A stretch of DNA of 64,000 bases from positions 37,721 through 101,720 of the IMG/VR virus record IMGVR_UViG_3300031576_000009, one strand, 5' to 3'. Each line of letters begins with the position of its first letter. Position 1 is the first letter of the stretch. The translations under genes and the position numbers were made by a program. The stretch is from a virus. The notes below the pieces were generated by a model, which was not told the origin of the DNA, searched no databases, and was given only the letters and a program-made list of their open reading frames with translations. Below, one piece after another: positions 1 to 64,000 of this stretch.

Positions 1-122
1 GCCATCTCGATCCGCACGTTCATGCGATTGATCAGTTTGATCGCGATCGGCTTGCCGACGTGCTTCGCCACGCGATTGAAGTGGATCGCACGGAGTAGGT
101 TTGATCGGTGTGGTTCGTTCAT
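1..122 (-). CDS. hypothetical protein, first 40 codons (runs off window)
   Basis: The ATG overlaps the stop of the upstream gene as TGATG, the coupling style used throughout the window. The visible part is basic and starts MNEPHRSNLLRAIHF. The gene continues beyond the left edge. No function can be assigned. Confidence 0.6.
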   Translation of the reverse strand, partial: MNEPHRSNLLRAIHFNRVAKHVGKPIAIKLINRMNVRIEM

Positions 123-547
123 CATGATCCACCACCTCGACGATCACGCTCGTGTCGCTCTCGATCTGCTTTCTGCAAATTCTCCAGGCGATCCACGAAA
201 CGCTCCATGCCCAACTGGGTCCGATTGTGAAAGTCGCGATCCTGCTCTTCGTGCATCGTCTGTCGAGTTTCCTGCTTGATCATCCGACCATTCAGTTTCG
301 CCATCTCGGTCTGTACTTCACCAATCTTCATCTCGATGCCGGACAGATCGCGACGGTGATCGGCACGAAAGAGATCGAACTCCTGCTTGTTCTCCTTGCG
401 GAGCTCCAAGATCGATCCCTGCATCGCTGACTGGCTATGATCGATCTTCGAACGCAGCTGTCGCGCCATGCGCAGCATGCCGACGAAGCCCGTCGTCATG
501 AAGAACAAGATCAGCCCACTTAGGACTTCGCCCCAGTTGATCGACAT
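122..547 (-). CDS. membrane-anchored coiled-coil protein
   Basis: 141 residues, start chosen at MSINWGEVLSG. One transmembrane segment (about residues 8-25) is followed by a long charged helical region rich in Glu, Arg, Gln and Lys with heptad-like spacing, and a tail RRGGGS. It overlaps the upstream small membrane protein by 28 bases. The architecture (single inner-membrane anchor plus long coiled coil) resembles i-spanins or other membrane-tethered phage proteins, but there is no specific motif. Function unknown. Confidence 0.7.
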   Translation of the reverse strand: MSINWGEVLSGLILFFMTTGFVGMLRMARQLRSKIDHSQSAMQGSILELRKENKQEFDLFRADHRRDLSGIEMKIGEVQTEMAKLNGRMIKQETRQTMHEEQDRDFHNRTQLGMERFVDRLENLQKADRERHERDRRGGGS

Positions 548-750
548 GCGTTCTCCATACGCTTGATCGCCCGAGCTAGATGGCAGAACTGTGAACGATT
601 GAACTGTCGGTTTTGCAGAATCTCCTGCCGGTTCCTCTGTGACTGTTTGGCGAGCTCCTCCGGCGGATAGGTAACCCGCAGTCCCGTAAGCGTCGCAACA
701 ATAATCAACACGGAGGCGCACGCGATGACGATGATGGTCCAGATCACCAC
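520..750 (-). CDS. small single-pass membrane protein
   Basis: 76 residues with a GTG start (VVIWTIIVIA), chosen because it lies just after the stop of the glycosyltransferase gene. A longer ATG start at 828 would overlap that gene. An N-terminal transmembrane helix is followed by a basic/polar segment with two cysteines. It sits immediately upstream of another membrane-anchored protein, so the two may act together (for example in lysis or at the envelope). That is inference from adjacency only; the Shine-Dalgarno is weak. Confidence 0.5.
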   Translation of the reverse strand: MVIWTIIVIACASVLIIVATLTGLRVTYPPEELAKQSQRNRQEILQNRQFNRSQFCHLARAIKRMENACRSTGAKS

Positions 751-782
751 CCGCTCGCCGGTCAGCGGGCGCCAACGTCGCG

Positions 783-1616
783 CTACCCCTGGCTCTGCCA
801 ACGATGCGCTTCCAGGCTCTTCTTCCATGCCTCGAATCCCGGTGGGAGGTCGATGTCGATCGGAAAGCGCTGGCCGCTGATCTCCATGTGCCAGCAGAAC
901 ATCCGCGTATCGACGAGGAAGGGGAACCGCTTCGTGACGAGCGACTTCCATCGCGTCTTGGCCAATGCCTTCGACTCGATGACTCTGGTACAGAAGTTCA
1001 GGTCCTCGGTGCCGACCTGCCGTGCCCACATTCCCGTCTCGGGATCACAGAACGTGGCCCGCGGCGTGATGAACACCTGACGGACCTCGCTGCGATCGGA
1101 CAGGCGAATCTTCGACGCCTTCTTCGCCATCGCTATCAGGAGCTCGCGATGAATCATGGTGAAGCCCATGCCCATTCCATCGCACCACACCTGGTCACCG
1201 AGCTTGAAGTCCCGGAACGCCCCGTTGCCGCGCCCGCGGTAGATGAGCGGCTCCGCCGGGTAGCTCTTGGTGTAGTACAGACCGGCGATGATCGGCGTGG
1301 GAGGCTTCCGCATGAACTCGTCCGCCCAGATGAACGTGTTCGGAGGACAGAGCACGTCGTGATCGAGGAAGAAGAGCCACTCCCGTCCGTTCTGCAGGAA
1401 GGTACGCACCAGCAGATTGCGCGCCTCGGCGACGCTGTAGCCCAGCGTCGAGGAAGTCAGCTGGGCCGTGTGCGTCGACTCCCAGTTGGTCGGGATAATG
1501 ATGCCCGAGTTGGCCAGATGCCACTCGTACCGAATGACGCCCGTCGTCGGGATGCAGAGATGCACCCGTGGCCGATGCGGCGTCTTGTTCACCTTCAGGT
1601 CGAGTACTTTTCCCAT
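783..1616 (-). CDS. glycosyltransferase, GT2-like
   Basis: 277 residues from MGKVLDLKVN. GT-A-like landmarks: HLCIPTTG near residue 20, ARNLLV at 65-70, a DxD-like metal site LDHD at 84-87, and the acidic EDLNF at 204-208 expected for the catalytic base region. Expected to transfer a sugar from a nucleotide-sugar donor in the cytoplasm; the acceptor is unknown. It is isolated from the main glycan cassette at 17.7-24.9 kb but on the same strand. Similar proteins occur in large phages and modify host or virion glycans. Confidence 0.8.
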   Translation of the reverse strand: MGKVLDLKVNKTPHRPRVHLCIPTTGVIRYEWHLANSGIIIPTNWESTHTAQLTSSTLGYSVAEARNLLVRTFLQNGREWLFFLDHDVLCPPNTFIWADEFMRKPPTPIIAGLYYTKSYPAEPLIYRGRGNGAFRDFKLGDQVWCDGMGMGFTMIHRELLIAMAKKASKIRLSDRSEVRQVFITPRATFCDPETGMWARQVGTEDLNFCTRVIESKALAKTRWKSLVTKRFPFLVDTRMFCWHMEISGQRFPIDIDLPPGFEAWKKSLEAHRWQSQG

Positions 1617-1644
1617 CGGTACCTCTACAGACGGAAGCCACTCA

Positions 1645-2031
1645 TCAGTAACCTCGCCGCTGAATGCGCTGTGCGACCCGGCGTTGAATGTCCCGACCGC
1701 GCGCCCGTGCGATGAGGCCCACGCGCCGCGTCCGCGCCTGAGCAACGACCGTTCGCGCGCCGCGCGCTGCGCTGGACATACCGAACTTGAGCCCGCTCGT
1801 GATCGCCTTCGAGATGCCGAGTCGTGACGCTGCTGCGCCGCCGAGCACTCCTGCGCCCAGAACCCCAGCTGCAAGGAGGCCGTATCCGGCCACCCTCCCG
1901 GCCCGGCCGAGATCACGATATGTTGCTCCACTCTTCGTCCGCTTCGTCCCACGGCCACTGCCGCTCTTACCCTCGTTCAGCCGAGCGAACATGGCAGCGC
2001 GCTGCTGCGGAGACATACGAGTAACGGGCAT
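1645..2031 (-). CDS. FARL-motif membrane protein 1
   Basis: 128 residues from MPVTRMSPQQRA. The N-terminus carries QQRAAMFARLN, shared with three other proteins at 2.6-4.4 kb. A Gly/Ala-rich hydrophobic stretch (about residues 45-75, GYGLLAAGVLGAGV) is probably a membrane segment, and the C-terminus is strongly basic. Function unknown; the repeated motif suggests a common targeting or assembly signal (inference). Confidence 0.7.
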   Translation of the reverse strand: MPVTRMSPQQRAAMFARLNEGKSGSGRGTKRTKSGATYRDLGRAGRVAGYGLLAAGVLGAGVLGGAAASRLGISKAITSGLKFGMSSAARGARTVVAQARTRRVGLIARARGRDIQRRVAQRIQRRGY

Positions 2032-2033
2032 GA

Positions 2034-2621
2034 TCAAATCTCCTGTGATCCCTTCTGCGCGATATTGACCTTACGTTTCACGCCGACCTTGAGGAGCTTC
2101 TTCAAGAGCTCCGGCTCCTTCACGACACGCATGATGACTTCCATGTTGCCGACCACGTTCCATTCCAGCCGCTCCAGGAAGAGCGGCGGTGGCTCGTAAA
2201 TGCGGTACAGGATGTTCGGCTGACCGTTCTGTGGGCGTGGATCGAAGTACTGCCAGGTGGCCTCGTTGAACCCCGGTCGCGTGTGCGTCGGGTCCTGGTA
2301 GGCACCGAACGAGCCTGCGTACGGTACCGAGATCAGCACCTGACAGCCATGCTTCCCGACCCGGTAGATTTCGGCCATGACCGCGAGGAAGTTCCGCGGA
2401 TCGATGTGCTCCAGGATATGGCTGGCGAGGATCGTGATGCAGCTGTCATTCGGGATCGGCCACGGCATCTTCTCCAAATCGTGGATGAAGTCCGCTTCGG
2501 GGATCGGACGCTTGTCCATCCCAACGTAGCCCTGCTGCTTCGCCCGACCACAGCCGATGTCGAGCTGGATGCCGCCCTTCTCATCGAGCAGCTTCTGCAG
2601 TTCGTCGTGTGCGACGGCCAT
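2034..2621 (-). CDS. class I SAM-dependent methyltransferase
   Basis: 195 residues. SAM-binding motif I is LDIGCG at about 20-25, followed by an acidic position (VGMDKRP) and a motif resembling the HILEH segment of Methyltransf_11-type enzymes (HILEHI). The ATG directly follows the upstream stop codon. The substrate is not predictable; its position between small membrane proteins and near a glycosyltransferase makes glycan or protein methylation plausible. Confidence 0.85.
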   Translation of the reverse strand: MAVAHDELQKLLDEKGGIQLDIGCGRAKQQGYVGMDKRPIPEADFIHDLEKMPWPIPNDSCITILASHILEHIDPRNFLAVMAEIYRVGKHGCQVLISVPYAGSFGAYQDPTHTRPGFNEATWQYFDPRPQNGQPNILYRIYEPPPLFLERLEWNVVGNMEVIMRVVKEPELLKKLLKVGVKRKVNIAQKGSQEI

Positions 2622-3347
2622 TCACGTACTCCTCTGTCGACGACGATCCCGAATCCGCTGCCAGAAGGACAGCGTCGGTGACGCCGTGATGTGGTACAGT
2701 CTGCGAATCTGGTGCGCCTGGCGCGTGGCAGGCAACGCAGTCGACGCGAGCGTGCCGGCCGCGAAGAGGATCGCACCCTTCCCGGAAACCTTTGGCTGCT
2801 CCTCGATGAGCCGCGGCTGACTCCGATGGTGCTGGAGCTTGATGCCGGTGTACGCCGTACCGACAGCTGCCGCCGCGAGCGGGACGACATGCCCGAGCAG
2901 AAAGCCCATGCGGGTGCTGGTCAGATTATTGCGCGACCATATCCGCTTCGGCGTGTAGATCGGAATCGAGTGGACGAGCGCGCGTTCACCTAGAAAGCTG
3001 CTGACGCCCAGCAGGGCTTGCCCCAAGAGCGCCTTCTTCTTCGTCCGCACGGTCTCGGAGGCCGGCTTCCCCCGGAACTTCTGAGCAAAAATTGTGCCAA
3101 TTACCGGTGCGGCGGCGTAGGCGGCCACATACGGACCCCATGCCTTGGGGAACTTCCGCAGGGGGACGTGGGAGACACTCTCACGGATCGCAAAACCACC
3201 CGCCAGGAGGCTCCCAGAGCCCACCAGAGCCATTTGCACGCCGGGGGATAGCTTCCCCCACCGACGCTTCACGACACGGGCTCCTCTGCGGACCTGACGC
3301 AGCCGAGCGAACATCGCCCGCCGCTGGTCGTCCGGGATGAGCCTCAC
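2622..3347 (-). CDS. FARL-motif membrane protein 2
   Basis: 241 residues, GTG start overlapping the upstream stop (GTGA). The N-terminus DDQRRAMFARLRQ is the shared motif. It has several hydrophobic stretches (for example around 40-60 and 75-95) and a basic C-terminus. Multi-pass or membrane-associated; function unknown. Confidence 0.7.
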   Translation of the reverse strand: MRLIPDDQRRAMFARLRQVRRGARVVKRRWGKLSPGVQMALVGSGSLLAGGFAIRESVSHVPLRKFPKAWGPYVAAYAAAPVIGTIFAQKFRGKPASETVRTKKKALLGQALLGVSSFLGERALVHSIPIYTPKRIWSRNNLTSTRMGFLLGHVVPLAAAAVGTAYTGIKLQHHRSQPRLIEEQPKVSGKGAILFAAGTLASTALPATRQAHQIRRLYHITASPTLSFWQRIRDRRRQRST

Positions 3348-3829
3348 AGGCGGAGCCTCGCCCGGAAGAGCCGCTGGACCCGGCCACTCGACCCGATGAG
3401 CCCTCCGATGAGCTGCGGCCCGACCTTCTCGATCTTCTGACGCTCTGTGCGGCGCCCGAGGATTGTCCGGCGGATGAGGTAATCCCCAAGCACGTAGGCC
3501 GGAATCTCGACCGCGGCCGTACGCAGGATGTTTCCCGCGAGTACGCGCCCACGTACGCGTGTGCGAAAGAGCTTCGTCCCGCGGCCCACGGCCCGCGCGG
3601 AGGCGCGCACGCCGAAGCGGCCGAAGAACTTGGTCACCGGGCGTGCAGCGCCGAGCCTGCTAGTCAGGTAGCCACCCACGGCGAAGGCCGGAATCGCGAT
3701 CGCGGTCTCGGTCACGTACGGATGGCGCTGATAGAACGAACGAGCGATTGCCTGACCTCGTGCGATGGGTCGAGCTCCACGGAGCCGAGCGAAGATTGCA
3801 CGACGCTGTTGTTCGTTCTGGAAGGTCAT
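3344..3829 (-). CDS. FARL-motif membrane protein 3
   Basis: 161 residues from MTFQNEQQRRAIFARLR, start chosen at the ATGA overlap with the upstream gene. The shared N-terminal motif is followed by hydrophobic Ala/Gly/Ile stretches and many arginines. It resembles its neighbours in length, composition and architecture. Function unknown. Confidence 0.7.
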   Translation of the reverse strand: MTFQNEQQRRAIFARLRGARPIARGQAIARSFYQRHPYVTETAIAIPAFAVGGYLTSRLGAARPVTKFFGRFGVRASARAVGRGTKLFRTRVRGRVLAGNILRTAAVEIPAYVLGDYLIRRTILGRRTERQKIEKVGPQLIGGLIGSSGRVQRLFRARLRL

Positions 3830-4365
3830 GTGAGAAGCTTCAGTACAGGTTGGGTCTTCGCCATCCACACACGCATATTTCGCATGCGGGCCGCAGGCGT
3901 GTAGGTTGGTGCGAAGGTCCGCTTCAGCACCGATCTCATTTTCGCACTCGCTGACCACATCTTTGGGCGAACGCTTCGCGTGACAACACGAACGACGTTC
4001 CGAATACCTCCCGGCCCGAGAGCAGCGATCGGGAGTGAGGCAAGTCCGCCGACAACAAAACCAGCACTCTGCTGCATCGTCGACTTCGTGCTCTTTTGCT
4101 TATCGACATTGAATCTATTCACGCCGCTGAGCGCAAGTGCCGTACCGGTAAGGAATCGCGACATCGACATCCTGGACAACACGACTGGAGCACCGCCGCG
4201 CCGCCGCCGAGCGGACATCATGGCCCGCGCGTTCCCACGCACGAGTATTCCCGTACCGGCTCCATACATCACCCCAGCACTGAAGCCCTTGCCGAAGGGG
4301 GTTGTCCCACGCAGCCGGGCGAACATGGCGCGGCGCTGTCGGTCATCTCGTCGTATGGTTCTCAT
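3826..4365 (-). CDS. FARL-motif membrane protein 4
   Basis: 179 residues. The N-terminus reads RQRRAMFARLRGTTPFG. A Gly-rich segment (AGVMYGAGTGILV) and further hydrophobic stretches suggest membrane association. It belongs to a run of four such genes joined by 4-base overlaps. Function unknown. Confidence 0.7.
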   Translation of the reverse strand: MRTIRRDDRQRRAMFARLRGTTPFGKGFSAGVMYGAGTGILVRGNARAMMSARRRRGGAPVVLSRMSMSRFLTGTALALSGVNRFNVDKQKSTKSTMQQSAGFVVGGLASLPIAALGPGGIRNVVRVVTRSVRPKMWSASAKMRSVLKRTFAPTYTPAARMRNMRVWMAKTQPVLKLLT

Positions 4366-4583
4366 CCGCGGCTCGTGCCTGGATTGTGGAACTTGCGGAC
4401 AGCACGGTTGATCATGGTGTAGGCGATGTCGCGTGGTTCAGCAGAACGTGCCATCCGTCGACGATGCTGCTTGCGTCGCTGCTTGTAGGCCTGCTTTTGC
4501 GCAGGGGTCATCGGCTGACGACGCCGTTGAGAAGCGATGGCTGGAGGGCGACGAGTCGTTGTGGCGGATGTGACCCGTCTCAT
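4362..4583 (-). CDS. small basic protein
   Basis: 73 residues, almost half Arg/Lys/Gln in the middle (QKQAYKQRRKQHRRR). It has a good Shine-Dalgarno (GGAGGGCGG) and a 4-base overlap with the downstream gene. Composition suggests nucleic-acid or membrane-surface binding; no family recognised. Confidence 0.6.
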   Translation of the reverse strand: MRRVTSATTTRRPPAIASQRRRQPMTPAQKQAYKQRRKQHRRRMARSAEPRDIAYTMINRAVRKFHNPGTSRG

Positions 4584-4617
4584 CGCTCACCGCCCTCCAG
4601 CCCTGTCCAACAGGACA

Positions 4618-5178
4618 TCACGATACCCGCAGCTCGTACGTGGCGTTGACGTTCTGATCCGAGGTCCACTGCGAAGTCGGGTACGTCGCAGCGCACAGCA
4701 TGCTGCCACCCGACGAGGTGTTGAACGCGGCGATCGCGCCGATCGTCTTCGGACTGTCGGTTCCGAGATCGGCGCCGGCCCACGACGCGATCATCTGCAA
4801 GGTGCCCACCGAGGCGAGCAGCTTGCGGTTCGATCCAGTATCGGTCGTGTCGTTCAGGAGCTTGCGGCCCCCGAACTCTCCCTGCACAGAAGTATCAGCG
4901 GCGGCAGGGGCGGTCGTCTGCGTGGCGATCGCCAGGTGTGACACCGTCTTGTTGGCAGCGATGCCACCGATCGAGCGGACGATATACACGTCCTTCCCGT
5001 GATTGGTGACCTGGTTCTTGCGATAGCCGGAGTCGCCGAGAATCTCGCCGTTGCGCGCATCCGTGAGCTGCACACGCATGAAGCCACGAATGCCGACGAG
5101 ATCGACGTAACGGCCGGCACGACGGCGTGATCGCGATGCGGTGCGCCTGGATACGGGTTGCTTCTTGACACGAGCCAT
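4618..5178 (-). CDS. phage virion-type protein
   Basis: 186 residues. A basic N-terminal tail precedes a beta-rich body; the C-terminal pattern (FNTSSGGSML, then SDQNVNATYELRVS) resembles a recurrent family of phage structural proteins found near tail or fibre genes. A virion or tail-associated role is likely. No signal peptide, unlike several neighbours. Confidence 0.65.
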   Translation of the reverse strand: MARVKKQPVSRRTASRSRRRAGRYVDLVGIRGFMRVQLTDARNGEILGDSGYRKNQVTNHGKDVYIVRSIGGIAANKTVSHLAIATQTTAPAAADTSVQGEFGGRKLLNDTTDTGSNRKLLASVGTLQMIASWAGADLGTDSPKTIGAIAAFNTSSGGSMLCAATYPTSQWTSDQNVNATYELRVS

Positions 5179-5375
5179 CAGCCACTCACCTTCTTCCCTG
5201 CAGGAGGAGTCGCTGGACTGAGCCCAATGGTCACGGCGTCAGTCACGGATGTGTAGTCATCGGCGGTCGGCTTCTCCTTAAGCCCAAGGGCTTCCAGGAG
5301 CCGATCGCGAACCTCCGCAGGGAGCGCATCCAGCGCTGCCTGATCCAGGACGAGTGCCTTCCCAGTTTTCGCCAT
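5178..5375 (-). CDS. small hypothetical protein
   Basis: 65 residues, start overlapping the next gene by one base on each side. Helical, charged N-terminal half (AEVRDRLLEALGLKEK) and a Pro/Gly-rich tail. It sits among tail-type genes. Function unknown. Confidence 0.6.
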   Translation of the reverse strand: MAKTGKALVLDQAALDALPAEVRDRLLEALGLKEKPTADDYTSVTDAVTIGLSPATPPAGKKVSG

Positions 5376-5734
5376 CAGATTCTCGGGAGGATGAAGATTT
5401 CGATGCGCGTGTCTCCATTGGGAAACGATGACTCCAGACCGGACGGATCGTTAGCGTAGAACACGGCGAGGTATTTGCCCGGATCGTCCGTGTTGGTGAC
5501 CGCCCAGGCATAGACGAGTTGACCGCTGGTTCTCGGTAAGATGAAAGCGGCCGTCACCAGGGAGAGCGTCGACACCGTCTGGTCCTCTTTCCGCATGCTG
5601 AAGCGCGGATTCGTCCAGTCGGTGAAATTGAAGGGCAGCCCCGTGCTCTCCTTGATCACGGTCGCCACCAACACCGGGAGCCGATTGCCGGCGGTCAGAA
5701 AGGCCCGAGGAGTTCGTCCGCCGCTGATGGTCAT
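5375..5734 (-). CDS. baseplate upper protein-like (BppU/Ig-like) protein
   Basis: 119 residues. The layout LPVLVATVIKES - FNFTDW - RFSMRKED - VYAWAVTNTDDPGKYLAVF - IFIL matches the small Ig-like domain annotated in phages as BppU N-terminal/baseplate-associated. Likely a virion attachment or baseplate component. Assignment by pattern, not search. Confidence 0.6.
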   Translation of the reverse strand: MTISGGRTPRAFLTAGNRLPVLVATVIKESTGLPFNFTDWTNPRFSMRKEDQTVSTLSLVTAAFILPRTSGQLVYAWAVTNTDDPGKYLAVFYANDPSGLESSFPNGDTRIEIFILPRI

Positions 5735-6819
5735 GCCGCGAGGATTTCCATCGGTTTGTCATGGTACATCACGCTCGGCACGTCGTCGTACCAGATCACG
5801 TCCCCCAACACGTCTTGCCAGCTCACGTTCACGTGGACTTGGTCGTTCGGGATCGTACCGATCAGCATGGCAATTATATCAGCCAAACCGACGTTCTCAA
5901 CCGCCTGGATGGTGAGGACCGGTACGAATATCTTCAGGTTGTTCAGCAGGTCCTGTACCGTCATCGTCTCGGCCTTGTTGATCAGCAGCGGATTCAGGAA
6001 GAGCCGGGTGATCGCATCTTGTACCGAAACATTTTCCTGTAACCGGACGACGAGCGGGTTCACCAGGAGCTTGGTCACCACATCGGTTGGCGTCACGCTC
6101 TCCTGCAGCGCGATGCGCAGGGGATCGATGAAGAGCTTCGTCACCACATCGGCGAAGCTGAGCGTGTCGCTGACCCGGATCACGAGGCCGATCGAGATGA
6201 TCAGGAAGTCGGCGACCGTGACCGACTCCGCTCGATTGATAATGAGTGGGTTGATGAGGACGCGGACGACCGCATCCTGGAACACGGGCGAATCGGAGAC
6301 CGCGATCAGGAGCGGGCTCACGAAGAGCCTCGACACCACATCCGTCAGCGTCGCGGTATCGGAGACCCGAATGCGCAGCGGCTCGACGAAGAGCTTCAGG
6401 ACCGCATCAGCGATCGCCGGAGTCTCATTCGCCCGCACGAGGAGCGGGTTGATGATCAGCTTGACGACGGCGTCCTGGATACCCTGGTTCTCGATCGCCT
6501 GGAGCAGGAGCGGGCTCTCGAAGATGCGCACCAGGACATCTGTGATCGTCGCGGTATCGTTCGAGCGAATGATGAGTGGGGTGATGACCTCCTTCACCAG
6601 CTGATCGGTGAGGGTGGGATTCTCCATGGCCTGGACGATCAACGGATTGATCACCACCTTCACCACCATGTCGCTCGTCGTGATGGTGTCGTTGGTGCTG
6701 ATCCGCAGCGGCGAAGCGAAGAGCTTCACCAGCTGGTCCACAGCCGTCGCGTTCTCCGCGGCGTTGACTATCAACGCCGTGATGAGCTGCTGCGGAACGA
6801 AGAAGAGGAACCAGCTCAT
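5731..6819 (-). CDS. 22-residue tandem-repeat protein
   Basis: 362 residues. From about residue 12 to 330 it is built of some 14 consecutive repeats of about 22 residues with the frame PLxIxxxExxTxxDxVxKLxx. Examples start PLIIRSNDTATITDVL and PLRIRVSDTATLTDVV. Conserved positions are the PL pair, an acidic residue after a hydrophobic stretch, Thr/Ser, an invariant Asp and a following Val/Ile-Val-Lys. The C-terminal 50 residues are non-repetitive (DVIWYDDVPS). It lies between a BppU-like gene and secreted proteins, so a rod or fibre role is plausible. No signal peptide seen. Confidence 0.8.
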   Translation of the reverse strand: MSWFLFFVPQQLITALIVNAAENATAVDQLVKLFASPLRISTNDTITTSDMVVKVVINPLIVQAMENPTLTDQLVKEVITPLIIRSNDTATITDVLVRIFESPLLLQAIENQGIQDAVVKLIINPLLVRANETPAIADAVLKLFVEPLRIRVSDTATLTDVVSRLFVSPLLIAVSDSPVFQDAVVRVLINPLIINRAESVTVADFLIISIGLVIRVSDTLSFADVVTKLFIDPLRIALQESVTPTDVVTKLLVNPLVVRLQENVSVQDAITRLFLNPLLINKAETMTVQDLLNNLKIFVPVLTIQAVENVGLADIIAMLIGTIPNDQVHVNVSWQDVLGDVIWYDDVPSVMYHDKPMEILAA

Positions 6820-7220
6820 TGACTACCGGTTCTCTTCTTCAGCTTCTTCGTATCGAGATCGAAGATATAGGACGCCGGCACAGTCTTCTTCTCCTTCGTC
6901 ACGCGTGCGGCGATCTGATCGAACTGTCCCTGCAGCTCCTGTAGACGACGCTGGTTCGGCGTCTGGCACTCGACAATCCTTCGCTTGAGGAGCTCCGCCT
7001 CCAGGACGATATTGGTCAACTTCAACTGATCGACCTCAGAGAGGTCAATCTCCGCCGGCCCTGGCAGGGTGGTAGTTGTCGACGATACCGGGTCTGTTGT
7101 CGTACTCGCAATATTCGTCTTGACCGTTGTCATTGTGGTGGAAACTTCCGCCGATTCGCTCGGGCGTCCGCCACCCGATCCAAGAACCAGCAGCATCACA
7201 ATCACTTGGTACTGTCTCAT
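6816..7220 (-). CDS. exported Thr-rich/coiled-coil protein
   Basis: 134 residues. An N-terminal hydrophobic signal-like segment (MRQYQVIVMLLVLGSG) is followed by a Thr/Ser-rich stretch (ASTTTDPVSSTTTTLPG), then a helical, charged C-terminal half (LKLTNIVLEAELLKRR). 4-base overlap with the 22-residue repeat gene. Probably exported or membrane-anchored; function unknown. Confidence 0.65.
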   Translation of the reverse strand: MRQYQVIVMLLVLGSGGGRPSESAEVSTTMTTVKTNIASTTTDPVSSTTTTLPGPAEIDLSEVDQLKLTNIVLEAELLKRRIVECQTPNQRRLQELQGQFDQIAARVTKEKKTVPASYIFDLDTKKLKKRTGSQ

Positions 7221-7381
7221 TGTACCTCTTCCTTGTCTCTGTACTTGTACATCATGTTATCGAGTACGGCTTCGGTGGGGGTTAATGCTCGGCACCGCTC
7301 CCACCGTTGTTCACGCCCGTCGCCCGAGCCGCCGATGGTATTAATCCAGCAGCAGGGCGCAGAGGATGCCGCCCCAGACAC
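7217..7381 (-). CDS. candidate small ORF between two exported proteins
   Basis: 54 codons from a GTG, ending in a TGA that overlaps the next ATG by 4 bases. The C-terminal half looks protein-like (EAVLDNMMYKYRDKEEV). It would fill an otherwise empty 165-base gap. The start is uncertain and there is no good Shine-Dalgarno. Confidence 0.4.
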   Translation of the reverse strand: MSGAASSAPCCWINTIGGSGDGREQRWERCRALTPTEAVLDNMMYKYRDKEEVQ

Positions 7382-7385
7382 GGCC

Positions 7386-7616
7386 TCACGGCATGACTCC
7401 GACCTGCAGCTCCTCGGGCAGTGTGGTCGTGGTGGTGGTCGAGGTCGGCGGTGTCACCGCAGGCGGCAAGGAACACGCCCACATCAGGCGTCGATCCGCC
7501 TGCACGTGCATGCACATCAGCACCTGCTGGGCGTGCCACGAGGTGAACATCGCGTAGGCGAGCCCCATGGTGGCGAGCAACCCGATCGCTCCGAGTCCGA
7601 CGTACATCCACTTCAC
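7386..7616 (-). CDS. small membrane protein with Thr-rich tail
   Basis: 76 residues. A transmembrane or signal segment (GLGAIGLLATMGLAYAMF) precedes a short Cys-containing part and a PPTSTTTTTTLPEE tail. The same Thr-rich linker style appears in the proteins at 6816-7220 and 25237-26622. Function unknown. Confidence 0.65.
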   Translation of the reverse strand: MKWMYVGLGAIGLLATMGLAYAMFTSWHAQQVLMCMHVQADRRLMWACSLPPAVTPPTSTTTTTTLPEELQVGVMP

Positions 7617-7627
7617 TCTGATCTCCC

Positions 7628-9832
7628 TCAGAACGCCGTGATGATGACGATGACGCCATCGGCGCCGTTGCCGCCGTTGTTGATCGCATCACCGCTACCC
7701 CCACCACCACCTCCGCCGGGGAAGCCGCCATTGCCACCCGCACCGACGTCGCCACCGCCTCCACCAGAACCCCCGAGGGTGCTGATTCCCGTCGCGGTCG
7801 CGCTGCCGTCCTCCACACCGCCCGCCCCAGCCCCACCGCCGACCCCACCGACACCCGCAGCGCCCGAAACGGTCCCACCACCTCCTCCACCACCGCCGTA
7901 ATTCGAGGTGCCGCCCGTGCCGGCATTGTTCGCCCCGAGGTTTCCCGCACCGCCGGCTGCACCACCGAAGTCTGCGCGACCTCCCGGATTCTGCGTTGTC
8001 GAAGCGGAAGCTGTCGTGGGCGCACCACCGCCCATACTGCCGCTCCCCTGACAGGCGTTAAGTGTCTGACAGGCGGTGTTGGAAAGGGCCGTCGGGAGAC
8101 TCTGCACACTGCCGCCTGCCCCACCATCGCCCGAGTCGTTATTCGCGCCATCCACACCAGCCGACCCGAGATTCGCAGACAGGATGACGATACCGTTGTT
8201 CGTCACCGTGCTTGAAGTCGCCGCAGACTTCGTAGCACCACCGATGCCACGGACCCCGACGCTGAGAGTCAACGTGCTTTGAAGCTCGGAGGCCAGGAAC
8301 ATCGCCCGTTGGTAGGCGCCGCCGCCGCCGCCGCCGCCCCCAGCAGCGGTCCCTGTTGTGTTCCCTGCTCCACCACGACCGCCAGCACCGAGCATCACGA
8401 TGTCGACGTGCTTCGCTCCTTGCGGCTTGACCCACGTGTCGGCCCCCCCGCCACGGAACATCTGGACGTCGGGCGTACGTGGTGTCTGTGAGATCACCTG
8501 CGCAGCGGTCGCCGTCCAGGTGTTCACCTGGGCAAGCGCGATCGTGATATAGGCTTCTGCGGTGCTCGTCACGGTGCCAGTGGTCGCACCGAGATCACCC
8601 GCAGCGGTGTAGAAGCCGGTGAGGATCATAATCCCACCACCGTCCCCATCCGCCGTGCTCGCATCGAACCGCTCAGTGAGCGTCGCGAGTTGCGCGTTCG
8701 CCTGCGACGAGTATTGCGCGCCAGTGCCTCCGTCCACCGCGTGCGCCGCAACCTGCACAATCATCAAGTTGTCGTAGGGCACACGACCACCAGGGATAGT
8801 CATGCTCGTACTTGCTGTCTCTTTGACTCCCGACGAGATGAAGATGGTCGGGTCACCGGCGGCAGCGACGCCGCGGAACGACGCGATGACGACGTAGGTA
8901 TGATCGCCCGAGTCCGCAACGGTCGGGACGGACTCCGCGCCGCTTGAGCGCTTCCAGCAGAGTGTGAGACGAGTCGTTCCTGCGGCCTTCGCAATCCCGA
9001 ATCCTGTCTGCGGACCGCGCGTTGTATAGCCAGCCGGGCACGTCGCTGGATCGTTCTCCGTCTGGATCGCCAGGAGCAGCAGATCGCCAGAGATATTCGT
9101 CGGGAGCGTGAGCCCCTGAGCCGACCCGACGGTGCCCGTCCCGCTGCCCGCTGCCCCGACGCCGATAAAACTCGATGCCGTGCAGCCGGTCGCGGTCGAT
9201 CCGCACCCTGTCCGGTACGCGCTCCCGTACGTCTCGAACGCACCGTCGCTGCCGAAGCCAAAGCGCCGCGTGTACAGCGTCGCACCCGTGATGCTCGACC
9301 ACGCCGTGCAGGTGATGCCGTAGCTCGCGGTCCACGTCTCTGAGGAGTAGCACTCCCAAGCGTACCCGCCCTCGTTCGCCGCGCCTGGTTGCGGATCACG
9401 CATGACGCCGGCACCCTGCCCAGTAATGAAGAATGTCCCCATGGTCTGTCCACTCTGGACGTTCGTCGGGTTGCGCGCGTCGTCTCCGCCACCACGGCGA
9501 AGCCCCATCACGGAGTCAGGGCCAATACTCGACGAGTGTGTCTCCAGTGCAAGACTCGCAACGTTCGAACCACCGTGCTCCACGGCATAGAAGCTCGCCG
9601 TCAGTCCCCATACGGATGGCTCCAGTGAGGACGACGTGAACATGGCTCCGTAGAAGCTATGGACGGGAACAGTCCTCCCCGACGAGTCCGCACCCATATT
9701 CCGTTGGACATACCGCGGGTAGAAGCGACCAACCGGCGAGCCCGGCATGTCCTCCGACGACTGGGCTGCGCCACGTCCGGCACACAAGGCAAACACGAGT
9801 ACGAGGACCGCACGCATCAGAAGGTCCCGCAA
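7628..9832 (-). CDS. exported glycine-rich adhesin/fibre-like protein
   Basis: 734 residues, the longest protein in the window. Apparent Sec signal peptide (MRAVLVLVFALCAGRGAAQ). Residues about 25-450 are beta-rich with several Cys. From about residue 465 a domain starting DTWVKPQGAKHVDIVMLGAG continues into long Gly/Ala/Asn runs and ends GVIVIITAF. This is the layout of glycine-rich domains of phage tail-fibre tips and adhesins, which form polyglycine-type stacks. A cleavable signal peptide on such a protein is unexpected for a virion component assembled in the cytoplasm. Likely binds surfaces or glycans (inference). Confidence 0.75.
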   Translation of the reverse strand: MRDLLMRAVLVLVFALCAGRGAAQSSEDMPGSPVGRFYPRYVQRNMGADSSGRTVPVHSFYGAMFTSSSLEPSVWGLTASFYAVEHGGSNVASLALETHSSSIGPDSVMGLRRGGGDDARNPTNVQSGQTMGTFFITGQGAGVMRDPQPGAANEGGYAWECYSSETWTASYGITCTAWSSITGATLYTRRFGFGSDGAFETYGSAYRTGCGSTATGCTASSFIGVGAAGSGTGTVGSAQGLTLPTNISGDLLLLAIQTENDPATCPAGYTTRGPQTGFGIAKAAGTTRLTLCWKRSSGAESVPTVADSGDHTYVVIASFRGVAAAGDPTIFISSGVKETASTSMTIPGGRVPYDNLMIVQVAAHAVDGGTGAQYSSQANAQLATLTERFDASTADGDGGGIMILTGFYTAAGDLGATTGTVTSTAEAYITIALAQVNTWTATAAQVISQTPRTPDVQMFRGGGADTWVKPQGAKHVDIVMLGAGGRGGAGNTTGTAAGGGGGGGGAYQRAMFLASELQSTLTLSVGVRGIGGATKSAATSSTVTNNGIVILSANLGSAGVDGANNDSGDGGAGGSVQSLPTALSNTACQTLNACQGSGSMGGGAPTTASASTTQNPGGRADFGGAAGGAGNLGANNAGTGGTSNYGGGGGGGGTVSGAAGVGGVGGGAGAGGVEDGSATATGISTLGGSGGGGGDVGAGGNGGFPGGGGGGGSGDAINNGGNGADGVIVIITAF

Positions 9833-10272
9833 ATCGCCACGACGTTGATGACCTCGCTCGTCAGTGCATTGGTGAACGTTGCTTGCAGCTCGTCACCGTT
9901 CTCAAGATAGAAGTATGGGTTACCCTGGCCGTCGATGGGCAGACCGGGCCACGCACTGCCGCTCATGAAATTCACCGCGGGAATAGCGGTAGTGAACCCG
10001 GAGCTGGCGGGCACACTGATCGTTACGCCACCCACCTTCGTCGCACCCTTCTGAATCTGGACCGTCACCGGGTTGGCGGCGTTGTCGTTCGATGTGACGT
10101 AGAGGCCGACGCACTTTACCGTGTTCGTCACGGTGCCCACGACATCGACGTAGGTGCCGGGGCTGGTAGTCATCTGCACTGCGTAGAGCTTTGGCGTGCC
10201 CAGGTAGATCGGCGCAGTGGCCGCATGCGCCAGGGTGGACAGGAACAATAGGACCAAGACGAGACGCTTCAT
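9817..10272 (-). CDS. exported virion-type beta protein
   Basis: 151 residues. Clear signal peptide (KRLVLVLLFLSTLAHA) followed by a beta-rich domain (GTYVDVVGTVTNTVKC, then GNPYFYLENGDELQATF, VVAICGTF) of a kind common among small phage virion proteins. One pair of Cys in the mature chain. It overlaps the glycine-rich gene by 16 bases. A surface or fibre accessory role is inferred. Confidence 0.65.
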   Translation of the reverse strand: MKRLVLVLLFLSTLAHAATAPIYLGTPKLYAVQMTTSPGTYVDVVGTVTNTVKCVGLYVTSNDNAANPVTVQIQKGATKVGGVTISVPASSGFTTAIPAVNFMSGSAWPGLPIDGQGNPYFYLENGDELQATFTNALTSEVINVVAICGTF

Positions 10273-10275
10273 AAA

Positions 10276-11385
10276 TCAGACTCCTCCGAGAAGGGCATGT
10301 TGCAGAACCTGGACTTCGACGGACGACACGAGTGTCCCCGCGCCGCTGGTGGGCATGGCGAGTAGGCTACCATTGTTGCAGACTTCCATGGTGTCGGTAG
10401 ACCGATCGGCATACTGCGCCCAGGACTCCCCCAACGAACAGCCGGCGCTCGGAGTCGAGAGCGTGAAGTCGAGGAACCCGGCACTCGCCTCGTGCGCACC
10501 AGCCGTCTTGTCGCCGATGTTGAGCGACTCGATGGACGCCGTGCGCGTCTCCAAGTAGTCGGTCGGGTCGCCGGGATCACCGATGCGCGCACCCTTGCTA
10601 GTGCTCGACACCTTGAGGTGACCCGTGGAGACCACGAGGTTGTCCGTGATGTTCGTGTTGCCCGACCCATCAATTACGATGCGGTTCTCCGGCACCGTCT
10701 CGCCGTTCTGCACCGTACCGATCGTCAAGCCGGTTCCACGATCGCTGCCGGTCCATCCGCTGCCCGCCGTGACCGACCACTCGATGTAGCCGCCGCTCGC
10801 GCCCACAGTGCCATCGTGGCCCACCGCCTGGATCGTCATGATGTTGGTATTGAGGGCAATCGCGCTCTCGCTGCCGTGTGTACCACCAGTCCGGTAGCCC
10901 TGAAGGATGGCCGAGTTGCCCGTGCCGGTGCTGTGACTGTGGATCGTGATGGAGCCCTGGCCTGCACCGGGCAGCTCGACGTTGAGTACGCCCGTGTTGG
11001 CGGTGCAGCCGGCCTGACCGATCCCCAGGCAGTTGCCCGACGCATCCCACAGCAGCGCGCTGTCAGCCGCGATAGAGCCAGTGCCAGCCCAGTACGTTAC
11101 CTGCCCAGCCACCCCGGTGAGCGAAATCCACGTATCGGGGCCCGTGCGGGTCGGGATGCCATTGCCGAGCCCGGCGATCGCGACGAGGTCCGCGTCGAGG
11201 GCAACCACGCACCGTCCGCCGGACTTCGTCGCACCGATTGCTGGGGCGTCAAAATCGAGGACGCAGCCCGAGCTCACCAACGCGTTGTCCTGGCGCACCT
11301 CGGCGTCGTGCACTTCCCCAGCCATGTGCGCGTGTGCAAGCGACGCTATGAGTACCAGTACTCCGACTACACTCCACAGGCCCAT
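10276..11385 (-). CDS. exported fibre-like protein
   Basis: 369 residues. Signal peptide GVLVLIASLAHA, then a beta-helix or trimeric-fibre-like body rich in Gly, Thr, Asn and Ser (SITIHSHSTGTGNSAILQG, DGSGNTNITDNLVVSTGHL). The latter pattern is typical of tail-fibre stems that list features by short strands. The C-terminal part has Cys (SAGCSLGESW). Likely tail-fibre or surface fibre; the export signal is the odd feature. Confidence 0.7.
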   Translation of the reverse strand: MGLWSVVGVLVLIASLAHAHMAGEVHDAEVRQDNALVSSGCVLDFDAPAIGATKSGGRCVVALDADLVAIAGLGNGIPTRTGPDTWISLTGVAGQVTYWAGTGSIAADSALLWDASGNCLGIGQAGCTANTGVLNVELPGAGQGSITIHSHSTGTGNSAILQGYRTGGTHGSESAIALNTNIMTIQAVGHDGTVGASGGYIEWSVTAGSGWTGSDRGTGLTIGTVQNGETVPENRIVIDGSGNTNITDNLVVSTGHLKVSSTSKGARIGDPGDPTDYLETRTASIESLNIGDKTAGAHEASAGFLDFTLSTPSAGCSLGESWAQYADRSTDTMEVCNNGSLLAMPTSGAGTLVSSVEVQVLQHALLGGV

Positions 11386-12092
11386 AGCGATACGTTCCCA
11401 GATGAGATCGCCGTGAGCCGAATCTTCGCTCCCAGCGAGGCGCGGGTCTGAGTGGAGATAAGACGACCGTGGTAATAGTTCGTCTCCTCAGTTCCCACGC
11501 CTTGCGCACCCACGTTATCGGGGGTGCGCGATACATCCATGAACCGGATCGCTTTGCGGAAGGCCGGGCTTGCCGCAAGGGTACGTGCATAGTCGTACAG
11601 TGCGACGACGAAGTCGCAGGTAGCACCGCTCGCCGAATACTCGGTCTTCACCAAGAGCTCGGAGAGCCGGAAGAGCTCGACCAACAGGAGATATCCATCG
11701 CCAGTCGACGGCGTGTTCGGGAGCGCGCGGTTGAGGGTCATGGTCCGGCTCGCACCGTGCGTGATGATCCGCCGTGTCTCGCCGATGTTGCCGGCGGTTC
11801 CGCTGATCATGTGGAGCAGCAGACCCTCGGCATTCGCCGGAAGGCCCGCCGTCACGTTGTCGAGCTGGACGATGGTCGCCGACGTGACCGTATCGAGCAG
11901 CCCGTCCCCATCATACGGATAGTCTCGATCGATCGTAGTCACCTGTGAGGCAATCTTGATGAAGTTCGCCGGAGCACCGAAGGGCGCGACGTGTGCCGAC
12001 TTGAAGGTCTGCGGGTTGCCCTCGATGTAGTCATCGCTGGAGATGATCCCGACGGTCTCGGCGCTTGCGGTGGACGCTGTTCCCTTGGCCAT
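11367..12092 (-). CDS. LWAGG-family phage structural protein A
   Basis: 241 residues, no signal peptide. It shares with the genes at 14995-15702 and 15702-16430 a middle motif GETRRIITH...TLNRA, a block LLLVELFRLSEL, and a C-terminal motif AKIRLTAISSGNVSLWACG. This paralogue lies 2.9 kb from the other two, separated by the three lectin-like genes. Probable virion protein. Confidence 0.7.
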   Translation of the reverse strand: MAKGTASTASAETVGIISSDDYIEGNPQTFKSAHVAPFGAPANFIKIASQVTTIDRDYPYDGDGLLDTVTSATIVQLDNVTAGLPANAEGLLLHMISGTAGNIGETRRIITHGASRTMTLNRALPNTPSTGDGYLLLVELFRLSELLVKTEYSASGATCDFVVALYDYARTLAASPAFRKAIRFMDVSRTPDNVGAQGVGTEETNYYHGRLISTQTRASLGAKIRLTAISSGNVSLWACGV

Positions 12093-12099
12093 CGATCCC

Positions 12100-13089
12100 T
12101 CAGTGCAACGTGCTCAGGTACGGCGGCCGGTCTATGGTCTGCTCGTACCAGATGTAATCGATGTCCCAGGCACGCTCGCTCGCGTCCTGTGAACGCACCA
12201 TCAGGCCCCAGTGCCAGGGTTGCCCATCGTCCTCGACGTTGGATGACTTGAGGCAGCACCCTGTGTTACAGCCCACGCTGGCGGGGCAGGCCGCGTTGTC
12301 GATCTGACACTTGACGACGCCGACGCTCACGAGCTCGACGCGGAAGCGATACGAGGTCCCAATCACGGGGAGGATGTTCAAATCCGAACCGCTGCACGCG
12401 TTGTCGCCACAGGTGTAGCACTGGAACTTCCCGCTATTCTCGGCCCCATCATGCCGAATCCAGATCGCGCCGTTCGGGCAGCTATCCGGGTTGCTGCCAC
12501 CAGTACAGATGTCGATGCCCCAGTTCATCCGATTGTTGGTGAACGGTGATCCGAGCGCAGCAGGATTCTCGGGCTTGACCACGGACTCCAAGAACCACCC
12601 CACCGTGTTACTGAGTCCGTAGAGTGGCATCCCTCCATCACTGTGTTCCAGCTGCGCGGTCGTGTTCGCACTACTCACGCGATGAAAGGACGTGTTGAAC
12701 GAGGTCGCGACCCGCTGCCCTGAACCCGTGACAGCACTCCCACTGACGACCATGGCGTACGGAGCCCCCTGGACGCCATGGTCGTACGCCTGCAGCAGAT
12801 CGTCGAAGGCGATCACCCGTGCAGAGGGATTGAGCGAGCTCCCGCCCGCAATAGTCGCCATCCGCATCTTGCAGGAGCTCGCACCACCGAGCGCAGAGGT
12901 TTGCCCTTTGAAGTTGAGGATGCGCACCAACCCGCGAGAAGTCGAGCCTGCGAGGCATTCGATCCGCGGGCGCTGACCTAGTTGCGGCTGCGCGGAAGCG
13001 AAGGACGCGACGATGATGATGCCGATCATCGTCAAGCCGAACAGCACGATCCCAATCTTCACTACGTCTTTCAGAAAGGTTCGATTCAT
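12100..13089 (-). CDS. exported lectin-like fibre protein 1
   Basis: 329 residues. Signal-type N-terminus (IGIVLFGLTMIGIIIVASFASA). The mature part is beta-rich and resembles the concanavalin-type domain seen in phage fibre proteins: GWFLESV, CYTCGDNACSGSD, and a C-terminal DIDYIWYEQ. Twelve or more Cys suggest disulfides, consistent with export. Paralogue of the next two genes. Confidence 0.7.
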   Translation of the reverse strand: MNRTFLKDVVKIGIVLFGLTMIGIIIVASFASAQPQLGQRPRIECLAGSTSRGLVRILNFKGQTSALGGASSCKMRMATIAGGSSLNPSARVIAFDDLLQAYDHGVQGAPYAMVVSGSAVTGSGQRVATSFNTSFHRVSSANTTAQLEHSDGGMPLYGLSNTVGWFLESVVKPENPAALGSPFTNNRMNWGIDICTGGSNPDSCPNGAIWIRHDGAENSGKFQCYTCGDNACSGSDLNILPVIGTSYRFRVELVSVGVVKCQIDNAACPASVGCNTGCCLKSSNVEDDGQPWHWGLMVRSQDASERAWDIDYIWYEQTIDRPPYLSTLH

Positions 13090-14021
13090 CGGCTCACGTT
13101 CGCGCTATACCAGGCGTAGTCGACGCTGAGGCCGCGGATGCTGGCCGAGAGCGGCTGCACGGCAAGGTACGAGTTGAAGACCACCGAACTCGCCGGAAGG
13201 TTCGTCGTATGCGTCACGACCTCCCCGTCGATGTTGCATCGCAAGGTGGACGTGTTCTGCATGTCGATACGCACCTTCATGTACGTACCAGTACTCGGAA
13301 CGTAGCTTGACGCCGTTCCTGAGCACGTGCTGCTCGCGCAGGCGTAACACCGGACCGTAGAGCCAAGCGACGTATCGAAGAGCACACCGATGAAGTCCGC
13401 TGGCGCCAAGGTGTTGTACGGCGTATCGGCGGTGTCCGGCATGTTGCCGTACATCCCGGCCATGATGCGCACCGTCGTCGTGTTCTGGCGTGGCGCGAAC
13501 ATCCACTCCATGAACCAGTTGCCTGCTTGCCCGGTCAGACCGAAGAACGGATTCGGCACGACACGCGTGTTCTGATCGCGCAGTCCGAGTGTGTGAATGA
13601 TTTTGGCTGCGTTGAGCGTCGCGGGAGTATCCATGAACACGAGGCCGGGATGGTTGTAGTTCGACCCGTCGATACCAGTACAACCCGAACCCGCTCCACC
13701 CGCTCCTGTACAGGACCACCCACCATCCGTGTCGTAGTCCCGATCACCGATTCCTTGCGTAATGAACTCTTCGTACAGGTCGACCTTCGTGATCGGATCG
13801 AACGTGAATGTACAGTTGCAGGTTCCGCCGACCGTGCATCCAGCCGCTGCCAGCCCGAGGTTGAAGTCCATGCGGTTGCAGTCGGCGACCTTCGCGCCGG
13901 CTGAACGCACATCGATCCCCCGCGGGGCACCTGGCGTACGTGGTGCCGGCGGGCCGATGAACGGTGGATCGGCGAAGGCAGTGCTGACGAAGAGCAGAAC
14001 GGCAAGCAGTGATCGAATCAT
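13086..14021 (-). CDS. exported lectin-like fibre protein 2
   Basis: 311 residues. Signal peptide MIRSLLAVLLFVSTAFA. Cys-rich segment (GCTVGGTCNCTF), then the shared domain with NWFMEWMF, CYACASSTCSGT and a terminal SVDYAWYSANVSR. It overlaps both neighbours by 4 bases. Probable carbohydrate- or surface-binding fibre module (inference from domain type). Confidence 0.7.
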   Translation of the reverse strand: MIRSLLAVLLFVSTAFADPPFIGPPAPRTPGAPRGIDVRSAGAKVADCNRMDFNLGLAAAGCTVGGTCNCTFTFDPITKVDLYEEFITQGIGDRDYDTDGGWSCTGAGGAGSGCTGIDGSNYNHPGLVFMDTPATLNAAKIIHTLGLRDQNTRVVPNPFFGLTGQAGNWFMEWMFAPRQNTTTVRIMAGMYGNMPDTADTPYNTLAPADFIGVLFDTSLGSTVRCYACASSTCSGTASSYVPSTGTYMKVRIDMQNTSTLRCNIDGEVVTHTTNLPASSVVFNSYLAVQPLSASIRGLSVDYAWYSANVSR

Positions 14022-14998
14022 CGGCTCACCGTGGCGTGGTACCAGACGTAATCGATGTGCAGCGGCTTCTCTGCCGTCGTCTTCGTCCAGGCACCGAGGC
14101 CCATGGTCAAGGCGATGTTGGACGGCAGGTTCGTGCTCTTTGTCACGGCGGTCGTCGCGTCGATCTGGCCACGCAGGTTGCTGCTATCGCTCATATCGAG
14201 CGTGAACTTGTACCAGGTGTTTGCCGCTACCGTGACGGCGGTGATGTCCGTTCCGCTACATGTGCTCGCCGAGCAACTGTACAGCTGAATGCGCGAGCTC
14301 GCGGATGCTTCGTACCGAAACCCGATGAAGTCGACGGGCGTGAAGAGCGTGGAGATGCAGTTCCGGCTCCCACACACAGCGAGCGTGGCCTCGCTCGTGA
14401 ACCCCATCAGGTAGATGGAGTTCGTCAGATCGCCGAGCTGTACGGCGAAGGTGAGTTTCCAGCCGGTCGTGTTCGCGAGCGCGTAGAAGGCACGCGGATT
14501 ATGGGTATGACTGCCGACGTTGCCCTGGATGTGCAGGAGCATGCAGCCCTTGTTGGTCTCATTGCAGGGCGTGATGACCTGGACACCAGGACGATCGAAC
14601 TCAGTCGCGTTAATCCCACGACTGTTGGTCCGTGAGCAACAGACGGTCCCGCCACCGGTCGCGGTCGCAACTCCTGTGAAGGCGTACTCTGTACCGCTAC
14701 GCTCTTCAGAAGCAACGCTGCCCCAGAAGTCCTCGAAGTAGTCGATCGTGGTGGACGGCGCGAGTCCTCCACTGCACGAGCAGGTACCGTCGATGTCGCA
14801 GGCATCACCGTTCCGTGTTGCGGTGAGGTTCGAACCGAACGCGAGCGAGGCACATGGCCGCTGAAAGACCCCGTTCGAGGACACGCGCGGGAAACTCCCG
14901 ACGCCTGGAGGCAACGGGTCATCACCGAAGGCGTTGATCACCTGGCAGATGAGCAGGAACGGGACGAGGAAGACGAGCAATCGATCCTGCCACTTCAT
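14018..14998 (-). CDS. exported lectin-like fibre protein 3
   Basis: 326 residues from MKWQDRLLVFLVPFLLI (signal peptide), start at the ATGA overlap. Same domain pattern as the two downstream paralogues: GWKLTFAVQ, DFIGFRYE, LYSCSASTCSGT, and terminal HIDYVWYHATVSR. Cys pairs near the N-terminus (DACDIDGTCSCSG). Tandem triplication is evident. Confidence 0.7.
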   Translation of the reverse strand: MKWQDRLLVFLVPFLLICQVINAFGDDPLPPGVGSFPRVSSNGVFQRPCASLAFGSNLTATRNGDACDIDGTCSCSGGLAPSTTIDYFEDFWGSVASEERSGTEYAFTGVATATGGGTVCCSRTNSRGINATEFDRPGVQVITPCNETNKGCMLLHIQGNVGSHTHNPRAFYALANTTGWKLTFAVQLGDLTNSIYLMGFTSEATLAVCGSRNCISTLFTPVDFIGFRYEASASSRIQLYSCSASTCSGTDITAVTVAANTWYKFTLDMSDSSNLRGQIDATTAVTKSTNLPSNIALTMGLGAWTKTTAEKPLHIDYVWYHATVSR

Positions 14999-15702
14999 GT
15001 GCCACCCGCCCACAGGCTCGTGGTGCCGGCAGAGATCGCCTTCAGGTAGACCTTCCCGCCAACCGCCCCACGCGAGGCGAGCGAGTAGCCCTGCACGTGC
15101 GAGAACGCCGCCTTGGTTACACCGACCGAGTATCCGAGGTTCATCAGGCGCACCGGGGCATCCTGGATACGGCGCGGGCCACGCGTCCCGACGATCGGTA
15201 CATCGAAGAGGGTCATGACGATGTCCAGGTAGTCGGTCTCGTTCACGTTCGAGTGCTCGGCCTTCAGCATCATCTGGTTCAGCTTGAAGAGGTCGAGCAG
15301 CAGGACGTAGTTGACCGTTCCCGTCGGCGTCGTCGTCCAGTTGCGATTGAGGGTCATCACCTGACCAGAGTGCGAGACGATTCGGCGGACCTGTCCGATC
15401 CCGGTCGAGGCTGCGGTGATCGCGACCAAGAGCCCATCGATGTCGATGTTAGTGAGCGGCACCGAGGTCGTGGTGATCGTCCCAGCGGCAACACCCGCCG
15501 CGACACCGGTCCCGTCATCCGGGTATTCCTTCACGGTGTTCACCGCATCGGCGATGCACTGCAGGGAAAGAGGGCTGCCGTACTGCCCAATGAGCTCGTG
15601 CTGAACGCTGGTCGTTCCCTCGATCTCGTCGTCGTACTGGAGAGTGCCCCACAGCTGGGACCCACCAGGATCGACGCGGCTGACGGTTGATCGCGACGGC
15701 AT
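14995..15702 (-). CDS. LWAGG-family phage structural protein B
   Basis: 235 residues from MPSRSTVSRVDPGG, start at a TGATG junction. Shares LWGTLQYDDEIEGTTSVQHE with the upstream paralogue (KWGTYKFDDEIEGTSNVHHE), and the terminal GGKVYLKAISAGTTSLWAGG. No signal peptide. Probable virion component. Confidence 0.7.
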   Translation of the reverse strand: MPSRSTVSRVDPGGSQLWGTLQYDDEIEGTTSVQHELIGQYGSPLSLQCIADAVNTVKEYPDDGTGVAAGVAAGTITTTSVPLTNIDIDGLLVAITAASTGIGQVRRIVSHSGQVMTLNRNWTTTPTGTVNYVLLLDLFKLNQMMLKAEHSNVNETDYLDIVMTLFDVPIVGTRGPRRIQDAPVRLMNLGYSVGVTKAAFSHVQGYSLASRGAVGGKVYLKAISAGTTSLWAGGT

Positions 15703-16430
15703 CAGAAGCCTCCGGCCCAGAGCACCACAGAACCTCCCGAGATCGTGTGCGCGTAGACCTTGGCCCCGAAGCACCCATGCGTCAGGAGCTCGTAGCGATC
15801 CCCGTGCGAGTAGGACGCCTTGGTCACGCCGACCTGGTTGGCACGGTTGGTGAGCCGAATACGCCGGTCGACGAACGGTCTCGATCCTCGCACGGTCTCC
15901 TGCGGCGTGTCATACAGATACACGTGGATGTCGACGTAGTCCGTCTCGTTGTTGGTAGAGAACTCCGCCTTGATACCGAGATGCGCGTACTTGAACAAAT
16001 CGATGAGGAGCGCGCAGATGCTCCCATCATCTGGGCGAGGGTTGTAGACGGGCGTGACCAGCAACGTGTGGAATGGAATGGCGCCGATCGTGGCCTTGAG
16101 CCCGGTGACCCGACGCACCTGTCCAAGTCCCGGCCCGACCTGTACCACGAGAAGCATGTCTGCGTAGTCGACGAGCACGTTTGAGCCCATCGTCGGGATG
16201 TAGACCTGCGCAGACGTGGCTGCTTCCACTCCTCCGGTCCCGTTGTCGGGGTATAGCGTCCCAGCAACGACCGGGTCACCGATGCACTGGAGGCGCATCG
16301 GCTGGCCCACCTGTCCGTAGATTTCGTGGTGGACGTTACTGGTACCTTCGATCTCATCGTCGAACTTGTAGGTCCCCCACTTCTGTGGGCCGGTCCCGGC
16401 GTCCTTCCGTGTGGCGGTCGCACGGCTCAT
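15702..16430 (-). CDS. LWAGG-family phage structural protein C
   Basis: 242 residues. Begins with basic residues, then KWGTYKFDDEIEG; middle GQVRRVTG; C-terminal GAKVYAHTISGGSVVLWAGG. Closest relative in the window is 14995-15702. Likely virion or tail-associated; function not established. Confidence 0.7.
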   Translation of the reverse strand: MSRATATRKDAGTGPQKWGTYKFDDEIEGTSNVHHEIYGQVGQPMRLQCIGDPVVAGTLYPDNGTGGVEAATSAQVYIPTMGSNVLVDYADMLLVVQVGPGLGQVRRVTGLKATIGAIPFHTLLVTPVYNPRPDDGSICALLIDLFKYAHLGIKAEFSTNNETDYVDIHVYLYDTPQETVRGSRPFVDRRIRLTNRANQVGVTKASYSHGDRYELLTHGCFGAKVYAHTISGGSVVLWAGGF

Positions 16431-16855
16431 GCCGCGTGCAAGTACTCCACGAGCTGGTACTCGGTGGTGGGAACCTGCTTCTCGGCCAGGAGCGTCCGGA
16501 AGTCGTCAGGCATCCGCCCGATCATGACCTTCAGCACGGCCCCGGGAATACCGTGGAGGATCACCCGACGCACGCAGTCGGGATGCAGGCCCAGGTGCGC
16601 ACAGAGCAGATCGAAGTCGTACCCCCGGACCAGGTCGATCTGTTCAGCGCCCAGGAGCCAGACGAGGTCGTGCCACCATTGCCGGTACATGCTCGACCCT
16701 TTCATCTGCTTCGGCTGCCAGAGGAACCGCTTGGCATCCTCCAGGATGGCCTGTAGCAGGCTGTACTCGCACCGATGGTAGTTGGCATGACGCGGTTCGA
16801 AGGTCGCAGCAACCGAGGGATCGTTGTACCAAATCTCTTCCTCGATGGAGACCAT
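16427..16855 (-). CDS. conserved phage-type hypothetical protein
   Basis: 142 residues, rich in Trp. The motif YDFDLLCAHLGLHPDCVRR resembles a short helical protein common in phage genomes (a cytosine-specific-repressor-like 'core'/'DNA-binding-like' small ORF often left unnamed). First gene upstream of the structural run. Function unknown. Confidence 0.6.
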   Translation of the reverse strand: MVSIEEEIWYNDPSVAATFEPRHANYHRCEYSLLQAILEDAKRFLWQPKQMKGSSMYRQWWHDLVWLLGAEQIDLVRGYDFDLLCAHLGLHPDCVRRVILHGIPGAVLKVMIGRMPDDFRTLLAEKQVPTTEYQLVEYLHAA

Positions 16856-16871
16856 CTGTGCACCCTCCCCC

Positions 16872-17063
16872 CTACGCGATTCTTTCGGTAGGGAAGTTCA
16901 CGCACTCCGTGACGTGATCGACGTACTCGGAGGTGCCAATGATGAACCCGACCACAGGTACGTCCTCGTCGCTCTCTGGGATTGCGATGTCCCAGCCGAG
17001 CTCTAGGCACGCAGAGATAATCTGCTCGATGGCGGTTTCCGCCGAGCTGCGAGTCTCACTCAC
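16872..17063 (-). CDS. small hypothetical protein
   Basis: 63 residues with a GTG start (VSETRSSAE) chosen because it avoids overlap and has an AGG about 8 bases upstream. A longer GTG at 17111 overlaps the upstream gene. Acidic centre (PESDEDVPVVG). Function unknown. Confidence 0.5.
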   Translation of the reverse strand: MSETRSSAETAIEQIISACLELGWDIAIPESDEDVPVVGFIIGTSEYVDHVTECVNFPTERIA

Positions 17064-17080
17064 GTTTGTACCTGATCGAT

Positions 17081-17314
17081 TCAAACGAGCCGCTTCTCTT
17101 CCGCTAGCCACCGCGGAATGATCAGAACACCGTTCGTGTCTCGCTTATACACCTCGGAGTCGTCATGGATCAAGGACTTGGGAATCCAGTACCCATGTCC
17201 ATCGATCATGACCCGGATCGCGAGCTGGCTTTCCCCCACACACACCGAATCAGGGAACTCGACGAGCTCATTGCCATCTTCGCGCTTGTCCTCATCCCGA
17301 TTGTAATCTACCAT
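17081..17314 (-). CDS. small acidic conserved phage protein
   Basis: 77 residues; Shine-Dalgarno GGGAG six bases before the ATG. Pattern GYWIPKSLIHDDSEVY and IIPRWLAEE is typical of a small unnamed protein found in many large phages. No catalytic motif. Function unknown. Confidence 0.65.
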   Translation of the reverse strand: MVDYNRDEDKREDGNELVEFPDSVCVGESQLAIRVMIDGHGYWIPKSLIHDDSEVYKRDTNGVLIIPRWLAEEKRLV

Positions 17315-17344
17315 GTTCGCTCCCTGCTGTTAGAAAGGTGACGA

Positions 17345-17363
17345 GTGGAGGCCAATCCTCCAC
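17345..17363. terminator. 7-bp hairpin in intergenic gap
   Basis: GTGGAGG and CCTCCAC are separated by five bases in the 128-base gap 17315-17442. No T-run follows on either strand, so it may be a weak terminator, an attenuator or an operator. Nothing else is clear in this gap except short CCGG repeats. Confidence 0.35.
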
Positions 17364-17442
17364 CCGCCGGTCCTGCCGGACTGTTTACCCCAACATACTG
17401 AATGGACTCAAAAGAGACCAGAGTGTGTTGCAGCCGGCAGGA

Positions 17443-17727
17443 TTACTGTCGTGGGATAGGAACCTTCCAGTCCTCCGGGAGATCACGCTCGGGCTGCCCC
17501 GCCTCGATCCACTTGAGCAGATCGTGCTGGGCGTAGGCGGTGGCGATGATCAGGTTCATCGGATTCGAGTTCACGCCGTTCATGTTGGCGCAGACGACGG
17601 CACCCTCGACCGTGATCATCCCCATGGAGATCGCTACGATGTCGCCCATCTCGACCCGCTCCAGGAGGGAGCGGATCATCTGAATCAACTTCGCCCGAGA
17701 CCGCTCCTCTTCCTCCTTGCTAGCCAT
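17443..17727 (-). CDS. small hypothetical protein
   Basis: 94 residues from MASKEEEERSRAK, overlapping the upstream glycosyltransferase stop by 8 bases. Charged helical N-terminus, then a mostly hydrophobic stretch (VAISMGMITVEGAVVCANM). Function unknown. Confidence 0.6.
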   Translation of the reverse strand: MASKEEEERSRAKLIQMIRSLLERVEMGDIVAISMGMITVEGAVVCANMNGVNSNPMNLIIATAYAQHDLLKWIEAGQPERDLPEDWKVPIPRQ

Positions 17728-18319
17728 GTACCACATCCTCCAGGTTCGGCGCAGCAGCCTGATCGATCCAGGCCCGCCAATCCCAGTAGTACAGAATCTC
17801 TTCGATACGTGTCGCGACCCGCACGTGCGGGCGCATGCGCGTGGACCACTCTGCATCCTCACCGGCGTTCAGCGCCTTGAAGGGCTCTCGTAGGGCGAGC
17901 TCCCGGCGCCAGACGCTCGTGTGTTGCGGTACTTCTCCCGTCTTGGTGTTGAAGTCGTAGCGTGTGATCGCTGGCTCCTGGTACTTCCCCCGTCCGTCCG
18001 GCAACCACTCCTGGCTCTGCATAGTGATGCCGCACACGTCGACCGCCATCGTCGAGACCTTGTTGCGGATCAGCTCCACGTAGTTCGGCGCGACATGATC
18101 ATCATCGTCGATGAAGGAGATGTAGTATCCCTTCGCAAGCTGGACCAGAGCGTTCCGCTTCGAGCCGATCGAGCGCTTCTGGTTGTCGAAAAGCATCAGG
18201 ACCTCGACCTCGGGATACGCACTCGCCTGCTGACAAAGGTCGCGCATCAGCTTCGGCATGTACAGCTCCAACCGATTCGGGATGCTGCACACCAGGATCG
18301 ACCAAAGGATGTTCATCAT
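17720..18319 (-). CDS. glycosyltransferase, GT2-like (A)
   Basis: 199 residues from MMNILWSILVCSI, start at an ATGA overlap. GT-A fold landmarks: GSKRNALVQLAKG at 52-64, the acidic metal-binding cluster FIDDDD (about 69-74), an ED pair in AGEDAEW near 160, and a Trp-rich C-terminus. Closely parallels the protein at 24229-24873 (WSIL...C.IP, KRN.LV, ISF.DDDD). Likely cytoplasmic sugar transfer to host or phage glycans. Confidence 0.85.
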   Translation of the reverse strand: MMNILWSILVCSIPNRLELYMPKLMRDLCQQASAYPEVEVLMLFDNQKRSIGSKRNALVQLAKGYYISFIDDDDHVAPNYVELIRNKVSTMAVDVCGITMQSQEWLPDGRGKYQEPAITRYDFNTKTGEVPQHTSVWRRELALREPFKALNAGEDAEWSTRMRPHVRVATRIEEILYYWDWRAWIDQAAAPNLEDVVHG

Positions 18320-19518
18320 GGAGTCAGCGGCTTCGTGAGGTACTGCGCGCCCGTGTAGGCGTAACAGTCGGCGATCTTTTCGGTACACCCACGGCAGGGC
18401 AGCCGTCCTTTGAAGTTCGACCAGAAGTTCGCGACGAAGTGCCAAAACTGGTGCTCACCATTCCGGCGCACACTACAGCCCCAGAGTCCGAGCTTCTGCG
18501 CTTCGTCCCAACGCTCGTGCGCGATGTGCTGACGCGTCGAGATCGGACACTTCTGCGCGACTGGGACCTTCTTGTGCCACTTCCCACTGAACGGATCGAT
18601 GTGTCGACAGTGCCGCTCTCGTTCACACTGCTCGGGCGTCATCCCCACCTTGCACGCGAAGTCTTCGTACATCATGTGTCGCGCGTGTACTGCTGGGCGC
18701 AACAATCCGGCGTAGAAGATCGGCGCAGGAGCTGGCCCCTGCCCACAGTTGGCGAGATGTTGCTGGTGATGCACCTGGTCGGTCGCTTCGAGGAGGGCAA
18801 GATCGTTCGCGTCGAGCTTCGAGGGACACTTGATCCGTGCGTCGATCTTCCCCACCTGATTGGCGCCCGGTCCTGTACTCGCATAAACCTTCGGCCGCTT
18901 CGGTGAGATCACGAAGGCGGCGGGCCACTCACAGCGCTTGATTCCATCCGTTCCGGTCACGACCCGATGATCGAGGAAGTCCCGCTGATCGTCAGTGAGC
19001 GGGTAGGCCGCACAGGCTCGCTTTGCTGCATCGTTCATTGTGGACGTGTTGCTCATGATCGTGTGCGCGGTACGGATACGAAAGTAGAGCGTCGCCGCCG
19101 CCTGGAGGGTGACCACCCAATCGTCGAGACAGGCTGGCGCTGCACTTAGTTCGCACCCACACCCACAGGGGTCCTTGTACGGCTTGCAACAGTCGAAGCG
19201 GGTCTCGACCTCGGTGACGAAGCCGTCGAACTTGCTGACAGGGAATGAGCTCGCACACGCAGGGATCGACTGGCAGTACTCCATGAGCTCGAAGACGTAG
19301 ACCATCTCCATCTGGACCACGAGGTCCATCTCGGTCTGCGACATCTGCCGATCCTGGATGAACTTCAGGATGGTGTCGTCCGACACGAACCGGTGCGCCA
19401 TGTCCCGTCCGTTGGGACGACAGGCACCCTTTGGATTGCAGTAGGAGTTGTACTGTGCGTTCGCAGTACCGATGCTCATCATGCAGATCAGTACTGCCAC
19501 GATCGCCCTCATTGTCAT
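18316..19518 (-). CDS. exported cysteine-rich protein
   Basis: 400 residues from MTMRAIVAVLICMMS. Signal peptide ends near IGTANA-QYN. The mature chain has 22 Cys, including clusters DCCKPYKDPCGCGCE and LPCRGCTE, so a disulfide-rich extracytoplasmic fold or metal sites is likely. Other features: QVHHQQH, RERHCRH. No family recognised. It sits inside the glycan cassette and its upstream end overlaps a small membrane protein gene. Confidence 0.7.
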   Translation of the reverse strand: MTMRAIVAVLICMMSIGTANAQYNSYCNPKGACRPNGRDMAHRFVSDDTILKFIQDRQMSQTEMDLVVQMEMVYVFELMEYCQSIPACASSFPVSKFDGFVTEVETRFDCCKPYKDPCGCGCELSAAPACLDDWVVTLQAAATLYFRIRTAHTIMSNTSTMNDAAKRACAAYPLTDDQRDFLDHRVVTGTDGIKRCEWPAAFVISPKRPKVYASTGPGANQVGKIDARIKCPSKLDANDLALLEATDQVHHQQHLANCGQGPAPAPIFYAGLLRPAVHARHMMYEDFACKVGMTPEQCERERHCRHIDPFSGKWHKKVPVAQKCPISTRQHIAHERWDEAQKLGLWGCSVRRNGEHQFWHFVANFWSNFKGRLPCRGCTEKIADCYAYTGAQYLTKPLTP

Positions 19519-19685
19519 TCCTCTCCTGCCACCGGGAGCTTGTGGAAGTACTTGTTCCAGTACTCCTGTTGCGCGACGCGTGTCTGCAGGCTGATCCCCC
19601 AAGAGATCAGCCCTGTGAGAAAGCCGAGGATCGCGAGGATCGGCGTCACGTACGACAACCACTTGGGCATTCCATCTTTGGCCAT
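19515..19685 (-). CDS. small single-pass membrane protein
   Basis: 56 residues from MAKDGMPKWLSYVTP, with one transmembrane helix (ILAILGFLTGLISWGISL) and a charged C-terminal tail. TGATG-type coupling with the upstream zinc-ribbon gene. Holin-like size, but no evidence for lysis. Function unknown. Confidence 0.6.
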   Translation of the reverse strand: MAKDGMPKWLSYVTPILAILGFLTGLISWGISLQTRVAQQEYWNKYFHKLPVAGEE

Positions 19686-19954
19686 CAGAACCTCTGTACA
19701 GTTCCGCAGTTCGGGCAGTACATCCCGCCCGGGGTGACGAAGAATAGATCGCAGCCACAATGGCAGGTCCAGTGCTCTGCCTTTTCGATCTCGCAATAGT
19801 TCACGTAGCGACCTCGCAGCAGCAAGCAGCTTGGACATGCCAGCCAGACTGTACCGACTGGCGAGACGGCCGCCCACTGGTGCTGGCAGGACAGACAGCG
19901 CGCTGTACCAGAGAGGTGTGGACGCTGCGCATCGAGATAGACAACCTTCCCCAT
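19685..19954 (-). CDS. phage zinc-ribbon protein
   Basis: 89 residues from MGKVVYLDAQRPHLSG. Cys pairs CLSC, CPSC, CHCGC and CPNC form two probable zinc sites. The N-terminal pattern (GKVV.L...RPH.SG.A.CL.C.H.W) is a recurrent small phage protein. Role unknown, possibly nucleic-acid binding. Confidence 0.7.
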   Translation of the reverse strand: MGKVVYLDAQRPHLSGTARCLSCQHQWAAVSPVGTVWLACPSCLLLRGRYVNYCEIEKAEHWTCHCGCDLFFVTPGGMYCPNCGTVQRF

Positions 19955-20136
19955 CAGGAGTCGAGGACTTGATTGGGGGCTGGGCGGCATTCGTGAATGT
20001 CCATCCAACCGATCACCTCGGGGGGCGCCTGCTTGGTCTTCGCGACCTCTGCGAAGTACTGCGACAGTTTCAGGAAGCCGTCGACCTCGTCCTCGGCGAA
20101 GAAGTGGAAGTCACCACAAAAGTGTACGCGGATCAT
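19954..20136 (-). CDS. small hypothetical protein
   Basis: 60 residues from MIRVHFCGDFHFFAED, ending at the start of the zinc-ribbon gene. Acidic and aromatic. Coupled by a 4-base overlap to the nucleotide-sugar dehydrogenase upstream. Function unknown. Confidence 0.55.
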   Translation of the reverse strand: MIRVHFCGDFHFFAEDEVDGFLKLSQYFAEVAKTKQAPPEVIGWMDIHECRPAPNQVLDS

Positions 20137-21425
20137 CGTCCCAGCCTCAGCACTTCGATGTCGTCGGACCAGTCGCACATCACTCCCCAGGGATCGATCA
20201 CGACCGAGCCCTTCGGATAGGCAGACTCCAGGAAGAGACGATGCGGCATGGCGAGGACGTAGATCGCCGGCTTGTAGTAGCACTTGTCGTTGAACAAGTA
20301 GTACTTGTTGTGCCCCTCCACGTACGGATCGAAGAGCTCAGCATGGATGCCACGCTCACGGAGTAGCTCGTTCAGCAACAGGCTAGAACTGCCCACGGTG
20401 AGCCCGATGTCGGGCTTGTAGGCAAGCCCCAAGATCACCACCGGGAGCTCGGTGCGATCCACCGTCTGGGCCACGATGTTCGCGAGCCAATCAGTCTGCC
20501 GCTCCCGCGCCTTCATGATCGCATCGAAGAGGTCGAAGGAGAGATGATGCGTCCGCGCGAGGTAGCTCATCGCGATGTTGTCGCGCGGGTGGCAGCCCCC
20601 GCCGTCCCCCATGCCCGCCTTCAGATAGCGATCGCTGATCACCCGCGCAGTGGCCTGGCCGAGCACGTACGTGACCCGGTCGACGTTACCCCCGATCTTG
20701 TGAGTGATCTCCCGCAAGGTGTTCGCGAACACGATCTTCATGCCGATGAACGTGTTGTATGCGACCTTGGTGAGCTCCGCTTCCTCGATGCCCATCGTGA
20801 ACGTTGGAACACGATCAACCCCGTAAATCTTCGCGTAGAAGTCGTAATAGAAACGGCAGATTGGTTGCGGTGTGAGGTTTGGATCGTCGGTCCCGATCAG
20901 CACGAACTCGGGAAACAGGAAGTCCGGGATCGTCGTCCCCATCGCGATGAAGAACGGGTTGTAGACAGTCTCGATCCCACGATCCTGAAGGATGGGCAGA
21001 ATCTCGCGCCGTATGGTGCCCGGGAGCACCGTCGAGATAACCGCCACCATGGGCGAGACGGTATGCTTCCGTGCCGCCTCGGCGATCTGCAGCGCGGCCA
21101 CCTTCAGGAACGTGTAGTCGAAGTCTTCTCGATCGTGCGGCAGCCGCGAGATGCCCTCGAACTTCTCCTTGTGCGGCGTTTGTACCGCCACGAAGACGAG
21201 ATCACTCTGAGCAACGACATCAGCCACGGCAGGGACGACGTGGATGGTATCCCCATGCTCCAGGTACTCGTTCATCAGCGCTTCCTGGAAGGGGATGTGC
21301 TTGGCTCGCAAGTACTCCTGGACGGCCGTGTTGGTATCCGTCCCGATGACGGCGTAGCCCTCGTGCGCGATCGCCAGCGCACACGGGAGGCCCAGCTTCC
21401 CCAACCCAATGAATCCGATGTTCAC
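20133..21425 (-). CDS. UDP-sugar/nucleotide-sugar 6-dehydrogenase
   Basis: 430 residues. N-terminal Rossmann motif IGLGKLGLP (6-14); conserved ELTKVAYNTF (about 217-226, Lys220 and Asn224) and active-site Cys278 in GGGCHPRDN; C-terminal domain LGLAYKPDIG. These are the UDP-glucose/UDP-ManNAc dehydrogenase landmarks: NAD-dependent oxidation of a UDP-sugar C6 alcohol to the uronic acid. Donor sugar not predictable. It would supply a uronic acid for the surrounding glycosyltransferases. Confidence 0.9.
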   Translation of the reverse strand: MNIGFIGLGKLGLPCALAIAHEGYAVIGTDTNTAVQEYLRAKHIPFQEALMNEYLEHGDTIHVVPAVADVVAQSDLVFVAVQTPHKEKFEGISRLPHDREDFDYTFLKVAALQIAEAARKHTVSPMVAVISTVLPGTIRREILPILQDRGIETVYNPFFIAMGTTIPDFLFPEFVLIGTDDPNLTPQPICRFYYDFYAKIYGVDRVPTFTMGIEEAELTKVAYNTFIGMKIVFANTLREITHKIGGNVDRVTYVLGQATARVISDRYLKAGMGDGGGCHPRDNIAMSYLARTHHLSFDLFDAIMKARERQTDWLANIVAQTVDRTELPVVILGLAYKPDIGLTVGSSSLLLNELLRERGIHAELFDPYVEGHNKYYLFNDKCYYKPAIYVLAMPHRLFLESAYPKGSVVIDPWGVMCDWSDDIEVLRLGR

Positions 21426-21622
21426 GGTGCCTCCCGTGCGACGGACTCGGTCACGACCATCCGAAAGCGGGACCAGTCGTTATGCCTGAGCTTCTGTACC
21501 TCCGCATCGATCGTCGCCGCGAGCATGTTGAGATCGTGCTGCCCGAGCTTGATCTCCTTCGCACCCTGGAGGATGCCGCGACTCCGTAGGAATACCTGCA
21601 AGATGCTCTGCCCGATCTTCAT
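21422..21622 (-). CDS. small hypothetical protein
   Basis: 66 residues, 4-base overlaps on both sides within the glycan cassette. Helical and mixed charge (DLNMLAATIDAEVQKLR). Function unknown. Confidence 0.55.
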   Translation of the reverse strand: MKIGQSILQVFLRSRGILQGAKEIKLGQHDLNMLAATIDAEVQKLRHNDWSRFRMVVTESVAREAP

Positions 21623-22242
21623 ATGGCCTCCTGTACGGAACGCCAGTCTGCTTGCATCTTAGCGAGCGTCCCGACGCGATCGCGCGTGTAGTGGTGATGG
21701 ATGATGTGCGCCGCGCTCTTCGGAATCTCGTTGCGCACCTGCGGAGACCAGTTCATGGCGTTCTCCAACACCGGTTGAAAGCGCTGGCGGTAGAAGGTCT
21801 CGTTCAAGATGCGCTGAGTGGCACCCCAGTCGTCGCCATCATCGACGCGGGCGAGCTCACTCAGCATGTAATGCATCACGTCTGCTTCGGTACTCCGCCC
21901 CACGTAGACCACACCCCCATTCAGAAGCGGCTCAGGATCGGTGTACCAGAACAACTGCATCCCGAGACGGCTGAACATGGGCGTCGGCTTCACGCAGATC
22001 ACATCAGGCGAAACGATCAGGACGTTGTGCCCGTGCTTCCAGAGCTCAGCGACCCGACGGAACTGATGCTCGATGGCCCGGTGCCAGGAGCGCGGTGGGG
22101 CATCACGCAGGGTCCCGACCAGCAGGAACTCCCAGTCCCCGAGGAGGAAGCGTCGGAAGCTGTCCATGCAGACCAGGCGCATCTGGTCGAGGCGCTCCTT
22201 CGGGTCGTCGAAGGTGAACCGTTCGAGCATGACGAAGTTCAT
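21619..22242 (-). CDS. glycosyltransferase-like (nucleotide-diphospho-sugar transferase) protein
   Basis: 207 residues. Pattern VSPDVICVKP (D-containing donor/metal site), FWYTDPEPLLNGGVVYVG (acceptor/donor loop typical of DUF273/GT32-like folds), then DDWGATQRIL and HHHYTRD. Probable sugar transferase of uncertain GT family. Linked by 4-base overlaps to cassette neighbours. Confidence 0.6.
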   Translation of the reverse strand: MNFVMLERFTFDDPKERLDQMRLVCMDSFRRFLLGDWEFLLVGTLRDAPPRSWHRAIEHQFRRVAELWKHGHNVLIVSPDVICVKPTPMFSRLGMQLFWYTDPEPLLNGGVVYVGRSTEADVMHYMLSELARVDDGDDWGATQRILNETFYRQRFQPVLENAMNWSPQVRNEIPKSAAHIIHHHYTRDRVGTLAKMQADWRSVQEAI

Positions 22243-22427
22243 GACTTCACCAGCTCGGCATCCACATTAACGAAGGCATAGAAATCGACATGCGATCCGT
22301 CGCTCAGCTGTAGGCGGTGGAGATGTCGCTTCGGGACAATGGCTTCGACCACAATGCCGATAGCCTGACCAACCCGCATCTTGTCTTCTGGATTGGTGAT
22401 GGTCTTATAGAGCTTCTCCAGCGTCAT
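22239..22427 (-). CDS. small hypothetical protein
   Basis: 62 residues; mixed beta pattern (GIVVEAIVPKRHLHRLQLSDGSHVDFYAFV trimmed in meaning to a short beta domain). Tail FVNVDAELVKS overlaps the glycosyltransferase-like gene. Function unknown. Confidence 0.55.
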   Translation of the reverse strand: MTLEKLYKTITNPEDKMRVGQAIGIVVEAIVPKRHLHRLQLSDGSHVDFYAFVNVDAELVKS

Positions 22428-23209
22428 CGACGCACCAGCGTGGTGAATAGGTATCGATCGTCGTAGGTGATGTAGTCGCAGGACCTGACCCGGAGGAAGT
22501 CTCCGAAGCGGTGTTGGAGCTTGTCGGCGTTGTACCAGTCCGCATAGTGCCCCACGGAATCGAAGGCCCGCACGAAGCGGCTGAACGCTGGGTGATCACG
22601 CACATCGTCCTCGACGGGCGGCACGGGGGCTTCCGCATACTTCGCCCACCCACGATCCGAGTACAGCATCAATCGGATTTCGCTCTCTTCGTCCAGGTAG
22701 TTCTTGGCAACGAACCGCAACAGGTCCGCGGCATAGGGGAAGTGATGCAGGACACCTGAGGCGTGGAAGATCGAGCAAGTTGTACTGATACTGCTGAAGA
22801 ATGGGGCCTTCTGCCCTAACGCCATCTCCCGCACGAGGAGGCTTTCGAGTGGCTGCCACCCGTAGACGGCGAAGACACGACGAGCCAGGTACAGCGTGTC
22901 CTGCCTGATGTCGGCCTGTACGACCCGGTGCCCGTGCAGGCGGTACTCCAGGCCCTCGATACCGATTCCGCAGCCGAAGTCCAGGACCCAGTTCCGCGGC
23001 TCGTCATCGTAGTGCGCATGCCACACCCACTTGTTCTCCCAGTTTCGCCACCCGTGCGGATTGAAGCGTGTCTGACGCATCCGCTCCACACGTTCCCAGA
23101 GCTGGTTCGGGTGGAGTGCAGCGAGCTCGGCAGGCAAGAAGTACCCTTCATCGTCGATCGGGACGCGGGACCACTCTGCGACGTGGTCTACGAAGCTGTA
23201 CTCGGTCAT
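22424..23209 (-). CDS. class I SAM-dependent methyltransferase
   Basis: 261 residues from MTEYSFVDHVAEW, start at an ATGA overlap. Motif I VLDFGCGIGIEG at 75-86, acidic residue after strand 2 (VVQADIRQD), and HASGVLHHFPY like the post-motif of Methyltransf_25-type enzymes. Sits between glycosyltransferases, so a sugar or lipid-linked substrate is plausible but not shown. Confidence 0.85.
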   Translation of the reverse strand: MTEYSFVDHVAEWSRVPIDDEGYFLPAELAALHPNQLWERVERMRQTRFNPHGWRNWENKWVWHAHYDDEPRNWVLDFGCGIGIEGLEYRLHGHRVVQADIRQDTLYLARRVFAVYGWQPLESLLVREMALGQKAPFFSSISTTCSIFHASGVLHHFPYAADLLRFVAKNYLDEESEIRLMLYSDRGWAKYAEAPVPPVEDDVRDHPAFSRFVRAFDSVGHYADWYNADKLQHRFGDFLRVRSCDYITYDDRYLFTTLVRR

Positions 23210-23973
23210 GTTGGGGTACTTCCGTACTTCCGCTTTAACTCTTCCCCCCGAGCGGCTTCCTGCTGCTTGATGAACGACTGGAGCTTCTCCGCATCGGCTC
23301 GACGCAGTGGTGCAGTACTGTGCCACTTCTCATCGATGCGGAACTGCACCCGACGGGCACGTTGTTCATCATGCGTGGCGTCCCGAGGTGACTTCCCGCT
23401 GGACGCATGCAGGTGCTCGGTTTCGAGGTCCGGAATGAAGTGCTTGCGCCCGATGATCTCCGAGACCTCGTGCAGCCAGGAGTCGTTGCAATCGGCCTCG
23501 AAGAGGGGCGGCACGAAGTATCCGACCGTATCCACCCAGTGTTTGTGGATCGCGCCATGGGTCCCGAGCGCTTCGTTCTGGATGCTGTCACGCCCGTACA
23601 CGAATGCGATCCGGTCCGGGTACAAGTAGAAGGCTTCGCGCAGCATCTCGTCCCATCGTGGGGAACGGAAGACGAGATCGTCGGCCCCCATCATGAAGAT
23701 TTCCGCCTGTGCGTGGGCAGCACCCCAGCACTCGTTCCAGAGGTTGCTGAGACAGAGATCGCGCGGACCGACCAGGAGCGTGAACGCCGGTATCTGCCGC
23801 GGGCCAAGGACGGCTTCGAGCTCGCGATAGCCCCCGAGCTGCTCGTCATCCAGATCGACCCTGGCGATGATCTCACACTTGTCGGGACGGACGGCGTGAT
23901 GGAACGCGCTGTCGTAGAAGCGCAGCAGGTCCATCGGCCGTCCACGAGAGGGAGCGAGGAGTGCGATCCTCAT
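23206..23973 (-). CDS. glycosyltransferase, GT2-like (B)
   Basis: 255 residues. N-terminus MRIALLAPSRGRP is typical of a GT-A donor-binding strand; RVDLDDEQLGGY and FMMGADDLVF give acidic metal-site candidates; SIQNEALGTHG and DSWLHEVSE follow. The structured intergenic element at 24030-24148 lies directly upstream, and a 15-codon leader ORF ends 4 bases before its start. Donor and acceptor unknown. Confidence 0.75.
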   Translation of the reverse strand: MRIALLAPSRGRPMDLLRFYDSAFHHAVRPDKCEIIARVDLDDEQLGGYRELEAVLGPRQIPAFTLLVGPRDLCLSNLWNECWGAAHAQAEIFMMGADDLVFRSPRWDEMLREAFYLYPDRIAFVYGRDSIQNEALGTHGAIHKHWVDTVGYFVPPLFEADCNDSWLHEVSEIIGRKHFIPDLETEHLHASSGKSPRDATHDEQRARRVQFRIDEKWHSTAPLRRADAEKLQSFIKQQEAARGEELKRKYGSTPT

Positions 23974-23977
23974 TGCT

Positions 23978-24025
23978 TCACCGGCACGTTCTGGTCGACA
24001 GCAAGGGCATCGAGCATATCGTCAT
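23978..24025 (-). CDS. candidate 15-codon leader ORF
   Basis: ATG six bases after the strong Shine-Dalgarno AAGGAGGG; the reading frame is 15 codons and stops 4 bases before the glycosyltransferase start. The glycosyltransferase itself has no comparably strong Shine-Dalgarno, so re-initiation coupling through this leader is a reasonable model. The peptide itself need not matter. Confidence 0.4.
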   Translation of the reverse strand: MTICSMPLLSTRTCR

Positions 24026-24029
24026 CGTA

Positions 24030-24148
24030 CCCTCCTTGGTGTTCTCAGGCGTGGCCTGGTGTTTCACTGGGCAAGGAGGGCTCTATGCACAGAGCCAAAA
24101 CCCCCGTTGCAGCATCTCGCTGCACACCATAGCCAGGCCACGCCCAAG
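24030..24148 (-). ncRNA. candidate structured RNA / translational switch
   Basis: In the 255-base gap before the glycosyltransferase at 23206-23973. On the minus-strand RNA, 24148-24133 pairs with 24059-24044 for 16 consecutive pairs (two of them G-U, which fit only the minus strand). The enclosed loop holds two 6-bp hairpins: UGCAGC/GCUGCA around GAGAU and GGCUCU/AGAGCC around GUGCAU. A CCCUCCUUG tract at 24080-24072 is a perfect 9-base complement of the Shine-Dalgarno CAAGGAGGG at 24038-24030, so a pseudoknot could hide the ribosome site. Class unknown; not tested. Confidence 0.5.
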
Positions 24149-24228
24149 CCTATTGTACGAGTACTTTGTCCTTCTCCAAGGCTTCTCCAATCGCGGCAGG
24201 GACTCACGAAGCGCCTCCTCGATCTTCG

Positions 24229-24873
24229 TCAGTCCAGGCCCGGCATCTGGTACCGGTACAGGTCCTCGTCCAGGTAGACGTAGGTGTTCACCATCATCTC
24301 CGTCTCCAGTTGCCACTGCAGTTCCTCCATCCGGCTCATGTCGGAGAAGAGGGCGTTCCGTACGAGTGCACGCTGCCACACCGACGTATGTTGCGGACGC
24401 TTCCACTGGACGCCAGGAAAGCGCTCTTCCGTCTGTTGTTGCCGCCAGCGTGGATGGTATCGGTACCGCAGCTCGTTGTTCGTGAGCAGCCGAGGCCCAA
24501 CGAGGTTGAAGCAGACGAGGTCGACGCCTGGGTGATCGCGCAGCGCGCGGTGGATGAGGCGGACGTACTGGTCCGTGACATCGTCATCGTCGTCTACGAA
24601 TGAGATGTACTCGCCGCGGGCACAATTCACAAGCCGATTGCGCTTCGCGCCCGTGCTCATCCGTTGGTTGTCGTACAACAGCTGCACTTCGACATCACGA
24701 AATCCGGCAGAAAGCTCGCACAACTTGTGGAACACCGGCATGCGAGCACCCTGGTCCATGCGCTGCGGAAGACCGCAGAGGAGAATCGACCAGCGCATGG
24801 ACACCAACTCCTTCGGCTGCACCGCTGCGCGCGGGAAGCCGGCACCCAGATCGAAGACGACACCCTTACTCAT
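24229..24873 (-). CDS. glycosyltransferase, GT2-like (C)
   Basis: 214 residues from MSKGVVFDLGAGFP (a later start at MRWSILLCG is also possible). GAKRNRLVNCARG then FVDDDDD is the GT2 metal-binding strand, matching the paralogue at 17720-18319; MEELQWQLETEMM supplies acidic catalytic-base candidates. Overlaps the upstream gene by 8 bases. Probable cytoplasmic glycosyltransferase. Confidence 0.85.
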   Translation of the reverse strand: MSKGVVFDLGAGFPRAAVQPKELVSMRWSILLCGLPQRMDQGARMPVFHKLCELSAGFRDVEVQLLYDNQRMSTGAKRNRLVNCARGEYISFVDDDDDVTDQYVRLIHRALRDHPGVDLVCFNLVGPRLLTNNELRYRYHPRWRQQQTEERFPGVQWKRPQHTSVWQRALVRNALFSDMSRMEELQWQLETEMMVNTYVYLDEDLYRYQMPGLD

Positions 24874-25207
24874 GACGGAGCAGGCGGCCGATGATCCCAA
24901 GGTGGTGTGAGCGGCGAATCCTGGCCAGGCTCTCAAAGTACTCGGCACGTGTCCACCCCACCCAACAACGTGCCCGCTCTGTTTCGAGTTCCTCCGCCAT
25001 GATCTTGATCAACTCACGGATGTCGCTGGCCAGCGTCGACAAGAGACGCATGTCTCCCCAAACATCCCTGTCGAACTCGGTCAGGCACAACATCGCGTCC
25101 TGCACACTGATCGGCTCACGTTCAGGTCTGGCCTCCTCGTGCGGAGGACGATTCGGGGTGCCGCTTGCAGGCGGGGCACTTCCCGTCCCCGGTCGCGTGC
25201 AGCTCAT
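24866..25207 (-). CDS. hypothetical protein
   Basis: 113 residues from MSCTRPGTGSAPPASG, start set by the strong Shine-Dalgarno GGGAGGAG five bases upstream. A Pro/Ser-rich N-terminus precedes a helical part (FDRDVWGDMRLL, ELIKIMAEELETER). No motif recognised. Confidence 0.6.
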   Translation of the reverse strand: MSCTRPGTGSAPPASGTPNRPPHEEARPEREPISVQDAMLCLTEFDRDVWGDMRLLSTLASDIRELIKIMAEELETERARCWVGWTRAEYFESLARIRRSHHLGIIGRLLRHE

Positions 25208-25236
25208 GTATACTCCTCCCGACGACGTACTAGTAC

Positions 25237-26622
25237 CTATTGGCATACACCGCGGACCTGCCATCGATTCGGCCGGACGCACACGCGAGAGCAACAGCCT
25301 TTCTTGCGCATGCACCGACTCCCTGGTCCCTTGCAGTTGGCCAGCGTCGTCGTGGTCGTTGTCGTGGTGGATGGAACACTGGTAGTCGGGGGATGCGTGG
25401 TCGTGGTTGGGACGATGGTTGTGGTGGGTGGGCTGGTCGTTGTGGAGGGACGCGTCGTGGTGGACGACGCGGTGATCGGAGTCAGGCAGTGTACCGCCGA
25501 CACTTCCCGAAGAACATGACCGACGACGGCCGGCATGAAGAGGAGATCGATGTTGCTGAGCCCACCGGGGCAGAGGTGACAGTAGGACATGATCGCCCCC
25601 CGCGAGCAAGCGACCGATCCCGAGTAACAACCCTGTTCCCTGTTGTAGCAGGCGTTGAGCGGTGGACTGTAGCAGTGCTCGTGTTCACTGCCGAAGTTGT
25701 GTCCGAGCTCGTGGGCGACGACCATCACGTCCCAGATCGCCCGAGGATCAGAGAGGTCGAACGTTCCCCCCAACTGGACCACGGAGTAGCCGTACTGCAG
25801 ATCACAGAGCGCATTGAGCCAGGCGATCCCGCCCGTGACCGTCTTTCCAGAAAGGAACTGCGTCGTGGCACGGGGTACGGTGGTCAACCCGTGGCTCGGC
25901 GTGGTCCAGTACGACTGCACTTCATCGAGAGCATCACTCGTGCTCGTGGCCGTCCACGGATCACTTGTGGTGGCCCAGAGCTTCAGGTAGCCGATCTGCA
26001 ACGTCACGCCGATGTCCCGCTGGTAGAAGCTCGATACGGCAGCGAAGAGGGCACCGATGTAGTCGCGGGTCTCTTCATCGGTTCCGAACTTCACCCAGAG
26101 CTCGTGATCCGTCTCGATGGCGATCGTCGCGGTCGCTGGCACGGTCACGGCGAGGGTAGGAAGACGATGGGGACGTGGAGGCGGTGTGCGCACATCGTTC
26201 TCCAACGAGAACCCCGGTGGCGGATGATCGAGATCGCGCTGGTAGAAGCGTCCAGTCCGTCCAGCGCCGATCAACGACATGATCCCACGAGAAAGGGCAA
26301 ACCCTCCGACACGTCCCCGCTGCCGATCGACGGTGGCAATGAGCAAGGAGGCCGGATCATTCGTGAGGCGCCCACGGTAGTAGCGCATGGTGGGCACGGG
26401 CAGCGTAGCGATCCCCATGTCGCGCTGTACGACGATCTGGGCGTTGGGAGCGAAGGGCGCGATGGGCTCGACGATCGCCTCCTGCTCGATACCGTCCAGC
26501 TGCACCACGATCCTGGTGGGTACGGAGGGGACGAGCAGCCTGCTCCCACGGTCGACCGGCCAGGGCTGGGCGAGGGCAACGGTGGCCCCCCACAAGAGTA
26601 CCAGAACACTTCGTCCAATCAT
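25237..26622 (-). CDS. secreted metzincin-type metalloprotease
   Basis: 461 residues. Signal peptide (MIGRSVLVLLWGATVALA-QP). Propeptide-like region to about 165, then a zinc-protease domain with HELGHNFGSEH at 304-314 (HExxHxxGxxH) and a Met-turn IMSYCH at 344-349, diagnostic of metzincins and closest in style to reprolysin/M12B. After about 385 a Thr/Pro-rich linker (TTTHPPTTSVP) leads to a 35-residue Cys-rich tail starting NCKGPGSRCMRKKGCC. Expected to be exported, zymogen-activated and to cut extracellular protein. Uncommon cargo for a phage. Confidence 0.85.
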   Translation of the reverse strand: MIGRSVLVLLWGATVALAQPWPVDRGSRLLVPSVPTRIVVQLDGIEQEAIVEPIAPFAPNAQIVVQRDMGIATLPVPTMRYYRGRLTNDPASLLIATVDRQRGRVGGFALSRGIMSLIGAGRTGRFYQRDLDHPPPGFSLENDVRTPPPRPHRLPTLAVTVPATATIAIETDHELWVKFGTDEETRDYIGALFAAVSSFYQRDIGVTLQIGYLKLWATTSDPWTATSTSDALDEVQSYWTTPSHGLTTVPRATTQFLSGKTVTGGIAWLNALCDLQYGYSVVQLGGTFDLSDPRAIWDVMVVAHELGHNFGSEHEHCYSPPLNACYNREQGCYSGSVACSRGAIMSYCHLCPGGLSNIDLLFMPAVVGHVLREVSAVHCLTPITASSTTTRPSTTTSPPTTTIVPTTTTHPPTTSVPSTTTTTTTTLANCKGPGSRCMRKKGCCSRVCVRPNRWQVRGVCQ

Positions 26623-26646
26623 GACATACTCCTCCGTGTTTGCTGC

Positions 26647-26763
26647 TTACGATGCATCTTCGTTCTTGGACCGTTTGTGCTTCGGGCTGTCGCAGCTACA
26701 ACCCTTGCCCTTGCACTTGTCGTGCATTCCCAACGCACACATCGGACACTTCTTGCCTTCCAT
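26647..26763 (-). CDS. small Cys-rich (zinc-binding) protein
   Basis: 38 residues: CPMC, then CKGKGCSC, with many Lys. Shine-Dalgarno GAGGAGA seven bases before the ATG. Likely a tiny metal-binding protein; function unknown. No other gene fills this stretch. Confidence 0.65.
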   Translation of the reverse strand: MEGKKCPMCALGMHDKCKGKGCSCDSPKHKRSKNEDAS

Positions 26764-26795
26764 GATCGATCTCCTCTCTCACCTGGTCGACGTGT

Positions 26796-26837
26796 TCAGT
26801 ACTTCTTGCCGCCCTTTTTATTCTTGCCCTTGCCCAT
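26796..26837 (-). CDS. candidate 13-residue Lys/Gly micro-ORF
   Basis: MGKGKNKKGGKKY, preceded by a near-perfect Shine-Dalgarno (AAAGGAGGTGA, 8 bases from the ATG). It overlaps the 3' end of the next gene in another frame. Conservation would decide whether it is real. Confidence 0.35.
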   Translation of the reverse strand: MGKGKNKKGGKKY

Positions 26838-27192
26838 GTGCATCACCTCCTTTCGAGCCTTGGTCACTCGACAACTCCTTCCGTCTGGAGCGCAGCAACG
26901 ACACGGACTCGGCAGCCTGTACGATTGCTTTCAATTCGTCGATGAACCACGATGATGGTTGGGCGGCTGCGCTGCGTTCCTCGATCTTCTTTGCCAACCA
27001 CGCTGCGCGATCAGCCAGAATCCTCAGCACGCGCCCGCTGCTCAAGCGCGGCGAATCGCGAAGAGCCTCAACGTAAAAATCTGGTACGAACGTCGCTCTG
27101 CGTTTGCGCATTCGGCATTTGGAGCAGACCCGCTCGCCTCTACCGCAACTTTGCCAATGATGCTGGCAGTTCGCGCCAACCACCTTACTCAT
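26818..27192 (-). CDS. small protein with zinc-binding N-terminus
   Basis: 124 residues. N-terminal CQHHWQSCGRGERVCSKC gives Cys/His candidates for one zinc site, followed by a helical, Arg/Lys-rich region and a polar tail. Overlaps the downstream micro-ORF. Function unknown. Confidence 0.6.
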   Translation of the reverse strand: MSKVVGANCQHHWQSCGRGERVCSKCRMRKRRATFVPDFYVEALRDSPRLSSGRVLRILADRAAWLAKKIEERSAAAQPSSWFIDELKAIVQAAESVSLLRSRRKELSSDQGSKGGDAHGQGQE

Positions 27193-27767
27193 TCAACGAC
27201 TCCTTCCAGATTGGGAACCTGGGTTTGGCGTTGCGATTCACGATCCTGCCTGAGCAAGCGCATGGCGTTCTGTGCATCCTGATCGGTGAGGGGCACGGCG
27301 CCACCAGCCATGGCCAACTGCTGATTTAGGATGTTGGTCTCGTTCCCTTTGCCAAGCACAGGGAGCTTCCCCAGTGCCTGCCAGAGCATTCTGATCATAT
27401 CGATGGCCAAGGACGGTTGCGCGTTCTTCCCCTTCACATTGCGGATGACCGTTCGCGCACTGCGAATCGAATCGAGATAGAGCCCTTGGAACTGGCGCTC
27501 TGCCCGATCCATAATCTCCGTGGTCATCTGCTCGATGAGGGACTGTACTTCTGGATTCTCTATAAGAGAGGTCAGGGTGTCGTCCCCAAGATCGAGCTCC
27601 CGACCGATCGATTTGTTGGAACGACCGTACGCGACCAAGAACGCGAGCCGTCGTTTCACCCGATGTAGCAGTTGTACTTGACTCTTCTGCTGCTTCTTGT
27701 TGCGGTTCACCTTCCAGGGGGTACTCTCTACGAGAGTACCCCGCTGCTTCTTCTTCCAGGTTGTCAT
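27189..27767 (-). CDS. HTH-type protein, possible small terminase
   Basis: 192 residues. A basic N-terminus, then a helix-turn-helix-like segment (GRSNKSIGRELDLGDDTLTSL), followed by a helical region ending in LPLTDQDAQNAMRLL. Length and layout resemble phage small terminase or regulatory DNA-binding proteins. No large terminase gene is in the window, so terminase identity is only a guess. Confidence 0.45.
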   Translation of the reverse strand: MTTWKKKQRGTLVESTPWKVNRNKKQQKSQVQLLHRVKRRLAFLVAYGRSNKSIGRELDLGDDTLTSLIENPEVQSLIEQMTTEIMDRAERQFQGLYLDSIRSARTVIRNVKGKNAQPSLAIDMIRMLWQALGKLPVLGKGNETNILNQQLAMAGGAVPLTDQDAQNAMRLLRQDRESQRQTQVPNLEGVVE

Positions 27768-27778
27768 GGGGCTGAAGT

Positions 27779-28000
27779 CTACCTGAGGGCTCCGTCCCGT
27801 TCGAGTTCGTGCTGCCGGACGAGATGATCCACTTTGAGATACAGCTCCAGCGGGTTGTGCGCGATGAACGAGAGGAGCCGCAGAGGGCCCACGTGCTGCG
27901 TGGTTCCGTTCCCGATGTTCACGCTGGCGCTCACGATCAGACGATTGAGATGCTCCAACTTCTCGTCGATGGTCTCTGGTGCAGGCTGATGTTCACTCAT
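27779..28000 (-). CDS. small hypothetical protein
   Basis: 73 residues, helical, acidic-basic mixed (EKLEHLNRLIVSASV). The start overlaps the upstream small-protein stop by 4 bases. Function unknown. Confidence 0.55.
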   Translation of the reverse strand: MSEHQPAPETIDEKLEHLNRLIVSASVNIGNGTTQHVGPLRLLSFIAHNPLELYLKVDHLVRQHELERDGALR

Positions 28001-28231
28001 GAGCGATAGCCCCTTCCTGCGCCTTCCAGGGTGAGCTCGACTTGCATGCCGAACAGTTCACTTCCAGGGATTTGGTGCCCGTCGGTGATGTCGATCCGGA
28101 TGTGCTCTACCCTGGTGCGGATCACCAGGCCGGTCATTGACCAGGTCATGGCCACGGGTGACCGCCTGGAGCGGACAATCGAGATACGCAGGATTCACCT
28201 GTTCGAGTGCGACAAGCAGATCACCGATCAC
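27997..28231 (-). CDS. small protein spread over two frames (possible frameshift)
   Basis: A GTG frame beginning at 28231 (overlapping the upstream stop as GTGA) reads VIGDLLVALEQVNPAYLD. The adjacent frame carries the rest of a plausible small protein (RTRVEHIRIDITDGHQ) and ends with a TGA overlapping the next ATG. The first part resembles the start of the upstream gene's product (VSDLKTELDVLNPAY). Either a single-base shift broke one gene of this family, or the second frame starts independently at ATG 28149 (50 residues). Sequencing error not excluded. Confidence 0.4.
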
Positions 28232-28440
28232 GAAGCGTTTTCATGAAATGATGGTAACTCCACTACGACAATCTCCACCTCGTCACCGTAGTCGTGATGG
28301 ACACTGAGCTGCAAGCGATCGATAGGACACTGGAGCACGGTGCCATCCCACAGGTACACCGTGACGAAGATCAGCTGGTTCGCGTACGCGGGGTTGAGCA
28401 CGTCGAGTTCCGTCTTCAGATCACTGACGGTACGGATCAC
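28228..28440 (-). CDS. small hypothetical protein
   Basis: 70 residues, VSDLKTELDVLNPAYANQ then beta-rich and acidic. Similar N-terminus to the disrupted gene just downstream. 4-base overlaps on both sides. Function unknown. Confidence 0.6.
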   Translation of the reverse strand: MIRTVSDLKTELDVLNPAYANQLIFVTVYLWDGTVLQCPIDRLQLSVHHDYGDEVEIVVVELPSFHENAS

Positions 28441-28730
28441 GGCCGGAGTTCCTTGTGCAGCTGCGCCACGATCGCATCCGCGATGTGCTGTGCGAGAGCC
28501 TCGCGCTCGTTGCAGTCCAGGTAAACGCGTGTGTTCGTCCGATCTGCACTAGCGCGCACCATGTCGTCGAACAGGATTTGCGCGCACTGAGTGACGTTGC
28601 GCCCGTACAGATCAGGGCGATCCTTCACGGTGTGTGCGAACTCGTCGTAGAGCTCCTTGCTGACCCTGATCTTCAGGATGCGAAACCGCTTCGTCCCGTT
28701 CTTCTTCGCCTTCCGCTTCCCCTGTTTCAT
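28437..28730 (-). CDS. basic protein, possible nucleic-acid binding
   Basis: 97 residues from MKQGKRKAKKNGTK, start at an ATGA overlap. Very basic N-terminus, then helical (ELYDEFAHTVKDRP, DDMVRASADRT, EALAQHIADAIVAQL). Function unknown. Confidence 0.6.
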   Translation of the reverse strand: MKQGKRKAKKNGTKRFRILKIRVSKELYDEFAHTVKDRPDLYGRNVTQCAQILFDDMVRASADRTNTRVYLDCNEREALAQHIADAIVAQLHKELRP

Positions 28731-29029
28731 ACGCACTCCTCGTGTAGGCGTTCATCCCGGTTGCCTGCCGCAGTGTTCACCGGTCCGAACGCAGGTTCCC
28801 CCTTGGAGATCGTCTTGCGGCAGTTCGAACAGGGACGATCTCCACGTACTTCGCAGAGGCTCCACATCTGCTTCCCGTGGATCGGGTGCGTGACACCGAT
28901 CAGCTGATCGGAGAGCGTCTTCACGCGGGTGTACTGCCGCGGGGCATGGATTTCCGCTCCGCAGACGGTACAGACCCCGAGCTCGACGGCCCCTTTCGCT
29001 CCGCACAGTGGACACTTCTTCATCATCAT
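28727..29029 (-). CDS. double zinc-ribbon protein
   Basis: 100 residues from MMMKKCPLCGAKGAVE. CPLC and CTVC make the first ribbon, CEVRG...CSNC a second site. Typical small phage zinc protein; role unknown. Confidence 0.65.
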   Translation of the reverse strand: MMMKKCPLCGAKGAVELGVCTVCGAEIHAPRQYTRVKTLSDQLIGVTHPIHGKQMWSLCEVRGDRPCSNCRKTISKGEPAFGPVNTAAGNRDERLHEECV

Positions 29030-29241
29030 ACCGGCTTCGTACCGATCGTGATCTCGTACTTCTTCCCGACCGTGTATTGCGCCGCCTCTCGTGGGCTCAC
29101 GTAGTACTTGAATGAGCTCTGCGGGTAGAAGACCTTCCACTCGTCATCAACGAACGTGAGCATGACCACCAGCATCATCTTGCCCATGGCGCCAGGGTCG
29201 CTCCGCTCGAACTCCAGCTTCTTGATCAGTTTGACCTTCAT
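29026..29241 (-). CDS. small hypothetical protein
   Basis: 71 residues, beta-rich (MLVVMLTFVDDEWKVFYP; KKYEITIGTKPV). Coupled by 4-base overlaps. Function unknown. Confidence 0.55.
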   Translation of the reverse strand: MKVKLIKKLEFERSDPGAMGKMMLVVMLTFVDDEWKVFYPQSSFKYYVSPREAAQYTVGKKYEITIGTKPV

Positions 29242-29621
29242 GACTTCCCCCCAAGTCGAACTCCACGCGGACGCGTACAGAACTCCATTCGCCAGATTGG
29301 AGGATCGGCAATGTCACCATCCCAAATGCGATAGACGCGAGAGATCGCATGCACATCAAGGTTGTGTTCGTGCGCCCAGGCGAGCGCACGAAATCCAACA
29401 GTGCGATCGCCGAGAAAGTCCACAGTCGGCCACTCGTACGAATGCCCCTTGCCACCCTGACAGGACTGACACGTCTCGAACCCACCGACCCGCATGATGT
29501 GTACCGCATGTGCGATACCTGGATCGAGTTTGGCGTCCTTCAGTTCCTTCTGAGAGAGACGCACTCCTTTCGAAAGCAGTCCGTCAAATGGGCGACCGAC
29601 TGGTAACTGCTTCACGCTCAT
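29238..29621 (-). CDS. small hypothetical protein
   Basis: 127 residues. FETCQSCQGGKGHSYEW and GFRALAWAHEHNLDVHAIS resemble a small phage protein of unknown function. CxxC suggests one metal site. Coupled to the upstream gene. Confidence 0.55.
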   Translation of the reverse strand: MSVKQLPVGRPFDGLLSKGVRLSQKELKDAKLDPGIAHAVHIMRVGGFETCQSCQGGKGHSYEWPTVDFLGDRTVGFRALAWAHEHNLDVHAISRVYRIWDGDIADPPIWRMEFCTRPRGVRLGGKS

Positions 29622-29881
29622 GAGGTCACGATGTGGATTGAGGCGCCACAGTGGGGGCAGAACTTGGTGTGTAGGATCGAGACTAAGTCCTCATTCGGGT
29701 ACGCGACGTGGAGCACGAACACGAAGCTATCTAGATTATAGTGGACGCCGAACGGCCACTCGTCGTGCAGCAGCTTGCCCATAACCGCGCAGCATGGTGT
29801 GGCGCTCACGATCTTCGCGTCGCAGCAGAACGGGCCGGCGTTGACGGCGTTGCCCTCCCGCGTGACCTTGAGCATGCTCAT
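29618..29881 (-). CDS. small Cys-containing hypothetical protein
   Basis: 87 residues from MSMLKVTREG, start set by the strong Shine-Dalgarno AAAGGAGGG. Includes CCDAK, CCAVM and CPHC. Preceded by a 160-base structured gap. Function unknown. Confidence 0.55.
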   Translation of the reverse strand: MSMLKVTREGNAVNAGPFCCDAKIVSATPCCAVMGKLLHDEWPFGVHYNLDSFVFVLHVAYPNEDLVSILHTKFCPHCGASIHIVTS

Positions 29882-29990
29882 CGATCTCAGCCCTCCTTTC
29901 ATTGGCACACCGCGTTACCGCGAAAACGCGAATCGCTCGATCTGAGGCCCCTGGAGGCCCTCCCCTACGTGTGGGGTACCCACCCCCGAC
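29882..29990 (-). promoter_or_regulatory. hairpin-rich leader before 29618-29881
   Basis: The 163-base gap 29882-30044 holds several short hairpins on the minus strand: CGCGTT/AACGCG near 29920, GTGGG/CCCAC around a TAC loop near 29975, and GGCC repeats. A CCTCC motif could pair with the GGAGG of the downstream Shine-Dalgarno. Could be an attenuator; not verified. Confidence 0.35.
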
Positions 29991-30021
29991 AAAACCCCCC
30001 TCTACGAGGCTGCTGGGGGCC
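29991..30021 (-). terminator. possible rho-independent terminator
   Basis: Minus-strand CCCCC pairs with GGGGG across a 14-base loop, followed by TTTT. Stem is short but all GC. Lies just downstream of the gene ending at 30045. Confidence 0.4.
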
Positions 30022-30044
30022 AAGAACGGGCACTCCTGAAGGCA

Positions 30045-30284
30045 TCACTTCCCCGGTTCGTCCCGGAAGGCCGGTTCACCCCCCTTGCTGGCATCAAAGA
30101 CGGGGTACTTCCTCCGACGGACCGCGGCCGAGACCTGGCAGTGTAGGTGGTGGTCGATCCGCCGATTGAGAAACTCCAGCGTCTCCATCGGCATCGTGTC
30201 GACGTTGACGTTGAACACGCCAGCTATCCCGTCCAACATCTCACGAAACCAGAAAAGCGTACCGAGCTCTCGTCCTTCACTCAT
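30045..30284 (-). CDS. small hypothetical protein
   Basis: 79 residues, helical (LFWFREMLDGIAGVF). 4-base overlap with the NYN-domain gene upstream. Function unknown. Confidence 0.55.
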   Translation of the reverse strand: MSEGRELGTLFWFREMLDGIAGVFNVNVDTMPMETLEFLNRRIDHHLHCQVSAAVRRRKYPVFDASKGGEPAFRDEPGK

Positions 30285-30799
30285 GCCGGCGCCTCCTTCA
30301 GTTTGCCGAGCGTCGCGAAGTCCCCCATCAGCACGTCGGCACGGAGATGCTCGACCACCGTGGTGTACTGCTTCAGCTCAGTGTTGATCGCGTCGATGAA
30401 GGCGTAGAGCTCCACGGCCCGTCCCGCCTCCTGGTAGAAGCGCAGGAGCGGCGCGAAGGACCCATCGCCGGAGGCTACTGCCAGATGGGTGTAGCCATCC
30501 AGGCGTTCGAGCTCCTGTATCTGCAACGCGAAGCCGGCCACCCGCTCCATGTACTCGTACCCGAGTCGCTTCAGGGCACCATGGAAGTTGCCGAGATCGC
30601 GCTTCTCTTCCGGGATGAATGCCAGGCTGTAGATCACGGCGAAGTGCCGCTTCCCGACGATGCGTTCCCGGAGCTTCTTGAAGTCGATGCGGGCCCCACG
30701 CCCGAACATCTCACGGGCACTGTGAAACAGATTGGGCGCGTCCACAACGAGCAGCATGGTGTCCTGCTCATTAGGCTGCCCTGCTCGTCCGGCCGGCAT
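30281..30799 (-). CDS. NYN-domain (PIN-like) ribonuclease-type protein
   Basis: 172 residues (or 158 from the ATG at residue 15). MLLVVDAPNLFHSAR is the typical acidic N-terminal strand of NYN/LabA-like PIN folds, IDFKKL follows, and SGDGSFAPLLRF is the second acidic region. Likely cleaves or binds RNA; in phages such proteins can target host transcripts. Next to a PD-(D/E)XK-type nuclease gene. Confidence 0.7.
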   Translation of the reverse strand: MPAGRAGQPNEQDTMLLVVDAPNLFHSAREMFGRGARIDFKKLRERIVGKRHFAVIYSLAFIPEEKRDLGNFHGALKRLGYEYMERVAGFALQIQELERLDGYTHLAVASGDGSFAPLLRFYQEAGRAVELYAFIDAINTELKQYTTVVEHLRADVLMGDFATLGKLKEAPA

Positions 30800-31310
30800 A
30801 GTGCTGTCTCCACAAGCGTCGCCAGTCTGCCGGAGAGGTCTTCTCGAACAGAATGTTCAGGTGGAAGAAGAGCAGCACCCTGGTCTTCAGGAGCGGCTCT
30901 TTCAGTGGAACGATCAACGTCTGGACAGCGAGTGCATCCTGTAGCGCGAGGCACACGATCCATGGCTGCCGATTCTGTCGGTACACGAGGAGGGGAATCT
31001 TGCTCTTCTCCCGTGCGGCCTGGCGTGCCTGACGCCAGCATTCCCACAGGAACGAATCCCGTCCACGGAACAGGTAGCCATCGACCGTGACCTTCTTGTC
31101 GCGCTTCACCTCGACCGCAAATACCCACGGCTTCGCGAGACCACCACGAGCGGGCACGATGTCACCGGCCTGATCAGGGAAGAGCTTGCGGCCCCTCGAA
31201 CCAGGCATGCGCATCAGTGCCCGCTTGTCGCGGTAGTACCACTCACCGAAGAGCTCCGCGGCTTCGTTCTCGCCGCTGTTACCCTTCGCCTTACGACCCT
31301 TCTGGGTCAT
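30771..31310 (-). CDS. PD-(D/E)XK-type nuclease
   Basis: 179 residues. SGENEAAELFGEWYY (Glu in helix 1), GDIVPARG (Asp) and FAVEVKRDKK (E-x-K) match the endonuclease core of Holliday-junction resolvase/VRR-NUC-like proteins. Expected DNA endonuclease in recombination or repair. Overlaps the NYN gene by 29 bases. Confidence 0.7.
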   Translation of the reverse strand: MTQKGRKAKGNSGENEAAELFGEWYYRDKRALMRMPGSRGRKLFPDQAGDIVPARGGLAKPWVFAVEVKRDKKVTVDGYLFRGRDSFLWECWRQARQAAREKSKIPLLVYRQNRQPWIVCLALQDALAVQTLIVPLKEPLLKTRVLLFFHLNILFEKTSPADWRRLWRQHYAGRTSRAA

Positions 31311-31311
31311 C

Positions 31312-31587
31312 TCATCCCTTAGGCAGGAACGGATCAGAAGACCTCGGGTAGGTGCGCTCGCTCTGGATCACACCGTTCTTCTTGTGGATCACGAGCGAGG
31401 AGGGCTCGGTGTCCTTCGCCAGCGTGATCGCCAGGCGCATGGCGTCCCGCTTGTCGCGAGCGTTCGTGGAGTAGCCCTTCACTCGCCAGACCTTCCACTT
31501 CTTCTCGTAGACCAGGTGGAACTGCTTACGCCGCTGACCGGTGCGCCTTCTTGCGCTTCGTCCGCCGCGGCGGCTCTTCTTGGCCAT
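31312..31587 (-). CDS. DUF2188-like small protein
   Basis: 91 residues; basic Arg-rich N-terminus then a repeated short beta pattern (WKVWRVKGYSTN, SLVIHKKNGVIQSERTYP) characteristic of DUF2188-type proteins. Overlaps the HNH gene by 62 bases. Function unknown. Confidence 0.55.
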   Translation of the reverse strand: MAKKSRRGGRSARRRTGQRRKQFHLVYEKKWKVWRVKGYSTNARDKRDAMRLAITLAKDTEPSSLVIHKKNGVIQSERTYPRSSDPFLPKG

Positions 31588-32038
31588 GCCGCATCTCCTT
31601 CATCGCTGTAAGGGCGCTCCGCAGCGACCAGACGCGGAGACGCCAACGCAGCGTAGCCGGGTGAACACCTACCCGCTCAGCCCATGCCGACAGGCATAGT
31701 GTTTCACCGTTGAACGTAATCAACCGATTGTTTCGCTTGTTGCGACACTGTGCTCGCCGATCGACCCACCTGCAGTTCGTAGGATCATACCCCTTATTGT
31801 TGTCGATTCGGTCAAGCTCTAGGCCAGATGGTCGCTGTCTCATATCGGCCAGAAAGTTCGCAAATGAGCGCCAGCGAACACAGACCGCAATCCCGCGTCC
31901 ACCATACGCCCCAAAGTCTTTGTCAGTCGGACTGTTGCAGCGCGCGATCATGTGTTTCCAGACACGATACGTCGGCGTAGCAATGCCGCGATTCGTGCCG
32001 CCGTGCTTCCAATTACCATGTCGAGCTTGTTCGATCAC
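31526..32038 (-). CDS. HNH homing endonuclease-like protein
   Basis: 170 residues from GTG. Pattern HGNWKHGG at the start; the core LELDRIDNNKGYDPTNCRWV with following Asn/His-type positions is the HNH fold common in phage homing endonucleases. Free-standing; its 3' end overlaps the DUF2188-like gene. Likely mobile. Confidence 0.75.
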   Translation of the reverse strand: MIEQARHGNWKHGGTNRGIATPTYRVWKHMIARCNSPTDKDFGAYGGRGIAVCVRWRSFANFLADMRQRPSGLELDRIDNNKGYDPTNCRWVDRRAQCRNKRNNRLITFNGETLCLSAWAERVGVHPATLRWRLRVWSLRSALTAMKEMRHGQEEPPRRTKRKKAHRSAA

Positions 32039-32041
32039 TGA

Positions 32042-32602
32042 TCACCGACCTCGCTTGACTCGCTTCCTCTTCTTTTTGGGACGACCTTCAACAGCGCTAC
32101 CAGCAATACGTCCCTTCGTCTGTCGATACAGGCGAGCAATCCGCTTCAGCGCAGCTCGTTCATCTGACGCCGGGCCGAACTTCCTAATCTCCTCCTCGAA
32201 CCGTGGGACTTCGAGATCGTGGAGCCGCAGCTTGTACCGAATCCGACCGTGGTCGTCCTTGATGGGCAGCTGCGCCTCGTCGAGGAAGAGATCGAAGTGG
32301 TACAGCTCGTGCCACATCAGCCGGAGCCTGGCCCGAGGTCCCATGTCCTTCCACAGGTCCTTGGCCATGATCACGGCGCCATCGAAGCCGAAGAGGTCGC
32401 GCTCGCGAGCGGAGAGCTTGCGCGCTTCCCCATGTACGAAGCGCCCGGTGGTGCGGTTGAGTCGCGCGGGGGTCCGCCACCCGTACAGCAACCGCATGTG
32501 CTGCAGGTGCGGGAAGTCGGCCTTGATGACCTCAGCCGCGAGCTTCTGCAGCTCGCGGCTGTCGTCCCGCACGTACCGTGGTCGTGTTGACAGCTCGGTC
32601 AT
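32042..32602 (-). CDS. putative phage metallopeptidase
   Basis: 186 residues. HELYH at 98-102 after an acidic/aromatic stretch is a zincin HExxH site, as in the phage 'metallopeptidase domain' family. The C-terminus is basic. Strong Shine-Dalgarno (AAGGAGA) supports the start, which overlaps the SbcC-like gene by 71 bases. Substrate unknown. Confidence 0.7.
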   Translation of the reverse strand: MTELSTRPRYVRDDSRELQKLAAEVIKADFPHLQHMRLLYGWRTPARLNRTTGRFVHGEARKLSARERDLFGFDGAVIMAKDLWKDMGPRARLRLMWHELYHFDLFLDEAQLPIKDDHGRIRYKLRLHDLEVPRFEEEIRKFGPASDERAALKRIARLYRQTKGRIAGSAVEGRPKKKRKRVKRGR

Positions 32603-34295
32603 GTACGTCTCCTTGTACCATTCGGGTTACATCCACCGCTTGCTCGATCTCACGCACGACACGACACCCTTGCAGATGTATCACGCGTGGGAAAAACGAA
32701 TCAAGCTCTGCGCGATGGGAAGTCACGAAGATGGACTCCCGACCACATCGTCCGAGTACCTGCAGGGCCTTCTGAATACCGAGCGGATCGAGGTTCTCGA
32801 ACGGCTCATCGAGGAACCAGCAGTTGGTCGCCTGGGGCATGAACTCCTGGAACGCCATCGCGATCGCGAAGTCCACGCGGCGTCGTTCTCCCCCCGAGAG
32901 GAGGGCGTACTTTCGCCCCCCGGCATAGCGAAGTCGTTGCACGAGGCGATCTCCAGCAACATCAAATAGGCAACTAAGAACACCTTTCTGTGTAGGGAGA
33001 TGACGGAGAGTATGGTCAACAGCTGCATTAAGCCGAGGGACCACACGAGCCAACGCATGAGTCTCGATCCCTCGGGAGGAGAAGCCGTCCTTCCACCAGT
33101 CCCAGTACCGTCCTCGCTCATCGAGCACCCCAACCTGTTCTTCGAGCGCCTTCCGTTCCACCTGGGCAGCCGCCAACCGCGTGCGAGCCCGTTGCAGGCT
33201 CGCGTTGATCGCCTCCACGTTCACGTTCACGTACTTCAGCTGGGCATCGATCTCCTTCAGACGCGTGTCGTACTTGTCGATCTGATCGTAGGCAGCTGTG
33301 AGCGCACGCGGGTCGATCTCCTCCGAGAGCCGCGCCAGGCGATCCTCGTACTCCCGGATGGAGCGCAGCGTGCTCTTCTTCTCCTCCTTGAGATCAGCCA
33401 GGGTCTGCTTCGTGCTCTTCTTGGTCAGCGACTGCCCGCACATCGGACAGGTCTTGGTCGCCGAGAGCTCCTCGATCCGCCGATGTGTTCCTTCGAGCAG
33501 GCTGGAGAGGAGCGCGATCTGTCGCTTGCAGTCGTCGATGTGCTCCTGCTGCGCCTCCCACTGCGATAGGCTATCCGCGAGCCGGCGCTTCCGCTTGGTG
33601 ATCTTGGTCCGCTCCTCGTCGAGAGCCTGCGCGTTGATGGTCCGCTCACGCTGCGCCCGCTTCAGGGAAGACTTCGCCGTGTCGACCGATTCGATGGCGA
33701 CCGTCTCCTGCCCCTTCGCATTCTCCAGGCGAAGGCTGAGCGCGGCGTACTCTTCGCTGATCGCCTTGGCCCGACCCTTCACATACTCGCCGGCCTGAGT
33801 GAACCGCTCGAAGCGGAAGAGCTCGCGAATGAACCGCTTCTGCTCTCGCTCAGGGAGGGTGCTGAACGGCGTGGTGAAGTTGGGGACGAGGGTGTGGATG
33901 AACTGATCGTCGGTGAGACCGAGAACGTCCCGGAGCACTTCATCGGTCCGGGCAGTGTGGCGAGCAGATACTTCGGCGCCATCAACGAACAGACGTACGC
34001 TGTTCTTCCCCACCGCATGCCCACGGTAACGTTCAACAGCGATCTGCTTGTTAAGACGCTCCAGCTCAACTCGTACCCAGGCACCGCCGTGACGGCCTTC
34101 GTCGCGGACCAGATCATCGAGAACCTCCACACGATCGATGAGCCCCTTCAGTGCCCAGCAGATCGCCGTTGGAATCGAACTCTTCCCGGAGCCGTTCGGC
34201 CCCACGACGTACGTGAGCCCACGCTCCGCGAGCGTGAAGTCCATCTTCTCCCAGCCGAGGAAGTTCTCGGCCTGTACACGCTGCAGGCGCAGCAT
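32532..34295 (-). CDS. SbcC/gp46-like recombination nuclease ATPase
   Basis: 587 residues, ATG start at a TGATG junction. Walker A GPNGSGKSS at 32-40; coiled-coil arms with a zinc-hook CPMC at 283-286 (CPMCGQS); ABC signature LLSGGERRR around 465-473; Walker B CWFLDEP at 492-498. This is the Rad50/SbcC/T4 gp46 layout, partnering the gp47-like nuclease at 34504-35586 in end-processing for recombination-dependent replication. The C-terminal tail overlaps the metallopeptidase gene. Confidence 0.9.
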   Translation of the reverse strand: MLRLQRVQAENFLGWEKMDFTLAERGLTYVVGPNGSGKSSIPTAICWALKGLIDRVEVLDDLVRDEGRHGGAWVRVELERLNKQIAVERYRGHAVGKNSVRLFVDGAEVSARHTARTDEVLRDVLGLTDDQFIHTLVPNFTTPFSTLPEREQKRFIRELFRFERFTQAGEYVKGRAKAISEEYAALSLRLENAKGQETVAIESVDTAKSSLKRAQRERTINAQALDEERTKITKRKRRLADSLSQWEAQQEHIDDCKRQIALLSSLLEGTHRRIEELSATKTCPMCGQSLTKKSTKQTLADLKEEKKSTLRSIREYEDRLARLSEEIDPRALTAAYDQIDKYDTRLKEIDAQLKYVNVNVEAINASLQRARTRLAAAQVERKALEEQVGVLDERGRYWDWWKDGFSSRGIETHALARVVPRLNAAVDHTLRHLPTQKGVLSCLFDVAGDRLVQRLRYAGGRKYALLSGGERRRVDFAIAMAFQEFMPQATNCWFLDEPFENLDPLGIQKALQVLGRCGRESIFVTSHRAELDSFFPRVIHLQGCRVVREIEQAVDVTRMVQGDVHDRAVNTTTVRAGRQPRAAEARG

Positions 34296-34504
34296 CACGT
34301 GCTCTTCTTGTGGTGCTCGGCAACGCAGCCGGCGCAGAACTGTTGGTAGGGTCGACAGAAGTTACTGAGCTGCAGCGTAGTTCGTGGACGATGACCACGA
34401 CGATCGAGGCAGTCGAGGCACTCGGTACAGAACAGGCCACCATGGTTCAGCCGAGACACGTACGTCGTGCTCTCCCCATGACCACAAGGATTGTCGTAGA
34501 GCAT
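34295..34504 (-). CDS. small zinc-finger protein
   Basis: 69 residues. Several Cys/His pairs (CGHGES, CTECLDC, FCRPYQQFCAGC, EHH). Wedged between the two recombination nuclease genes with one-base overlaps. Probably metal-binding; role unknown. Confidence 0.6.
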   Translation of the reverse strand: MLYDNPCGHGESTTYVSRLNHGGLFCTECLDCLDRRGHRPRTTLQLSNFCRPYQQFCAGCVAEHHKKST

Positions 34505-35586
34505 CAGCTAGCCCCCCGAAGTGCGAGCTTCCCGATCTTCTTGAGTCGCTTCGCCCGGAGATCGGACTCGTCCGAGAGGTGCTGCTCCACGTAGTCGTCG
34601 ACCACTTCCTCGAAGTTGATCGGGTCCTGGTCGCTTGTCTCCTGCAGCTCTTCCGCGACCTGGGCGCTGTCGACGGCGATGACGAACGGCTCGATCGAGC
34701 GTGGATCGTGTTCCTTCAAGCGCTCGGTGGCCTCACGGATGCGTCGTGGTCCAGTGCGCTGCACCCGCACGAAGTTCCCACGCACCCGCGTGTCGAGCTT
34801 CTCGTCGGGCCAGGTACACACGTCCACGTCGACCAGCGTACGAAAGCGCGGGAACTTGACCGGTACGAACTTGAACTTCGGGCGCTTGCCTGGCCCGCGA
34901 AAGGTGATCTCCCACATGCCCCGCCGCTTCCCTTCGTCTCCCCACTCGTGCTGCATGCAGGCACCCCAGTACCGGAACCAATCGTACTTGATCTCGTCGT
35001 GGTAGTGCCCCGAGGCCATGTAGATACGGTGCTCGAACATCTTATAGCTGCCGGCGCGTCCGATGAGGCGGCCTCGGTACGGCACGTCGGCGAAGTCGTG
35101 ATGGAACCCGAGCAGCTCGCACTGTTGCGTGATATGCTTCCAGACATCGGCCTCGAACAGTCCCTTGGCCTGGTGCATCCAGGGGACCATGGTGATCACG
35201 TGTCCACCGGCCACCGAGCACTCCCGGATGCCGGTATCGATTACGTCGAAGAGGTTGCGGAACGGTTCCAACGCGTGATCGAAGCCCATGAGATCGCGGT
35301 CGTGATTGCCCAGAAGAAAACGCCACACATGCCCACGATCCCGAGCACGCCGAGCCCAACGGGCCAGGCCACCAGCAGCGGTAGCAAGTACGTGATCGTG
35401 TAGGTGAAATACATCTCCAAAGAAAATGCCATCGGTGATCTTCTCCCGGTCCATGTACTCGGTCGCTTGATCGAGTACTGACAGCCCGTCGAGCAACCGA
35501 CTCTGGCCCTTCCCCGGTATGATCTCACCGTACTGCGGCCACTCATGGAGATGCAGATCAGACAGTGCGAGCGCTCGGTCTTCCAT
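34504..35586 (-). CDS. SbcD/gp47-like metallophosphoesterase nuclease
   Basis: 360 residues. DLHLH at 10-14, GDVFH at 57-61, GNHD at 93-96 and GHYH at 193-196 are the ordered metal-binding motifs of the SbcD/Mre11/gp47 nuclease. Acts with the gp46-like ATPase. C-terminal region acidic (EEVVDDYVEQHL). Confidence 0.9.
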   Translation of the reverse strand: MEDRALALSDLHLHEWPQYGEIIPGKGQSRLLDGLSVLDQATEYMDREKITDGIFFGDVFHLHDHVLATAAGGLARWARRARDRGHVWRFLLGNHDRDLMGFDHALEPFRNLFDVIDTGIRECSVAGGHVITMVPWMHQAKGLFEADVWKHITQQCELLGFHHDFADVPYRGRLIGRAGSYKMFEHRIYMASGHYHDEIKYDWFRYWGACMQHEWGDEGKRRGMWEITFRGPGKRPKFKFVPVKFPRFRTLVDVDVCTWPDEKLDTRVRGNFVRVQRTGPRRIREATERLKEHDPRSIEPFVIAVDSAQVAEELQETSDQDPINFEEVVDDYVEQHLSDESDLRAKRLKKIGKLALRGAS

Positions 35587-35591
35587 CGTGA

Positions 35592-35771
35592 CTACTTGGT
35601 TGCGGCCTCGCCACCGTTCTTCGGCAGCGAGTCACGGATCAGGTTGGCGAGCAGCACGTTCACGAGCCCAGACCCCTGCTCACCAGTACCACCAGCCACG
35701 ACCTCGGGAACGAGCTTGAAGCCGCTGGTCGCGAGCTGTCGCGCGGGTTCATACGCGCCCCTGCGAGTGGC
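35592..35771 (-). pseudogene. C-terminal remnant of SPFH/band-7-like gene
   Basis: Open minus-strand frame of about 59 codons ending GGEAATK: ARQLATSGFKLVPEVVAGG then SGLVNVLLANLIRDSL. This resembles the C-terminus of SPFH/flotillin-like proteins. No start; the partner N-terminus is at 36464-36704. Confidence 0.4.
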
Positions 35772-36463
35772 CTATACATTCCGACTGACGGTTCAGTACC
35801 GAGCCTCGGGGAACCAGTAATAGAAGGCGAGCCACGAGAAGCACGCCCCGAGGGCCAAACAACCGAGCGCGCCACCGATCCAAAGGGCCACCTGACGGCC
35901 GGCGACATTCTGGGGGAGGGCGGCGGTACATCGAAGCCACCCGAGCCCGAGCGCAGTGCTTGCAAGCGCAAGTGCAAGCGCTCCAGCCCCGCGGAATGGG
36001 TAACGGCGACGGTCAATTTCGTCGGCGTCGTCATCTTGTTCTTCTATGCGTGCTTCACCCTGTGGCAGGCGCGGGCCAGCGAGAAGGCGGCCATCGCGGC
36101 GAGGGATTCCGCCGATGCCACCAAGCAGAGCGTCGAGGCGCTGTCGCAACCGATCCTGCGCATGCAGGACGTACGAGCTGGAGATGGGACCATGCTCATA
36201 CGGCCAATGTTTGAGGATTTGACGGATGATCAGGCGGGGCCCCCCTATGCGGAGACTCACCGGCAGATAAAGTTCACGGTCACGAATATCGGCCGCGGCG
36301 TCGCTTCGCAGATTTACGTCGAAGGCTATTGGCAGACCTCTCGGGACGTCTCCAAAAATGTTCCGCTTGAGCGCAGTCCCGTTAAGGCGTTCGGGCACCG
36401 AAATCATCTCATGCATGCTCGCATCAGCAGCCAGGTTCTGGACTTTAAGGAGCACACCGAAGG
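35772..36463. other. foreign-looking insert with two truncated opposite-strand ORFs
   Basis: Within the broken SPFH-like gene. On the plus strand from about 35997 a bacterial-type coding stretch without a proper start runs FVGVVILFFYACFTLWQARA then IKFTVTNIGRGVASQIYVEG. On the minus strand, 35793 to about 36000 reads a membrane-protein C-terminus ending AFYYWFPEARY. Both are incomplete at the same side near 36000. Codon style differs from the surrounding phage genes. Could be a recombination event or an assembly chimera. Confidence 0.45.
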
Positions 36464-36704
36464 CTGGGGCTACGTGCCGGAGCAGATAGCCAACCTCACC
36501 ACGCAGGGCGACGATCGCCCCATCAGGCAGCGTCTTCGTACTGCCGAACAGGACCCACTTCTTCGTCACGACCCCGATCTGATCCTCGGGCACGATCCAG
36601 ATGCCGAAGAAGCGCAGCACGGAGCGATAGAAGACCGCAGCGAGCAGCAGGATCAGGACCCACGAGTAGCTGAACACGGTCCACAGAACGTCATCGGTGT
36701 TCAT
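36464..36704 (-). pseudogene. N-terminal remnant of SPFH/band-7-like gene
   Basis: Starts at ATG 36704 behind AAGGAGG. N-terminal transmembrane helix (SYSWVLILLLAAVFY), then IWIVPEDQIGVVTKKW and LPDGAIVALRGEVGY, the pattern of SPFH/flotillin-like proteins. The frame continues but the sequence after about GEVGY becomes an antisense shadow of the insert. Confidence 0.5.
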
Positions 36705-36725
36705 GTACATCCTCCTTGTTGGTTG

Positions 36726-37070
36726 CTAGTTGTCTTCGTCGATCAAGGTCCCATTCGCGCGCTTCAGTGACTTCGTACGGAAGAAGCCCATGTGCTCCGC
36801 GTACTGCAACATGAAGAGTCGCGCGTAGAACGGGAAGTGACAGTTGCTGATCTTGAAGCCCTGGTACCGCTCAGGGTTGATCGCGGTCTCCCACCGCAGG
36901 CGCTGCAGGATCAGGTGCGCCCCAATGTGCTGATGCCCCGCACGGATCACCTGTCGCGTGAAGCGACAGAAGAGGCTGTACACATCGGCGTGTCGACGAT
37001 GATAGCGGGCGAAGTTGCGGAAGTGCTTCGCCTCGCCGACACGATCCTTCAGCGCCCTGAGCGGCGTCAT
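36726..37070 (-). CDS. conserved phage protein (DUF, replication-region)
   Basis: 114 residues from MTPLRALKDRVGEAK, start at an ATGA overlap with the RecA-like gene. Motifs: FTRQVIRAGHQHIGA, LRWETAINPERY, FPFYARLFMLQYAEHMGFF, recognisable from a widespread but unnamed phage protein family located near recombination genes. Function unknown. Confidence 0.65.
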   Translation of the reverse strand: MTPLRALKDRVGEAKHFRNFARYHRRHADVYSLFCRFTRQVIRAGHQHIGAHLILQRLRWETAINPERYQGFKISNCHFPFYARLFMLQYAEHMGFFRTKSLKRANGTLIDEDN

Positions 37071-38185
37071 GCTGCCTCTTCGGTCCCGGTCGGTGAACGT
37101 TCGCCGTCGCTCTCTGCGATAGGTTGCTCTCCTCTCTGGCCGTAGGGGCGCATGAGCCCCTTGCGGCACGCGTAGGCGAGGAACTTCATCCGCGCCTTGT
37201 CAGGGCCACCGAGCTTCACGATAAGTGCAGGCCAGGTCACCCGCGTGCACTCCTCCTTCACCTTGCGCAGACGGAAGAGGTAGCGCGTCTTGCCCGCTGG
37301 GCTCTTCTTCCGCTCCTTCAGGATGCCGAGTTCGAGTGCGCCATCGAACAGGTCCTGGAGCTTGTCGATGCCGTTCACAAACTTCATCGTGTAGATGGCC
37401 TCGCGGAACGGCGGCGCGACCTTGTTCTTGATGATGGTCAGCCTATTGAGAAAGCCGCTCTTGTCCTCCAACCGTTTCCCTCGCTTGATCTCCACACGCA
37501 CCGTCGCGCGATAGCGCGGCACGTTCCCCCCACGCGTCTCCATCTCCGGTCCCATGTGCGCCGGCCGGTAGTTTCCGCTCCCGATCTTTGTGGAGAGCTG
37601 AGAGACGCAGACGAAGAGGCACTTGTACCGTGCCGCCATGTTCACGACCTCGGGAAGCAACAGCGCGATGTCAGCTGCCGCCCGAGCGATCGAGCTCTCC
37701 CCTGGTGCCAGGTTCTGCACCTTGCTGGACGGACGCCCGTCGAGGCTATCGAGAATCAGCGTGTGGATCGCAGTGGGGTTCTCCTTCCCGAACTCCCTGA
37801 TGTGATCTCGTGCTGAACAGAGCGCCTCTTCGAGCGTCCGCGGGTAGACCAGCTCCAGGTCTTCGAGGTTGACGCCGATCTCCTCCGCACGCTCCTCGTC
37901 GAACACGTCCTCAGTGTCGATCAGAGTCGCATGGCCACCGAGCCGTTGGGTCTCAGCGATGATGTGGTGAGAGAGCGTGCTCTTCCCGTGCCCGTCGAGA
38001 CCCATCAACTGGAACATGCGGCCTCGTGGCAGCCCTGGACGCCCGATCGCCAGATCGAGCATCAAGGACTGCGTGGAGATGCCACCAGGGACGTAGCCGA
38101 GCGCCTTGGCTTCCTTCTTCGTCGGGAAGACATCGGCGCCGTACTGCTTACGCAGTTTGTTCCGGTACTTCGTCTTAAACTTCAT
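37067..38185 (-). CDS. RecA/UvsX-like recombinase
   Basis: 372 residues. Walker A GLDGHGKST at 62-70; an Asp/Glu-rich nucleotide-binding strand (LILDSLDGRPS); FVCVSQLSTKIG resembles the RecA/RadA L-loop region (motif near Q194-type). Acidic C-terminus as in phage recombinases. Expected to form ssDNA filaments for recombination-dependent replication, with the gp32-like SSB encoded upstream. Confidence 0.85.
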   Translation of the reverse strand: MKFKTKYRNKLRKQYGADVFPTKKEAKALGYVPGGISTQSLMLDLAIGRPGLPRGRMFQLMGLDGHGKSTLSHHIIAETQRLGGHATLIDTEDVFDEERAEEIGVNLEDLELVYPRTLEEALCSARDHIREFGKENPTAIHTLILDSLDGRPSSKVQNLAPGESSIARAAADIALLLPEVVNMAARYKCLFVCVSQLSTKIGSGNYRPAHMGPEMETRGGNVPRYRATVRVEIKRGKRLEDKSGFLNRLTIIKNKVAPPFREAIYTMKFVNGIDKLQDLFDGALELGILKERKKSPAGKTRYLFRLRKVKEECTRVTWPALIVKLGGPDKARMKFLAYACRKGLMRPYGQRGEQPIAESDGERSPTGTEEAA

Positions 38186-38318
38186 CGTCCTCTTCCTTCA
38201 CGCCCATGATCGTCGGGTTCGGGCCACCCTTCCCTCGCCACCGGCAGTCCGCGCAGTAGAGCAGACACCACTTGATCTCCCGGCGACACCCTGGACACAG
38301 ATGATCGTACCGGCCCAT
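38175..38318 (-). CDS. small zinc-ribbon protein
   Basis: 47 residues from MGRYDHLCPGCRR, start at the TAATG junction with the SSB gene. CPGC and CADC give one zinc ribbon; the tail is acidic (KEEDDEV). Overlaps the RecA-like start by 11 bases. Function unknown. Confidence 0.7.
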   Translation of the reverse strand: MGRYDHLCPGCRREIKWCLLYCADCRWRGKGGPNPTIMGVKEEDDEV

Positions 38319-39211
38319 TAGCCCCGTAGCCTCCGGCGGCGCCGCTCGCTCGCACCGACCTTTGACCGCTGCAGCCGGCGCTCCCGCCACACCATCTTGC
38401 AGCGACGGCGCACCGGGCACTCGATGCAAATCGGAAGCCCACGCACACCGTACTTCTCGCGACGGTAGGCACGTGGCTTCTTGTAGGACTTGCCGAAGCA
38501 CGGGTACTTCTCCGAGCGCGAGCTGCGCTCGGTGTCCTCGTCGTCGCGGCGAGTCGCCCCACTGCTCGTTGGCGTCATCCCGAGCGCCGCGCGCATCTCC
38601 TGCGCGTTCGGCAGCGAGATGAACTTGCGGAGGTTCTTCACCTTGCGGAGCCAACGCTTGTTCTGGATGCGGGTCGCGGTGTGCTTCACCTTCGCATCGT
38701 ATAGCGGTGGCGCCTTGCCGCGATCGGTCACGATGATCACGACGTTCTTGCCACGCCGCGGATGGGTGAAGTCGCCACAGTCGGGATCGGCCCAGGCCGT
38801 CAGCATGTCGGTCATGACCTTGTCGCTGTACGTCCGCCACACCTGCACGCCGTGCTCGGGATGATTCAGGTCGACGAGGTTCATGAAGTACACGCTCTTC
38901 GCCTGTATCCGCTCGCTCATCGACACATCTTCCACGTCTTCGCTCGATGCGAGCTCCTCGGCCTTCTCACAGCCGGGGCACGGCTTGTTGGTCAGCTCCA
39001 GGCACGTGTGCACGGTCCCACGGCCCGTCTGCCCACCCCACGGGAAGTAGTGTTGCTTGCCCTCGAAGTAGAACGTCTCGTTGTCGCCCCACGGAAGCAT
39101 CCGGATGGGGTTCTCACCAGCCACGGGCTTCCAGAACCGCTTCCTTTTCTCGTTGAGCTCCTTCAACTTCTTGCGAATGGTATCGAGCCTGTTGCCGGTC
39201 GAAGAAATCAT
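38318..39211 (-). CDS. gp32-like ssDNA-binding protein
   Basis: 297 residues. RFWKPVAGENPIRMLPWG is the start of the phage gp32-type OB-core; CPGCEKAEEL supplies part of a Cys-based zinc site expected in gp32-like SSBs; basic and acidic segments follow. C-terminus is basic (ERRRRRLRG), unlike the usual acidic tail. Located in the replication block next to recA-like gene. Confidence 0.7.
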   Translation of the reverse strand: MISSTGNRLDTIRKKLKELNEKRKRFWKPVAGENPIRMLPWGDNETFYFEGKQHYFPWGGQTGRGTVHTCLELTNKPCPGCEKAEELASSEDVEDVSMSERIQAKSVYFMNLVDLNHPEHGVQVWRTYSDKVMTDMLTAWADPDCGDFTHPRRGKNVVIIVTDRGKAPPLYDAKVKHTATRIQNKRWLRKVKNLRKFISLPNAQEMRAALGMTPTSSGATRRDDEDTERSSRSEKYPCFGKSYKKPRAYRREKYGVRGLPICIECPVRRRCKMVWRERRLQRSKVGASERRRRRLRG

Positions 39212-40701
39212 GCCGCCTCCTTCACGTCCTCTGGATAGACCACCTGTGCTGATCGCTCCGCCTCACCCCAACGGTCAGCGGTACCGATCTCCATCGCGAA
39301 GCGGTAGTTGTCGAGCTGAGGAACTGGACGCGTCATCTCCTCAGACATGATCTCGCGCACAGCGCGACGCTCGGCGCGAGGATGCTCCACGATGATGTTG
39401 TCGTACACGAGATTCACCGGCCACGCCTTCATCCTGTACTTCTCGAAGCGCGCACAGATGCGGTTCATGGACCGGAACGTCAACTCCGCTGCTGCGTTCT
39501 GTGGAAAGAAGTCTCGGGCCTGCCGACGCAGGTGATTCAGCTGCGCCTCGTCGTGGTAGTCCGTCACCACGAAGCGACGCTTGCGGCCGAACGGGCTCGT
39601 GATCACCTTCTCCTGGATCGCGAGTTCCGCGATCCCGTCGAGGAAGCCACAGGTGAGCGGGAACTGCCCGGCGAAGCCCTCCATCGCTCCGGCGATCAGA
39701 TCGACGGGCGCTCCGGTGAACGCCGCGATGCCCTCGGCTGAGCCGCCGTACAGGAACCCACCGAAGACGATGCCCTTCGAGAGCGTACGGATGGTCTTGT
39801 TCGGCTTCTCGTTACGCGGGACCTTGAAAACGGTCCAGGCGACCTCGTTGTGGAAGTCACGGCGTTCCCTGAAGATCAGCAGCATCTTCTCGTCGCCCGC
39901 GATCACCGCGATCGCCACGAGTTCCGCCTGCTTCACGTCCGCACTCGTCAGCTCACAGCCTGGTGCCGCGATGAACATATCGCGCAGGCTGAAGACCTCG
40001 TCGTCCTTCAGCTCCAGGAACGGGTAGTCGTTGTGGTCCTTGTCGCGCGGCATGGTCGCGAGTGGCGGCTCCTTCGAGCTGACACGACCGCTGACCTGCG
40101 CGCCCACCTGAAAGAGCGTGTGCACACGGTGAGTCTTGTCGATCCACTTCTCCAGGCCGGGGGCGTAGTTGCTCTGCAGCTTCGAGGCACGCGCCCAGTT
40201 GATGCAGTGGCGCAGGATGGGGTGCTGGTACTTCTCGAACAGCTTCTCCAGGATTTTGCGATCGGTGGTGTACTGGCCGGTAGTCGTGAGGGGAACCTTG
40301 GGATCATCGGTGGGGATGCCCACGACATCGAAGATGACGCGGGCCTTCTGCGCAGGCGCGTTGAGGTTGATTCGCTCTCCGGCGATCTCTTCGATCTTCG
40401 ACTGAATCCGACGCGTGACGGTTTCGAGTCGATCCGCGATCTCGAACATGCGAGTCTTGTCGACGCGCATGCCCATGAGACCGGAGCGGAGCAGGTTGCT
40501 GCAGAGGGGACGCGAGGCGGTGTGGAAGTACTCCTTCATGCCCTGTTCCTTCAGTCGGCGCTTGAGCACCTTCCACACGCGAAACGCCGCATCCGCGTCG
40601 GTCGCAGCGTACTCGTGGAGGATTTCGGGCGGGATCAGGGCTGCATCCCGCGCGCCGAGTAGGCCACGAGATTTCATACGTGGCTCCAAAGCTTCCTGCA
40701 C
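39208..40701 (-). CDS. family A DNA polymerase, C-terminal fragment (split gene)
   Basis: 497 residues. It begins with the Exo III part of the 3'-5' exonuclease (YAATDADAAF at 31-40) and lacks motifs Exo I and II, which lie in the upstream ORF at 41180-42310. Polymerase motif A ADVKQAELVA (Asp255), motif B RTLSKGIVFGGFLYG (303-319; one residue longer than the usual KTINFGVLYG) and motif C VYDNIIVEH (Asp434; Tyr-Asp-Asn in place of the usual His-Asp-Glu). Both palm aspartates are present. Start overlaps the HNH gene by 28 bases. Confidence 0.85.
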   Translation of the reverse strand: MQEALEPRMKSRGLLGARDAALIPPEILHEYAATDADAAFRVWKVLKRRLKEQGMKEYFHTASRPLCSNLLRSGLMGMRVDKTRMFEIADRLETVTRRIQSKIEEIAGERINLNAPAQKARVIFDVVGIPTDDPKVPLTTTGQYTTDRKILEKLFEKYQHPILRHCINWARASKLQSNYAPGLEKWIDKTHRVHTLFQVGAQVSGRVSSKEPPLATMPRDKDHNDYPFLELKDDEVFSLRDMFIAAPGCELTSADVKQAELVAIAVIAGDEKMLLIFRERRDFHNEVAWTVFKVPRNEKPNKTIRTLSKGIVFGGFLYGGSAEGIAAFTGAPVDLIAGAMEGFAGQFPLTCGFLDGIAELAIQEKVITSPFGRKRRFVVTDYHDEAQLNHLRRQARDFFPQNAAAELTFRSMNRICARFEKYRMKAWPVNLVYDNIIVEHPRAERRAVREIMSEEMTRPVPQLDNYRFAMEIGTADRWGEAERSAQVVYPEDVKEAA

Positions 40702-41180
40702 ACGATACGACGGCAGGTTGATGTGCTGACGCCAAAGCGCTTGGCAAGGCTTCCAGTTGATACGCCCTCTCTCGCCAGCACCCGTAGCTGCCGCACCTTA
40801 CGAGCGCTCAATCGTGCCGCTGCATTCCGCTCACCGCGCGGGGCGCGATGAGGGTGCAATCTGAACCCATGACGATCGCCACGAGCAGTTCTTCCCCTCT
40901 CATCACGATCACGCACATTGTCTAGATTACTGCCTTCGCGAAGATGAAGCGGTTGAACACACGGTGGATTGTCGCACGAGTGCAGCAGCTGCCTCATCGG
41001 CCACGTCCCATACGTCAAGTACCAGGCGACGTGCGTTGCACGTCGCATCTTCCCATCATAGCGAACCTGACCATAACCATCTCGATCCATCGACCTTACC
41101 CAAAGCCAACAGCTGTCAGGCGAGTCAGGCTGACGTACGCCTGCCCAAAACTCCTTGGGACCATTCGGACGTTGAGGCAT
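40674..41180 (-). CDS. HNH endonuclease interrupting the polymerase
   Basis: 168 residues from MPQRPNGPKEFWAG. LHSCDNPPCVQPLHLREGSN is the HNH_3-type core (His, Asn, His-like). A C-terminal helical segment GVSTGSLAKRFGVSTSTCRR looks like a DNA-binding HTH. The ORF starts at a TAATG with the upstream polymerase ORF and ends inside the next start, leaving no room for an intron core. A free-standing homing endonuclease is the best reading. Confidence 0.8.
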   Translation of the reverse strand: MPQRPNGPKEFWAGVRQPDSPDSCWLWVRSMDRDGYGQVRYDGKMRRATHVAWYLTYGTWPMRQLLHSCDNPPCVQPLHLREGSNLDNVRDRDERGRTARGDRHGFRLHPHRAPRGERNAAARLSARKVRQLRVLAREGVSTGSLAKRFGVSTSTCRRIVCRKLWSHV

Positions 41181-42310
41181 TATGCCGCCTCCTTCCGCTT
41201 CTTCTGCTTCCTGAGCTTCGAGAGCTTCTTGGCCATGCGTGTTTTGTAGTTGCCAAGATCGGTGAAGAGGAACGCAAGCGTCTCCAGGTCCTTGAAGCTG
41301 TTCTCGTCGATCAGGTTCATCATGACCAGGAGATCACGGAAGTTGATCTTGTACACGTCGATGTCGATCCGCGAGAGGAACCGTAGGTCGAAAGGTGCGT
41401 TCTGGATCACCCAGATCGTCTTGGGGTCCTCGAACTTGCGCTTCAGTCGACTGCGGATCACCTCCCACTGGTGCGCGGTCCAGACCTCGACGCGCTTAAA
41501 GCCGTAACGTGGTAGCACCCACGCCTCGTACTCCTTCCACGAGAAAGACATGCACTGGATGTTGGCCCGCTGGTAGTCAAGCGCGGTGCCCACGATTCGC
41601 TGGAGCTTCGTACGGAAGGCACTCGTCTCCGAGTCGAACGCGATCACCTTCTGACGATCGAGCTCATCGAGGAACACCAGGGCCTCTCCGAACGTCTGAC
41701 AGATGCGGTACACGACGGGGTGTCGTGGTGTTGCCCGGCCTCCTGTCGCGACGCGGTACGCGCGTTCCAGATCGCGTACGACGACACCCCGGTAGCCTTC
41801 GTTGCCACGGAGTAGGTACGCTGGATGGAAGGTCGGCAGCACCTTCGGCGCCGTTGGGAGGAGGTCGATTGGTTCATGGAGCTCTCCACGCGCCTTGGTG
41901 ATACCTGACTTCCCGACGGTTGAGCGAAGGGCCACGTCCCCGAGCGCCACCAATAACTTCGGAGCGACGCGCCGAATCTCGACATTCAGCCGCTGACGGC
42001 AACAGGCGATCGCCTGGTCGATGTCCTTCCCCTGCTTCTTCATGTCGATGGGGATTTGGCACTTCAACGCGTTGGCGATGTACACCTCGTCTCGGTCGAT
42101 CTTCGGCTCCGTCTCGTCGAGCAGTCCGTTCAAGTACTGCCCGGCTCGTCCGTAGAAGGGGCGACCCGTTCTCACCTCCTCCCAGCTCGGGGCTTCACCG
42201 ACGAACATGATTTTCGCGTCGGGTGGCCCTTCACTCATGACCATCGGGGCACGATAGAGAGGACACTGCTCACAGATGGCAACTTTCTCTTCTCGCAGTA
42301 CGCCGCCCAT
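41180..42310 (-). CDS. uracil-DNA glycosylase fused to N-terminal polymerase exonuclease (split gene)
   Basis: 376 residues. Residues 1-190: family-4-type uracil-DNA glycosylase features (CEQC 13-16, VGEAPSW 37-43, GRPFYGRAGQYL 49-60, Cys84, Cys103-104, HPAYLLRGN 162-170), consistent with a 4Fe-4S cluster. Residues about 218-376: start of a DnaQ/PolA 3'-5' exonuclease with FDSETS (226-231) and NAPFDLRFL (304-312). It stops before Exo III, which is in 39208-40701. UDG-PolA fusions are known in some phages (for example SPO1). Confidence 0.85.
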   Translation of the reverse strand: MGGVLREEKVAICEQCPLYRAPMVMSEGPPDAKIMFVGEAPSWEEVRTGRPFYGRAGQYLNGLLDETEPKIDRDEVYIANALKCQIPIDMKKQGKDIDQAIACCRQRLNVEIRRVAPKLLVALGDVALRSTVGKSGITKARGELHEPIDLLPTAPKVLPTFHPAYLLRGNEGYRGVVVRDLERAYRVATGGRATPRHPVVYRICQTFGEALVFLDELDRQKVIAFDSETSAFRTKLQRIVGTALDYQRANIQCMSFSWKEYEAWVLPRYGFKRVEVWTAHQWEVIRSRLKRKFEDPKTIWVIQNAPFDLRFLSRIDIDVYKINFRDLLVMMNLIDENSFKDLETLAFLFTDLGNYKTRMAKKLSKLRKQKKRKEAA

Positions 42311-43305
42311 TAGAGCACCCGCTCCATCGCACCACTCACAGACACTTCCCAGATTGAGGACCGATTCCCGTACTTTGAACGGAACGCACGATCCACGAGC
42401 TTCTGAAACAGATGGCGGGCGAAGTGATCTGGCTGCGGCTTCTCCGCTGGCAAGATCAGACCCGCCGTCGGATAGCACTCGCGGAGCTTCTCCCACGCTG
42501 CTCGTGCCGGAGAGACCTTACTACGGCCGGGGGTGTCCCACGCGTCGCGATCCCACGCGAGCACGATCTGTCGGATGTACCGCTTCTGATCAGCCAGACA
42601 CAGCAGTTGCTTCTCGGAGAGCTTCTTCCCAAACGTCGCGAGCCCCTGGTACATGAGCGCGGGGATCACACCTTCGACCAAGATCACGCGCCCCATCGTC
42701 AGGTACGCTTGTGGATATAGGACACGCGCTGATGGGAAGCCCCTCGGGAAGCGGTACTTCGGCTCCTCCTTACCGATCGTGCGCGCCTGGAAGCCGACGA
42801 GCTGATTGCCCCAGACGACCGGAAACACGACCCGTCGCGCGTATGGCCCTGTAGGGCAGTAGCGCAGCTGGAACGTGAGGGCCTCACGGATGCTGAGACC
42901 ACGCTTCTCGATGAACTCGATCGCCTCGGGGAACTTCCACGCGGGATGGCAGTGTGGTGGAAGCTCGCCGGGCAGTAGCCCGTCCGCAGAACGTTGACCG
43001 ACCTCGGTCGTCATGGCTCGCAGGTCCCGCACCTTCGGGGCGGCGTCGAGTTCGAACCGCTTCGGCAAGTTGAGATCGCGAATCAACCGCTCGAACGAGA
43101 AGTTCTCCTTGCAGCGCTGACAATGCCCCAACCGCTTCACCAGGTTGACGTACAGATGCTTCTCTTTACCGCAGTCGGGGCAGTCGAGCATCACCTCGTT
43201 CGAGTGGAACACGTGCTGGTACGGCACATGCGCCGCGTTCAGCATACGCAAGAGGATCGGCGTCTGTCGCGCCGGATCAGCTAGCCGGGTTGCTACCGTC
43301 GCCAT
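42310..43305 (-). CDS. DnaG-type primase
   Basis: 331 residues. Zinc domain MLDCPDCGKEKH...LGHCQRCKENF (CHC2-like), then an RNAP-basic domain and TOPRIM segment VILVEGVIPALMYQG with DRDAWDTPGR later. Single-domain primase partnering the DnaB-like helicase at 43551-44870. Confidence 0.8.
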   Translation of the reverse strand: MATVATRLADPARQTPILLRMLNAAHVPYQHVFHSNEVMLDCPDCGKEKHLYVNLVKRLGHCQRCKENFSFERLIRDLNLPKRFELDAAPKVRDLRAMTTEVGQRSADGLLPGELPPHCHPAWKFPEAIEFIEKRGLSIREALTFQLRYCPTGPYARRVVFPVVWGNQLVGFQARTIGKEEPKYRFPRGFPSARVLYPQAYLTMGRVILVEGVIPALMYQGLATFGKKLSEKQLLCLADQKRYIRQIVLAWDRDAWDTPGRSKVSPARAAWEKLRECYPTAGLILPAEKPQPDHFARHLFQKLVDRAFRSKYGNRSSIWEVSVSGAMERVL

Positions 43306-43549
43306 CCTTGATGTCCTCGACCTTCGCGAGCCCCGACATGATGAGCGCCGAGGAACCGATGTCCATCAGGACCTGCAACAGAGGAGGAAGCTCCTTCATG
43401 TTGGCGAGTCCGAGCAGCATCAACATCGTGTCCCGCACGTCGATGATCGCTTCGAGCTTCGCCATCTCCACGTAGTACATCCGATCATCGCCCTTCTTGT
43501 TCTTGGCGACCTTGTGGAGCTTCTGGAAGATTTCCTCCTTGGTATCCAT
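43277..43549 (-). CDS. small hypothetical protein
   Basis: 90 residues from MDTKEEIFQKLHK (an earlier start MPDQWF at 43570 is possible). Helical (MLMLLGLANMKELPPLLQVL). Lies between helicase and primase. Function unknown. Confidence 0.6.
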   Translation of the reverse strand: MDTKEEIFQKLHKVAKNKKGDDRMYYVEMAKLEAIIDVRDTMLMLLGLANMKELPPLLQVLMDIGSSALIMSGLAKVEDIKDGDGSNPAS

Positions 43550-43550
43550 G

Positions 43551-44870
43551 CTAAACCATTGGTCGGGCATAGAAGGCCCCCTTGCTGAAGTTGGTTCGCA
43601 CCTTCATCGTGTGGCCGTCGCCACCGTGCGTGTACTTGGCTAGGTGCAGACGCGCGACCTCCTTCTTCTTCTCCTCCGGGGTGCGGTTGATGCTGACGAC
43701 CAGGGTTGCCTCCATCACCGCGCCGTACGACTCGGCGGTGTCCTCGACAGTCACGACCTCGTTCGAGCGCGATCCCCGGTTACCCTGGAACGCCGTCCAG
43801 CCGATGAGCCGGTACTTCTGGCAAAAGGCGATCCACTCGGACATCACGGACTGGAGCGCCAGGTAGCGGTTCTCCATCGTCTGCACGGTGTCGTAGAAGC
43901 TCGGGATCATGTAGTTGACAAAGTCGACCACGATCACGTGTGGCGTGAAGCCGTTCGCGATGCACTGCTGTACGTGCGCATCGAGCGTGTGTGGCCCCGC
44001 CTTGTGGCGCTGGAAGTACTTGAGCAGGATGCAGTCGCCGTAGATGCGGCCGAAGCGGGTCACGTTCTTCAGCACCGTCTTCGGCATATGCGCGAGATCG
44101 TGCTGCTTTACCCCACCAAGCGAGGCATCGAGTATCTCGGCGATGTCGTCCTCAGGGAGCTGCAACGTGTAGTAGATCACGTTGCGCCTCTGGAGCGCGG
44201 CTGCCTTCGCCAGGTGACAGAGGAAGCGGGTCTTACCCGCACCAGTAGGAGCGAGCGCGCACCCTGTCTCCCCAGACCGTAGGCCACCGTTGCGCAGCCG
44301 ATCGTCGAGCTGCTGGATCAGCGTTTTGACAACGAGCCGAGGAATCTTCAGCCGATTGCGTACACGCTGGCTGACAGTGGACACGTAGAACGTACCGATC
44401 CCAGTACCGTCCGAATCACCGTTCAGCAGTGCCTTGCCGAAGAGCGTACGAACACCACCGAGATCACCCTTCTCCATCAGCGGGAGCGCGTCGCGGTGGG
44501 CGATGATCAGCTGCTGCATCGAGGCAAAGTCGCGGGCGTGACGTAGCAAGAATTGCACCTCGGACTCACGTTTGATCCTGTGCTTCTTCAGCTTGCGGAA
44601 AATCTCACGGAAGAAGTTGCGTTCTTCACGGTCGGGGAGTTGGGAAAAGATGCGCTCGCGGAGGACGCGGCGCGTGGGAAGGTGGCCGAGCTCCCGGAAG
44701 GAATCCCGAAGCTCCTGCCAGACGAGCGGGATGCCCGGAGTCGAGAAGTGCTCTGGGGCGAGGATATCTAGCGTCGTCGCGAGCCGAGGATCGCCGTCGA
44801 TGATCCCCGCAGCGAGCGCGTACTGAAACCCGTCAGAGAGCGGTACGCGTTTGCCGACGGACGACTTCAT
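43551..44870 (-). CDS. DnaB-like replicative helicase
   Basis: 439 residues. N-terminal helical domain, Walker A APTGAGKTRFL at 207-217, then Walker B-type VIVVDFVNYM and QGNRGSRS, as in DnaB/gp41-type helicases. Expected hexameric 5'-3' helicase with the neighbouring primase. Confidence 0.85.
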   Translation of the reverse strand: MKSSVGKRVPLSDGFQYALAAGIIDGDPRLATTLDILAPEHFSTPGIPLVWQELRDSFRELGHLPTRRVLRERIFSQLPDREERNFFREIFRKLKKHRIKRESEVQFLLRHARDFASMQQLIIAHRDALPLMEKGDLGGVRTLFGKALLNGDSDGTGIGTFYVSTVSQRVRNRLKIPRLVVKTLIQQLDDRLRNGGLRSGETGCALAPTGAGKTRFLCHLAKAAALQRRNVIYYTLQLPEDDIAEILDASLGGVKQHDLAHMPKTVLKNVTRFGRIYGDCILLKYFQRHKAGPHTLDAHVQQCIANGFTPHVIVVDFVNYMIPSFYDTVQTMENRYLALQSVMSEWIAFCQKYRLIGWTAFQGNRGSRSNEVVTVEDTAESYGAVMEATLVVSINRTPEEKKKEVARLHLAKYTHGGDGHTMKVRTNFSKGAFYARPMV

Positions 44871-45279
44871 CGATGTGCGTTATGAACTTGCTGGTGAACA
44901 CGCCGCTGTTGCGGACGATGGGCCAGACGACGCGCAGCGGTTCAGCACGCGCTGCACAGAGGTGATCGAGCGTGTCTTCTTCGTGCTTCCACCGAACGCC
45001 CTTCTTGACGACCAGCTGACGGCGCTCCTCCCAGGCGAAGTACATCTTCCAGACCTTCTCGCTGACGAAGTGCTCGGGGAAGGTACCAGCGCCAAAGTAC
45101 GAGAATACGGCCCAGGCGAACCGGGCTGTATCAGCAGGGTAGCCGCGCTCCTGTAGCTGCGACAATTTGACGGCTGCGCGCTTGAAGAAAATGACCTTCC
45201 GTGAGCTCTCGCGGAAGATGCGTGGGAAGGAGTCCCCGCACCACCGTCGTTTGAGCTCCGCGTAGAGCTTGAGCAGCAT
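44833..45279 (-). CDS. hypothetical protein
   Basis: 148 residues from MLLKLYAELKRRWCG; the start is uncertain because the upstream helicase end overlaps the frame. Basic and aromatic (KVWKMYFAWEERR). No family recognised. Confidence 0.5.
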   Translation of the reverse strand: MLLKLYAELKRRWCGDSFPRIFRESSRKVIFFKRAAVKLSQLQERGYPADTARFAWAVFSYFGAGTFPEHFVSEKVWKMYFAWEERRQLVVKKGVRWKHEEDTLDHLCAARAEPLRVVWPIVRNSGVFTSKFITHIDEVVRRQTRTAL

Positions 45280-45331
45280 GGACGCCCGCTGCTGATCGCG
45301 GGGCGAGAGCGCGAAGGCTGTGCGCCTGGCG

Positions 45332-46849
45332 TCATGAAAGAGAACGAGCCGCGTTCTTCGCGGTGTACTGATTGAGGTTCGTGAACGGGATATCTTCGAC
45401 ATCTTCGACACTGCGGATGACATAGCCCTCCTCGCGGTACACCTTGAGCCGATCTCGGCTGTGACGAGCGAAGTACGGACTCATCTGATCATCGAAATCG
45501 ATCAAGTACAGTTCGTTGATAACCTTCTTCTTGCGCATGCCGCGCCCAGGTATCTGCAGGCTCGCGATCTGGGACTTCCCGCCATCAAGTCGGACGATGC
45601 AGCGGATCACCGGCACGTCGATCCCCATGTGGAAGATGCCCGACGCGATCACGATCCGGGTCTCTTCGCGGCGCATCGCATCAAGATAGTGCTTCCGACG
45701 CTCTGCTGGATCGCGGTAGCAGAGGAACGGCACGCGCATTCCGTACGAGCGAAACATGCGACGCAGTACTTCACCGTGCGCCCGCTTCTGAACCAGCAGG
45801 AGCGTAATCCACCCCGACTCGGCTGCATGCAGCGCGGCGGCGATCCCGAGCTTGTTGCGATACTCGTTGTGATGGATCGCGAGCCGCTCGGCAGCCGCGT
45901 AGCGTGCCTGAGTCCGTGGCTGCGTGACCTTGAACATGAACACGGAAACCTTCGAGAGCAGCCCACAGGCCCGGAGCTTGCGTGAGGGGAGATGGTAGAG
46001 CACGTCCCCAAACGTTCCCGTGAGGAACCAGTCGCCCAGGTCCTCGGTCCGACGGAGCAGCGAACCACCAAACGCCAGACGCACGAAGGCTCGTGGGCAT
46101 GCCCGCACGATGTCCTGGTACACGTTGTCTGAAACGAGGTGCGCTTCGTCGACCACGACGGTCCGAATACGATGCAAAAAAGAAAGGACCCGTGAGTCCT
46201 CTTGGCGAACTCGGGGTCCTAGTGTCTGGATCATAGCCATGGTGATCTGCTTCGGGTCCCAGCGGCCCATACCGATCTGTCCGATCTCCTGTCCGGTGAG
46301 CAAACGATACACGTCGGCCCCCTGCAGGAGGAGATCACGGCGCGGGACGAGATAGAGCGAATGACCGCCGAACATTTGGCAGGCCCAGAAGGCGGTCACG
46401 GTCTTCCCCGAGCCGGTCGGCATGGAGATGAGCCCACGCGGCCAAGGGAGCTGATTGCGGCCCACCGTCTGTCGAGCGACAGCGCGGATAGCCAGGTGTT
46501 GCAGTACACACTGTACGGGATGGATGTCGAAGCCACGGCTGCGAAGCAGCGTAGCCCAACGTTCGGGAGGGAGTACTACAGAGGGAGCGTGCAGCGCGCG
46601 ACGATCGATAATCTTCGAGTGCACGTCGTTTTCGGTGAGAACCTCCAGCGCGTATGGCAGGAGGCCCGAAGGGAAGAGCTTGGTAACCTTGTTGTAGAAC
46701 TTTCGGCGGCCGTCCCAGTGATGCTGTTGGTAGGCCTTGGTCCAGTAGTAGTTCGGCTGAGTGAAGGCGAGCGCTTCGGAGAGCGCGTTCTCGCTGCGCT
46801 TGCTCGCAGAGAGTACTCGACAGTCTCCGTTCGTGAGTGCGATCTTCAT
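45332..46849 (-). CDS. SF2 helicase, UvsW-like
   Basis: 505 residues. Motif I SMPTGSGKT (142-150), motif II VVDEAH (232-237), motif VI-type QIPGRGMRKKK (about 433-443). Matches phage UvsW-type DNA repair/recombination helicases. Adjacent to the other replication genes. Confidence 0.85.
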   Translation of the reverse strand: MKIALTNGDCRVLSASKRSENALSEALAFTQPNYYWTKAYQQHHWDGRRKFYNKVTKLFPSGLLPYALEVLTENDVHSKIIDRRALHAPSVVLPPERWATLLRSRGFDIHPVQCVLQHLAIRAVARQTVGRNQLPWPRGLISMPTGSGKTVTAFWACQMFGGHSLYLVPRRDLLLQGADVYRLLTGQEIGQIGMGRWDPKQITMAMIQTLGPRVRQEDSRVLSFLHRIRTVVVDEAHLVSDNVYQDIVRACPRAFVRLAFGGSLLRRTEDLGDWFLTGTFGDVLYHLPSRKLRACGLLSKVSVFMFKVTQPRTQARYAAAERLAIHHNEYRNKLGIAAALHAAESGWITLLLVQKRAHGEVLRRMFRSYGMRVPFLCYRDPAERRKHYLDAMRREETRIVIASGIFHMGIDVPVIRCIVRLDGGKSQIASLQIPGRGMRKKKVINELYLIDFDDQMSPYFARHSRDRLKVYREEGYVIRSVEDVEDIPFTNLNQYTAKNAARSLS

Positions 46850-46978
46850 CCGCTCAACCCAGCAACACTATCACTCCTGGCGACCGCCCCACCACGGTCT
46901 ACCTGCCAGTCCCAGAACTGACTTACGACCGCTCGGAGATGGCGACGAGCGGCGACCGGCTCCCAGATTGTTGCAGTA
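46850..46978 (-). other. 129-base gap without convincing gene
   Basis: An open frame runs TATIWEPVAARRHLRA to a stop that overlaps the helicase ATG, but it has no ATG, GTG or TTG. I see no other feature. Confidence 0.3.
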
Positions 46979-47419
46979 CTACTTCTTCTGACGCTTGGCG
47001 ATCGCGGCAATGAGCGTGTCTTTGTCCTTGCCCATCTTCTTGAGCCCAAGCGCTTTGCCGATGATGCGGAGCTCCGCGGTCTTGAACTTCTTCAGCTGAG
47101 CGAGCTTGTACGGAATGCCCTTCTTCAGCTTCGCGGCGGAAGCAGGAGCATCACCCTCGCCGTCATCACCCTCGCCGTCATCACCCTCGCCGTCATCACC
47201 CTCGCCGTCATCACCCTCGCCGTCATCACCCTCGCCGTCGTCGTCCTCGTCGTCGTCCTCGCCGTCGTCGTCCTCGCCGTCGTCGTCCTCTTCACCCTTG
47301 GTGTCCTCGCCGTCGTCGTCCTCTTCACCCTTGGTGTCCTCGTCGAACTCGTTGACCCATTCGAGGAACGCGTCGGCGAACTGCTTGAACGTGGTCACCA
47401 CCTTCTTGTTCGGCATCAT
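46979..47419 (-). CDS. acidic repeat protein with SAP/HeH-like C-terminus
   Basis: 146 residues. The middle is a low-complexity Asp/Glu/Gly tract with two 11-residue EDTKGEEDDDG repeats and six GEGDD repeats. The C-terminal 45 residues (LKKFKTAELRIIGKALGLKK) look like a SAP/HeH-type DNA- or chromatin-binding helix pair. First gene after a TTGACA promoter. Possible role in nucleic acid organisation or as DNA mimic; function unknown. Confidence 0.6.
   Translation of the reverse strand: MMPNKKVVTTFKQFADAFLEWVNEFDEDTKGEEDDDGEDTKGEEDDDGEDDDGEDDDEDDDGEGDDGEGDDGEGDDGEGDDGEGDDGEGDAPASAAKLKKGIPYKLAQLKKFKTAELRIIGKALGLKKMGKDKDTLIAAIAKRQKK
47151..47240 (-). repeat. six 15-bp direct repeats in the acidic gene
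   Basis: The unit TCACCCTCGCCGTCA occurs six times in register at 47151, 47166, 47181, 47196, 47211 and 47226 (the last ends with G), encoding the GEGDD repeats. A further 33-bp unit is repeated twice at about 47272-47337. Confidence 0.9.
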
Positions 47420-47484
47420 TCCTCCTCCGGTTGGCGAGAGAGCAGTAGGCCCCTCGCATGTTCACGACGTAATCGAAGGCGCGG

Positions 47485-47513
47485 GTGTACTATCCTCGTG
47501 TAGATGGTGTCAA
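47485..47513 (-). promoter_or_regulatory. promoter with TTGACA box
   Basis: Perfect -35 TTGACA at 47513-47508 preceded upstream by an A3/T8 tract (UP-like). A -10 candidate lies 15-18 bases on (TAGTAC or TACACC). Reads into the acidic protein and replication genes. Shares TTGACACC with the promoter at 60003-60029. Confidence 0.55.
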
Positions 47514-47597
47514 GGAAAAAAAATTTCGATGTCCTCCCGCGCTCTTATAAGCACCCCTCACGACAACAGGGGATGGTCTTGGGGCGGAGCCGGGTAA

Positions 47598-47885
47598 TCA
47601 GGCGTCGTGGTGGTCGAGGAAGAAGCCGAGCCCGAGCAGGTAGAGGAACTCTTCGCGGGTGATGTCGAAGGCCCATTCACGAAACTTAGAAATCCTGAAT
47701 TGTTGGGCATTATTGGCGATGATCATGACTGCCTGCGTGTCGAGCCCGTAGCAGTTGACCTTCCCTTGAAGCTCGGAGATTTGCTGCCCCTGATCGTCGA
47801 AGACGATCACGTTCCGGTTGGTGAAAAGGTAGACCGTGAACGGCTTCGCGTAGTCTCGCGTCCACGCAATCGCTTCTTCAGTCAT
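47598..47885 (-). CDS. small hypothetical protein
   Basis: 95 residues, EEFLYLLGLGFFLDHHDA at the C-terminus. Compact beta-like N-terminal half (VYLFTNRNVIVFDDQGQQ). Overlaps the upstream gene by 8 bases. Function unknown. Confidence 0.6.
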   Translation of the reverse strand: MTEEAIAWTRDYAKPFTVYLFTNRNVIVFDDQGQQISELQGKVNCYGLDTQAVMIIANNAQQFRISKFREWAFDITREEFLYLLGLGFFLDHHDA

Positions 47886-48573
47886 GCGACCTCCAACGTA
47901 ACGACTCGGACCGGACGCCGAGCTTCTGCAGGACGACCTGTATCATCTCAGCTGCCTTGTCGAACTCTGGCATGAGATGCCGATTGGCCAGGACCTCCTT
48001 CGGAATGTACTTGAACCAACCGAACATGACCCCGCTGATCTCGTTGTTCGGCTCCTCAGCAGGGATGTACTTCACTTGCTCCTCACTCCTGAGGAGCCAG
48101 CTTCCCACCACAGGTTCACCGATCGGCTCACCAGATGGACGTTTGATGTCGTACTGCACCCAGAGTGTCTCACCGTCGATGAAGGTACACTCCATGACGA
48201 TGCACTCCTGGCGCGCTGGGTCCTCTGACAGATTGTGCGGATGCTCGTTCCGAACGTCCTCTACCGTCTCGCCGGGAGCTGGACGCCGTGTACGCACGGT
48301 CCATGCTTCCATGATCGAGACGTAGCCCACGACATCGGCCCAGATCAGGACGGCTCTGGCGAGCGCGGCGAAGAATTGGACGCGGTTCTCACGAGGGTTC
48401 TGGAAGCCGATGACGCTGATCACGAAGACAGAGCCATCGTCGCGCTGGCCGAGCGGGAGGAGCATGGGCGTGTGCTCACGCCCTTCGGAAACAATCTGCT
48501 CAGCCTGCTCGGCGAGGTGGTCGATCATCTCCATCAGGGAGATGCGATCGTGCCTGAACGTAAATCCTTTCAT
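47878..48573 (-). CDS. hypothetical protein
   Basis: 231 residues from MKGFTFRHDRISL; Shine-Dalgarno in AGGGAGATCGGGG. Mixed alpha/beta; LWVQYDIKRPSGEPI and GWFKYIPKEVLA. No motif recognised. Confidence 0.6.
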   Translation of the reverse strand: MKGFTFRHDRISLMEMIDHLAEQAEQIVSEGREHTPMLLPLGQRDDGSVFVISVIGFQNPRENRVQFFAALARAVLIWADVVGYVSIMEAWTVRTRRPAPGETVEDVRNEHPHNLSEDPARQECIVMECTFIDGETLWVQYDIKRPSGEPIGEPVVGSWLLRSEEQVKYIPAEEPNNEISGVMFGWFKYIPKEVLANRHLMPEFDKAAEMIQVVLQKLGVRSESLRWRSHD

Positions 48574-48584
48574 CCCCGATCTCC

Positions 48585-49133
48585 CTAGTTCAGCTTCTCG
48601 TCGGTATCGTCCACGACGTAGAAGGGTTTTCCACGGTGCTCGGCGTGATGGTACAGGTACTTGATCACCGGACAGGTCCCCTTGGCCGAACACCCGATGA
48701 TCAAGAGCACTCGTCCACTGGGCTGAAGGCGACAGCCGCAGGCGAAGGCAATCGTACCATTTCTGCTGTACCGAATGATCACGACGCCATCGAGCCTCTC
48801 GCCCCGCAGCGTGAGGTCTGGCCACGTGTCGAACGTCCCATCACCTTCGCGCGCCTCTCGCTGGTGAAAGAGGCCTCGCCGAACCATCGTGAGCGCGTGG
48901 CGGATGTTCTCGGCCATCTTGTTCACGAGGTCGTCGTCTGTGAACTGCCGAACGTGCAGCTCCTTATCGAACCAGAGCCACTCTCCACACCGGAAGCAGA
49001 GCGTGACATCGTTCGGCTCTGGTGCGCGTTTCTTGTCCTCTGCGAGCAGGGCGGAAACCACATCCATCACGACACCACAGTTCGGGCACAGTGAAGGCGG
49101 CACCCTCGTTATGTGTACATCGTTCTCACCCAT
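48585..49133 (-). CDS. zinc-ribbon hypothetical protein
   Basis: 182 residues from MGENDVHITRVPP. CPNC and CFRC at the N-terminus, CGCRLQ and CSAKGTCP later. Possibly nucleic-acid or Fe-S binding. Overlaps the upstream gene by 8 bases. Confidence 0.6.
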   Translation of the reverse strand: MGENDVHITRVPPSLCPNCGVVMDVVSALLAEDKKRAPEPNDVTLCFRCGEWLWFDKELHVRQFTDDDLVNKMAENIRHALTMVRRGLFHQREAREGDGTFDTWPDLTLRGERLDGVVIIRYSRNGTIAFACGCRLQPSGRVLLIIGCSAKGTCPVIKYLYHHAEHRGKPFYVVDDTDEKLN

Positions 49134-50043
49134 CGCTGTCCTCCTCACCGAGCATCGTCACGATCTGATCCCACTCGTTGGAGACGAGCGCAAGCAGTCG
49201 ACGATGCTCTGCCTCCTCGGCCACCTTCACGTCCCACTTGGCGTTGTCGCACAGGTCGAGGACGCGATCACGGATCAACTGTGCGAGCAGGGCAGGCTCC
49301 AGCGCGTCGATCTCCCAGCTCTCGTGACCGAACTCGACTACGTAGCCCTGAAAGCGCGCATCGGTCGTCTTCGCGGGGTTCGGTGGTGGGTTGTATTGCT
49401 CGATCTGATCCATGTTGAGCGCCAGGCGATCGAGCTTCACGCGCACCCCCAAGAAGAGCCGGAGCCGATCCCGGATGTCGCGCGTCATGTCGATCCCACT
49501 CGGGTCGTGATCACCCAAGTGCAGCACGACCGGCGTCTGCCCTTGCTTGCGGAAGCCGACCAGGCGTTGCGCGCTCGACCACATCTCGCTCTGGCTGGTG
49601 TAGCCACGACATGAGAGGAACGGAATCTGGAGCTCGCGGCACACCGGCTCGATGACACCTGCGAGGGCTTCCTTCTCGATCCAGACCTCGGGGCGGAAGT
49701 TCTGATCCACCCACTTGTCGATGCGGAACGCTCTAGCTGCCGAGTCGAGGATGCTCTCGGGAGTGATCCAGCTGGGCGGCATGTTGGTTTCTCGGGTGCG
49801 ATCCTCGATGAACTCCCAGTCGATCAGTCCAGCAAGCCGTGCATCGTTCACGATCGATCCAAGCCGCTTGTAGCTCTTCACGGTGTTGGGCAGGAGGTCC
49901 CTGGCGACGAACTGGTAGTAGAGCTGCCTGAGCGTCAGCCGGAAACCCTGCTGTTGGTACTGGGTGATGATCTCGTTCGCCTTATCGATGATGCGCAGCG
50001 AATCATCGCGGAAGTTGAAGCTCTTGTACTCGATCATCGGCAT
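49126..50043 (-). CDS. Spo11/TopoVI-A-like TOPRIM protein
   Basis: 305 residues. N-terminal LTLRQLYYQFVARD with candidate catalytic tyrosines (42-43) like the 5Y-CAP region; TOPRIM features EVWIEKEAL (Glu124), SCRGYTSQS and LGDHDPSGIDM (177-185). Resembles topoisomerase VI subunit A/Spo11-type proteins seen in large phages. Whether it cuts DNA here is not known. Confidence 0.7.
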   Translation of the reverse strand: MPMIEYKSFNFRDDSLRIIDKANEIITQYQQQGFRLTLRQLYYQFVARDLLPNTVKSYKRLGSIVNDARLAGLIDWEFIEDRTRETNMPPSWITPESILDSAARAFRIDKWVDQNFRPEVWIEKEALAGVIEPVCRELQIPFLSCRGYTSQSEMWSSAQRLVGFRKQGQTPVVLHLGDHDPSGIDMTRDIRDRLRLFLGVRVKLDRLALNMDQIEQYNPPPNPAKTTDARFQGYVVEFGHESWEIDALEPALLAQLIRDRVLDLCDNAKWDVKVAEEAEHRRLLALVSNEWDQIVTMLGEEDSDG

Positions 50044-50046
50044 AGG

Positions 50047-50271
50047 TCACACCGTCAGGCTCAGGATCGCTCGCACGTGCTTGACCGCCGTCTCGACCGC
50101 CTCCAGGTGACGACGGACCGCAGTGAGACAGGTGAGACAGGCAGCGTCGTTCACCGGGTCCTCGGCGATGCTGGCGATCGAGATGCCGTTGTTCTCGATC
50201 GACCCACCATGCTCACGAACCTTCCGCCAGGCGTACGGTGTGACCAACACCTTCTTCTTGCTCGCCGCCAT
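50047..50271 (-). CDS. small hypothetical protein
   Basis: 74 residues; CLTCLTAVRRHLEAVE may bind a metal. Basic N-terminus. Function unknown. Confidence 0.55.
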   Translation of the reverse strand: MAASKKKVLVTPYAWRKVREHGGSIENNGISIASIAEDPVNDAACLTCLTAVRRHLEAVETAVKHVRAILSLTV

Positions 50272-50275
50272 CGTA

Positions 50276-50791
50276 TTAGAGCTTCAGGCGCTCGGCCGCA
50301 GCGATACCGTCGAGTACCCCCTGCACCATCGGAATGCGAGGCCGATTCTTGAACCGCTCGAAAGCCTCCTCGGTCTGCTCGACGGCTTCACATTCACGGT
50401 CGAAGCCCTGAGTGAAGCCCAGCACGTAACTCAATTTGAGCCCGAGGTACTTGGCGATCATCCCCATGCCTATGTTCCTGGGATCGATCCGATCCTTCGC
50501 GAGCTTCTTGAGAATCGTCTTGTGTACAGCGAGCACCATCAACCCACAGGCCTCGCCGTTGAGCTGGACGCCGGGCTTCCAGAGCGGCGGTTTGGGAGCT
50601 TCCTCGCCCTCGTCGTGGGCATCTTCGTAGGCGCTGATCGCAGTCAGGTAGTCATGGAGTAGCTCCAGCTCCAGCCAGTTGCGTTGCGTTGGTGTGAGCC
50701 CAGTGTCCGCATACGCCTTCTCGATACGGCCCGGCTGGACGCGCCGGAACTTCTTGATCGCCTTCGCACGCTTCTTCGTCTTGGTTGCCAT
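50276..50791 (-). CDS. small hypothetical protein
   Basis: 171 residues. Basic N-terminus, an HTH-like segment GLTPTQRNWLELELLHDYL, acidic middle. Possibly DNA-binding. Function unknown. Confidence 0.55.
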   Translation of the reverse strand: MATKTKKRAKAIKKFRRVQPGRIEKAYADTGLTPTQRNWLELELLHDYLTAISAYEDAHDEGEEAPKPPLWKPGVQLNGEACGLMVLAVHKTILKKLAKDRIDPRNIGMGMIAKYLGLKLSYVLGFTQGFDRECEAVEQTEEAFERFKNRPRIPMVQGVLDGIAAAERLKL

Positions 50792-50824
50792 CCTCAGTCT
50801 CCTTTTCGAGTCAGAAGGGCAGCT

Positions 50825-51115
50825 TCAGTCCTGCTCTTCGATGATTTCTGGCGGCGCGGCGACCGACTTCACGGTCGCGACCCACTTGAAGACGTACACG
50901 TAGTAGATCGAACCGACGTTTTTTTTTACGAAGTCGACCGCACCGGCCATCGAGTCCGCCTTCATGTCCCCCTTATCGAACGCCTTACCGCATGACTTGT
51001 CGGCCCGGCTGACGATAGCCGATAGGTCCTGATCACTCACGTAGTAGAACTCTCGCACGTCCGACAGGCACGCACACTGCTGCTTCCTGGTCTCCTTCCT
51101 TTCCGGCATCGCCAT
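50825..51115 (-). CDS. small hypothetical protein
   Basis: 96 residues; ADKSCGKAFDKGDMKADSM then KKNVGSIYYVYVFKW. Contains a run of nine A residues in the coding strand (VKKN), a possible slippage site. Function unknown. Confidence 0.55.
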   Translation of the reverse strand: MAMPERKETRKQQCACLSDVREFYYVSDQDLSAIVSRADKSCGKAFDKGDMKADSMAGAVDFVKKNVGSIYYVYVFKWVATVKSVAAPPEIIEEQD

Positions 51116-51137
51116 CCCTCATTGTTTGGTTGCAAAC

Positions 51138-51180
51138 AAAAAAAAGAGGGAGAGCCTATCTTTCGACCGACCCTCCCTCT
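51138..51180 (-). terminator. rho-independent terminator
   Basis: AGAGGGAG pairs with CTCCCTCT across a 20-base loop, followed by eight T on the minus strand. Follows the gene ending at 51205. Confidence 0.75.
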
Positions 51181-51204
51181 TGGCGGAGCTCCGGGGTGGG
51201 GCTC

Positions 51205-51909
51205 CTACTTTGCGGCAACTGCCGTCTTGCCGTTGGTCTTCGCGCGCTTCAGCTTCTTCCGACGGTGGGGCGCCATCGGGATCACCTTCCCCTTGACGCC
51301 GTTGATCTTGTACTTCCCGTTCTTGCCACGCTCGATCTTCAGGCCACGCCTCTTCAGGCGATAGAGCTGCACGCGAACCGTGTTGCCGATCCCGATCGCC
51401 CCGTGCTTCGGGAACGCCTTCTGCACGGCCGCACACAGCTCGTGATACGTGGCACCCTTCCCCAGCACCTCCGTGATCACCGCGACCTCGGTCCCGTTTC
51501 GCACTCCGTACTTGTTCTGGCCCATCGGTACTTTCCGCTTGGCCGCCTTCTTGTTCTTCACGTCGAGCTCCTCCGTGATCCTTGCGCGGATCACCTCGAA
51601 CTGATCCGCGAACCAATTGAACATGAACGGGCTCAAGAGGCCTAGCGCCGTGAAGATGTGATGCGCCACGCTCAGCTCCATCCACTCGCGCGAGAGGACG
51701 AAGACGCCTCCCGTCGCGAGGAAGTAGAGCCGGCGCAGCTTGCGCTCGGAGATCAACTCCAGGCGCTGCATCACCGCCACCATCGGCACACCAGGTGCCC
51801 ATGGCGGAACGAGGAGTTCCTCGCGGTTCAACCCCAACTCTACGAGGACTGGTCGTAGCCAGCGGCGCGAGGGAATCCTCGCCAGCTTGACCTTGGAACG
51901 ACGCTTCAT
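51205..51909 (-). CDS. hypothetical protein
   Basis: 234 residues; basic N- and C-termini, a hydrophobic middle (FLATGGVFVLSREW, ALGLLSPFMFNWFA) and basic tail (HRRKKLKRAKTNG). Possibly membrane-associated DNA-binding. Function unknown. Confidence 0.55.
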   Translation of the reverse strand: MKRRSKVKLARIPSRRWLRPVLVELGLNREELLVPPWAPGVPMVAVMQRLELISERKLRRLYFLATGGVFVLSREWMELSVAHHIFTALGLLSPFMFNWFADQFEVIRARITEELDVKNKKAAKRKVPMGQNKYGVRNGTEVAVITEVLGKGATYHELCAAVQKAFPKHGAIGIGNTVRVQLYRLKRRGLKIERGKNGKYKINGVKGKVIPMAPHRRKKLKRAKTNGKTAVAAK

Positions 51910-51963
51910 CGTACGGCCTCCTTGTACAGGTCTGAGTACACATCGGTTCTATACAAATGGTGC

Positions 51964-52233
51964 TCAGCCTACAAGTACTTTTCGCGCCTGTTCGATCGAC
52001 TGGCGAGCATCGCAGTTGACGCAGGGTGTGCGCCCCAGCTCAGCACATTCACCGCAGGCTGACGATCCAAGGTAGCGTTCGTACGAGCGAATCAGGTCGC
52101 GAATCACCACATCTCGCTGATCGAGCGTGGTGAGCAACCTGCGTTGCTCACTCGGCCAGAGGTCCCTGTGGCCGTAACGCTCGAAGAACACCCTGATCTC
52201 TGTGATCTCCGCACGGGCCAGCGCTGCGCTCAT
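51964..52233 (-). CDS. small zinc-ribbon protein
   Basis: 89 residues; CGECAELGRTPCVNC in the C-terminal half. Coupled to the downstream gene by a 4-base overlap. Function unknown. Confidence 0.6.
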   Translation of the reverse strand: MSAALARAEITEIRVFFERYGHRDLWPSEQRRLLTTLDQRDVVIRDLIRSYERYLGSSACGECAELGRTPCVNCDARQSIEQARKVLVG

Positions 52234-52472
52234 GAGCGCAACGCCTCATCAAGCTGCCGACCGGCTTCGGCTTCGAGGTAGTCCCGGATGTCGTGCACGA
52301 GCTTCTCGGGCTCCCGCTTCTGCGCCGTACGGTCGAAGTGTATCCGGTAGTAGTCGCCTTCAGTGATCGCGCTGTACATCGCGGCGTTGAGCTCTTCGGC
52401 CAGACGACCGGGCTCCGTCGCGCGCATCAGCTGCATTCGCGTCATGCGTGGTGCTAGTTTGACATTCGCCAT
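52230..52472 (-). CDS. small hypothetical protein
   Basis: 80 residues from MANVKLAPRMTRM, start set by GGAGGAG seven bases upstream. Mixed charge. Function unknown. Confidence 0.55.
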   Translation of the reverse strand: MANVKLAPRMTRMQLMRATEPGRLAEELNAAMYSAITEGDYYRIHFDRTAQKREPEKLVHDIRDYLEAEAGRQLDEALRS

Positions 52473-52476
52473 TGGA

Positions 52477-52698
52477 TCACTCCTCCACGAGGATGAGAAT
52501 CTGACGAGTGGGCACGCTGCCACAGCGTCCGTCGTCAAAGCTCATCCACATATGGTTCGGTAGCATTGGTTCGGTGCCGACCCGCTCCCGTGCACGACCG
52601 TAGGACGCCGATCGTCCTTTCTCGCTGACCTTCACCCGATACCACTTCGGAGGCCAGTTCGTCTTAGGCCGCAGTACGGTGGTTGTTTTGATACTCAC
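52477..52698 (-). CDS. small hypothetical protein
   Basis: 73 residues from a GTG (VSIKTTTVLRP). Ends VPTRQILILVEE. Overlaps the small membrane protein gene upstream. Function unknown. Confidence 0.5.
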   Translation of the reverse strand: MSIKTTTVLRPKTNWPPKWYRVKVSEKGRSASYGRARERVGTEPMLPNHMWMSFDDGRCGSVPTRQILILVEE

Positions 52699-52855
52699 GA
52701 CGCCACTCTTCCCGCTCCCGATCACGCTTGAGATCGAACCAGATGAACACGACCACGAGCGCGAGGAATCCGACGACCTCAAACGTACGCCACGGGAAGT
52801 TTCGAGCGAGCATCGCTGCATGCGACGCCGGCTGATTGTTCACCTTGATCTTCAT
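52664..52855 (-). CDS. small membrane protein
   Basis: 63 residues with a transmembrane helix (FEVVGFLALVVVFIWF) and a basic/charged tail (RDREREEWRREYQNNH). Function unknown. Confidence 0.6.
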   Translation of the reverse strand: MKIKVNNQPASHAAMLARNFPWRTFEVVGFLALVVVFIWFDLKRDREREEWRREYQNNHRTAA

Positions 52856-52858
52856 CGG

Positions 52859-53299
52859 TCAGTCTCCTGTTCGACGGAAAAAGTCACGAGCGTGCTGTCG
52901 GCACAGGCCGAGGAACTCCGCTCGTTCGGTGCAGTACTCACAGTGTTCGATCTCTTGCGGGTAACCGTGGTTGAGCACGTCCTGCACGACACCGTGGCCT
53001 CTGGTGTGCAGGTACATGCCGATCATGAAGCCATCGATCACCGCGGCTGTAAGGACCGTCATCATCCGGTTGGCGCGTTCCGAGAGCCGCACGGGCGTCA
53101 TCACCGCCTGGCTCATCTTCGTCGGGTCCTGCCCGTCGAGCAGCATCGCTGCACGCATCGCCCGCTGATCCATGATGTAGTGAAAGCCCTGAAAGTCGAT
53201 ACCCATCGTCTCGACAACGAGCTCCAGTGAGCCGAGCTCCTTCGCGGCCTTATCAGACTTTCTCGCCGCCGCTGCGATCTCCACTTTCCCAATCTTCAT
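52859..53299 (-). CDS. hypothetical protein with C-terminal zinc motif
   Basis: 146 residues from MKIGKVEIAAA, start chosen by GGAGG ten bases upstream. C-terminal CEYCTERAEFLGLCRQH resembles a zinc ribbon. Overlaps the upstream gene by 47 bases. Confidence 0.6.
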   Translation of the reverse strand: MKIGKVEIAAAARKSDKAAKELGSLELVVETMGIDFQGFHYIMDQRAMRAAMLLDGQDPTKMSQAVMTPVRLSERANRMMTVLTAAVIDGFMIGMYLHTRGHGVVQDVLNHGYPQEIEHCEYCTERAEFLGLCRQHARDFFRRTGD

Positions 53300-53549
53300 G
53301 CTGACCTCCATCTCTAGGCTCGATGACCTGCACGATGGGATCGATCACCTTGCCGTCCTTGTCCCAACGCACGAAGTTCAGCGAGCCGTTATCTTCGAGG
53401 ACGAGGGCACACAGAGATCGACCGTCTCGATTGTAGCTGATGAGCATCCGATCGCCGGGGCCACGTGTGACGTGTAGGTCGAGCTTCGCCTTGCCGCTGG
53501 CGCTCCTGAGCATGCAGAGCGCCTGGTTGTAGTCCCCGATGCGGTACAT
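53253..53549 (-). CDS. small hypothetical protein
   Basis: 98 residues, beta-rich (GDRMLISYNRDGRSLCAL). Only the C-terminal 15 residues overlap the next gene. Function unknown. Confidence 0.55.
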   Translation of the reverse strand: MYRIGDYNQALCMLRSASGKAKLDLHVTRGPGDRMLISYNRDGRSLCALVLEDNGSLNFVRWDKDGKVIDPIVQVIEPRDGGQHEDWESGDRSGGEKV

Positions 53550-54010
53550 CAGACCTTCTCCTCCAGCATGCTGTTAACCGACTCGACGAATCGATCTCGC
53601 AATGATCGAAGATCGGCGACGGTCATCTTCGTGTCCCAGGCAGTGGTGGCACCGATGTAGGAGATTCCGGTCGATGACACCCACCAGACCGTTCCACCGA
53701 TGTAGCGAAGTTTCTCGTTGCCCGAGACGCTGATCTGACACACGTCGCCCGGCAGGATGTGATTCATGATCAGGTCGAGGAGGTCGTACTCGTTGTAGTC
53801 CTCAGTCTCAGCGTTGTAGGTCTGGATCACGGGACTCGGGTACTGACCGGACCAGCCGAAGGCCCAGTACCCACCCGCCTCTTCTTCGAGGAAACCCTGC
53901 TCCGCCGCCACGGTGTCCGCGAGGACGGCGTACACAGGATCACCAACCCAGGCTGCACGGTCACGAACGCGAAACGAACTGGCTTCGAGGCAACCATTGA
54001 AGTCAGCCAT
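53549..54010 (-). CDS. hypothetical protein
   Basis: 153 residues; Trp/Tyr-rich, DVCQISVSGNEKLRYIG and TVWWVSSTGISYIG. Function unknown. Confidence 0.55.
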   Translation of the reverse strand: MADFNGCLEASSFRVRDRAAWVGDPVYAVLADTVAAEQGFLEEEAGGYWAFGWSGQYPSPVIQTYNAETEDYNEYDLLDLIMNHILPGDVCQISVSGNEKLRYIGGTVWWVSSTGISYIGATTAWDTKMTVADLRSLRDRFVESVNSMLEEKV

Positions 54011-54012
54011 AC

Positions 54013-54243
54013 CTAGAACTCCTCTTCCGGCATCGGCTCGTAGGCACCGGGCAGGATCGGGTGCTGGTCGAGCCCCTGTCCCTTCCGCTTCTCGTTCACG
54101 CGCGTCATGCAGGCCGAGCAGATCGGCTCGCGACTGTCCCCGCCGGGCGGCGTGAAGCTCGGCACCTTGTGCGGATTGAACATGAATGTCTTCTTACAAC
54201 TCCAGCAGACACCCATCGCGCACACCCAACCATCGTGCGACAT
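54013..54243 (-). CDS. small zinc-binding conserved phage protein
   Basis: 76 residues. CWSCKKTFMFNPHKVPS and CSACMTRVNEKRKGQG then PGAYEPMPEEEF are recognisable from a widespread small phage protein of unknown function. Zinc ribbon likely. Confidence 0.7.
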   Translation of the reverse strand: MSHDGWVCAMGVCWSCKKTFMFNPHKVPSFTPPGGDSREPICSACMTRVNEKRKGQGLDQHPILPGAYEPMPEEEF

Positions 54244-54446
54244 CAGTCCTCCTCAGTGAGGTCGTCGAGGAACACGTCGTCGGACTCCTGCAGCACTTCG
54301 CCGACCTCGACGCGAGCGATCAAGGAGTCGATACAGGACTTCTCGATCTTCACTGCGTGCAGGCTGTACCCAGACACGTCGCAGGTACCGTACTCACGGA
54401 GCATCGCTATCAAGAACGCCACCTCTGGGATCACCTCTGGGACCAT
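54243..54446 (-). CDS. small hypothetical protein
   Basis: 67 residues from MVPEVIPEVAFLIAML; acidic C-terminus (SDDVFLDDLTEED). Function unknown. Confidence 0.55.
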   Translation of the reverse strand: MVPEVIPEVAFLIAMLREYGTCDVSGYSLHAVKIEKSCIDSLIARVEVGEVLQESDDVFLDDLTEED

Positions 54447-54451
54447 GGGTT

Positions 54452-54643
54452 TCACTCCTCTGGTGGATTCACAGGAATGGCAAACCACTCCTCGTGGTCC
54501 GCTCGATGCACCTCCCCGTAGGCGATGGCATCGTCCTGCGTCACGAATGGGCCATGCAGAACGATGCCATCGAATGGGTTGCCGAACGCAACGACGAAAC
54601 CCTGCTTCGCCTTACGCTTCCCCTTCTTCGTCTTCGTCGACAC
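54452..54643 (-). CDS. small hypothetical protein
   Basis: 63 residues from GTG; basic N-terminus, then NPFDGIVLHGPFVTQDDA. Function unknown. Confidence 0.55.
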   Translation of the reverse strand: MSTKTKKGKRKAKQGFVVAFGNPFDGIVLHGPFVTQDDAIAYGEVHRADHEEWFAIPVNPPEE

Positions 54644-54713
54644 GGCTCCTTCCTCCTGGAACGATCACGATGATCTCCTCCACGGCCTGGAAGCGAACCA
54701 GCCGGATCGTCAT
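54612..54713 (-). CDS. small hypothetical ORF
   Basis: 33 residues from MTIRLVRFQAVEEII; overlaps the upstream ORF region by 32 bases. Plausible but unsupported by a strong Shine-Dalgarno. Confidence 0.45.
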   Translation of the reverse strand: MTIRLVRFQAVEEIIVIVPGGRSRVDEDEEGEA

Positions 54714-54736
54714 CGAAGCTAGGCACGCTTCTGCTC

Positions 54737-55201
54737 CTACGCTTCCTTCTGCTGCTCGCTGCAAGTGTCGCTGTCACGGCAGCAACGCTGCGCCTCCTCC
54801 TCCCTGCGGTAGAGCGTCTCGCAGTGGCCACACTCGAAGGTCACCTTCTCGCCGTGATCGGCAAAGAAGTGTTCGATGAATGTATCCCGGTCGTCGAACA
54901 CCTCCTCGCAAGCGAGACAGGTCCAGCCGTGGTTGTACTGCTTGATGTGCTGCCTGTTGTGATTGTCCTCAGAGAGATCGAAGTCCTCGTTATCCTGATC
55001 GGGTTCGCTCTCGTCGTCCTTCTCCTCCTCTGGGTTCTCCTGGAGCTTCCGCAGGCCATCGACGATCCCGTCGATGATGATCCCGTGGTTGGTCAGGTCG
55101 AGATGGCGCAGGTCGAACTCGCCATCGTCGGCGAACCGAAACTTCTCGCCCTGCACCCAATCCCCGTCGTCGACCACGACGGCCAACCGAACTGTACTCA
55201 T
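54737..55201 (-). CDS. zinc-finger hypothetical protein
   Basis: 154 residues. Acidic N-terminal half, then C2H2-like WTCLACEEVFDDRDTFIEHF and a second CGHCETLY...CC. A terminator follows at 55223-55263 upstream of it (downstream of 55298 gene). Confidence 0.6.
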   Translation of the reverse strand: MSTVRLAVVVDDGDWVQGEKFRFADDGEFDLRHLDLTNHGIIIDGIVDGLRKLQENPEEEKDDESEPDQDNEDFDLSEDNHNRQHIKQYNHGWTCLACEEVFDDRDTFIEHFFADHGEKVTFECGHCETLYRREEEAQRCCRDSDTCSEQQKEA

Positions 55202-55222
55202 CGATGTACCTCCTTCAAACGC

Positions 55223-55263
55223 AAAAAGGCCCCAACCGGACGAATGTCCGATTGGAGCCTTTG
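55223..55263 (-). terminator. strong rho-independent terminator
   Basis: Minus-strand hairpin with arms AAAGGCUCCAAUCGGAC / GUCCGGUUGGGGCCUUU (one G-U per side) around AUUC, followed by a T-run. Separates the gene ending at 55298 from that at 55201. Confidence 0.85.
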
Positions 55264-55297
55264 CTTTGTTACCAGAAGTATCCCACCGTTTGCCTGA

Positions 55298-55702
55298 TTA
55301 GGACCCGAACGGATCGGCGATCCCGAACTCCTTGCGCACGAAGTCCTCGATGACGGCCGGCGGCATCTTGTCCTTTTCGAGCTCGCCCGCCCGCTTGCCC
55401 ATCTCCGCGACCGTCTGGTTGTCGGGCGGCATCACGCCCCAGAACGGGTGCGCAGCGCCGACGATTGCGTTCCAGAGCTTTCGCGACGCTTCGTCCATGC
55501 CCTCGCCGAACACCCGCCCGATGTTCTTCTTCGCGAGCAGTTCGGCCTCCCCATACGTGCAGGTGTCCCGCTCGATGATCTCCTCGACGTAGTCGTCGAA
55601 GAACTTCTTCACGGCGAACTCATCGAACACGTCCACCCGCAAGACCGCCTGATCGAAGTCTCCGATCGTCGGGTACTTCCATGTCTTCAGCTGCGCTATC
55701 AT
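55298..55702 (-). CDS. conserved phage hypothetical protein
   Basis: 134 residues from MIAQLKTWKYPTIG, start at an ATGA overlap. CTYGEAELLAKKNIGRVFGEG and AHPFWG resemble a recurrent small phage protein. Function unknown. Confidence 0.6.
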   Translation of the reverse strand: MIAQLKTWKYPTIGDFDQAVLRVDVFDEFAVKKFFDDYVEEIIERDTCTYGEAELLAKKNIGRVFGEGMDEASRKLWNAIVGAAHPFWGVMPPDNQTVAEMGKRAGELEKDKMPPAVIEDFVRKEFGIADPFGS

Positions 55703-55887
55703 GAGCCCTCCTGCTTGATGTCGAGTAGTTCGGTCGGGAGCCATTCCTGCACGTCAACCTCCAGCACGATCTCCCGCTGATTCACATACGGCATCCCATC
55801 CGGCTGCATCAGATACCCGCACTTCCTGGTGTCCAGATCGATACGGTACTTCTTTCCAAGGGGGACGTTGGTCGTGCATCTCAACAA
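55699..55887 (-). CDS. small hypothetical protein
   Basis: 62 residues, likely TTG start (no ATG upstream in frame). KKYRIDLDTRKCGYLMQP; ELLDIKQEGS. Pattern known from small phage proteins. Start uncertain. Confidence 0.45.
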   Translation of the reverse strand: MLRCTTNVPLGKKYRIDLDTRKCGYLMQPDGMPYVNQREIVLEVDVQEWLPTELLDIKQEGS

Positions 55888-55910
55888 CGCCGTCGGCGGT
55901 GATGCGTCGC

Positions 55911-56507
55911 TTAAGCCTCGCTGTCACGATCTTCATCGTCGTCCTCCGGGCGCTGCTCGTTGCGTACCGGCTCACCCAGGTAGGTTAGCACTACCTTGCT
56001 GGCATTCCAGATGATACCGCTAGCGCAGTCCCAAGCGTTGTACCACAGCAACAATAACCGCAGCATGTTGTAGTAGTACTGCGTGAGCTCGACGCCGTCG
56101 TGGCCTTCGGCGGCGATCCGCTCCCAGTCGATGTGGTCGTCCATGTGGCGCAGCTTCGCCACCGGAAACTCAAACACGTGACGCCACGGCGGATGGACGC
56201 TGTACTTCTCGTGGAACGCCTCCACATCTCGCGCCGTCCTGAGCCGCAGCATGTTGCAGCGGGAGAGATCAACACTGTAGACGTACTTGTAGTTCTGCAT
56301 CCAGTCGGTGTTGCCCTCCACCCATTTCTGCCAGGCGCCGTCGATCTCGTACCAGAAGCCGTTCGGCTTAAGGAAGCCCGCGGCGCGCTTTTCGAGTAGC
56401 ACGGTGCCGTCCTTATCGACGATGTCCTCTTGCGGAACACGAGGACCGCGATCCTCCAGCACCATCGGTTCGATCAACGACCGTGCAAGATGCGTGTACT
56501 TCTTCAT
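55911..56507 (-). CDS. hypothetical protein
   Basis: 198 residues from MKKYTHLARSLIEPM, start at an ATGA overlap. Aromatic-rich; GAWQKWVEGNTDWM, YNMLRLLLLWYNAW. Function unknown. Confidence 0.6.
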   Translation of the reverse strand: MKKYTHLARSLIEPMVLEDRGPRVPQEDIVDKDGTVLLEKRAAGFLKPNGFWYEIDGAWQKWVEGNTDWMQNYKYVYSVDLSRCNMLRLRTARDVEAFHEKYSVHPPWRHVFEFPVAKLRHMDDHIDWERIAAEGHDGVELTQYYYNMLRLLLLWYNAWDCASGIIWNASKVVLTYLGEPVRNEQRPEDDDEDRDSEA

Positions 56508-57055
56508 GAGAGATGCTCCTCGACCTCGATCACTGATGGGTCGAAGCGCTCGTGGTACTCCCATTCGAGATACCGCCAGAGCACTTCACCGCCGTGCTCG
56601 ACGAGCACCTGAAAGACATCCTGCGATCGCAACGCAGAGCCGTCGTAGTAGCAGGGACCGAAGACGTACCGACACTCCTCCTGCGGCTCCTGCCCACAGT
56701 ACTGCGATCGCAGCGAATGATAGCCGATGTCCGCTGCCATCGGTCGATCGAGGAACGAGCAGCAGGTATCCTCGAAGACCTCCAGAATCGGAGTTCCCTC
56801 CAGCTTCCCGTGCTCCAGCTCCGCACGGAGCTTCAACTTGCTCACTCCCTTCATGAAGTCGATCTTCCGCTTCGTGTCTTGCCACTCGTACACGTGCGGA
56901 AGCATCCAGTTGGTGTACACGACGAAGGTGATCGCCCCCATTGGACCGCGGACCATCCAGACCATCTGGACGCCGTGCACGCCATAGTCCTTCGAAGGAT
57001 CGTTTGAGCGGCGATCCCAGGCTGGGGACCAATCGATGCTACGCTCCAGCTCCAT
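56504..57055 (-). CDS. hypothetical phage protein
   Basis: 183 residues. DYGVHGVQMVWMVRGPMGA then FVVYTNWMLPHVYEW is a pattern seen in a widespread unnamed phage protein. Function unknown. Confidence 0.6.
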   Translation of the reverse strand: MELERSIDWSPAWDRRSNDPSKDYGVHGVQMVWMVRGPMGAITFVVYTNWMLPHVYEWQDTKRKIDFMKGVSKLKLRAELEHGKLEGTPILEVFEDTCCSFLDRPMAADIGYHSLRSQYCGQEPQEECRYVFGPCYYDGSALRSQDVFQVLVEHGGEVLWRYLEWEYHERFDPSVIEVEEHLS

Positions 57056-57069
57056 TGGCAGTCCTCCTC

Positions 57070-57324
57070 CTAACTTTTCGTGATGGAGCCATCCGGATTG
57101 ATGATTTCCATCTCGACGCGCGTGGTGAAGCGTACGAGATGGATCAGCTTGCCGACGTACTTCGCGAGCTCGATGGCGATCGGGCGCAGGGACTCCAGCC
57201 GCTTCTCGTCCGCCGCGATGAGCGGCAACCAGACCCTGTCGTGAAACATGGCACAGGCGCCTTCATCTTCCGGCCCATTATCCTCGGCGATGAAGGCCCA
57301 GACTGAGTTGATGACCGGCATCAT
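57070..57324 (-). CDS. small hypothetical protein
   Basis: 84 residues from MMPVINSVWAFIAED. Its C-terminal part (ELAKYVGKLIHLVRF) is faintly reminiscent of the partial gene at 1-122. Function unknown. Confidence 0.5.
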   Translation of the reverse strand: MMPVINSVWAFIAEDNGPEDEGACAMFHDRVWLPLIAADEKRLESLRPIAIELAKYVGKLIHLVRFTTRVEMEIINPDGSITKS

Positions 57325-57686
57325 GTCCCTCGCTTGCTGATCGGCTTGTCTGGATAGCACGGACCGCTTCGCAAGGTGAAGAAGTTGCCGTGGAGCGACG
57401 CGATGACCGCTTCCAGCGTGGGGAACTTCTCACCAGGGTAGCTATCGAACGATCGCTTCACGAGCCCCATCCGATCGTCTGCTTCGATGAGCGCCGAGCA
57501 CTCATCACACGCGGCCCAGTCGGTGATCGAATCGAGATGCACCGTCTTGCCTTCCGCGTTGGTCATTGATGCCTGGCGGAAGGACTTGCACGGGTAGCCC
57601 CACTTGATGTCCTTCGACGAACAGAAGTCACACTGTTCCTCACCGGGCTTTGGTGTGATGTCGATCTTTTCGACCTTGGCCATCAT
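57321..57686 (-). CDS. zinc-ribbon hypothetical protein
   Basis: 121 residues. CDFC and CDEC make one site; later acidic and basic segments. 4-base overlap with the downstream gene. Function unknown. Confidence 0.6.
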   Translation of the reverse strand: MMAKVEKIDITPKPGEEQCDFCSSKDIKWGYPCKSFRQASMTNAEGKTVHLDSITDWAACDECSALIEADDRMGLVKRSFDSYPGEKFPTLEAVIASLHGNFFTLRSGPCYPDKPISKRGT

Positions 57687-57692
57687 CGCCTC

Positions 57693-58199
57693 CTAGATAA
57701 ACGTTCCCTCCTTCGCACTTGGGCTGAAGGGCGGGTCCCACTGCTGGCCAGGGAATATCTTCGGATCGTTCTGCTCCTCGACGATGAGGCGCACGAGATC
57801 GGCGCTGTACTTCATCCACCGCTCCATTGCGCCTCGGCGGATGGCGATCGGCCGGTTCGGGTCGTAGCATTTCGCCCGCTGACAGCGCAGGAACCAGCAG
57901 ATCAGAACCATGCCGGCGACGGCGGCGAAGCGCATGTTCTCGTCGTGCGGCTCCTTCGGCGAAGTCTTCAAGACCTCGTTGAAGATGTCCCGGACCCACC
58001 GACTCAGGTTGGTGTTCCCATGACCCTTCCACTTCCCTTTCGTGATCGGCTTCGTGTGCTTGGCGATCGCCGCCTGCACGCGCTGCACCCACCAAGTCAT
58101 GTCGTGCTTGGTAGTCAGCTGCAGGAAGTGGGGCTCGCGGATGAGCTTCTTCAGCTTGAACACGAGCTTCTTCTTGATCTTCTTCTTTCGCTTCTTCAC
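57693..58199 (-). CDS. hypothetical protein
   Basis: 168 residues, GTG start overlapping the upstream stop. Very basic N-terminus (KKRKKKIKKK), then mixed. Function unknown. Confidence 0.55.
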   Translation of the reverse strand: MKKRKKKIKKKLVFKLKKLIREPHFLQLTTKHDMTWWVQRVQAAIAKHTKPITKGKWKGHGNTNLSRWVRDIFNEVLKTSPKEPHDENMRFAAVAGMVLICWFLRCQRAKCYDPNRPIAIRRGAMERWMKYSADLVRLIVEEQNDPKIFPGQQWDPPFSPSAKEGTFI

Positions 58200-58369
58200 G
58201 CTCGATCCTCCGGCGGCATCATGACGGCCCAGCGGGTGATTACCTCACCGAATCGCTGCGTCAACAGCGAATATGAATCACGAGGGACGAGATCGAGACA
58301 TACGACCGCGAGGATCATCATCGCGAGGTACTTAGACGCATCGAACGTCGTCAGCGTCTCGTTCTCCAT
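58196..58369 (-). CDS. small membrane-like protein
   Basis: 57 residues; a hydrophobic helix (YLAMMILAVVCLDLV) followed by polar residues. Fills a gap with no other gene. Confidence 0.6.
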   Translation of the reverse strand: MENETLTTFDASKYLAMMILAVVCLDLVPRDSYSLLTQRFGEVITRWAVMMPPEDRA

Positions 58370-58713
58370 CAACCGCGTGAAGAGCTACGCGTTGTCTTCG
58401 ATGATGCTCGCGAAGCTGTTACCTGCTGGACCGAAGAGGCGAACGATGAGTCGACGTTTCTCGTCGATAAGTTCCTTGAGCCGCGCTTTCTCCTGCTCGT
58501 CCATATCAACTTCCCCCACAAGCGATGGCTGGGACCGAAGAGGGACATCGCCATCGCTTCGAATGCCACTCGTTCGTCGAATAATTTCTTGCCTGGGATA
58601 CAGAAACGAAACCGCCGGTCGTCGAAGTACTTCAACTTCCGGCGGCACCGCGAACAGCGTGCGGCGTGCTTAGAGAATCGATTCACGAACGGCGTCGCCG
58701 AGCTTCTTGCCAT
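58369..58713 (-). CDS. hypothetical protein (overlapping frame)
   Basis: 114 residues. N-terminal CSRCRRKLKYFDDRRFRFC may bind zinc; the C-terminal half becomes Ser/Arg-rich and overlaps the 39-residue ORF at 58385-58504, so the true C-terminus is uncertain. Confidence 0.45.
   Translation of the reverse strand: MARSSATPFVNRFSKHAARCSRCRRKLKYFDDRRFRFCIPGKKLFDERVAFEAMAMSLFGPSHRLWGKLIWTSRRKRGSRNLSTRNVDSSFASSVQQVTASRASSKTTRSSSRG
58385..58504 (-). CDS. small hypothetical protein
   Basis: 39 residues from MDEQEKARLKELIDE, with GGGGGAAG six bases upstream. Helical. Overlaps the longer ORF in another frame. Confidence 0.55.
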   Translation of the reverse strand: MDEQEKARLKELIDEKRRLIVRLFGPAGNSFASIIEDNA

Positions 58714-58816
58714 GCTTCTCCTCCCACAGCTTCGTCACGGCGGCGAGCTTGGCTACGATATCGGTCTGCTTCCGCAGTCTCTCCTGACCATCCAGGCACT
58801 CGGGGCAGTAGTTCAC
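58670..58816 (-). CDS. zinc-binding C-terminus, uncertain start
   Basis: 48 residues reading VNYCPECLDGQE...KLWEEKHGKKLGDAVRESIL. The upstream gene's stop and a GTG in another frame (VKKLRRE) suggest a possible one-base shift near AAGAAAC. Real gene likely; start unresolved. Confidence 0.45.
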   Translation of the reverse strand: MNYCPECLDGQERLRKQTDIVAKLAAVTKLWEEKHGKKLGDAVRESIL

Positions 58817-58834
58817 CTTCTCTGCGCAGTTTCT

Positions 58835-59020
58835 TCACCGCGTGATCGCACGCTGGTACATCTCCATCACGGCGATCGACACACTAAGCAGCATCGTGTA
58901 GAGCAGCATCAGTAGCTCGCCGGCATCCATCACCTCCAGCTTCGCCTTCAACGATGCTGGGATGTCGCCCAACAACTTATCGATCAGGTCCTTTGCGTCG
59001 AGTTCGATCTCGTCGCCCAT
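58835..59020 (-). CDS. small hypothetical protein
   Basis: 61 residues, helical (ELLMLLYTMLLSVSIAV). Strong Shine-Dalgarno GGAGGGG. Possibly membrane-associated. Function unknown. Confidence 0.55.
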   Translation of the reverse strand: MGDEIELDAKDLIDKLLGDIPASLKAKLEVMDAGELLMLLYTMLLSVSIAVMEMYQRAITR

Positions 59021-59055
59021 TTTACCCCTCCGACTCGGCCTGCGTAGCCTTCTTC

Positions 59056-59202
59056 CTAAGAATCCTCGCCGAACAGCCGCACCTGTTCCGGCGAGAAGAT
59101 AAGATGACCACCATCGTCGGTCTGCTCAATGCGCGGGTGGTTGACGACCACATCGCCGCGTCCATTAGTCCCGACCTCCAGCTCACCGGTAACCTTCTCC
59201 AT
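59056..59202 (-). CDS. small conserved phage protein
   Basis: 48 residues from MEKVTGELEVG; GHLIFSPEQVRLFGED resembles a short phage protein of unknown role. TAATG overlap with the RHH gene. Confidence 0.6.
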   Translation of the reverse strand: MEKVTGELEVGTNGRGDVVVNHPRIEQTDDGGHLIFSPEQVRLFGEDS

Positions 59203-59366
59203 TAGTCCCCCTTTCGCAGCGCGTCCTGAAATGCCTTGAGCGCGAAGTACCGCAACGTGAGCCCATGTTGCGCGCAGCGCACCTTCATTGCTCGGTGCAG
59301 AGGCTTCGGCATCCGATTGATGACCATACGCCGCTGGCCGTTCTTTCCCAACTTACTCGCGGACAA
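59202..59366 (-). CDS. ribbon-helix-helix-like regulator 1
   Basis: 54 residues from TTG, with AAGGAGG eight bases upstream. INRMPKPLHRAMKVRCAQHG then LTLRYFALKAFQDAL fits the beta-helix-helix of Arc/MetJ-type repressors. Likely DNA-binding transcriptional regulator. Confidence 0.6.
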   Translation of the reverse strand: MSASKLGKNGQRRMVINRMPKPLHRAMKVRCAQHGLTLRYFALKAFQDALRKGD

Positions 59367-59367
59367 T

Positions 59368-59571
59368 CTAATACCCTCCTTTTGACGGGGTCGTTCCTTG
59401 CTTGCGCAGAATGTCCTCGGTGATCTGCGCCATCTTCTCGACGTGCTCCATATCGTCCAGTCTTCGTTGTAGCTCCTCGCCCGTAATCAAAGCGTCGGGA
59501 TTTGTCGCAATCTCCGCGAGTCGACGACGGGCCACCTTGGCATCGTGTTCGTCTTCATCGTGCGTGCTCAC
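59368..59571 (-). CDS. small hypothetical protein
   Basis: 67 residues; acidic N-terminus (HDEDEHDAK), then helical (GEELQRRLDDMEHVEKM). Function unknown. Confidence 0.55.
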   Translation of the reverse strand: MSTHDEDEHDAKVARRRLAEIATNPDALITGEELQRRLDDMEHVEKMAQITEDILRKQGTTPSKGGY

Positions 59572-59828
59572 GTTACGTCACCGAAGCGGGCGGTGATCGC
59601 TGCAGCAGCGATCTGGAAGAGCCGCAAGCTCGTCTCGGCGAGTACCACCTTGCCGTCAGGAAGATCGATGCGGAAGGTAACGCTCGGGAGGCCGCTCGTC
59701 ATACCTCCGGTCAGACACGCCACCTGGATCGGTGGCGCATTGTTCCCTAAGTGGATCACGTCCTGCTGGCGCGTACGGATATCGGGCCAGCAGTTGTCAC
59801 CGTCGAGAATCACGCTCAGAACTGGCAT
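59568..59828 (-). CDS. small hypothetical protein
   Basis: 86 residues; VSVILDGDNCWPDIRTRQQ and GGMTSGLPSVTFRIDLPDG. Pattern of small phage proteins. Function unknown. Confidence 0.6.
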   Translation of the reverse strand: MPVLSVILDGDNCWPDIRTRQQDVIHLGNNAPPIQVACLTGGMTSGLPSVTFRIDLPDGKVVLAETSLRLFQIAAAAITARFGDVT

Positions 59829-59961
59829 TCCCTTCCTCCCGTCGCGCGAGCGCTTCTTCGAGCAGCACGCGCACCATGTTCGAGACTGGCCGTCGTTCGT
59901 CGACTGCCAAACGCTTGATCCTGACGAGCAGCTTCCCGTTGAGCTCGACGTGTTGCCGCAT
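59797..59961 (-). CDS. ribbon-helix-helix-like regulator 2
   Basis: 54 residues from MRQHVELNGKLLVRIKRLA; the helix pair DERRPVSNMVRVLLEEAL is typical of Arc-type RHH repressors. Lies about 35 bases downstream of a TTGACA promoter, which it may autoregulate. Confidence 0.65.
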   Translation of the reverse strand: MRQHVELNGKLLVRIKRLAVDERRPVSNMVRVLLEEALARREEGNASSERDSRR

Positions 59962-60002
59962 CCTCCCCTCCTCCTTCTAGTTCAGTGCACGAGGTGCATT
60001 GC

Positions 60003-60029
60003 GTATCTCGATCACGAGCGGGGTGTCAA
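60003..60029 (-). promoter_or_regulatory. promoter with TTGACA box
   Basis: TTGACA at 60029-60024 preceded by an A9 tract. A -10 candidate GATACG/TACGCA lies 16-18 bases on. Reads into the RHH regulator gene 59961. Shares TTGACACC with the 47.5 kb promoter. Confidence 0.55.
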
Positions 60030-60344
60030 GTGTTTTTTTTTGCGATCACGTGGGCGGGAGCGGCGACCAGGGCGCTTCGGTAGCCGCTTGTGGGGGATGG
60101 AGCTGAGATTCGGAGGGGGTTTCTTGCTGCTGTAGGCTACCAGCGCGCCGATCGTTGCCATGCCCAGAGCGGCGAGCATGAAAAGCCTCTTGGGGGGTTG
60201 TGCACGTAGCCAGTTGATCGTGTCGGCCGCTTGTCGTGCAGATTGCGTGACCCGGCCGGCACGAAGAATCTGATCGACTGCCTCCTCGAATCGCTCGAAG
60301 AGCTCGATGATGTCTTTGAACGGATCGTTGTCGTTTTGGTTCAT
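60012..60344 (-). CDS. small membrane-like protein
   Basis: 110 residues. Helical charged N-terminal half, a transmembrane segment (LFMLAALGMATIGALVAY), basic Pro-rich tail. Its 3' end overlaps the promoter. Function unknown. Confidence 0.55.
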   Translation of the reverse strand: MNQNDNDPFKDIIELFERFEEAVDQILRAGRVTQSARQAADTINWLRAQPPKRLFMLAALGMATIGALVAYSSKKPPPNLSSIPHKRLPKRPGRRSRPRDRKKKHLTPRS

Positions 60345-60374
60345 CGTCTTCGATCTCCTCTACAATGGAACGGA

Positions 60375-60402
60375 AGAGGAGGCTGCCGCGGCAGCCTCCT
60401 CT
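60375..60402 (-). terminator. 28-bp perfect palindrome after the AAA gene
   Basis: AGAGGAGGCTGCC and its reverse complement are adjacent (28 bp palindrome, tip CCGCGG). Can form an 11-bp stem hairpin 24 bases after the stop of the AAA gene. No T-run, so terminator role is possible rather than sure; a protein-binding site is an alternative. Confidence 0.5.
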
Positions 60403-60425
60403 CTATCTAGGCCGATGCTACTGGA

Positions 60426-61955
60426 CTAGATTCCGTTCCCGCCGGTCGCGGGACGGTCGGCCCTCGGCCCGACGACCGACGACCGAAGCCTCTCGCGGTA
60501 CTCCCGGTGCTGGTCCTTCTCGTCCTTGTCGCCCCACGCGGCGGCCTGCGAATCGAAGAGAACCGCGGTGCGGAGGATGGAGTCCGCGATGACGCCCGCT
60601 GCCTTCTCCGAGTCGGACCGGGTGTCCGGCGGAGTCGGCATGATGAGCTTCAGGTGGTGCATCATCGTATCGGCCGCGATCTCCAGGTCGGAGCCGAGCA
60701 GGATGAGCGGATCGCCCGGATTCGTGTGCGAGATCGCCGCCAGCTTGGCGCGCTCGACGCACTCCCGGATCATCGCCGGCAGATTGCCGGCGAGCTTCTG
60801 ACCGACCATGGTGAGGTCCGCCTCGGGTGTGACCAGACCGCGGCCGTACTGATAGATGAGGTGCTCGACCGCCTGGGAGTCGGGCGGCTCGATGTTGACG
60901 ACGGCGTCGAGGCGGCCGGGCCGGAGCATGGCCGGGTGGATGCGCTCGACGTGGTTCGTGGTCAGCACGACGATCAACTCGTTGTGCTTAGTGTCGACGC
61001 CATCGATCGTGTTCAGGATCGCATTGACGGCGTCATCACGGTGCTCCAGGACGGTGTCGATGTCCTCTGCGAAGACGATGCACGGCTGGAAGCGCTGCGC
61101 GAAGGCGATCGCCTGCGCGAGCTCCCGGACGCTGCTCAAGTAGACGAACGTCCAGCCATTCTCGACCGCCTTCTTCGCGGTGACGTTCGCCGTCAGCGTC
61201 TTGCCGCAGCCGTACGGGCCGCTGAGCAGGACGCCACGCTTGAGCGGCACCTTCGCCGAGCGGCACGACTCCGTGTGCTCGATCGGCGTGAAGAGAGCGT
61301 ACTGGATGAGGCGCCCGGTGTCCTTCGCGAACACCAGCTCCTCCGGGCGAACCCCCGAGAGGTCCATGAAGGACGGCTCGGGCATCTCGACGAGCACGTC
61401 CTGCAGCTTCCCGCTGCGATCAGGCTGGCTCTGCAGGAAGGCGACGCGGATGGCCTTCGCACGGTAGATCGACTCCTCACGGACGATCTGCCGCGTGAGG
61501 CGGGCCAGCGCTGCGATCTCCTCCTTGTGCTTCAGGAGGGTCGTCCCGCTGATCTGGAAGTACCAGGAGTTGCCGCGGCGGTTGACTCCCGTCTCGACGT
61601 ACCCAGAGATGGTGGGAATCTCCATGCGACCCCACGGCACCTGGACCGTCTGGTTGTGGCTGATCGGGATGGCGATGAACTCCGGCGGGTTCTTGCTGCC
61701 CCAGAAACCCGGAGTCGGGATCGGCTGGCTGAACCCGTAGGTCCTCGCGATCGCCTTTGCGAACGCCAGCGCGCCGTCGTACGGCAGCGCGTCGATCTCC
61801 TCGGAGATCGCGACCTCGGTGTTCTCCTGCACGTGCTTCTTCTTGAGCCAGCCGATGGCGGTCGGGATGTCCATCCCCGAAGGCAGGATGATCTGCTTCC
61901 CGTTGTACACCACGTCTGGCATGACCTGCGGACCGGCGGATTGCTGTTCGGTCAT
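60426..61955 (-). CDS. AAA+ ATPase
   Basis: 509 residues from MTEQQSAGPQVMPD, GGAG close to the start. N-terminal unknown domain to about 235. AAA core: Walker A GPYGCGKTL 246-254, Walker B IVFAEDID 293-300, sensor 1 TTNH 332-335, arginine finger RPGRLD 345-350, a C-terminal helical lid. Clade between FtsH/Cdc48-type and BCS1-type AAA modules; single ring. Its leader holds a hairpin (62031-62095) and a small ORF. Confidence 0.85.
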   Translation of the reverse strand: MTEQQSAGPQVMPDVVYNGKQIILPSGMDIPTAIGWLKKKHVQENTEVAISEEIDALPYDGALAFAKAIARTYGFSQPIPTPGFWGSKNPPEFIAIPISHNQTVQVPWGRMEIPTISGYVETGVNRRGNSWYFQISGTTLLKHKEEIAALARLTRQIVREESIYRAKAIRVAFLQSQPDRSGKLQDVLVEMPEPSFMDLSGVRPEELVFAKDTGRLIQYALFTPIEHTESCRSAKVPLKRGVLLSGPYGCGKTLTANVTAKKAVENGWTFVYLSSVRELAQAIAFAQRFQPCIVFAEDIDTVLEHRDDAVNAILNTIDGVDTKHNELIVVLTTNHVERIHPAMLRPGRLDAVVNIEPPDSQAVEHLIYQYGRGLVTPEADLTMVGQKLAGNLPAMIRECVERAKLAAISHTNPGDPLILLGSDLEIAADTMMHHLKLIMPTPPDTRSDSEKAAGVIADSILRTAVLFDSQAAAWGDKDEKDQHREYRERLRSSVVGPRADRPATGGNGI

Positions 61956-61992
61956 GTACACTCCGTTGTACAGTTGGGGTTGGTCGCTAGCA

Positions 61993-62106
61993 TTACCAAC
62001 CTCGCTGCGCCGCTCGGATAAGTGAGAAACGCCTGTGATTGAGCCAGCTACGAGGTCTCCGAGCGTTGAACCACTCGTGGGGCTCAACCACAGGCCACAG
62101 AACCAT
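61993..62106 (-). CDS. candidate Trp-rich leader ORF
   Basis: 37 residues (MVLWPVVEPHEWF) behind the strong Shine-Dalgarno AAAGGAGGTG. Overlaps an alternative N-terminal extension of the AAA frame. Could be a leader peptide; conservation unknown. Confidence 0.35.
   Translation of the reverse strand: MVLWPVVEPHEWFNARRPRSWLNHRRFSLIRAAQRGW
62031..62095. repeat. 15-bp inverted repeat in AAA leader
   Basis: GCCTGTGATTGAGCC and GGCTCAACCACAGGC pair over 15 positions with one G-U (minus strand) or mismatch. Between them the 7-base CTACGAG/CTCGTGG also pairs imperfectly. Suggests an RNA hairpin or protein site upstream of the AAA gene. Confidence 0.5.
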
Positions 62107-62148
62107 GTAGGCATCACCTCCTTTCAATCGGGGATTTTGTAGGACATC

Positions 62149-62502
62149 TTAGTGCCCCTTTCCGTGCACTGGGCAGTCTGGATTGACACATCCGTCCACG
62201 AACGCATTGAAGAGCGCGTACGGATCGCGCACGTGCATCAGCTGGACCGTGAACTGATCCCCACAAGCCTGCAGTTCGAGATGCGCCTGGTGGAGCGGGA
62301 AGTTGGGGAGACACTCGCCGCAGAGGTACTCCTCACAGTCGTCGCAGCACATGTTCGTGGGGCAACCACACTGGTTGCACTTCGGCACGAGCGCTAGCAG
62401 GTCCTCGCATCGCGAGCGCCAGCTACGCATGACTTGGTACAGGATGTAGACGCCGGCCCACCCCGTGAACGCGAGCCAGAAGAACACGTTCGTCTGCGTC
62501 AT
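62149..62502 (-). CDS. membrane-anchored zinc-binding protein
   Basis: 117 residues from MTQTNVFFWLAFTGW. One transmembrane helix (ATYILYQVM region), then Cys-rich KCNQCGCPTNMCCDDC and CGECLPNFP with His-containing tail. B-box-like zinc pattern. Function unknown. Confidence 0.6.
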   Translation of the reverse strand: MTQTNVFFWLAFTGWAGVYILYQVMRSWRSRCEDLLALVPKCNQCGCPTNMCCDDCEEYLCGECLPNFPLHQAHLELQACGDQFTVQLMHVRDPYALFNAFVDGCVNPDCPVHGKGH

Positions 62503-62600
62503 GGCTTCTTCCTCCCTTCCTCTCCTCGTGCCCCATCGGCATCGAAACCAGCGGAGCAGACCGCAGTCCATAGTCGCTGTTCGGTGCTGGTCGGAGTAGC

Positions 62601-62649
62601 CCACTCGTGGTGCCGAAACCGACCACGCGCCCCGAGCGAAACCGACCAC
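62601..62649. repeat. operator-like repeats in intergenic gap
   Basis: Two identical 13-bp direct repeats CGAAACCGACCAC at 62614 and 62637, plus the palindrome CCACTCGTGG at 62601-62610. The same palindrome occurs at 62071-62080 in the AAA leader. Candidate binding site for a shared regulator (inference). The gap 62503-62660 otherwise holds nothing clear. Confidence 0.4.
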
Positions 62650-62660
62650 TCGTCAGCAAA

Positions 62661-62774
62661 CTAGCCCAGCACCCGCTGTTCCTTAGTGCAGCGTTGGCGC
62701 CGTTGACACTGAATGCACTTGCGGCAGTGTGCGATGTACACACCGAAGGCGGCGCGTCGTGACATTCCCATCAT
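62661..62774 (-). CDS. small zinc-binding protein
   Basis: 37 residues from MMGMSRRAAFGVYIA; CRKCIQCQRRQRC forms a probable zinc site. TGATG overlap with the upstream gene. Confidence 0.55.
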   Translation of the reverse strand: MMGMSRRAAFGVYIAHCRKCIQCQRRQRCTKEQRVLG

Positions 62775-62914
62775 CAGTGCCTTCCCTCAGCTTCCACGAC
62801 TGAGTGCAAGATAGGCTGGAAAGCCACCCAGGTGTTCTCGGTCAACTGATTGACGCGCGGAAGTAGCACGGAGAGCATGATGATGGCAAGGAAATATTTC
62901 AGGATCGTGCTCAT
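62774..62914 (-). CDS. small hydrophobic protein
   Basis: 46 residues from MSTILKYFLAIIMLS (membrane or signal segment). Fills the gap before a terminator. Function unknown. Confidence 0.55.
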   Translation of the reverse strand: MSTILKYFLAIIMLSVLLPRVNQLTENTWVAFQPILHSVVEAEGRH

Positions 62915-62926
62915 GAGGTCCCCCTC

Positions 62927-62972
62927 AAAAAAAGCAAAGGGGACGCTCAGCGGTTAGACTGAACGTCCCCTT
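62927..62972 (-). terminator. rho-independent terminator
   Basis: Hairpin arms AAAGGGGACGCTCAG / CTGAACGTCCCCTT around a short loop, followed by seven T on the minus strand. Downstream of the gene ending at 62978. Confidence 0.8.
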
Positions 62973-62977
62973 CGACG

Positions 62978-63142
62978 TTAGGCTGCGTGATGCTTCCCGA
63001 GATGCGACTTGAAGTACGCGATCGCCGCCGCGTAGGTCCGACACTTCCCTGCTCTCACGAGCCGCTCCCACAACGGGCGCAGCTCAGACGCGACCCACGA
63101 CGGCGGATGTGTCGCGATCCGACGGATGGTGACCTTGTTGGC
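62978..63142 (-). CDS. small hypothetical protein
   Basis: 54 residues from GTG (VANKVTIRR), with GGGAGGTGA five bases upstream. Helical C-terminus (TYAAAIAYFKSHLGK). Function unknown. Confidence 0.55.
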   Translation of the reverse strand, partial: ANKVTIRRIATHPPSWVASELRPLWERLVRAGKCRTYAAAIAYFKSHLGKHHAA

Positions 63143-63158
63143 CACCGGATCACCTCCC

Positions 63159-63368
63159 TCACACGTAGATTCGACGTTGGAGCGTGCCATCACAGCCCTC
63201 GCGGACTTCGACGTTGGCCCTCAGCGAGCTCGTCTTCTTGATGTGCGCGCCGGATGGCATCCTGGCCGCTGCCCACGAAACGCGTTCGCCACAGTGCAGG
63301 CAGACGACGCGCGATACGAAGAGTAGCATTCTAGACTTTGTGCGAACCTGTATTGGTTGAATCGCCAT
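63159..63368 (-). CDS. small zinc-binding protein
   Basis: 69 residues from MAIQPIQVRTKSRML; VVCLHCGERVSWA carries a CxxC. Function unknown. Confidence 0.55.
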   Translation of the reverse strand: MAIQPIQVRTKSRMLLFVSRVVCLHCGERVSWAAARMPSGAHIKKTSSLRANVEVREGCDGTLQRRIYV

Positions 63369-63389
63369 CTCTCTCATCCTCCACAAACG

Positions 63390-63422
63390 AAAAAAAGCGC
63401 TCCCGCTGTTACGCGGGAGCGC
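63390..63422 (-). terminator. strong rho-independent terminator
   Basis: Perfect 10-bp stem GCGCTCCCGC/GCGGGAGCGC around a 6-base loop, then seven T on the minus strand. Confidence 0.85.
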
Positions 63423-63429
63423 CCTCGTT

Positions 63430-63603
63430 TCAGGCCTGTGCCTCCTCGTTCGCGATCGCCTGCGCCAGCAGGCGATCCACGGTCTCTGGGGCCTTTCTGA
63501 CCTCCGCCTGGATCGCCATTACCAGGCACCAGCAGGCATCACAGTGATACCGGCGGTGATAAGTACAGCAGCCGTCTGCCTCGTACACTACGGGTGCCGT
63601 CAT
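63430..63603 (-). CDS. small Cys/His-rich protein
   Basis: 57 residues from MTAPVVYEADGCCTYH; CCTYHRRYHCDACWC suggests zinc binding. Shine-Dalgarno GAGGAGG. Function unknown. Confidence 0.6.
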   Translation of the reverse strand: MTAPVVYEADGCCTYHRRYHCDACWCLVMAIQAEVRKAPETVDRLLAQAIANEEAQA

Positions 63604-63613
63604 GGTCCCCTCC

Positions 63614-63907
63614 TCAGATGCCGAGCCGTTGGAAGGTACGTTCGACAATATCCTCCTCCTCGTCTTGTCGACTCGCGTGGCGTATCTTCATGAACCGTTC
63701 AGGCCGCTCGGTCGGCATTTCGAACAGACGATCATGGGTTCGTGCTGCACGCTCGCCCATCACCATGCGCCGATCCTCTCGGAGACCCTCACGAATCCCC
63801 TGTGGATCGGACTGGACGCGGGCGAGCTCGGCGAAGTCCTCAGTGCGTTCTTCGGAACGACTGCGACCGATGAATGCTACTGCTACAAGTGCTAGCAGGT
63901 GCCACAT
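63614..63907 (-). CDS. small hypothetical protein
   Basis: 97 residues; an N-terminal hydrophobic segment (WHLLALVAVAFIG) then highly charged (Arg/Glu) helical. GGAGG before the start. Function unknown. Confidence 0.55.
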   Translation of the reverse strand: MWHLLALVAVAFIGRSRSEERTEDFAELARVQSDPQGIREGLREDRRMVMGERAARTHDRLFEMPTERPERFMKIRHASRQDEEEDIVERTFQRLGI

Positions 63908-63922
63908 CGTCGACCTCCAGAC

Positions 63923-63953
63923 AAAAAAAAAGAGGGCCGCTTTCGCGACCCTC
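63923..63953 (-). terminator. rho-independent terminator
   Basis: 9-bp stem GAGGGUCGC/GCGGCCCUC around a GAAA tetraloop, then nine T on the minus strand. Confidence 0.85.
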
Positions 63954-63966
63954 CCTTTCCCGCGGT

Positions 63967-64000
63967 CTAGAGCAGGTCCTTCGCGCGGGCGAACCGTATG
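63967..64000 (-). CDS. hypothetical protein, last 10 codons (runs off window)
   Basis: Minus-strand frame IRFARAKDLL ending TAG at 63969-63967, just before the terminator at 63923. The rest of the gene is right of the window. Confidence 0.4.
   Translation of the reverse strand, partial: IRFARAKDLL

Follow-up and report, generated by a model that had tools for sequence, protein, structure and literature searches.

Organisation of the locus

The window (the whole 64,000-nucleotide stretch analysed here, part of a 101,720-base IMG/VR virus record) harbours three tightly coupled minus-strand genes, encoding in order a uracil-DNA glycosylase (UDG) domain with the Exo I and Exo II motifs, an HNH endonuclease-family protein, and the Exo III motif with a family A polymerase (PolA) domain. 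The features are as follows.

41180-42310, minus strand: ORF1, UDG domain (family-4-type) and N-terminal part of the 3'-5' exonuclease (Exo I, Exo II), 376 aa
41798-42235, minus strand: UDG domain, residues 26-171
41627-41638, minus strand: Exo I, FDSE/DSET region, with the D and E catalytic carboxylates
41387-41401, minus strand: Exo II, NAPFD
41188-41194, minus strand: Shine-Dalgarno AAGGAGG of the HNH gene, inside the ORF1 tail (KRKEAA)
41178-41182, minus strand: TAATG stop/start junction of ORF1 and the HNH gene
40674-41180, minus strand: HNH endonuclease-family gene, 168 aa
40684-40688, minus strand: Shine-Dalgarno-like TGGAG of the polymerase gene, moderate pairing (-5.6 kcal/mol)
40674-40677, minus strand: ATGA overlap of the HNH stop (TGA) and the polymerase start (ATG)
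39208-40677, minus strand: ORF3, C-terminal part of the exonuclease (Exo III) and family A polymerase domain, 489 aa from ATG; alternative GTG start at 40701
40597-40611, minus strand: Exo III, YAATD
39922-39939, minus strand: palm motif A, DVKQAE
39397-39408, minus strand: palm motif C, VYDN; catalytic Asp kept, His replaced by Tyr

The ORFs and motifs lie on the minus strand where a preliminary description of this DNA had placed them and the Pfam domains agree, with matches of ORF1 to UDG (4e-26), which bears out the glycosylase fusion noted there, and to DNA_pol_A_exo1 (7e-9), and of ORF3 to DNA_pol_A (2e-62). Cys 13, 16, 84 and 104 of the UDG domain are conserved with relatives and are probably Fe-S ligands. 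A predicted model of ORF1 alone is confident for the UDG and less certain for the exonuclease, in keeping with a domain that is only partly present. ORF3 holds palm motifs A, B and C, and the Tyr-for-His replacement in motif C has one other case (L032) among ~148 sequences. No exonuclease carboxylate is lost in the window, and the Tyr of Exo III and the palm residues that are essential are likewise retained. ORF3 is the sole PolA detected in the 101.7-kb record, in which no PolB or PolC was found; should the record be incomplete, a further polymerase may be encoded beyond these 101.7 kb.

The Shine-Dalgarno site of the HNH gene (pairing -11.7 kcal/mol) ranks in the top 1.2% of ATG/GTG codons and is among the strongest in the window. 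Of the two junctions described earlier, TAATG is confirmed at 41182-41178, while the 28-base overlap requires the GTG at 40701, for which there is no Shine-Dalgarno pairing (+0.5 kcal/mol). With its ATGA overlap and Shine-Dalgarno site, the ATG at 40677 is therefore the more likely start of ORF3. TAATG also joins the primase gene to ORF1, and an ATGA overlap links ORF3 to the gene that follows; thus, the whole stretch is a coupled operon. The gene that follows the polymerase (38318-39211) occupies the position of a single-stranded-DNA-binding protein, and has a Cys-rich stretch and no Pfam match.

Continuity of the exonuclease across the break

ORF1 and ORF3 match successive segments of a single PHROG profile (476-788 and 800-1233 of phrog_17, respectively), which identifies them as two parts of one protein. 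In a MAFFT alignment with intact phage UDG-Exo-Pol proteins, ORF1 joined to ORF3 restores one exonuclease, as the preliminary description had anticipated, and the residues D-E, D and Y/D are all present, divided over the two ORFs. The stretch that runs from the conserved helix behind Exo II up to Exo III (hereafter, the loop) measures 25-73 residues (median 40) in 51 intact, one-frame relatives. The corresponding total in the window, counted by hand at the same column as ORF1 tail plus ORF3 head, is 57 residues and falls within this range; hence, no conserved piece has been lost. In an AlphaFold2 model of one intact relative (L017; pLDDT 90.2, pTM 0.82), with the Klenow fragment as its best PDB match, the break maps to the loop that connects helix 351-359 to the Exo III helix 372-399. 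ORF1 followed by ORF3 gives the UDG, 3'-5' exonuclease and PolA order of the SPO1/PaBG type, but not the single polypeptide of that type.

The HNH gene

The preliminary description had also recognised an HNH ORF between the two polymerase parts, and this holds. The protein matches HNH_3 (5e-5), above the curated cut-off in a genome search, and its gene is the sole HNH_3 gene found in the record. It belongs to a type widespread in phages (1035 phage records, best ~35% identity), and those of its close phage matches that were examined are free-standing genes. It has a helix-turn-helix-like C-terminal end. The protein keeps the Cys/His framework and the first His, while the usual Asn position is occupied by Gln (CVQP); one relative has Arg there. 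The GC3 of the gene is 0.55 versus 0.73-0.86 in its neighbours, and its codon score is lower than that of every one of 3000 native segments of equal length drawn at random, while ORF1 and ORF3 are native-looking in codon usage. By its composition, the HNH gene is foreign in origin.

The same cut in other uncultured viruses

Single-protein IMG/VR scans with ORF3, RecA, the helicase and ORF1 yielded no close relatives, megablast of 24 kb against phages gave no match, and the best relative shares ~30% identity. Two IMG/VR profile scans provided ~160 loci; a first alignment of six sequences was too diverse as a search query. The exonuclease lies in one frame at 121 of these loci. Given these one-frame relatives and three long frames with matching domain order, the ORF1/ORF3 split is far beyond chance.

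Exo II and Exo III lie on separate ORFs at 18 other uncultured viral loci (the window and L082 uncounted). L082 was set aside, as its overlapping frames look like a frameshift error; at L031, the break adjoins N's. Seventeen of the 18 share one junction type, and those placed on the tree form one strongly supported clade; the remaining locus, L161, is separate from it. Two members of the clade (L160 and L172) are two-piece, while the other 15 (L046, L053, L054, L058, L062, L065-L068, L073, L083, L085, L088, L089 and L091), several of which are near-copies, are three-piece with a second cut before the palm. The pieces comprise UDG with Exo I/II (~345 aa), Exo III with a linker (~164 aa) and palm/fingers (~365 aa). 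The clade junction is usually a bare TAATG devoid of HNH, with unrelated or opposite-strand genes filling the gap at some loci; most of the 18 loci have no endonuclease in the gap. The middle protein has two weak matches among 50,697 phage records, and for the three-piece clade as a whole the matches in cultured phage records are no more than weak.

Comparisons between clade members gave Nei-Gojobori dN/dS values of 0.04-0.14 in every one of the three pieces, where estimable, so a polymerase cut at this point is kept by selection in that clade. The Exo III Tyr is replaced by Gly there, with the Asp kept; the clade is therefore no proof that a split exonuclease proofreads. The preliminary description noted no earlier account of the cut point. 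A limited literature search found no description of it, nor of any family A polymerase in three parts or cut inside the exonuclease domain, but the 18 IMG/VR loci share the cut with the window.

Other arrangements were encountered in the same scans. At L033 (5983-9492), UDG-Exo and Pol are separated after Exo III, with two small nucleotide-metabolism-like genes between them. At L059 (5977-9134), the polymerase is split just before palm motif A and a MazG-like ORF is among the gap genes. L019 (5926-9645) has a one-frame polymerase of 1240 aa with a ~390-aa insert before palm motif A, possibly an intein.

Origin of the split and alternative explanations

The explanation that we consider probable is that a free-standing, homing-type HNH gene interrupts the UDG-Exo-PolA gene and that ORF1 and ORF3 assemble in trans into one enzyme. 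The HNH gene would have entered the length-variable loop that joins the Exo II and Exo III helices, bringing or meeting translation signals and leaving three separate, translationally coupled genes. One mRNA would then yield ORF1 and ORF3 next to each other, and the two chains would combine, with no covalent link, into a single UDG-Exo-Pol enzyme. The break was probably tolerated because the loop is variable in length, and the HNH protein probably cuts uninterrupted polymerase genes of related phages, thus spreading its own gene. We infer assembly, proofreading activity, HNH cleavage and homing; for the assembly of the window's two chains, the grounds would be precedent together with selection on the equivalent split elsewhere. 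Two-chain reassembly by the genes-in-pieces route is the most economical reading. Counting against it are the distance of the nearest relative, a possible further polymerase beyond the record, the Gln at the HNH Asn position, the Tyr of motif C and, for proofreading by a split exonuclease, the Exo III Gly of the large split clade.

A different order of events, with the same trans function, is less likely but deserves serious consideration, namely that the polymerase was already split at the loop and the HNH gene later invaded a ready-made boundary. The bare TAATG split of another clade and the other unrelated genes in the gap at L172, L062, L065, L067, L085 and L091 are consistent with this order, and the same ambiguity has been stated for gene 43 of phages 25/44RR (PMC2988022). 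The best tree, however, separates the window from the 17-locus split clade; on the 46-row tree the split label requires three changes, with a minimum of two imposed by well-supported branches. Furthermore, the window's cut lies ~20-30 residues downstream of the clade's ORF1 end. The tree evidence is tempered by the window's long branch, which makes its place unsure, and by the AU test, in which a union of the window and the large split clade was neither supported nor rejected (p 0.24), as an earlier split would allow. For these two reasons, an independent origin of the window's split is not claimed as shown.

Some family A polymerases are devoid of proofreading, and the cut parts the catalytic carboxylates. 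Thus, the exonuclease might be dead or dispensable, with ORF3 acting as a non-proofreading polymerase and ORF1 as a stand-alone UDG, and the loss of the Exo III Tyr in the large split clade fits such decay. We regard this as unlikely, since the exonuclease residues of the window are intact on both sides of the break, ORF1 and ORF3 are full length with native codon usage, and both exonuclease pieces are under strong purifying selection in the other clade.

Placement of the HNH gene within an unrecognised or reduced kind of self-splicing intron, with the polymerase made as one protein, is very improbable. Homologous polymerase genes of SPO1 and Listeria P70/LP-114 do have HNH genes in annotated interruptions, and splicing of a gene interrupted by a homing endonuclease gene is reported in ICP1 (PMC10448857). 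Against this, the HNH frame of the window occupies the whole gap, with junction spacings of 0 and -4 bases, and the HNH domain and tail span nearly the whole ORF, with ~150 bases left outside. This geometry agrees with the preliminary description, which saw no room for a group I intron core. No intron RNA was matched by Rfam in the window scan or in a permissive scan of the locus up to E 10, and the ribosome-binding sites and ATGA/TAATG junctions would serve no purpose in an intron. Sub-threshold Rfam matches to Guanidine-III and ncS011 lie inside coding sequence and were taken as chance. Intein halves are likewise not in evidence: there is no Pfam intein match, and the short ORF1 tail (~21 residues past the last conserved helix, Lys-rich) and short ORF3 N-terminus leave no room for them. 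An assembly or sequencing artefact is scarcely credible, for even though the window comes from a metagenomic contig and a second copy was not found, a 507-base gene that is complete, in correct phase and coupled at its junctions does not resemble an indel error or random chimera, and equivalent splits occur in other contigs.

Comparison with known split genes

The closest precedents for interruption by an endonuclease gene with reassembly in trans come from Aeromonas phage Aeh1 and the T4-like phages 25/44RR. In Aeh1, the free-standing homing endonuclease gene mobE splits nrdA into NrdA-a and NrdA-b, and the split enzyme works by experiment (PMC2988022). As there, an endonuclease gene in the window divides an essential replication-related enzyme into two polypeptides, and an endonuclease-family ORF lies between complementary gene parts with no intron or intein carrier; the Aeh1 enzyme is a ribonucleotide reductase, whereas in the window it is a polymerase whose function as a split enzyme we infer. 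The gp43A-gp43B pair of phages 25/44RR, in which the break holds an endonuclease gene or an untranslated spacer, co-purifies and is active (PMC2988022), and thus provides a phage replicative polymerase made as two proteins. It is a family B polymerase with a SEG-type endonuclease, while the window has a family A polymerase that is fused to a UDG and broken within the exonuclease domain.

Among relatives of the same family and three-domain order, SPO1 gp31, PaBG gp205 and the phiLo polymerase (PDB 9qhs) are each one polypeptide where the window has two; the PaBG-type UDG-Exo-Pol is intact (PMC7412058). SPO1 is also HNH-interrupted, but by what is annotated as a spliced intron in the polymerase domain, and the annotated interruptions of SPO1 and Listeria relatives are joined or intron-like, unlike that of the window. 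Relative to such HNH-bearing group I introns (SPO1, Listeria P70), the conserved intron RNA core was not found in the window. In OM43 phages MEP401/MEP402, two ORFs that flank a small one encode a family A polymerase (PMC10580990); there, the cut is in the polymerase domain, the exonuclease is whole and the insert has no known homology, while the window is cut in the exonuclease. PolB of Pseudomonas phage MIJ3 lies in two ORFs with an HNH gene between and a split intein (PMC6892783); that polymerase is of family B and its intein halves would rejoin the chains, whereas none were seen in the window. The 17-locus clade (L160/L172/L046-L091) shares the UDG-Exo-Pol cut between Exo II and Exo III, yet differs in lacking HNH, in the second cut at 15 of 17 loci and in the Exo III Gly, where the window has HNH and the Exo III Tyr.

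Significance of the cut site

The recurrence of the cut is the more interesting part of the finding. Tentatively, the Exo II-Exo III loop may be a site at which phage family A polymerases have been split repeatedly, such that the proofreading site is built from two polypeptides in several lineages and the whole replicase from three in one clade. Homing endonuclease insertion would be the agent, caught in the act in the window, and loss of the endonuclease would leave the bare TAATG. If the two chains of the window do reassemble as proposed, genes in pieces would no longer be limited to ribonucleotide reductase and a family B polymerase but would include a UDG-fused family A replicase. The cut would pass through a catalytic site, with the Exo I/II carboxylates on one chain and Exo III on the other, and proofreading would depend on subunit assembly. 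The loop would also be a natural split site for a two-part polymerase, and the related three-piece clade offers many natural replicates.

Two minor observations concern the window itself. The 3' ends of the UDG-Exo and Pol genes (39208-39219 and 41180-41191) have GAGGCGGCATRA in common, and both end in KEAA*. GAGGCGGCATRA is absent elsewhere in the window and holds the Shine-Dalgarno site of the next gene; its occurrence at both gene ends is perhaps convergent or copied. Far from this locus, a long minus-strand ORF (5731-6819) is built from many degenerate repeats (NPLxxxxxENxTxxDxVxK...).
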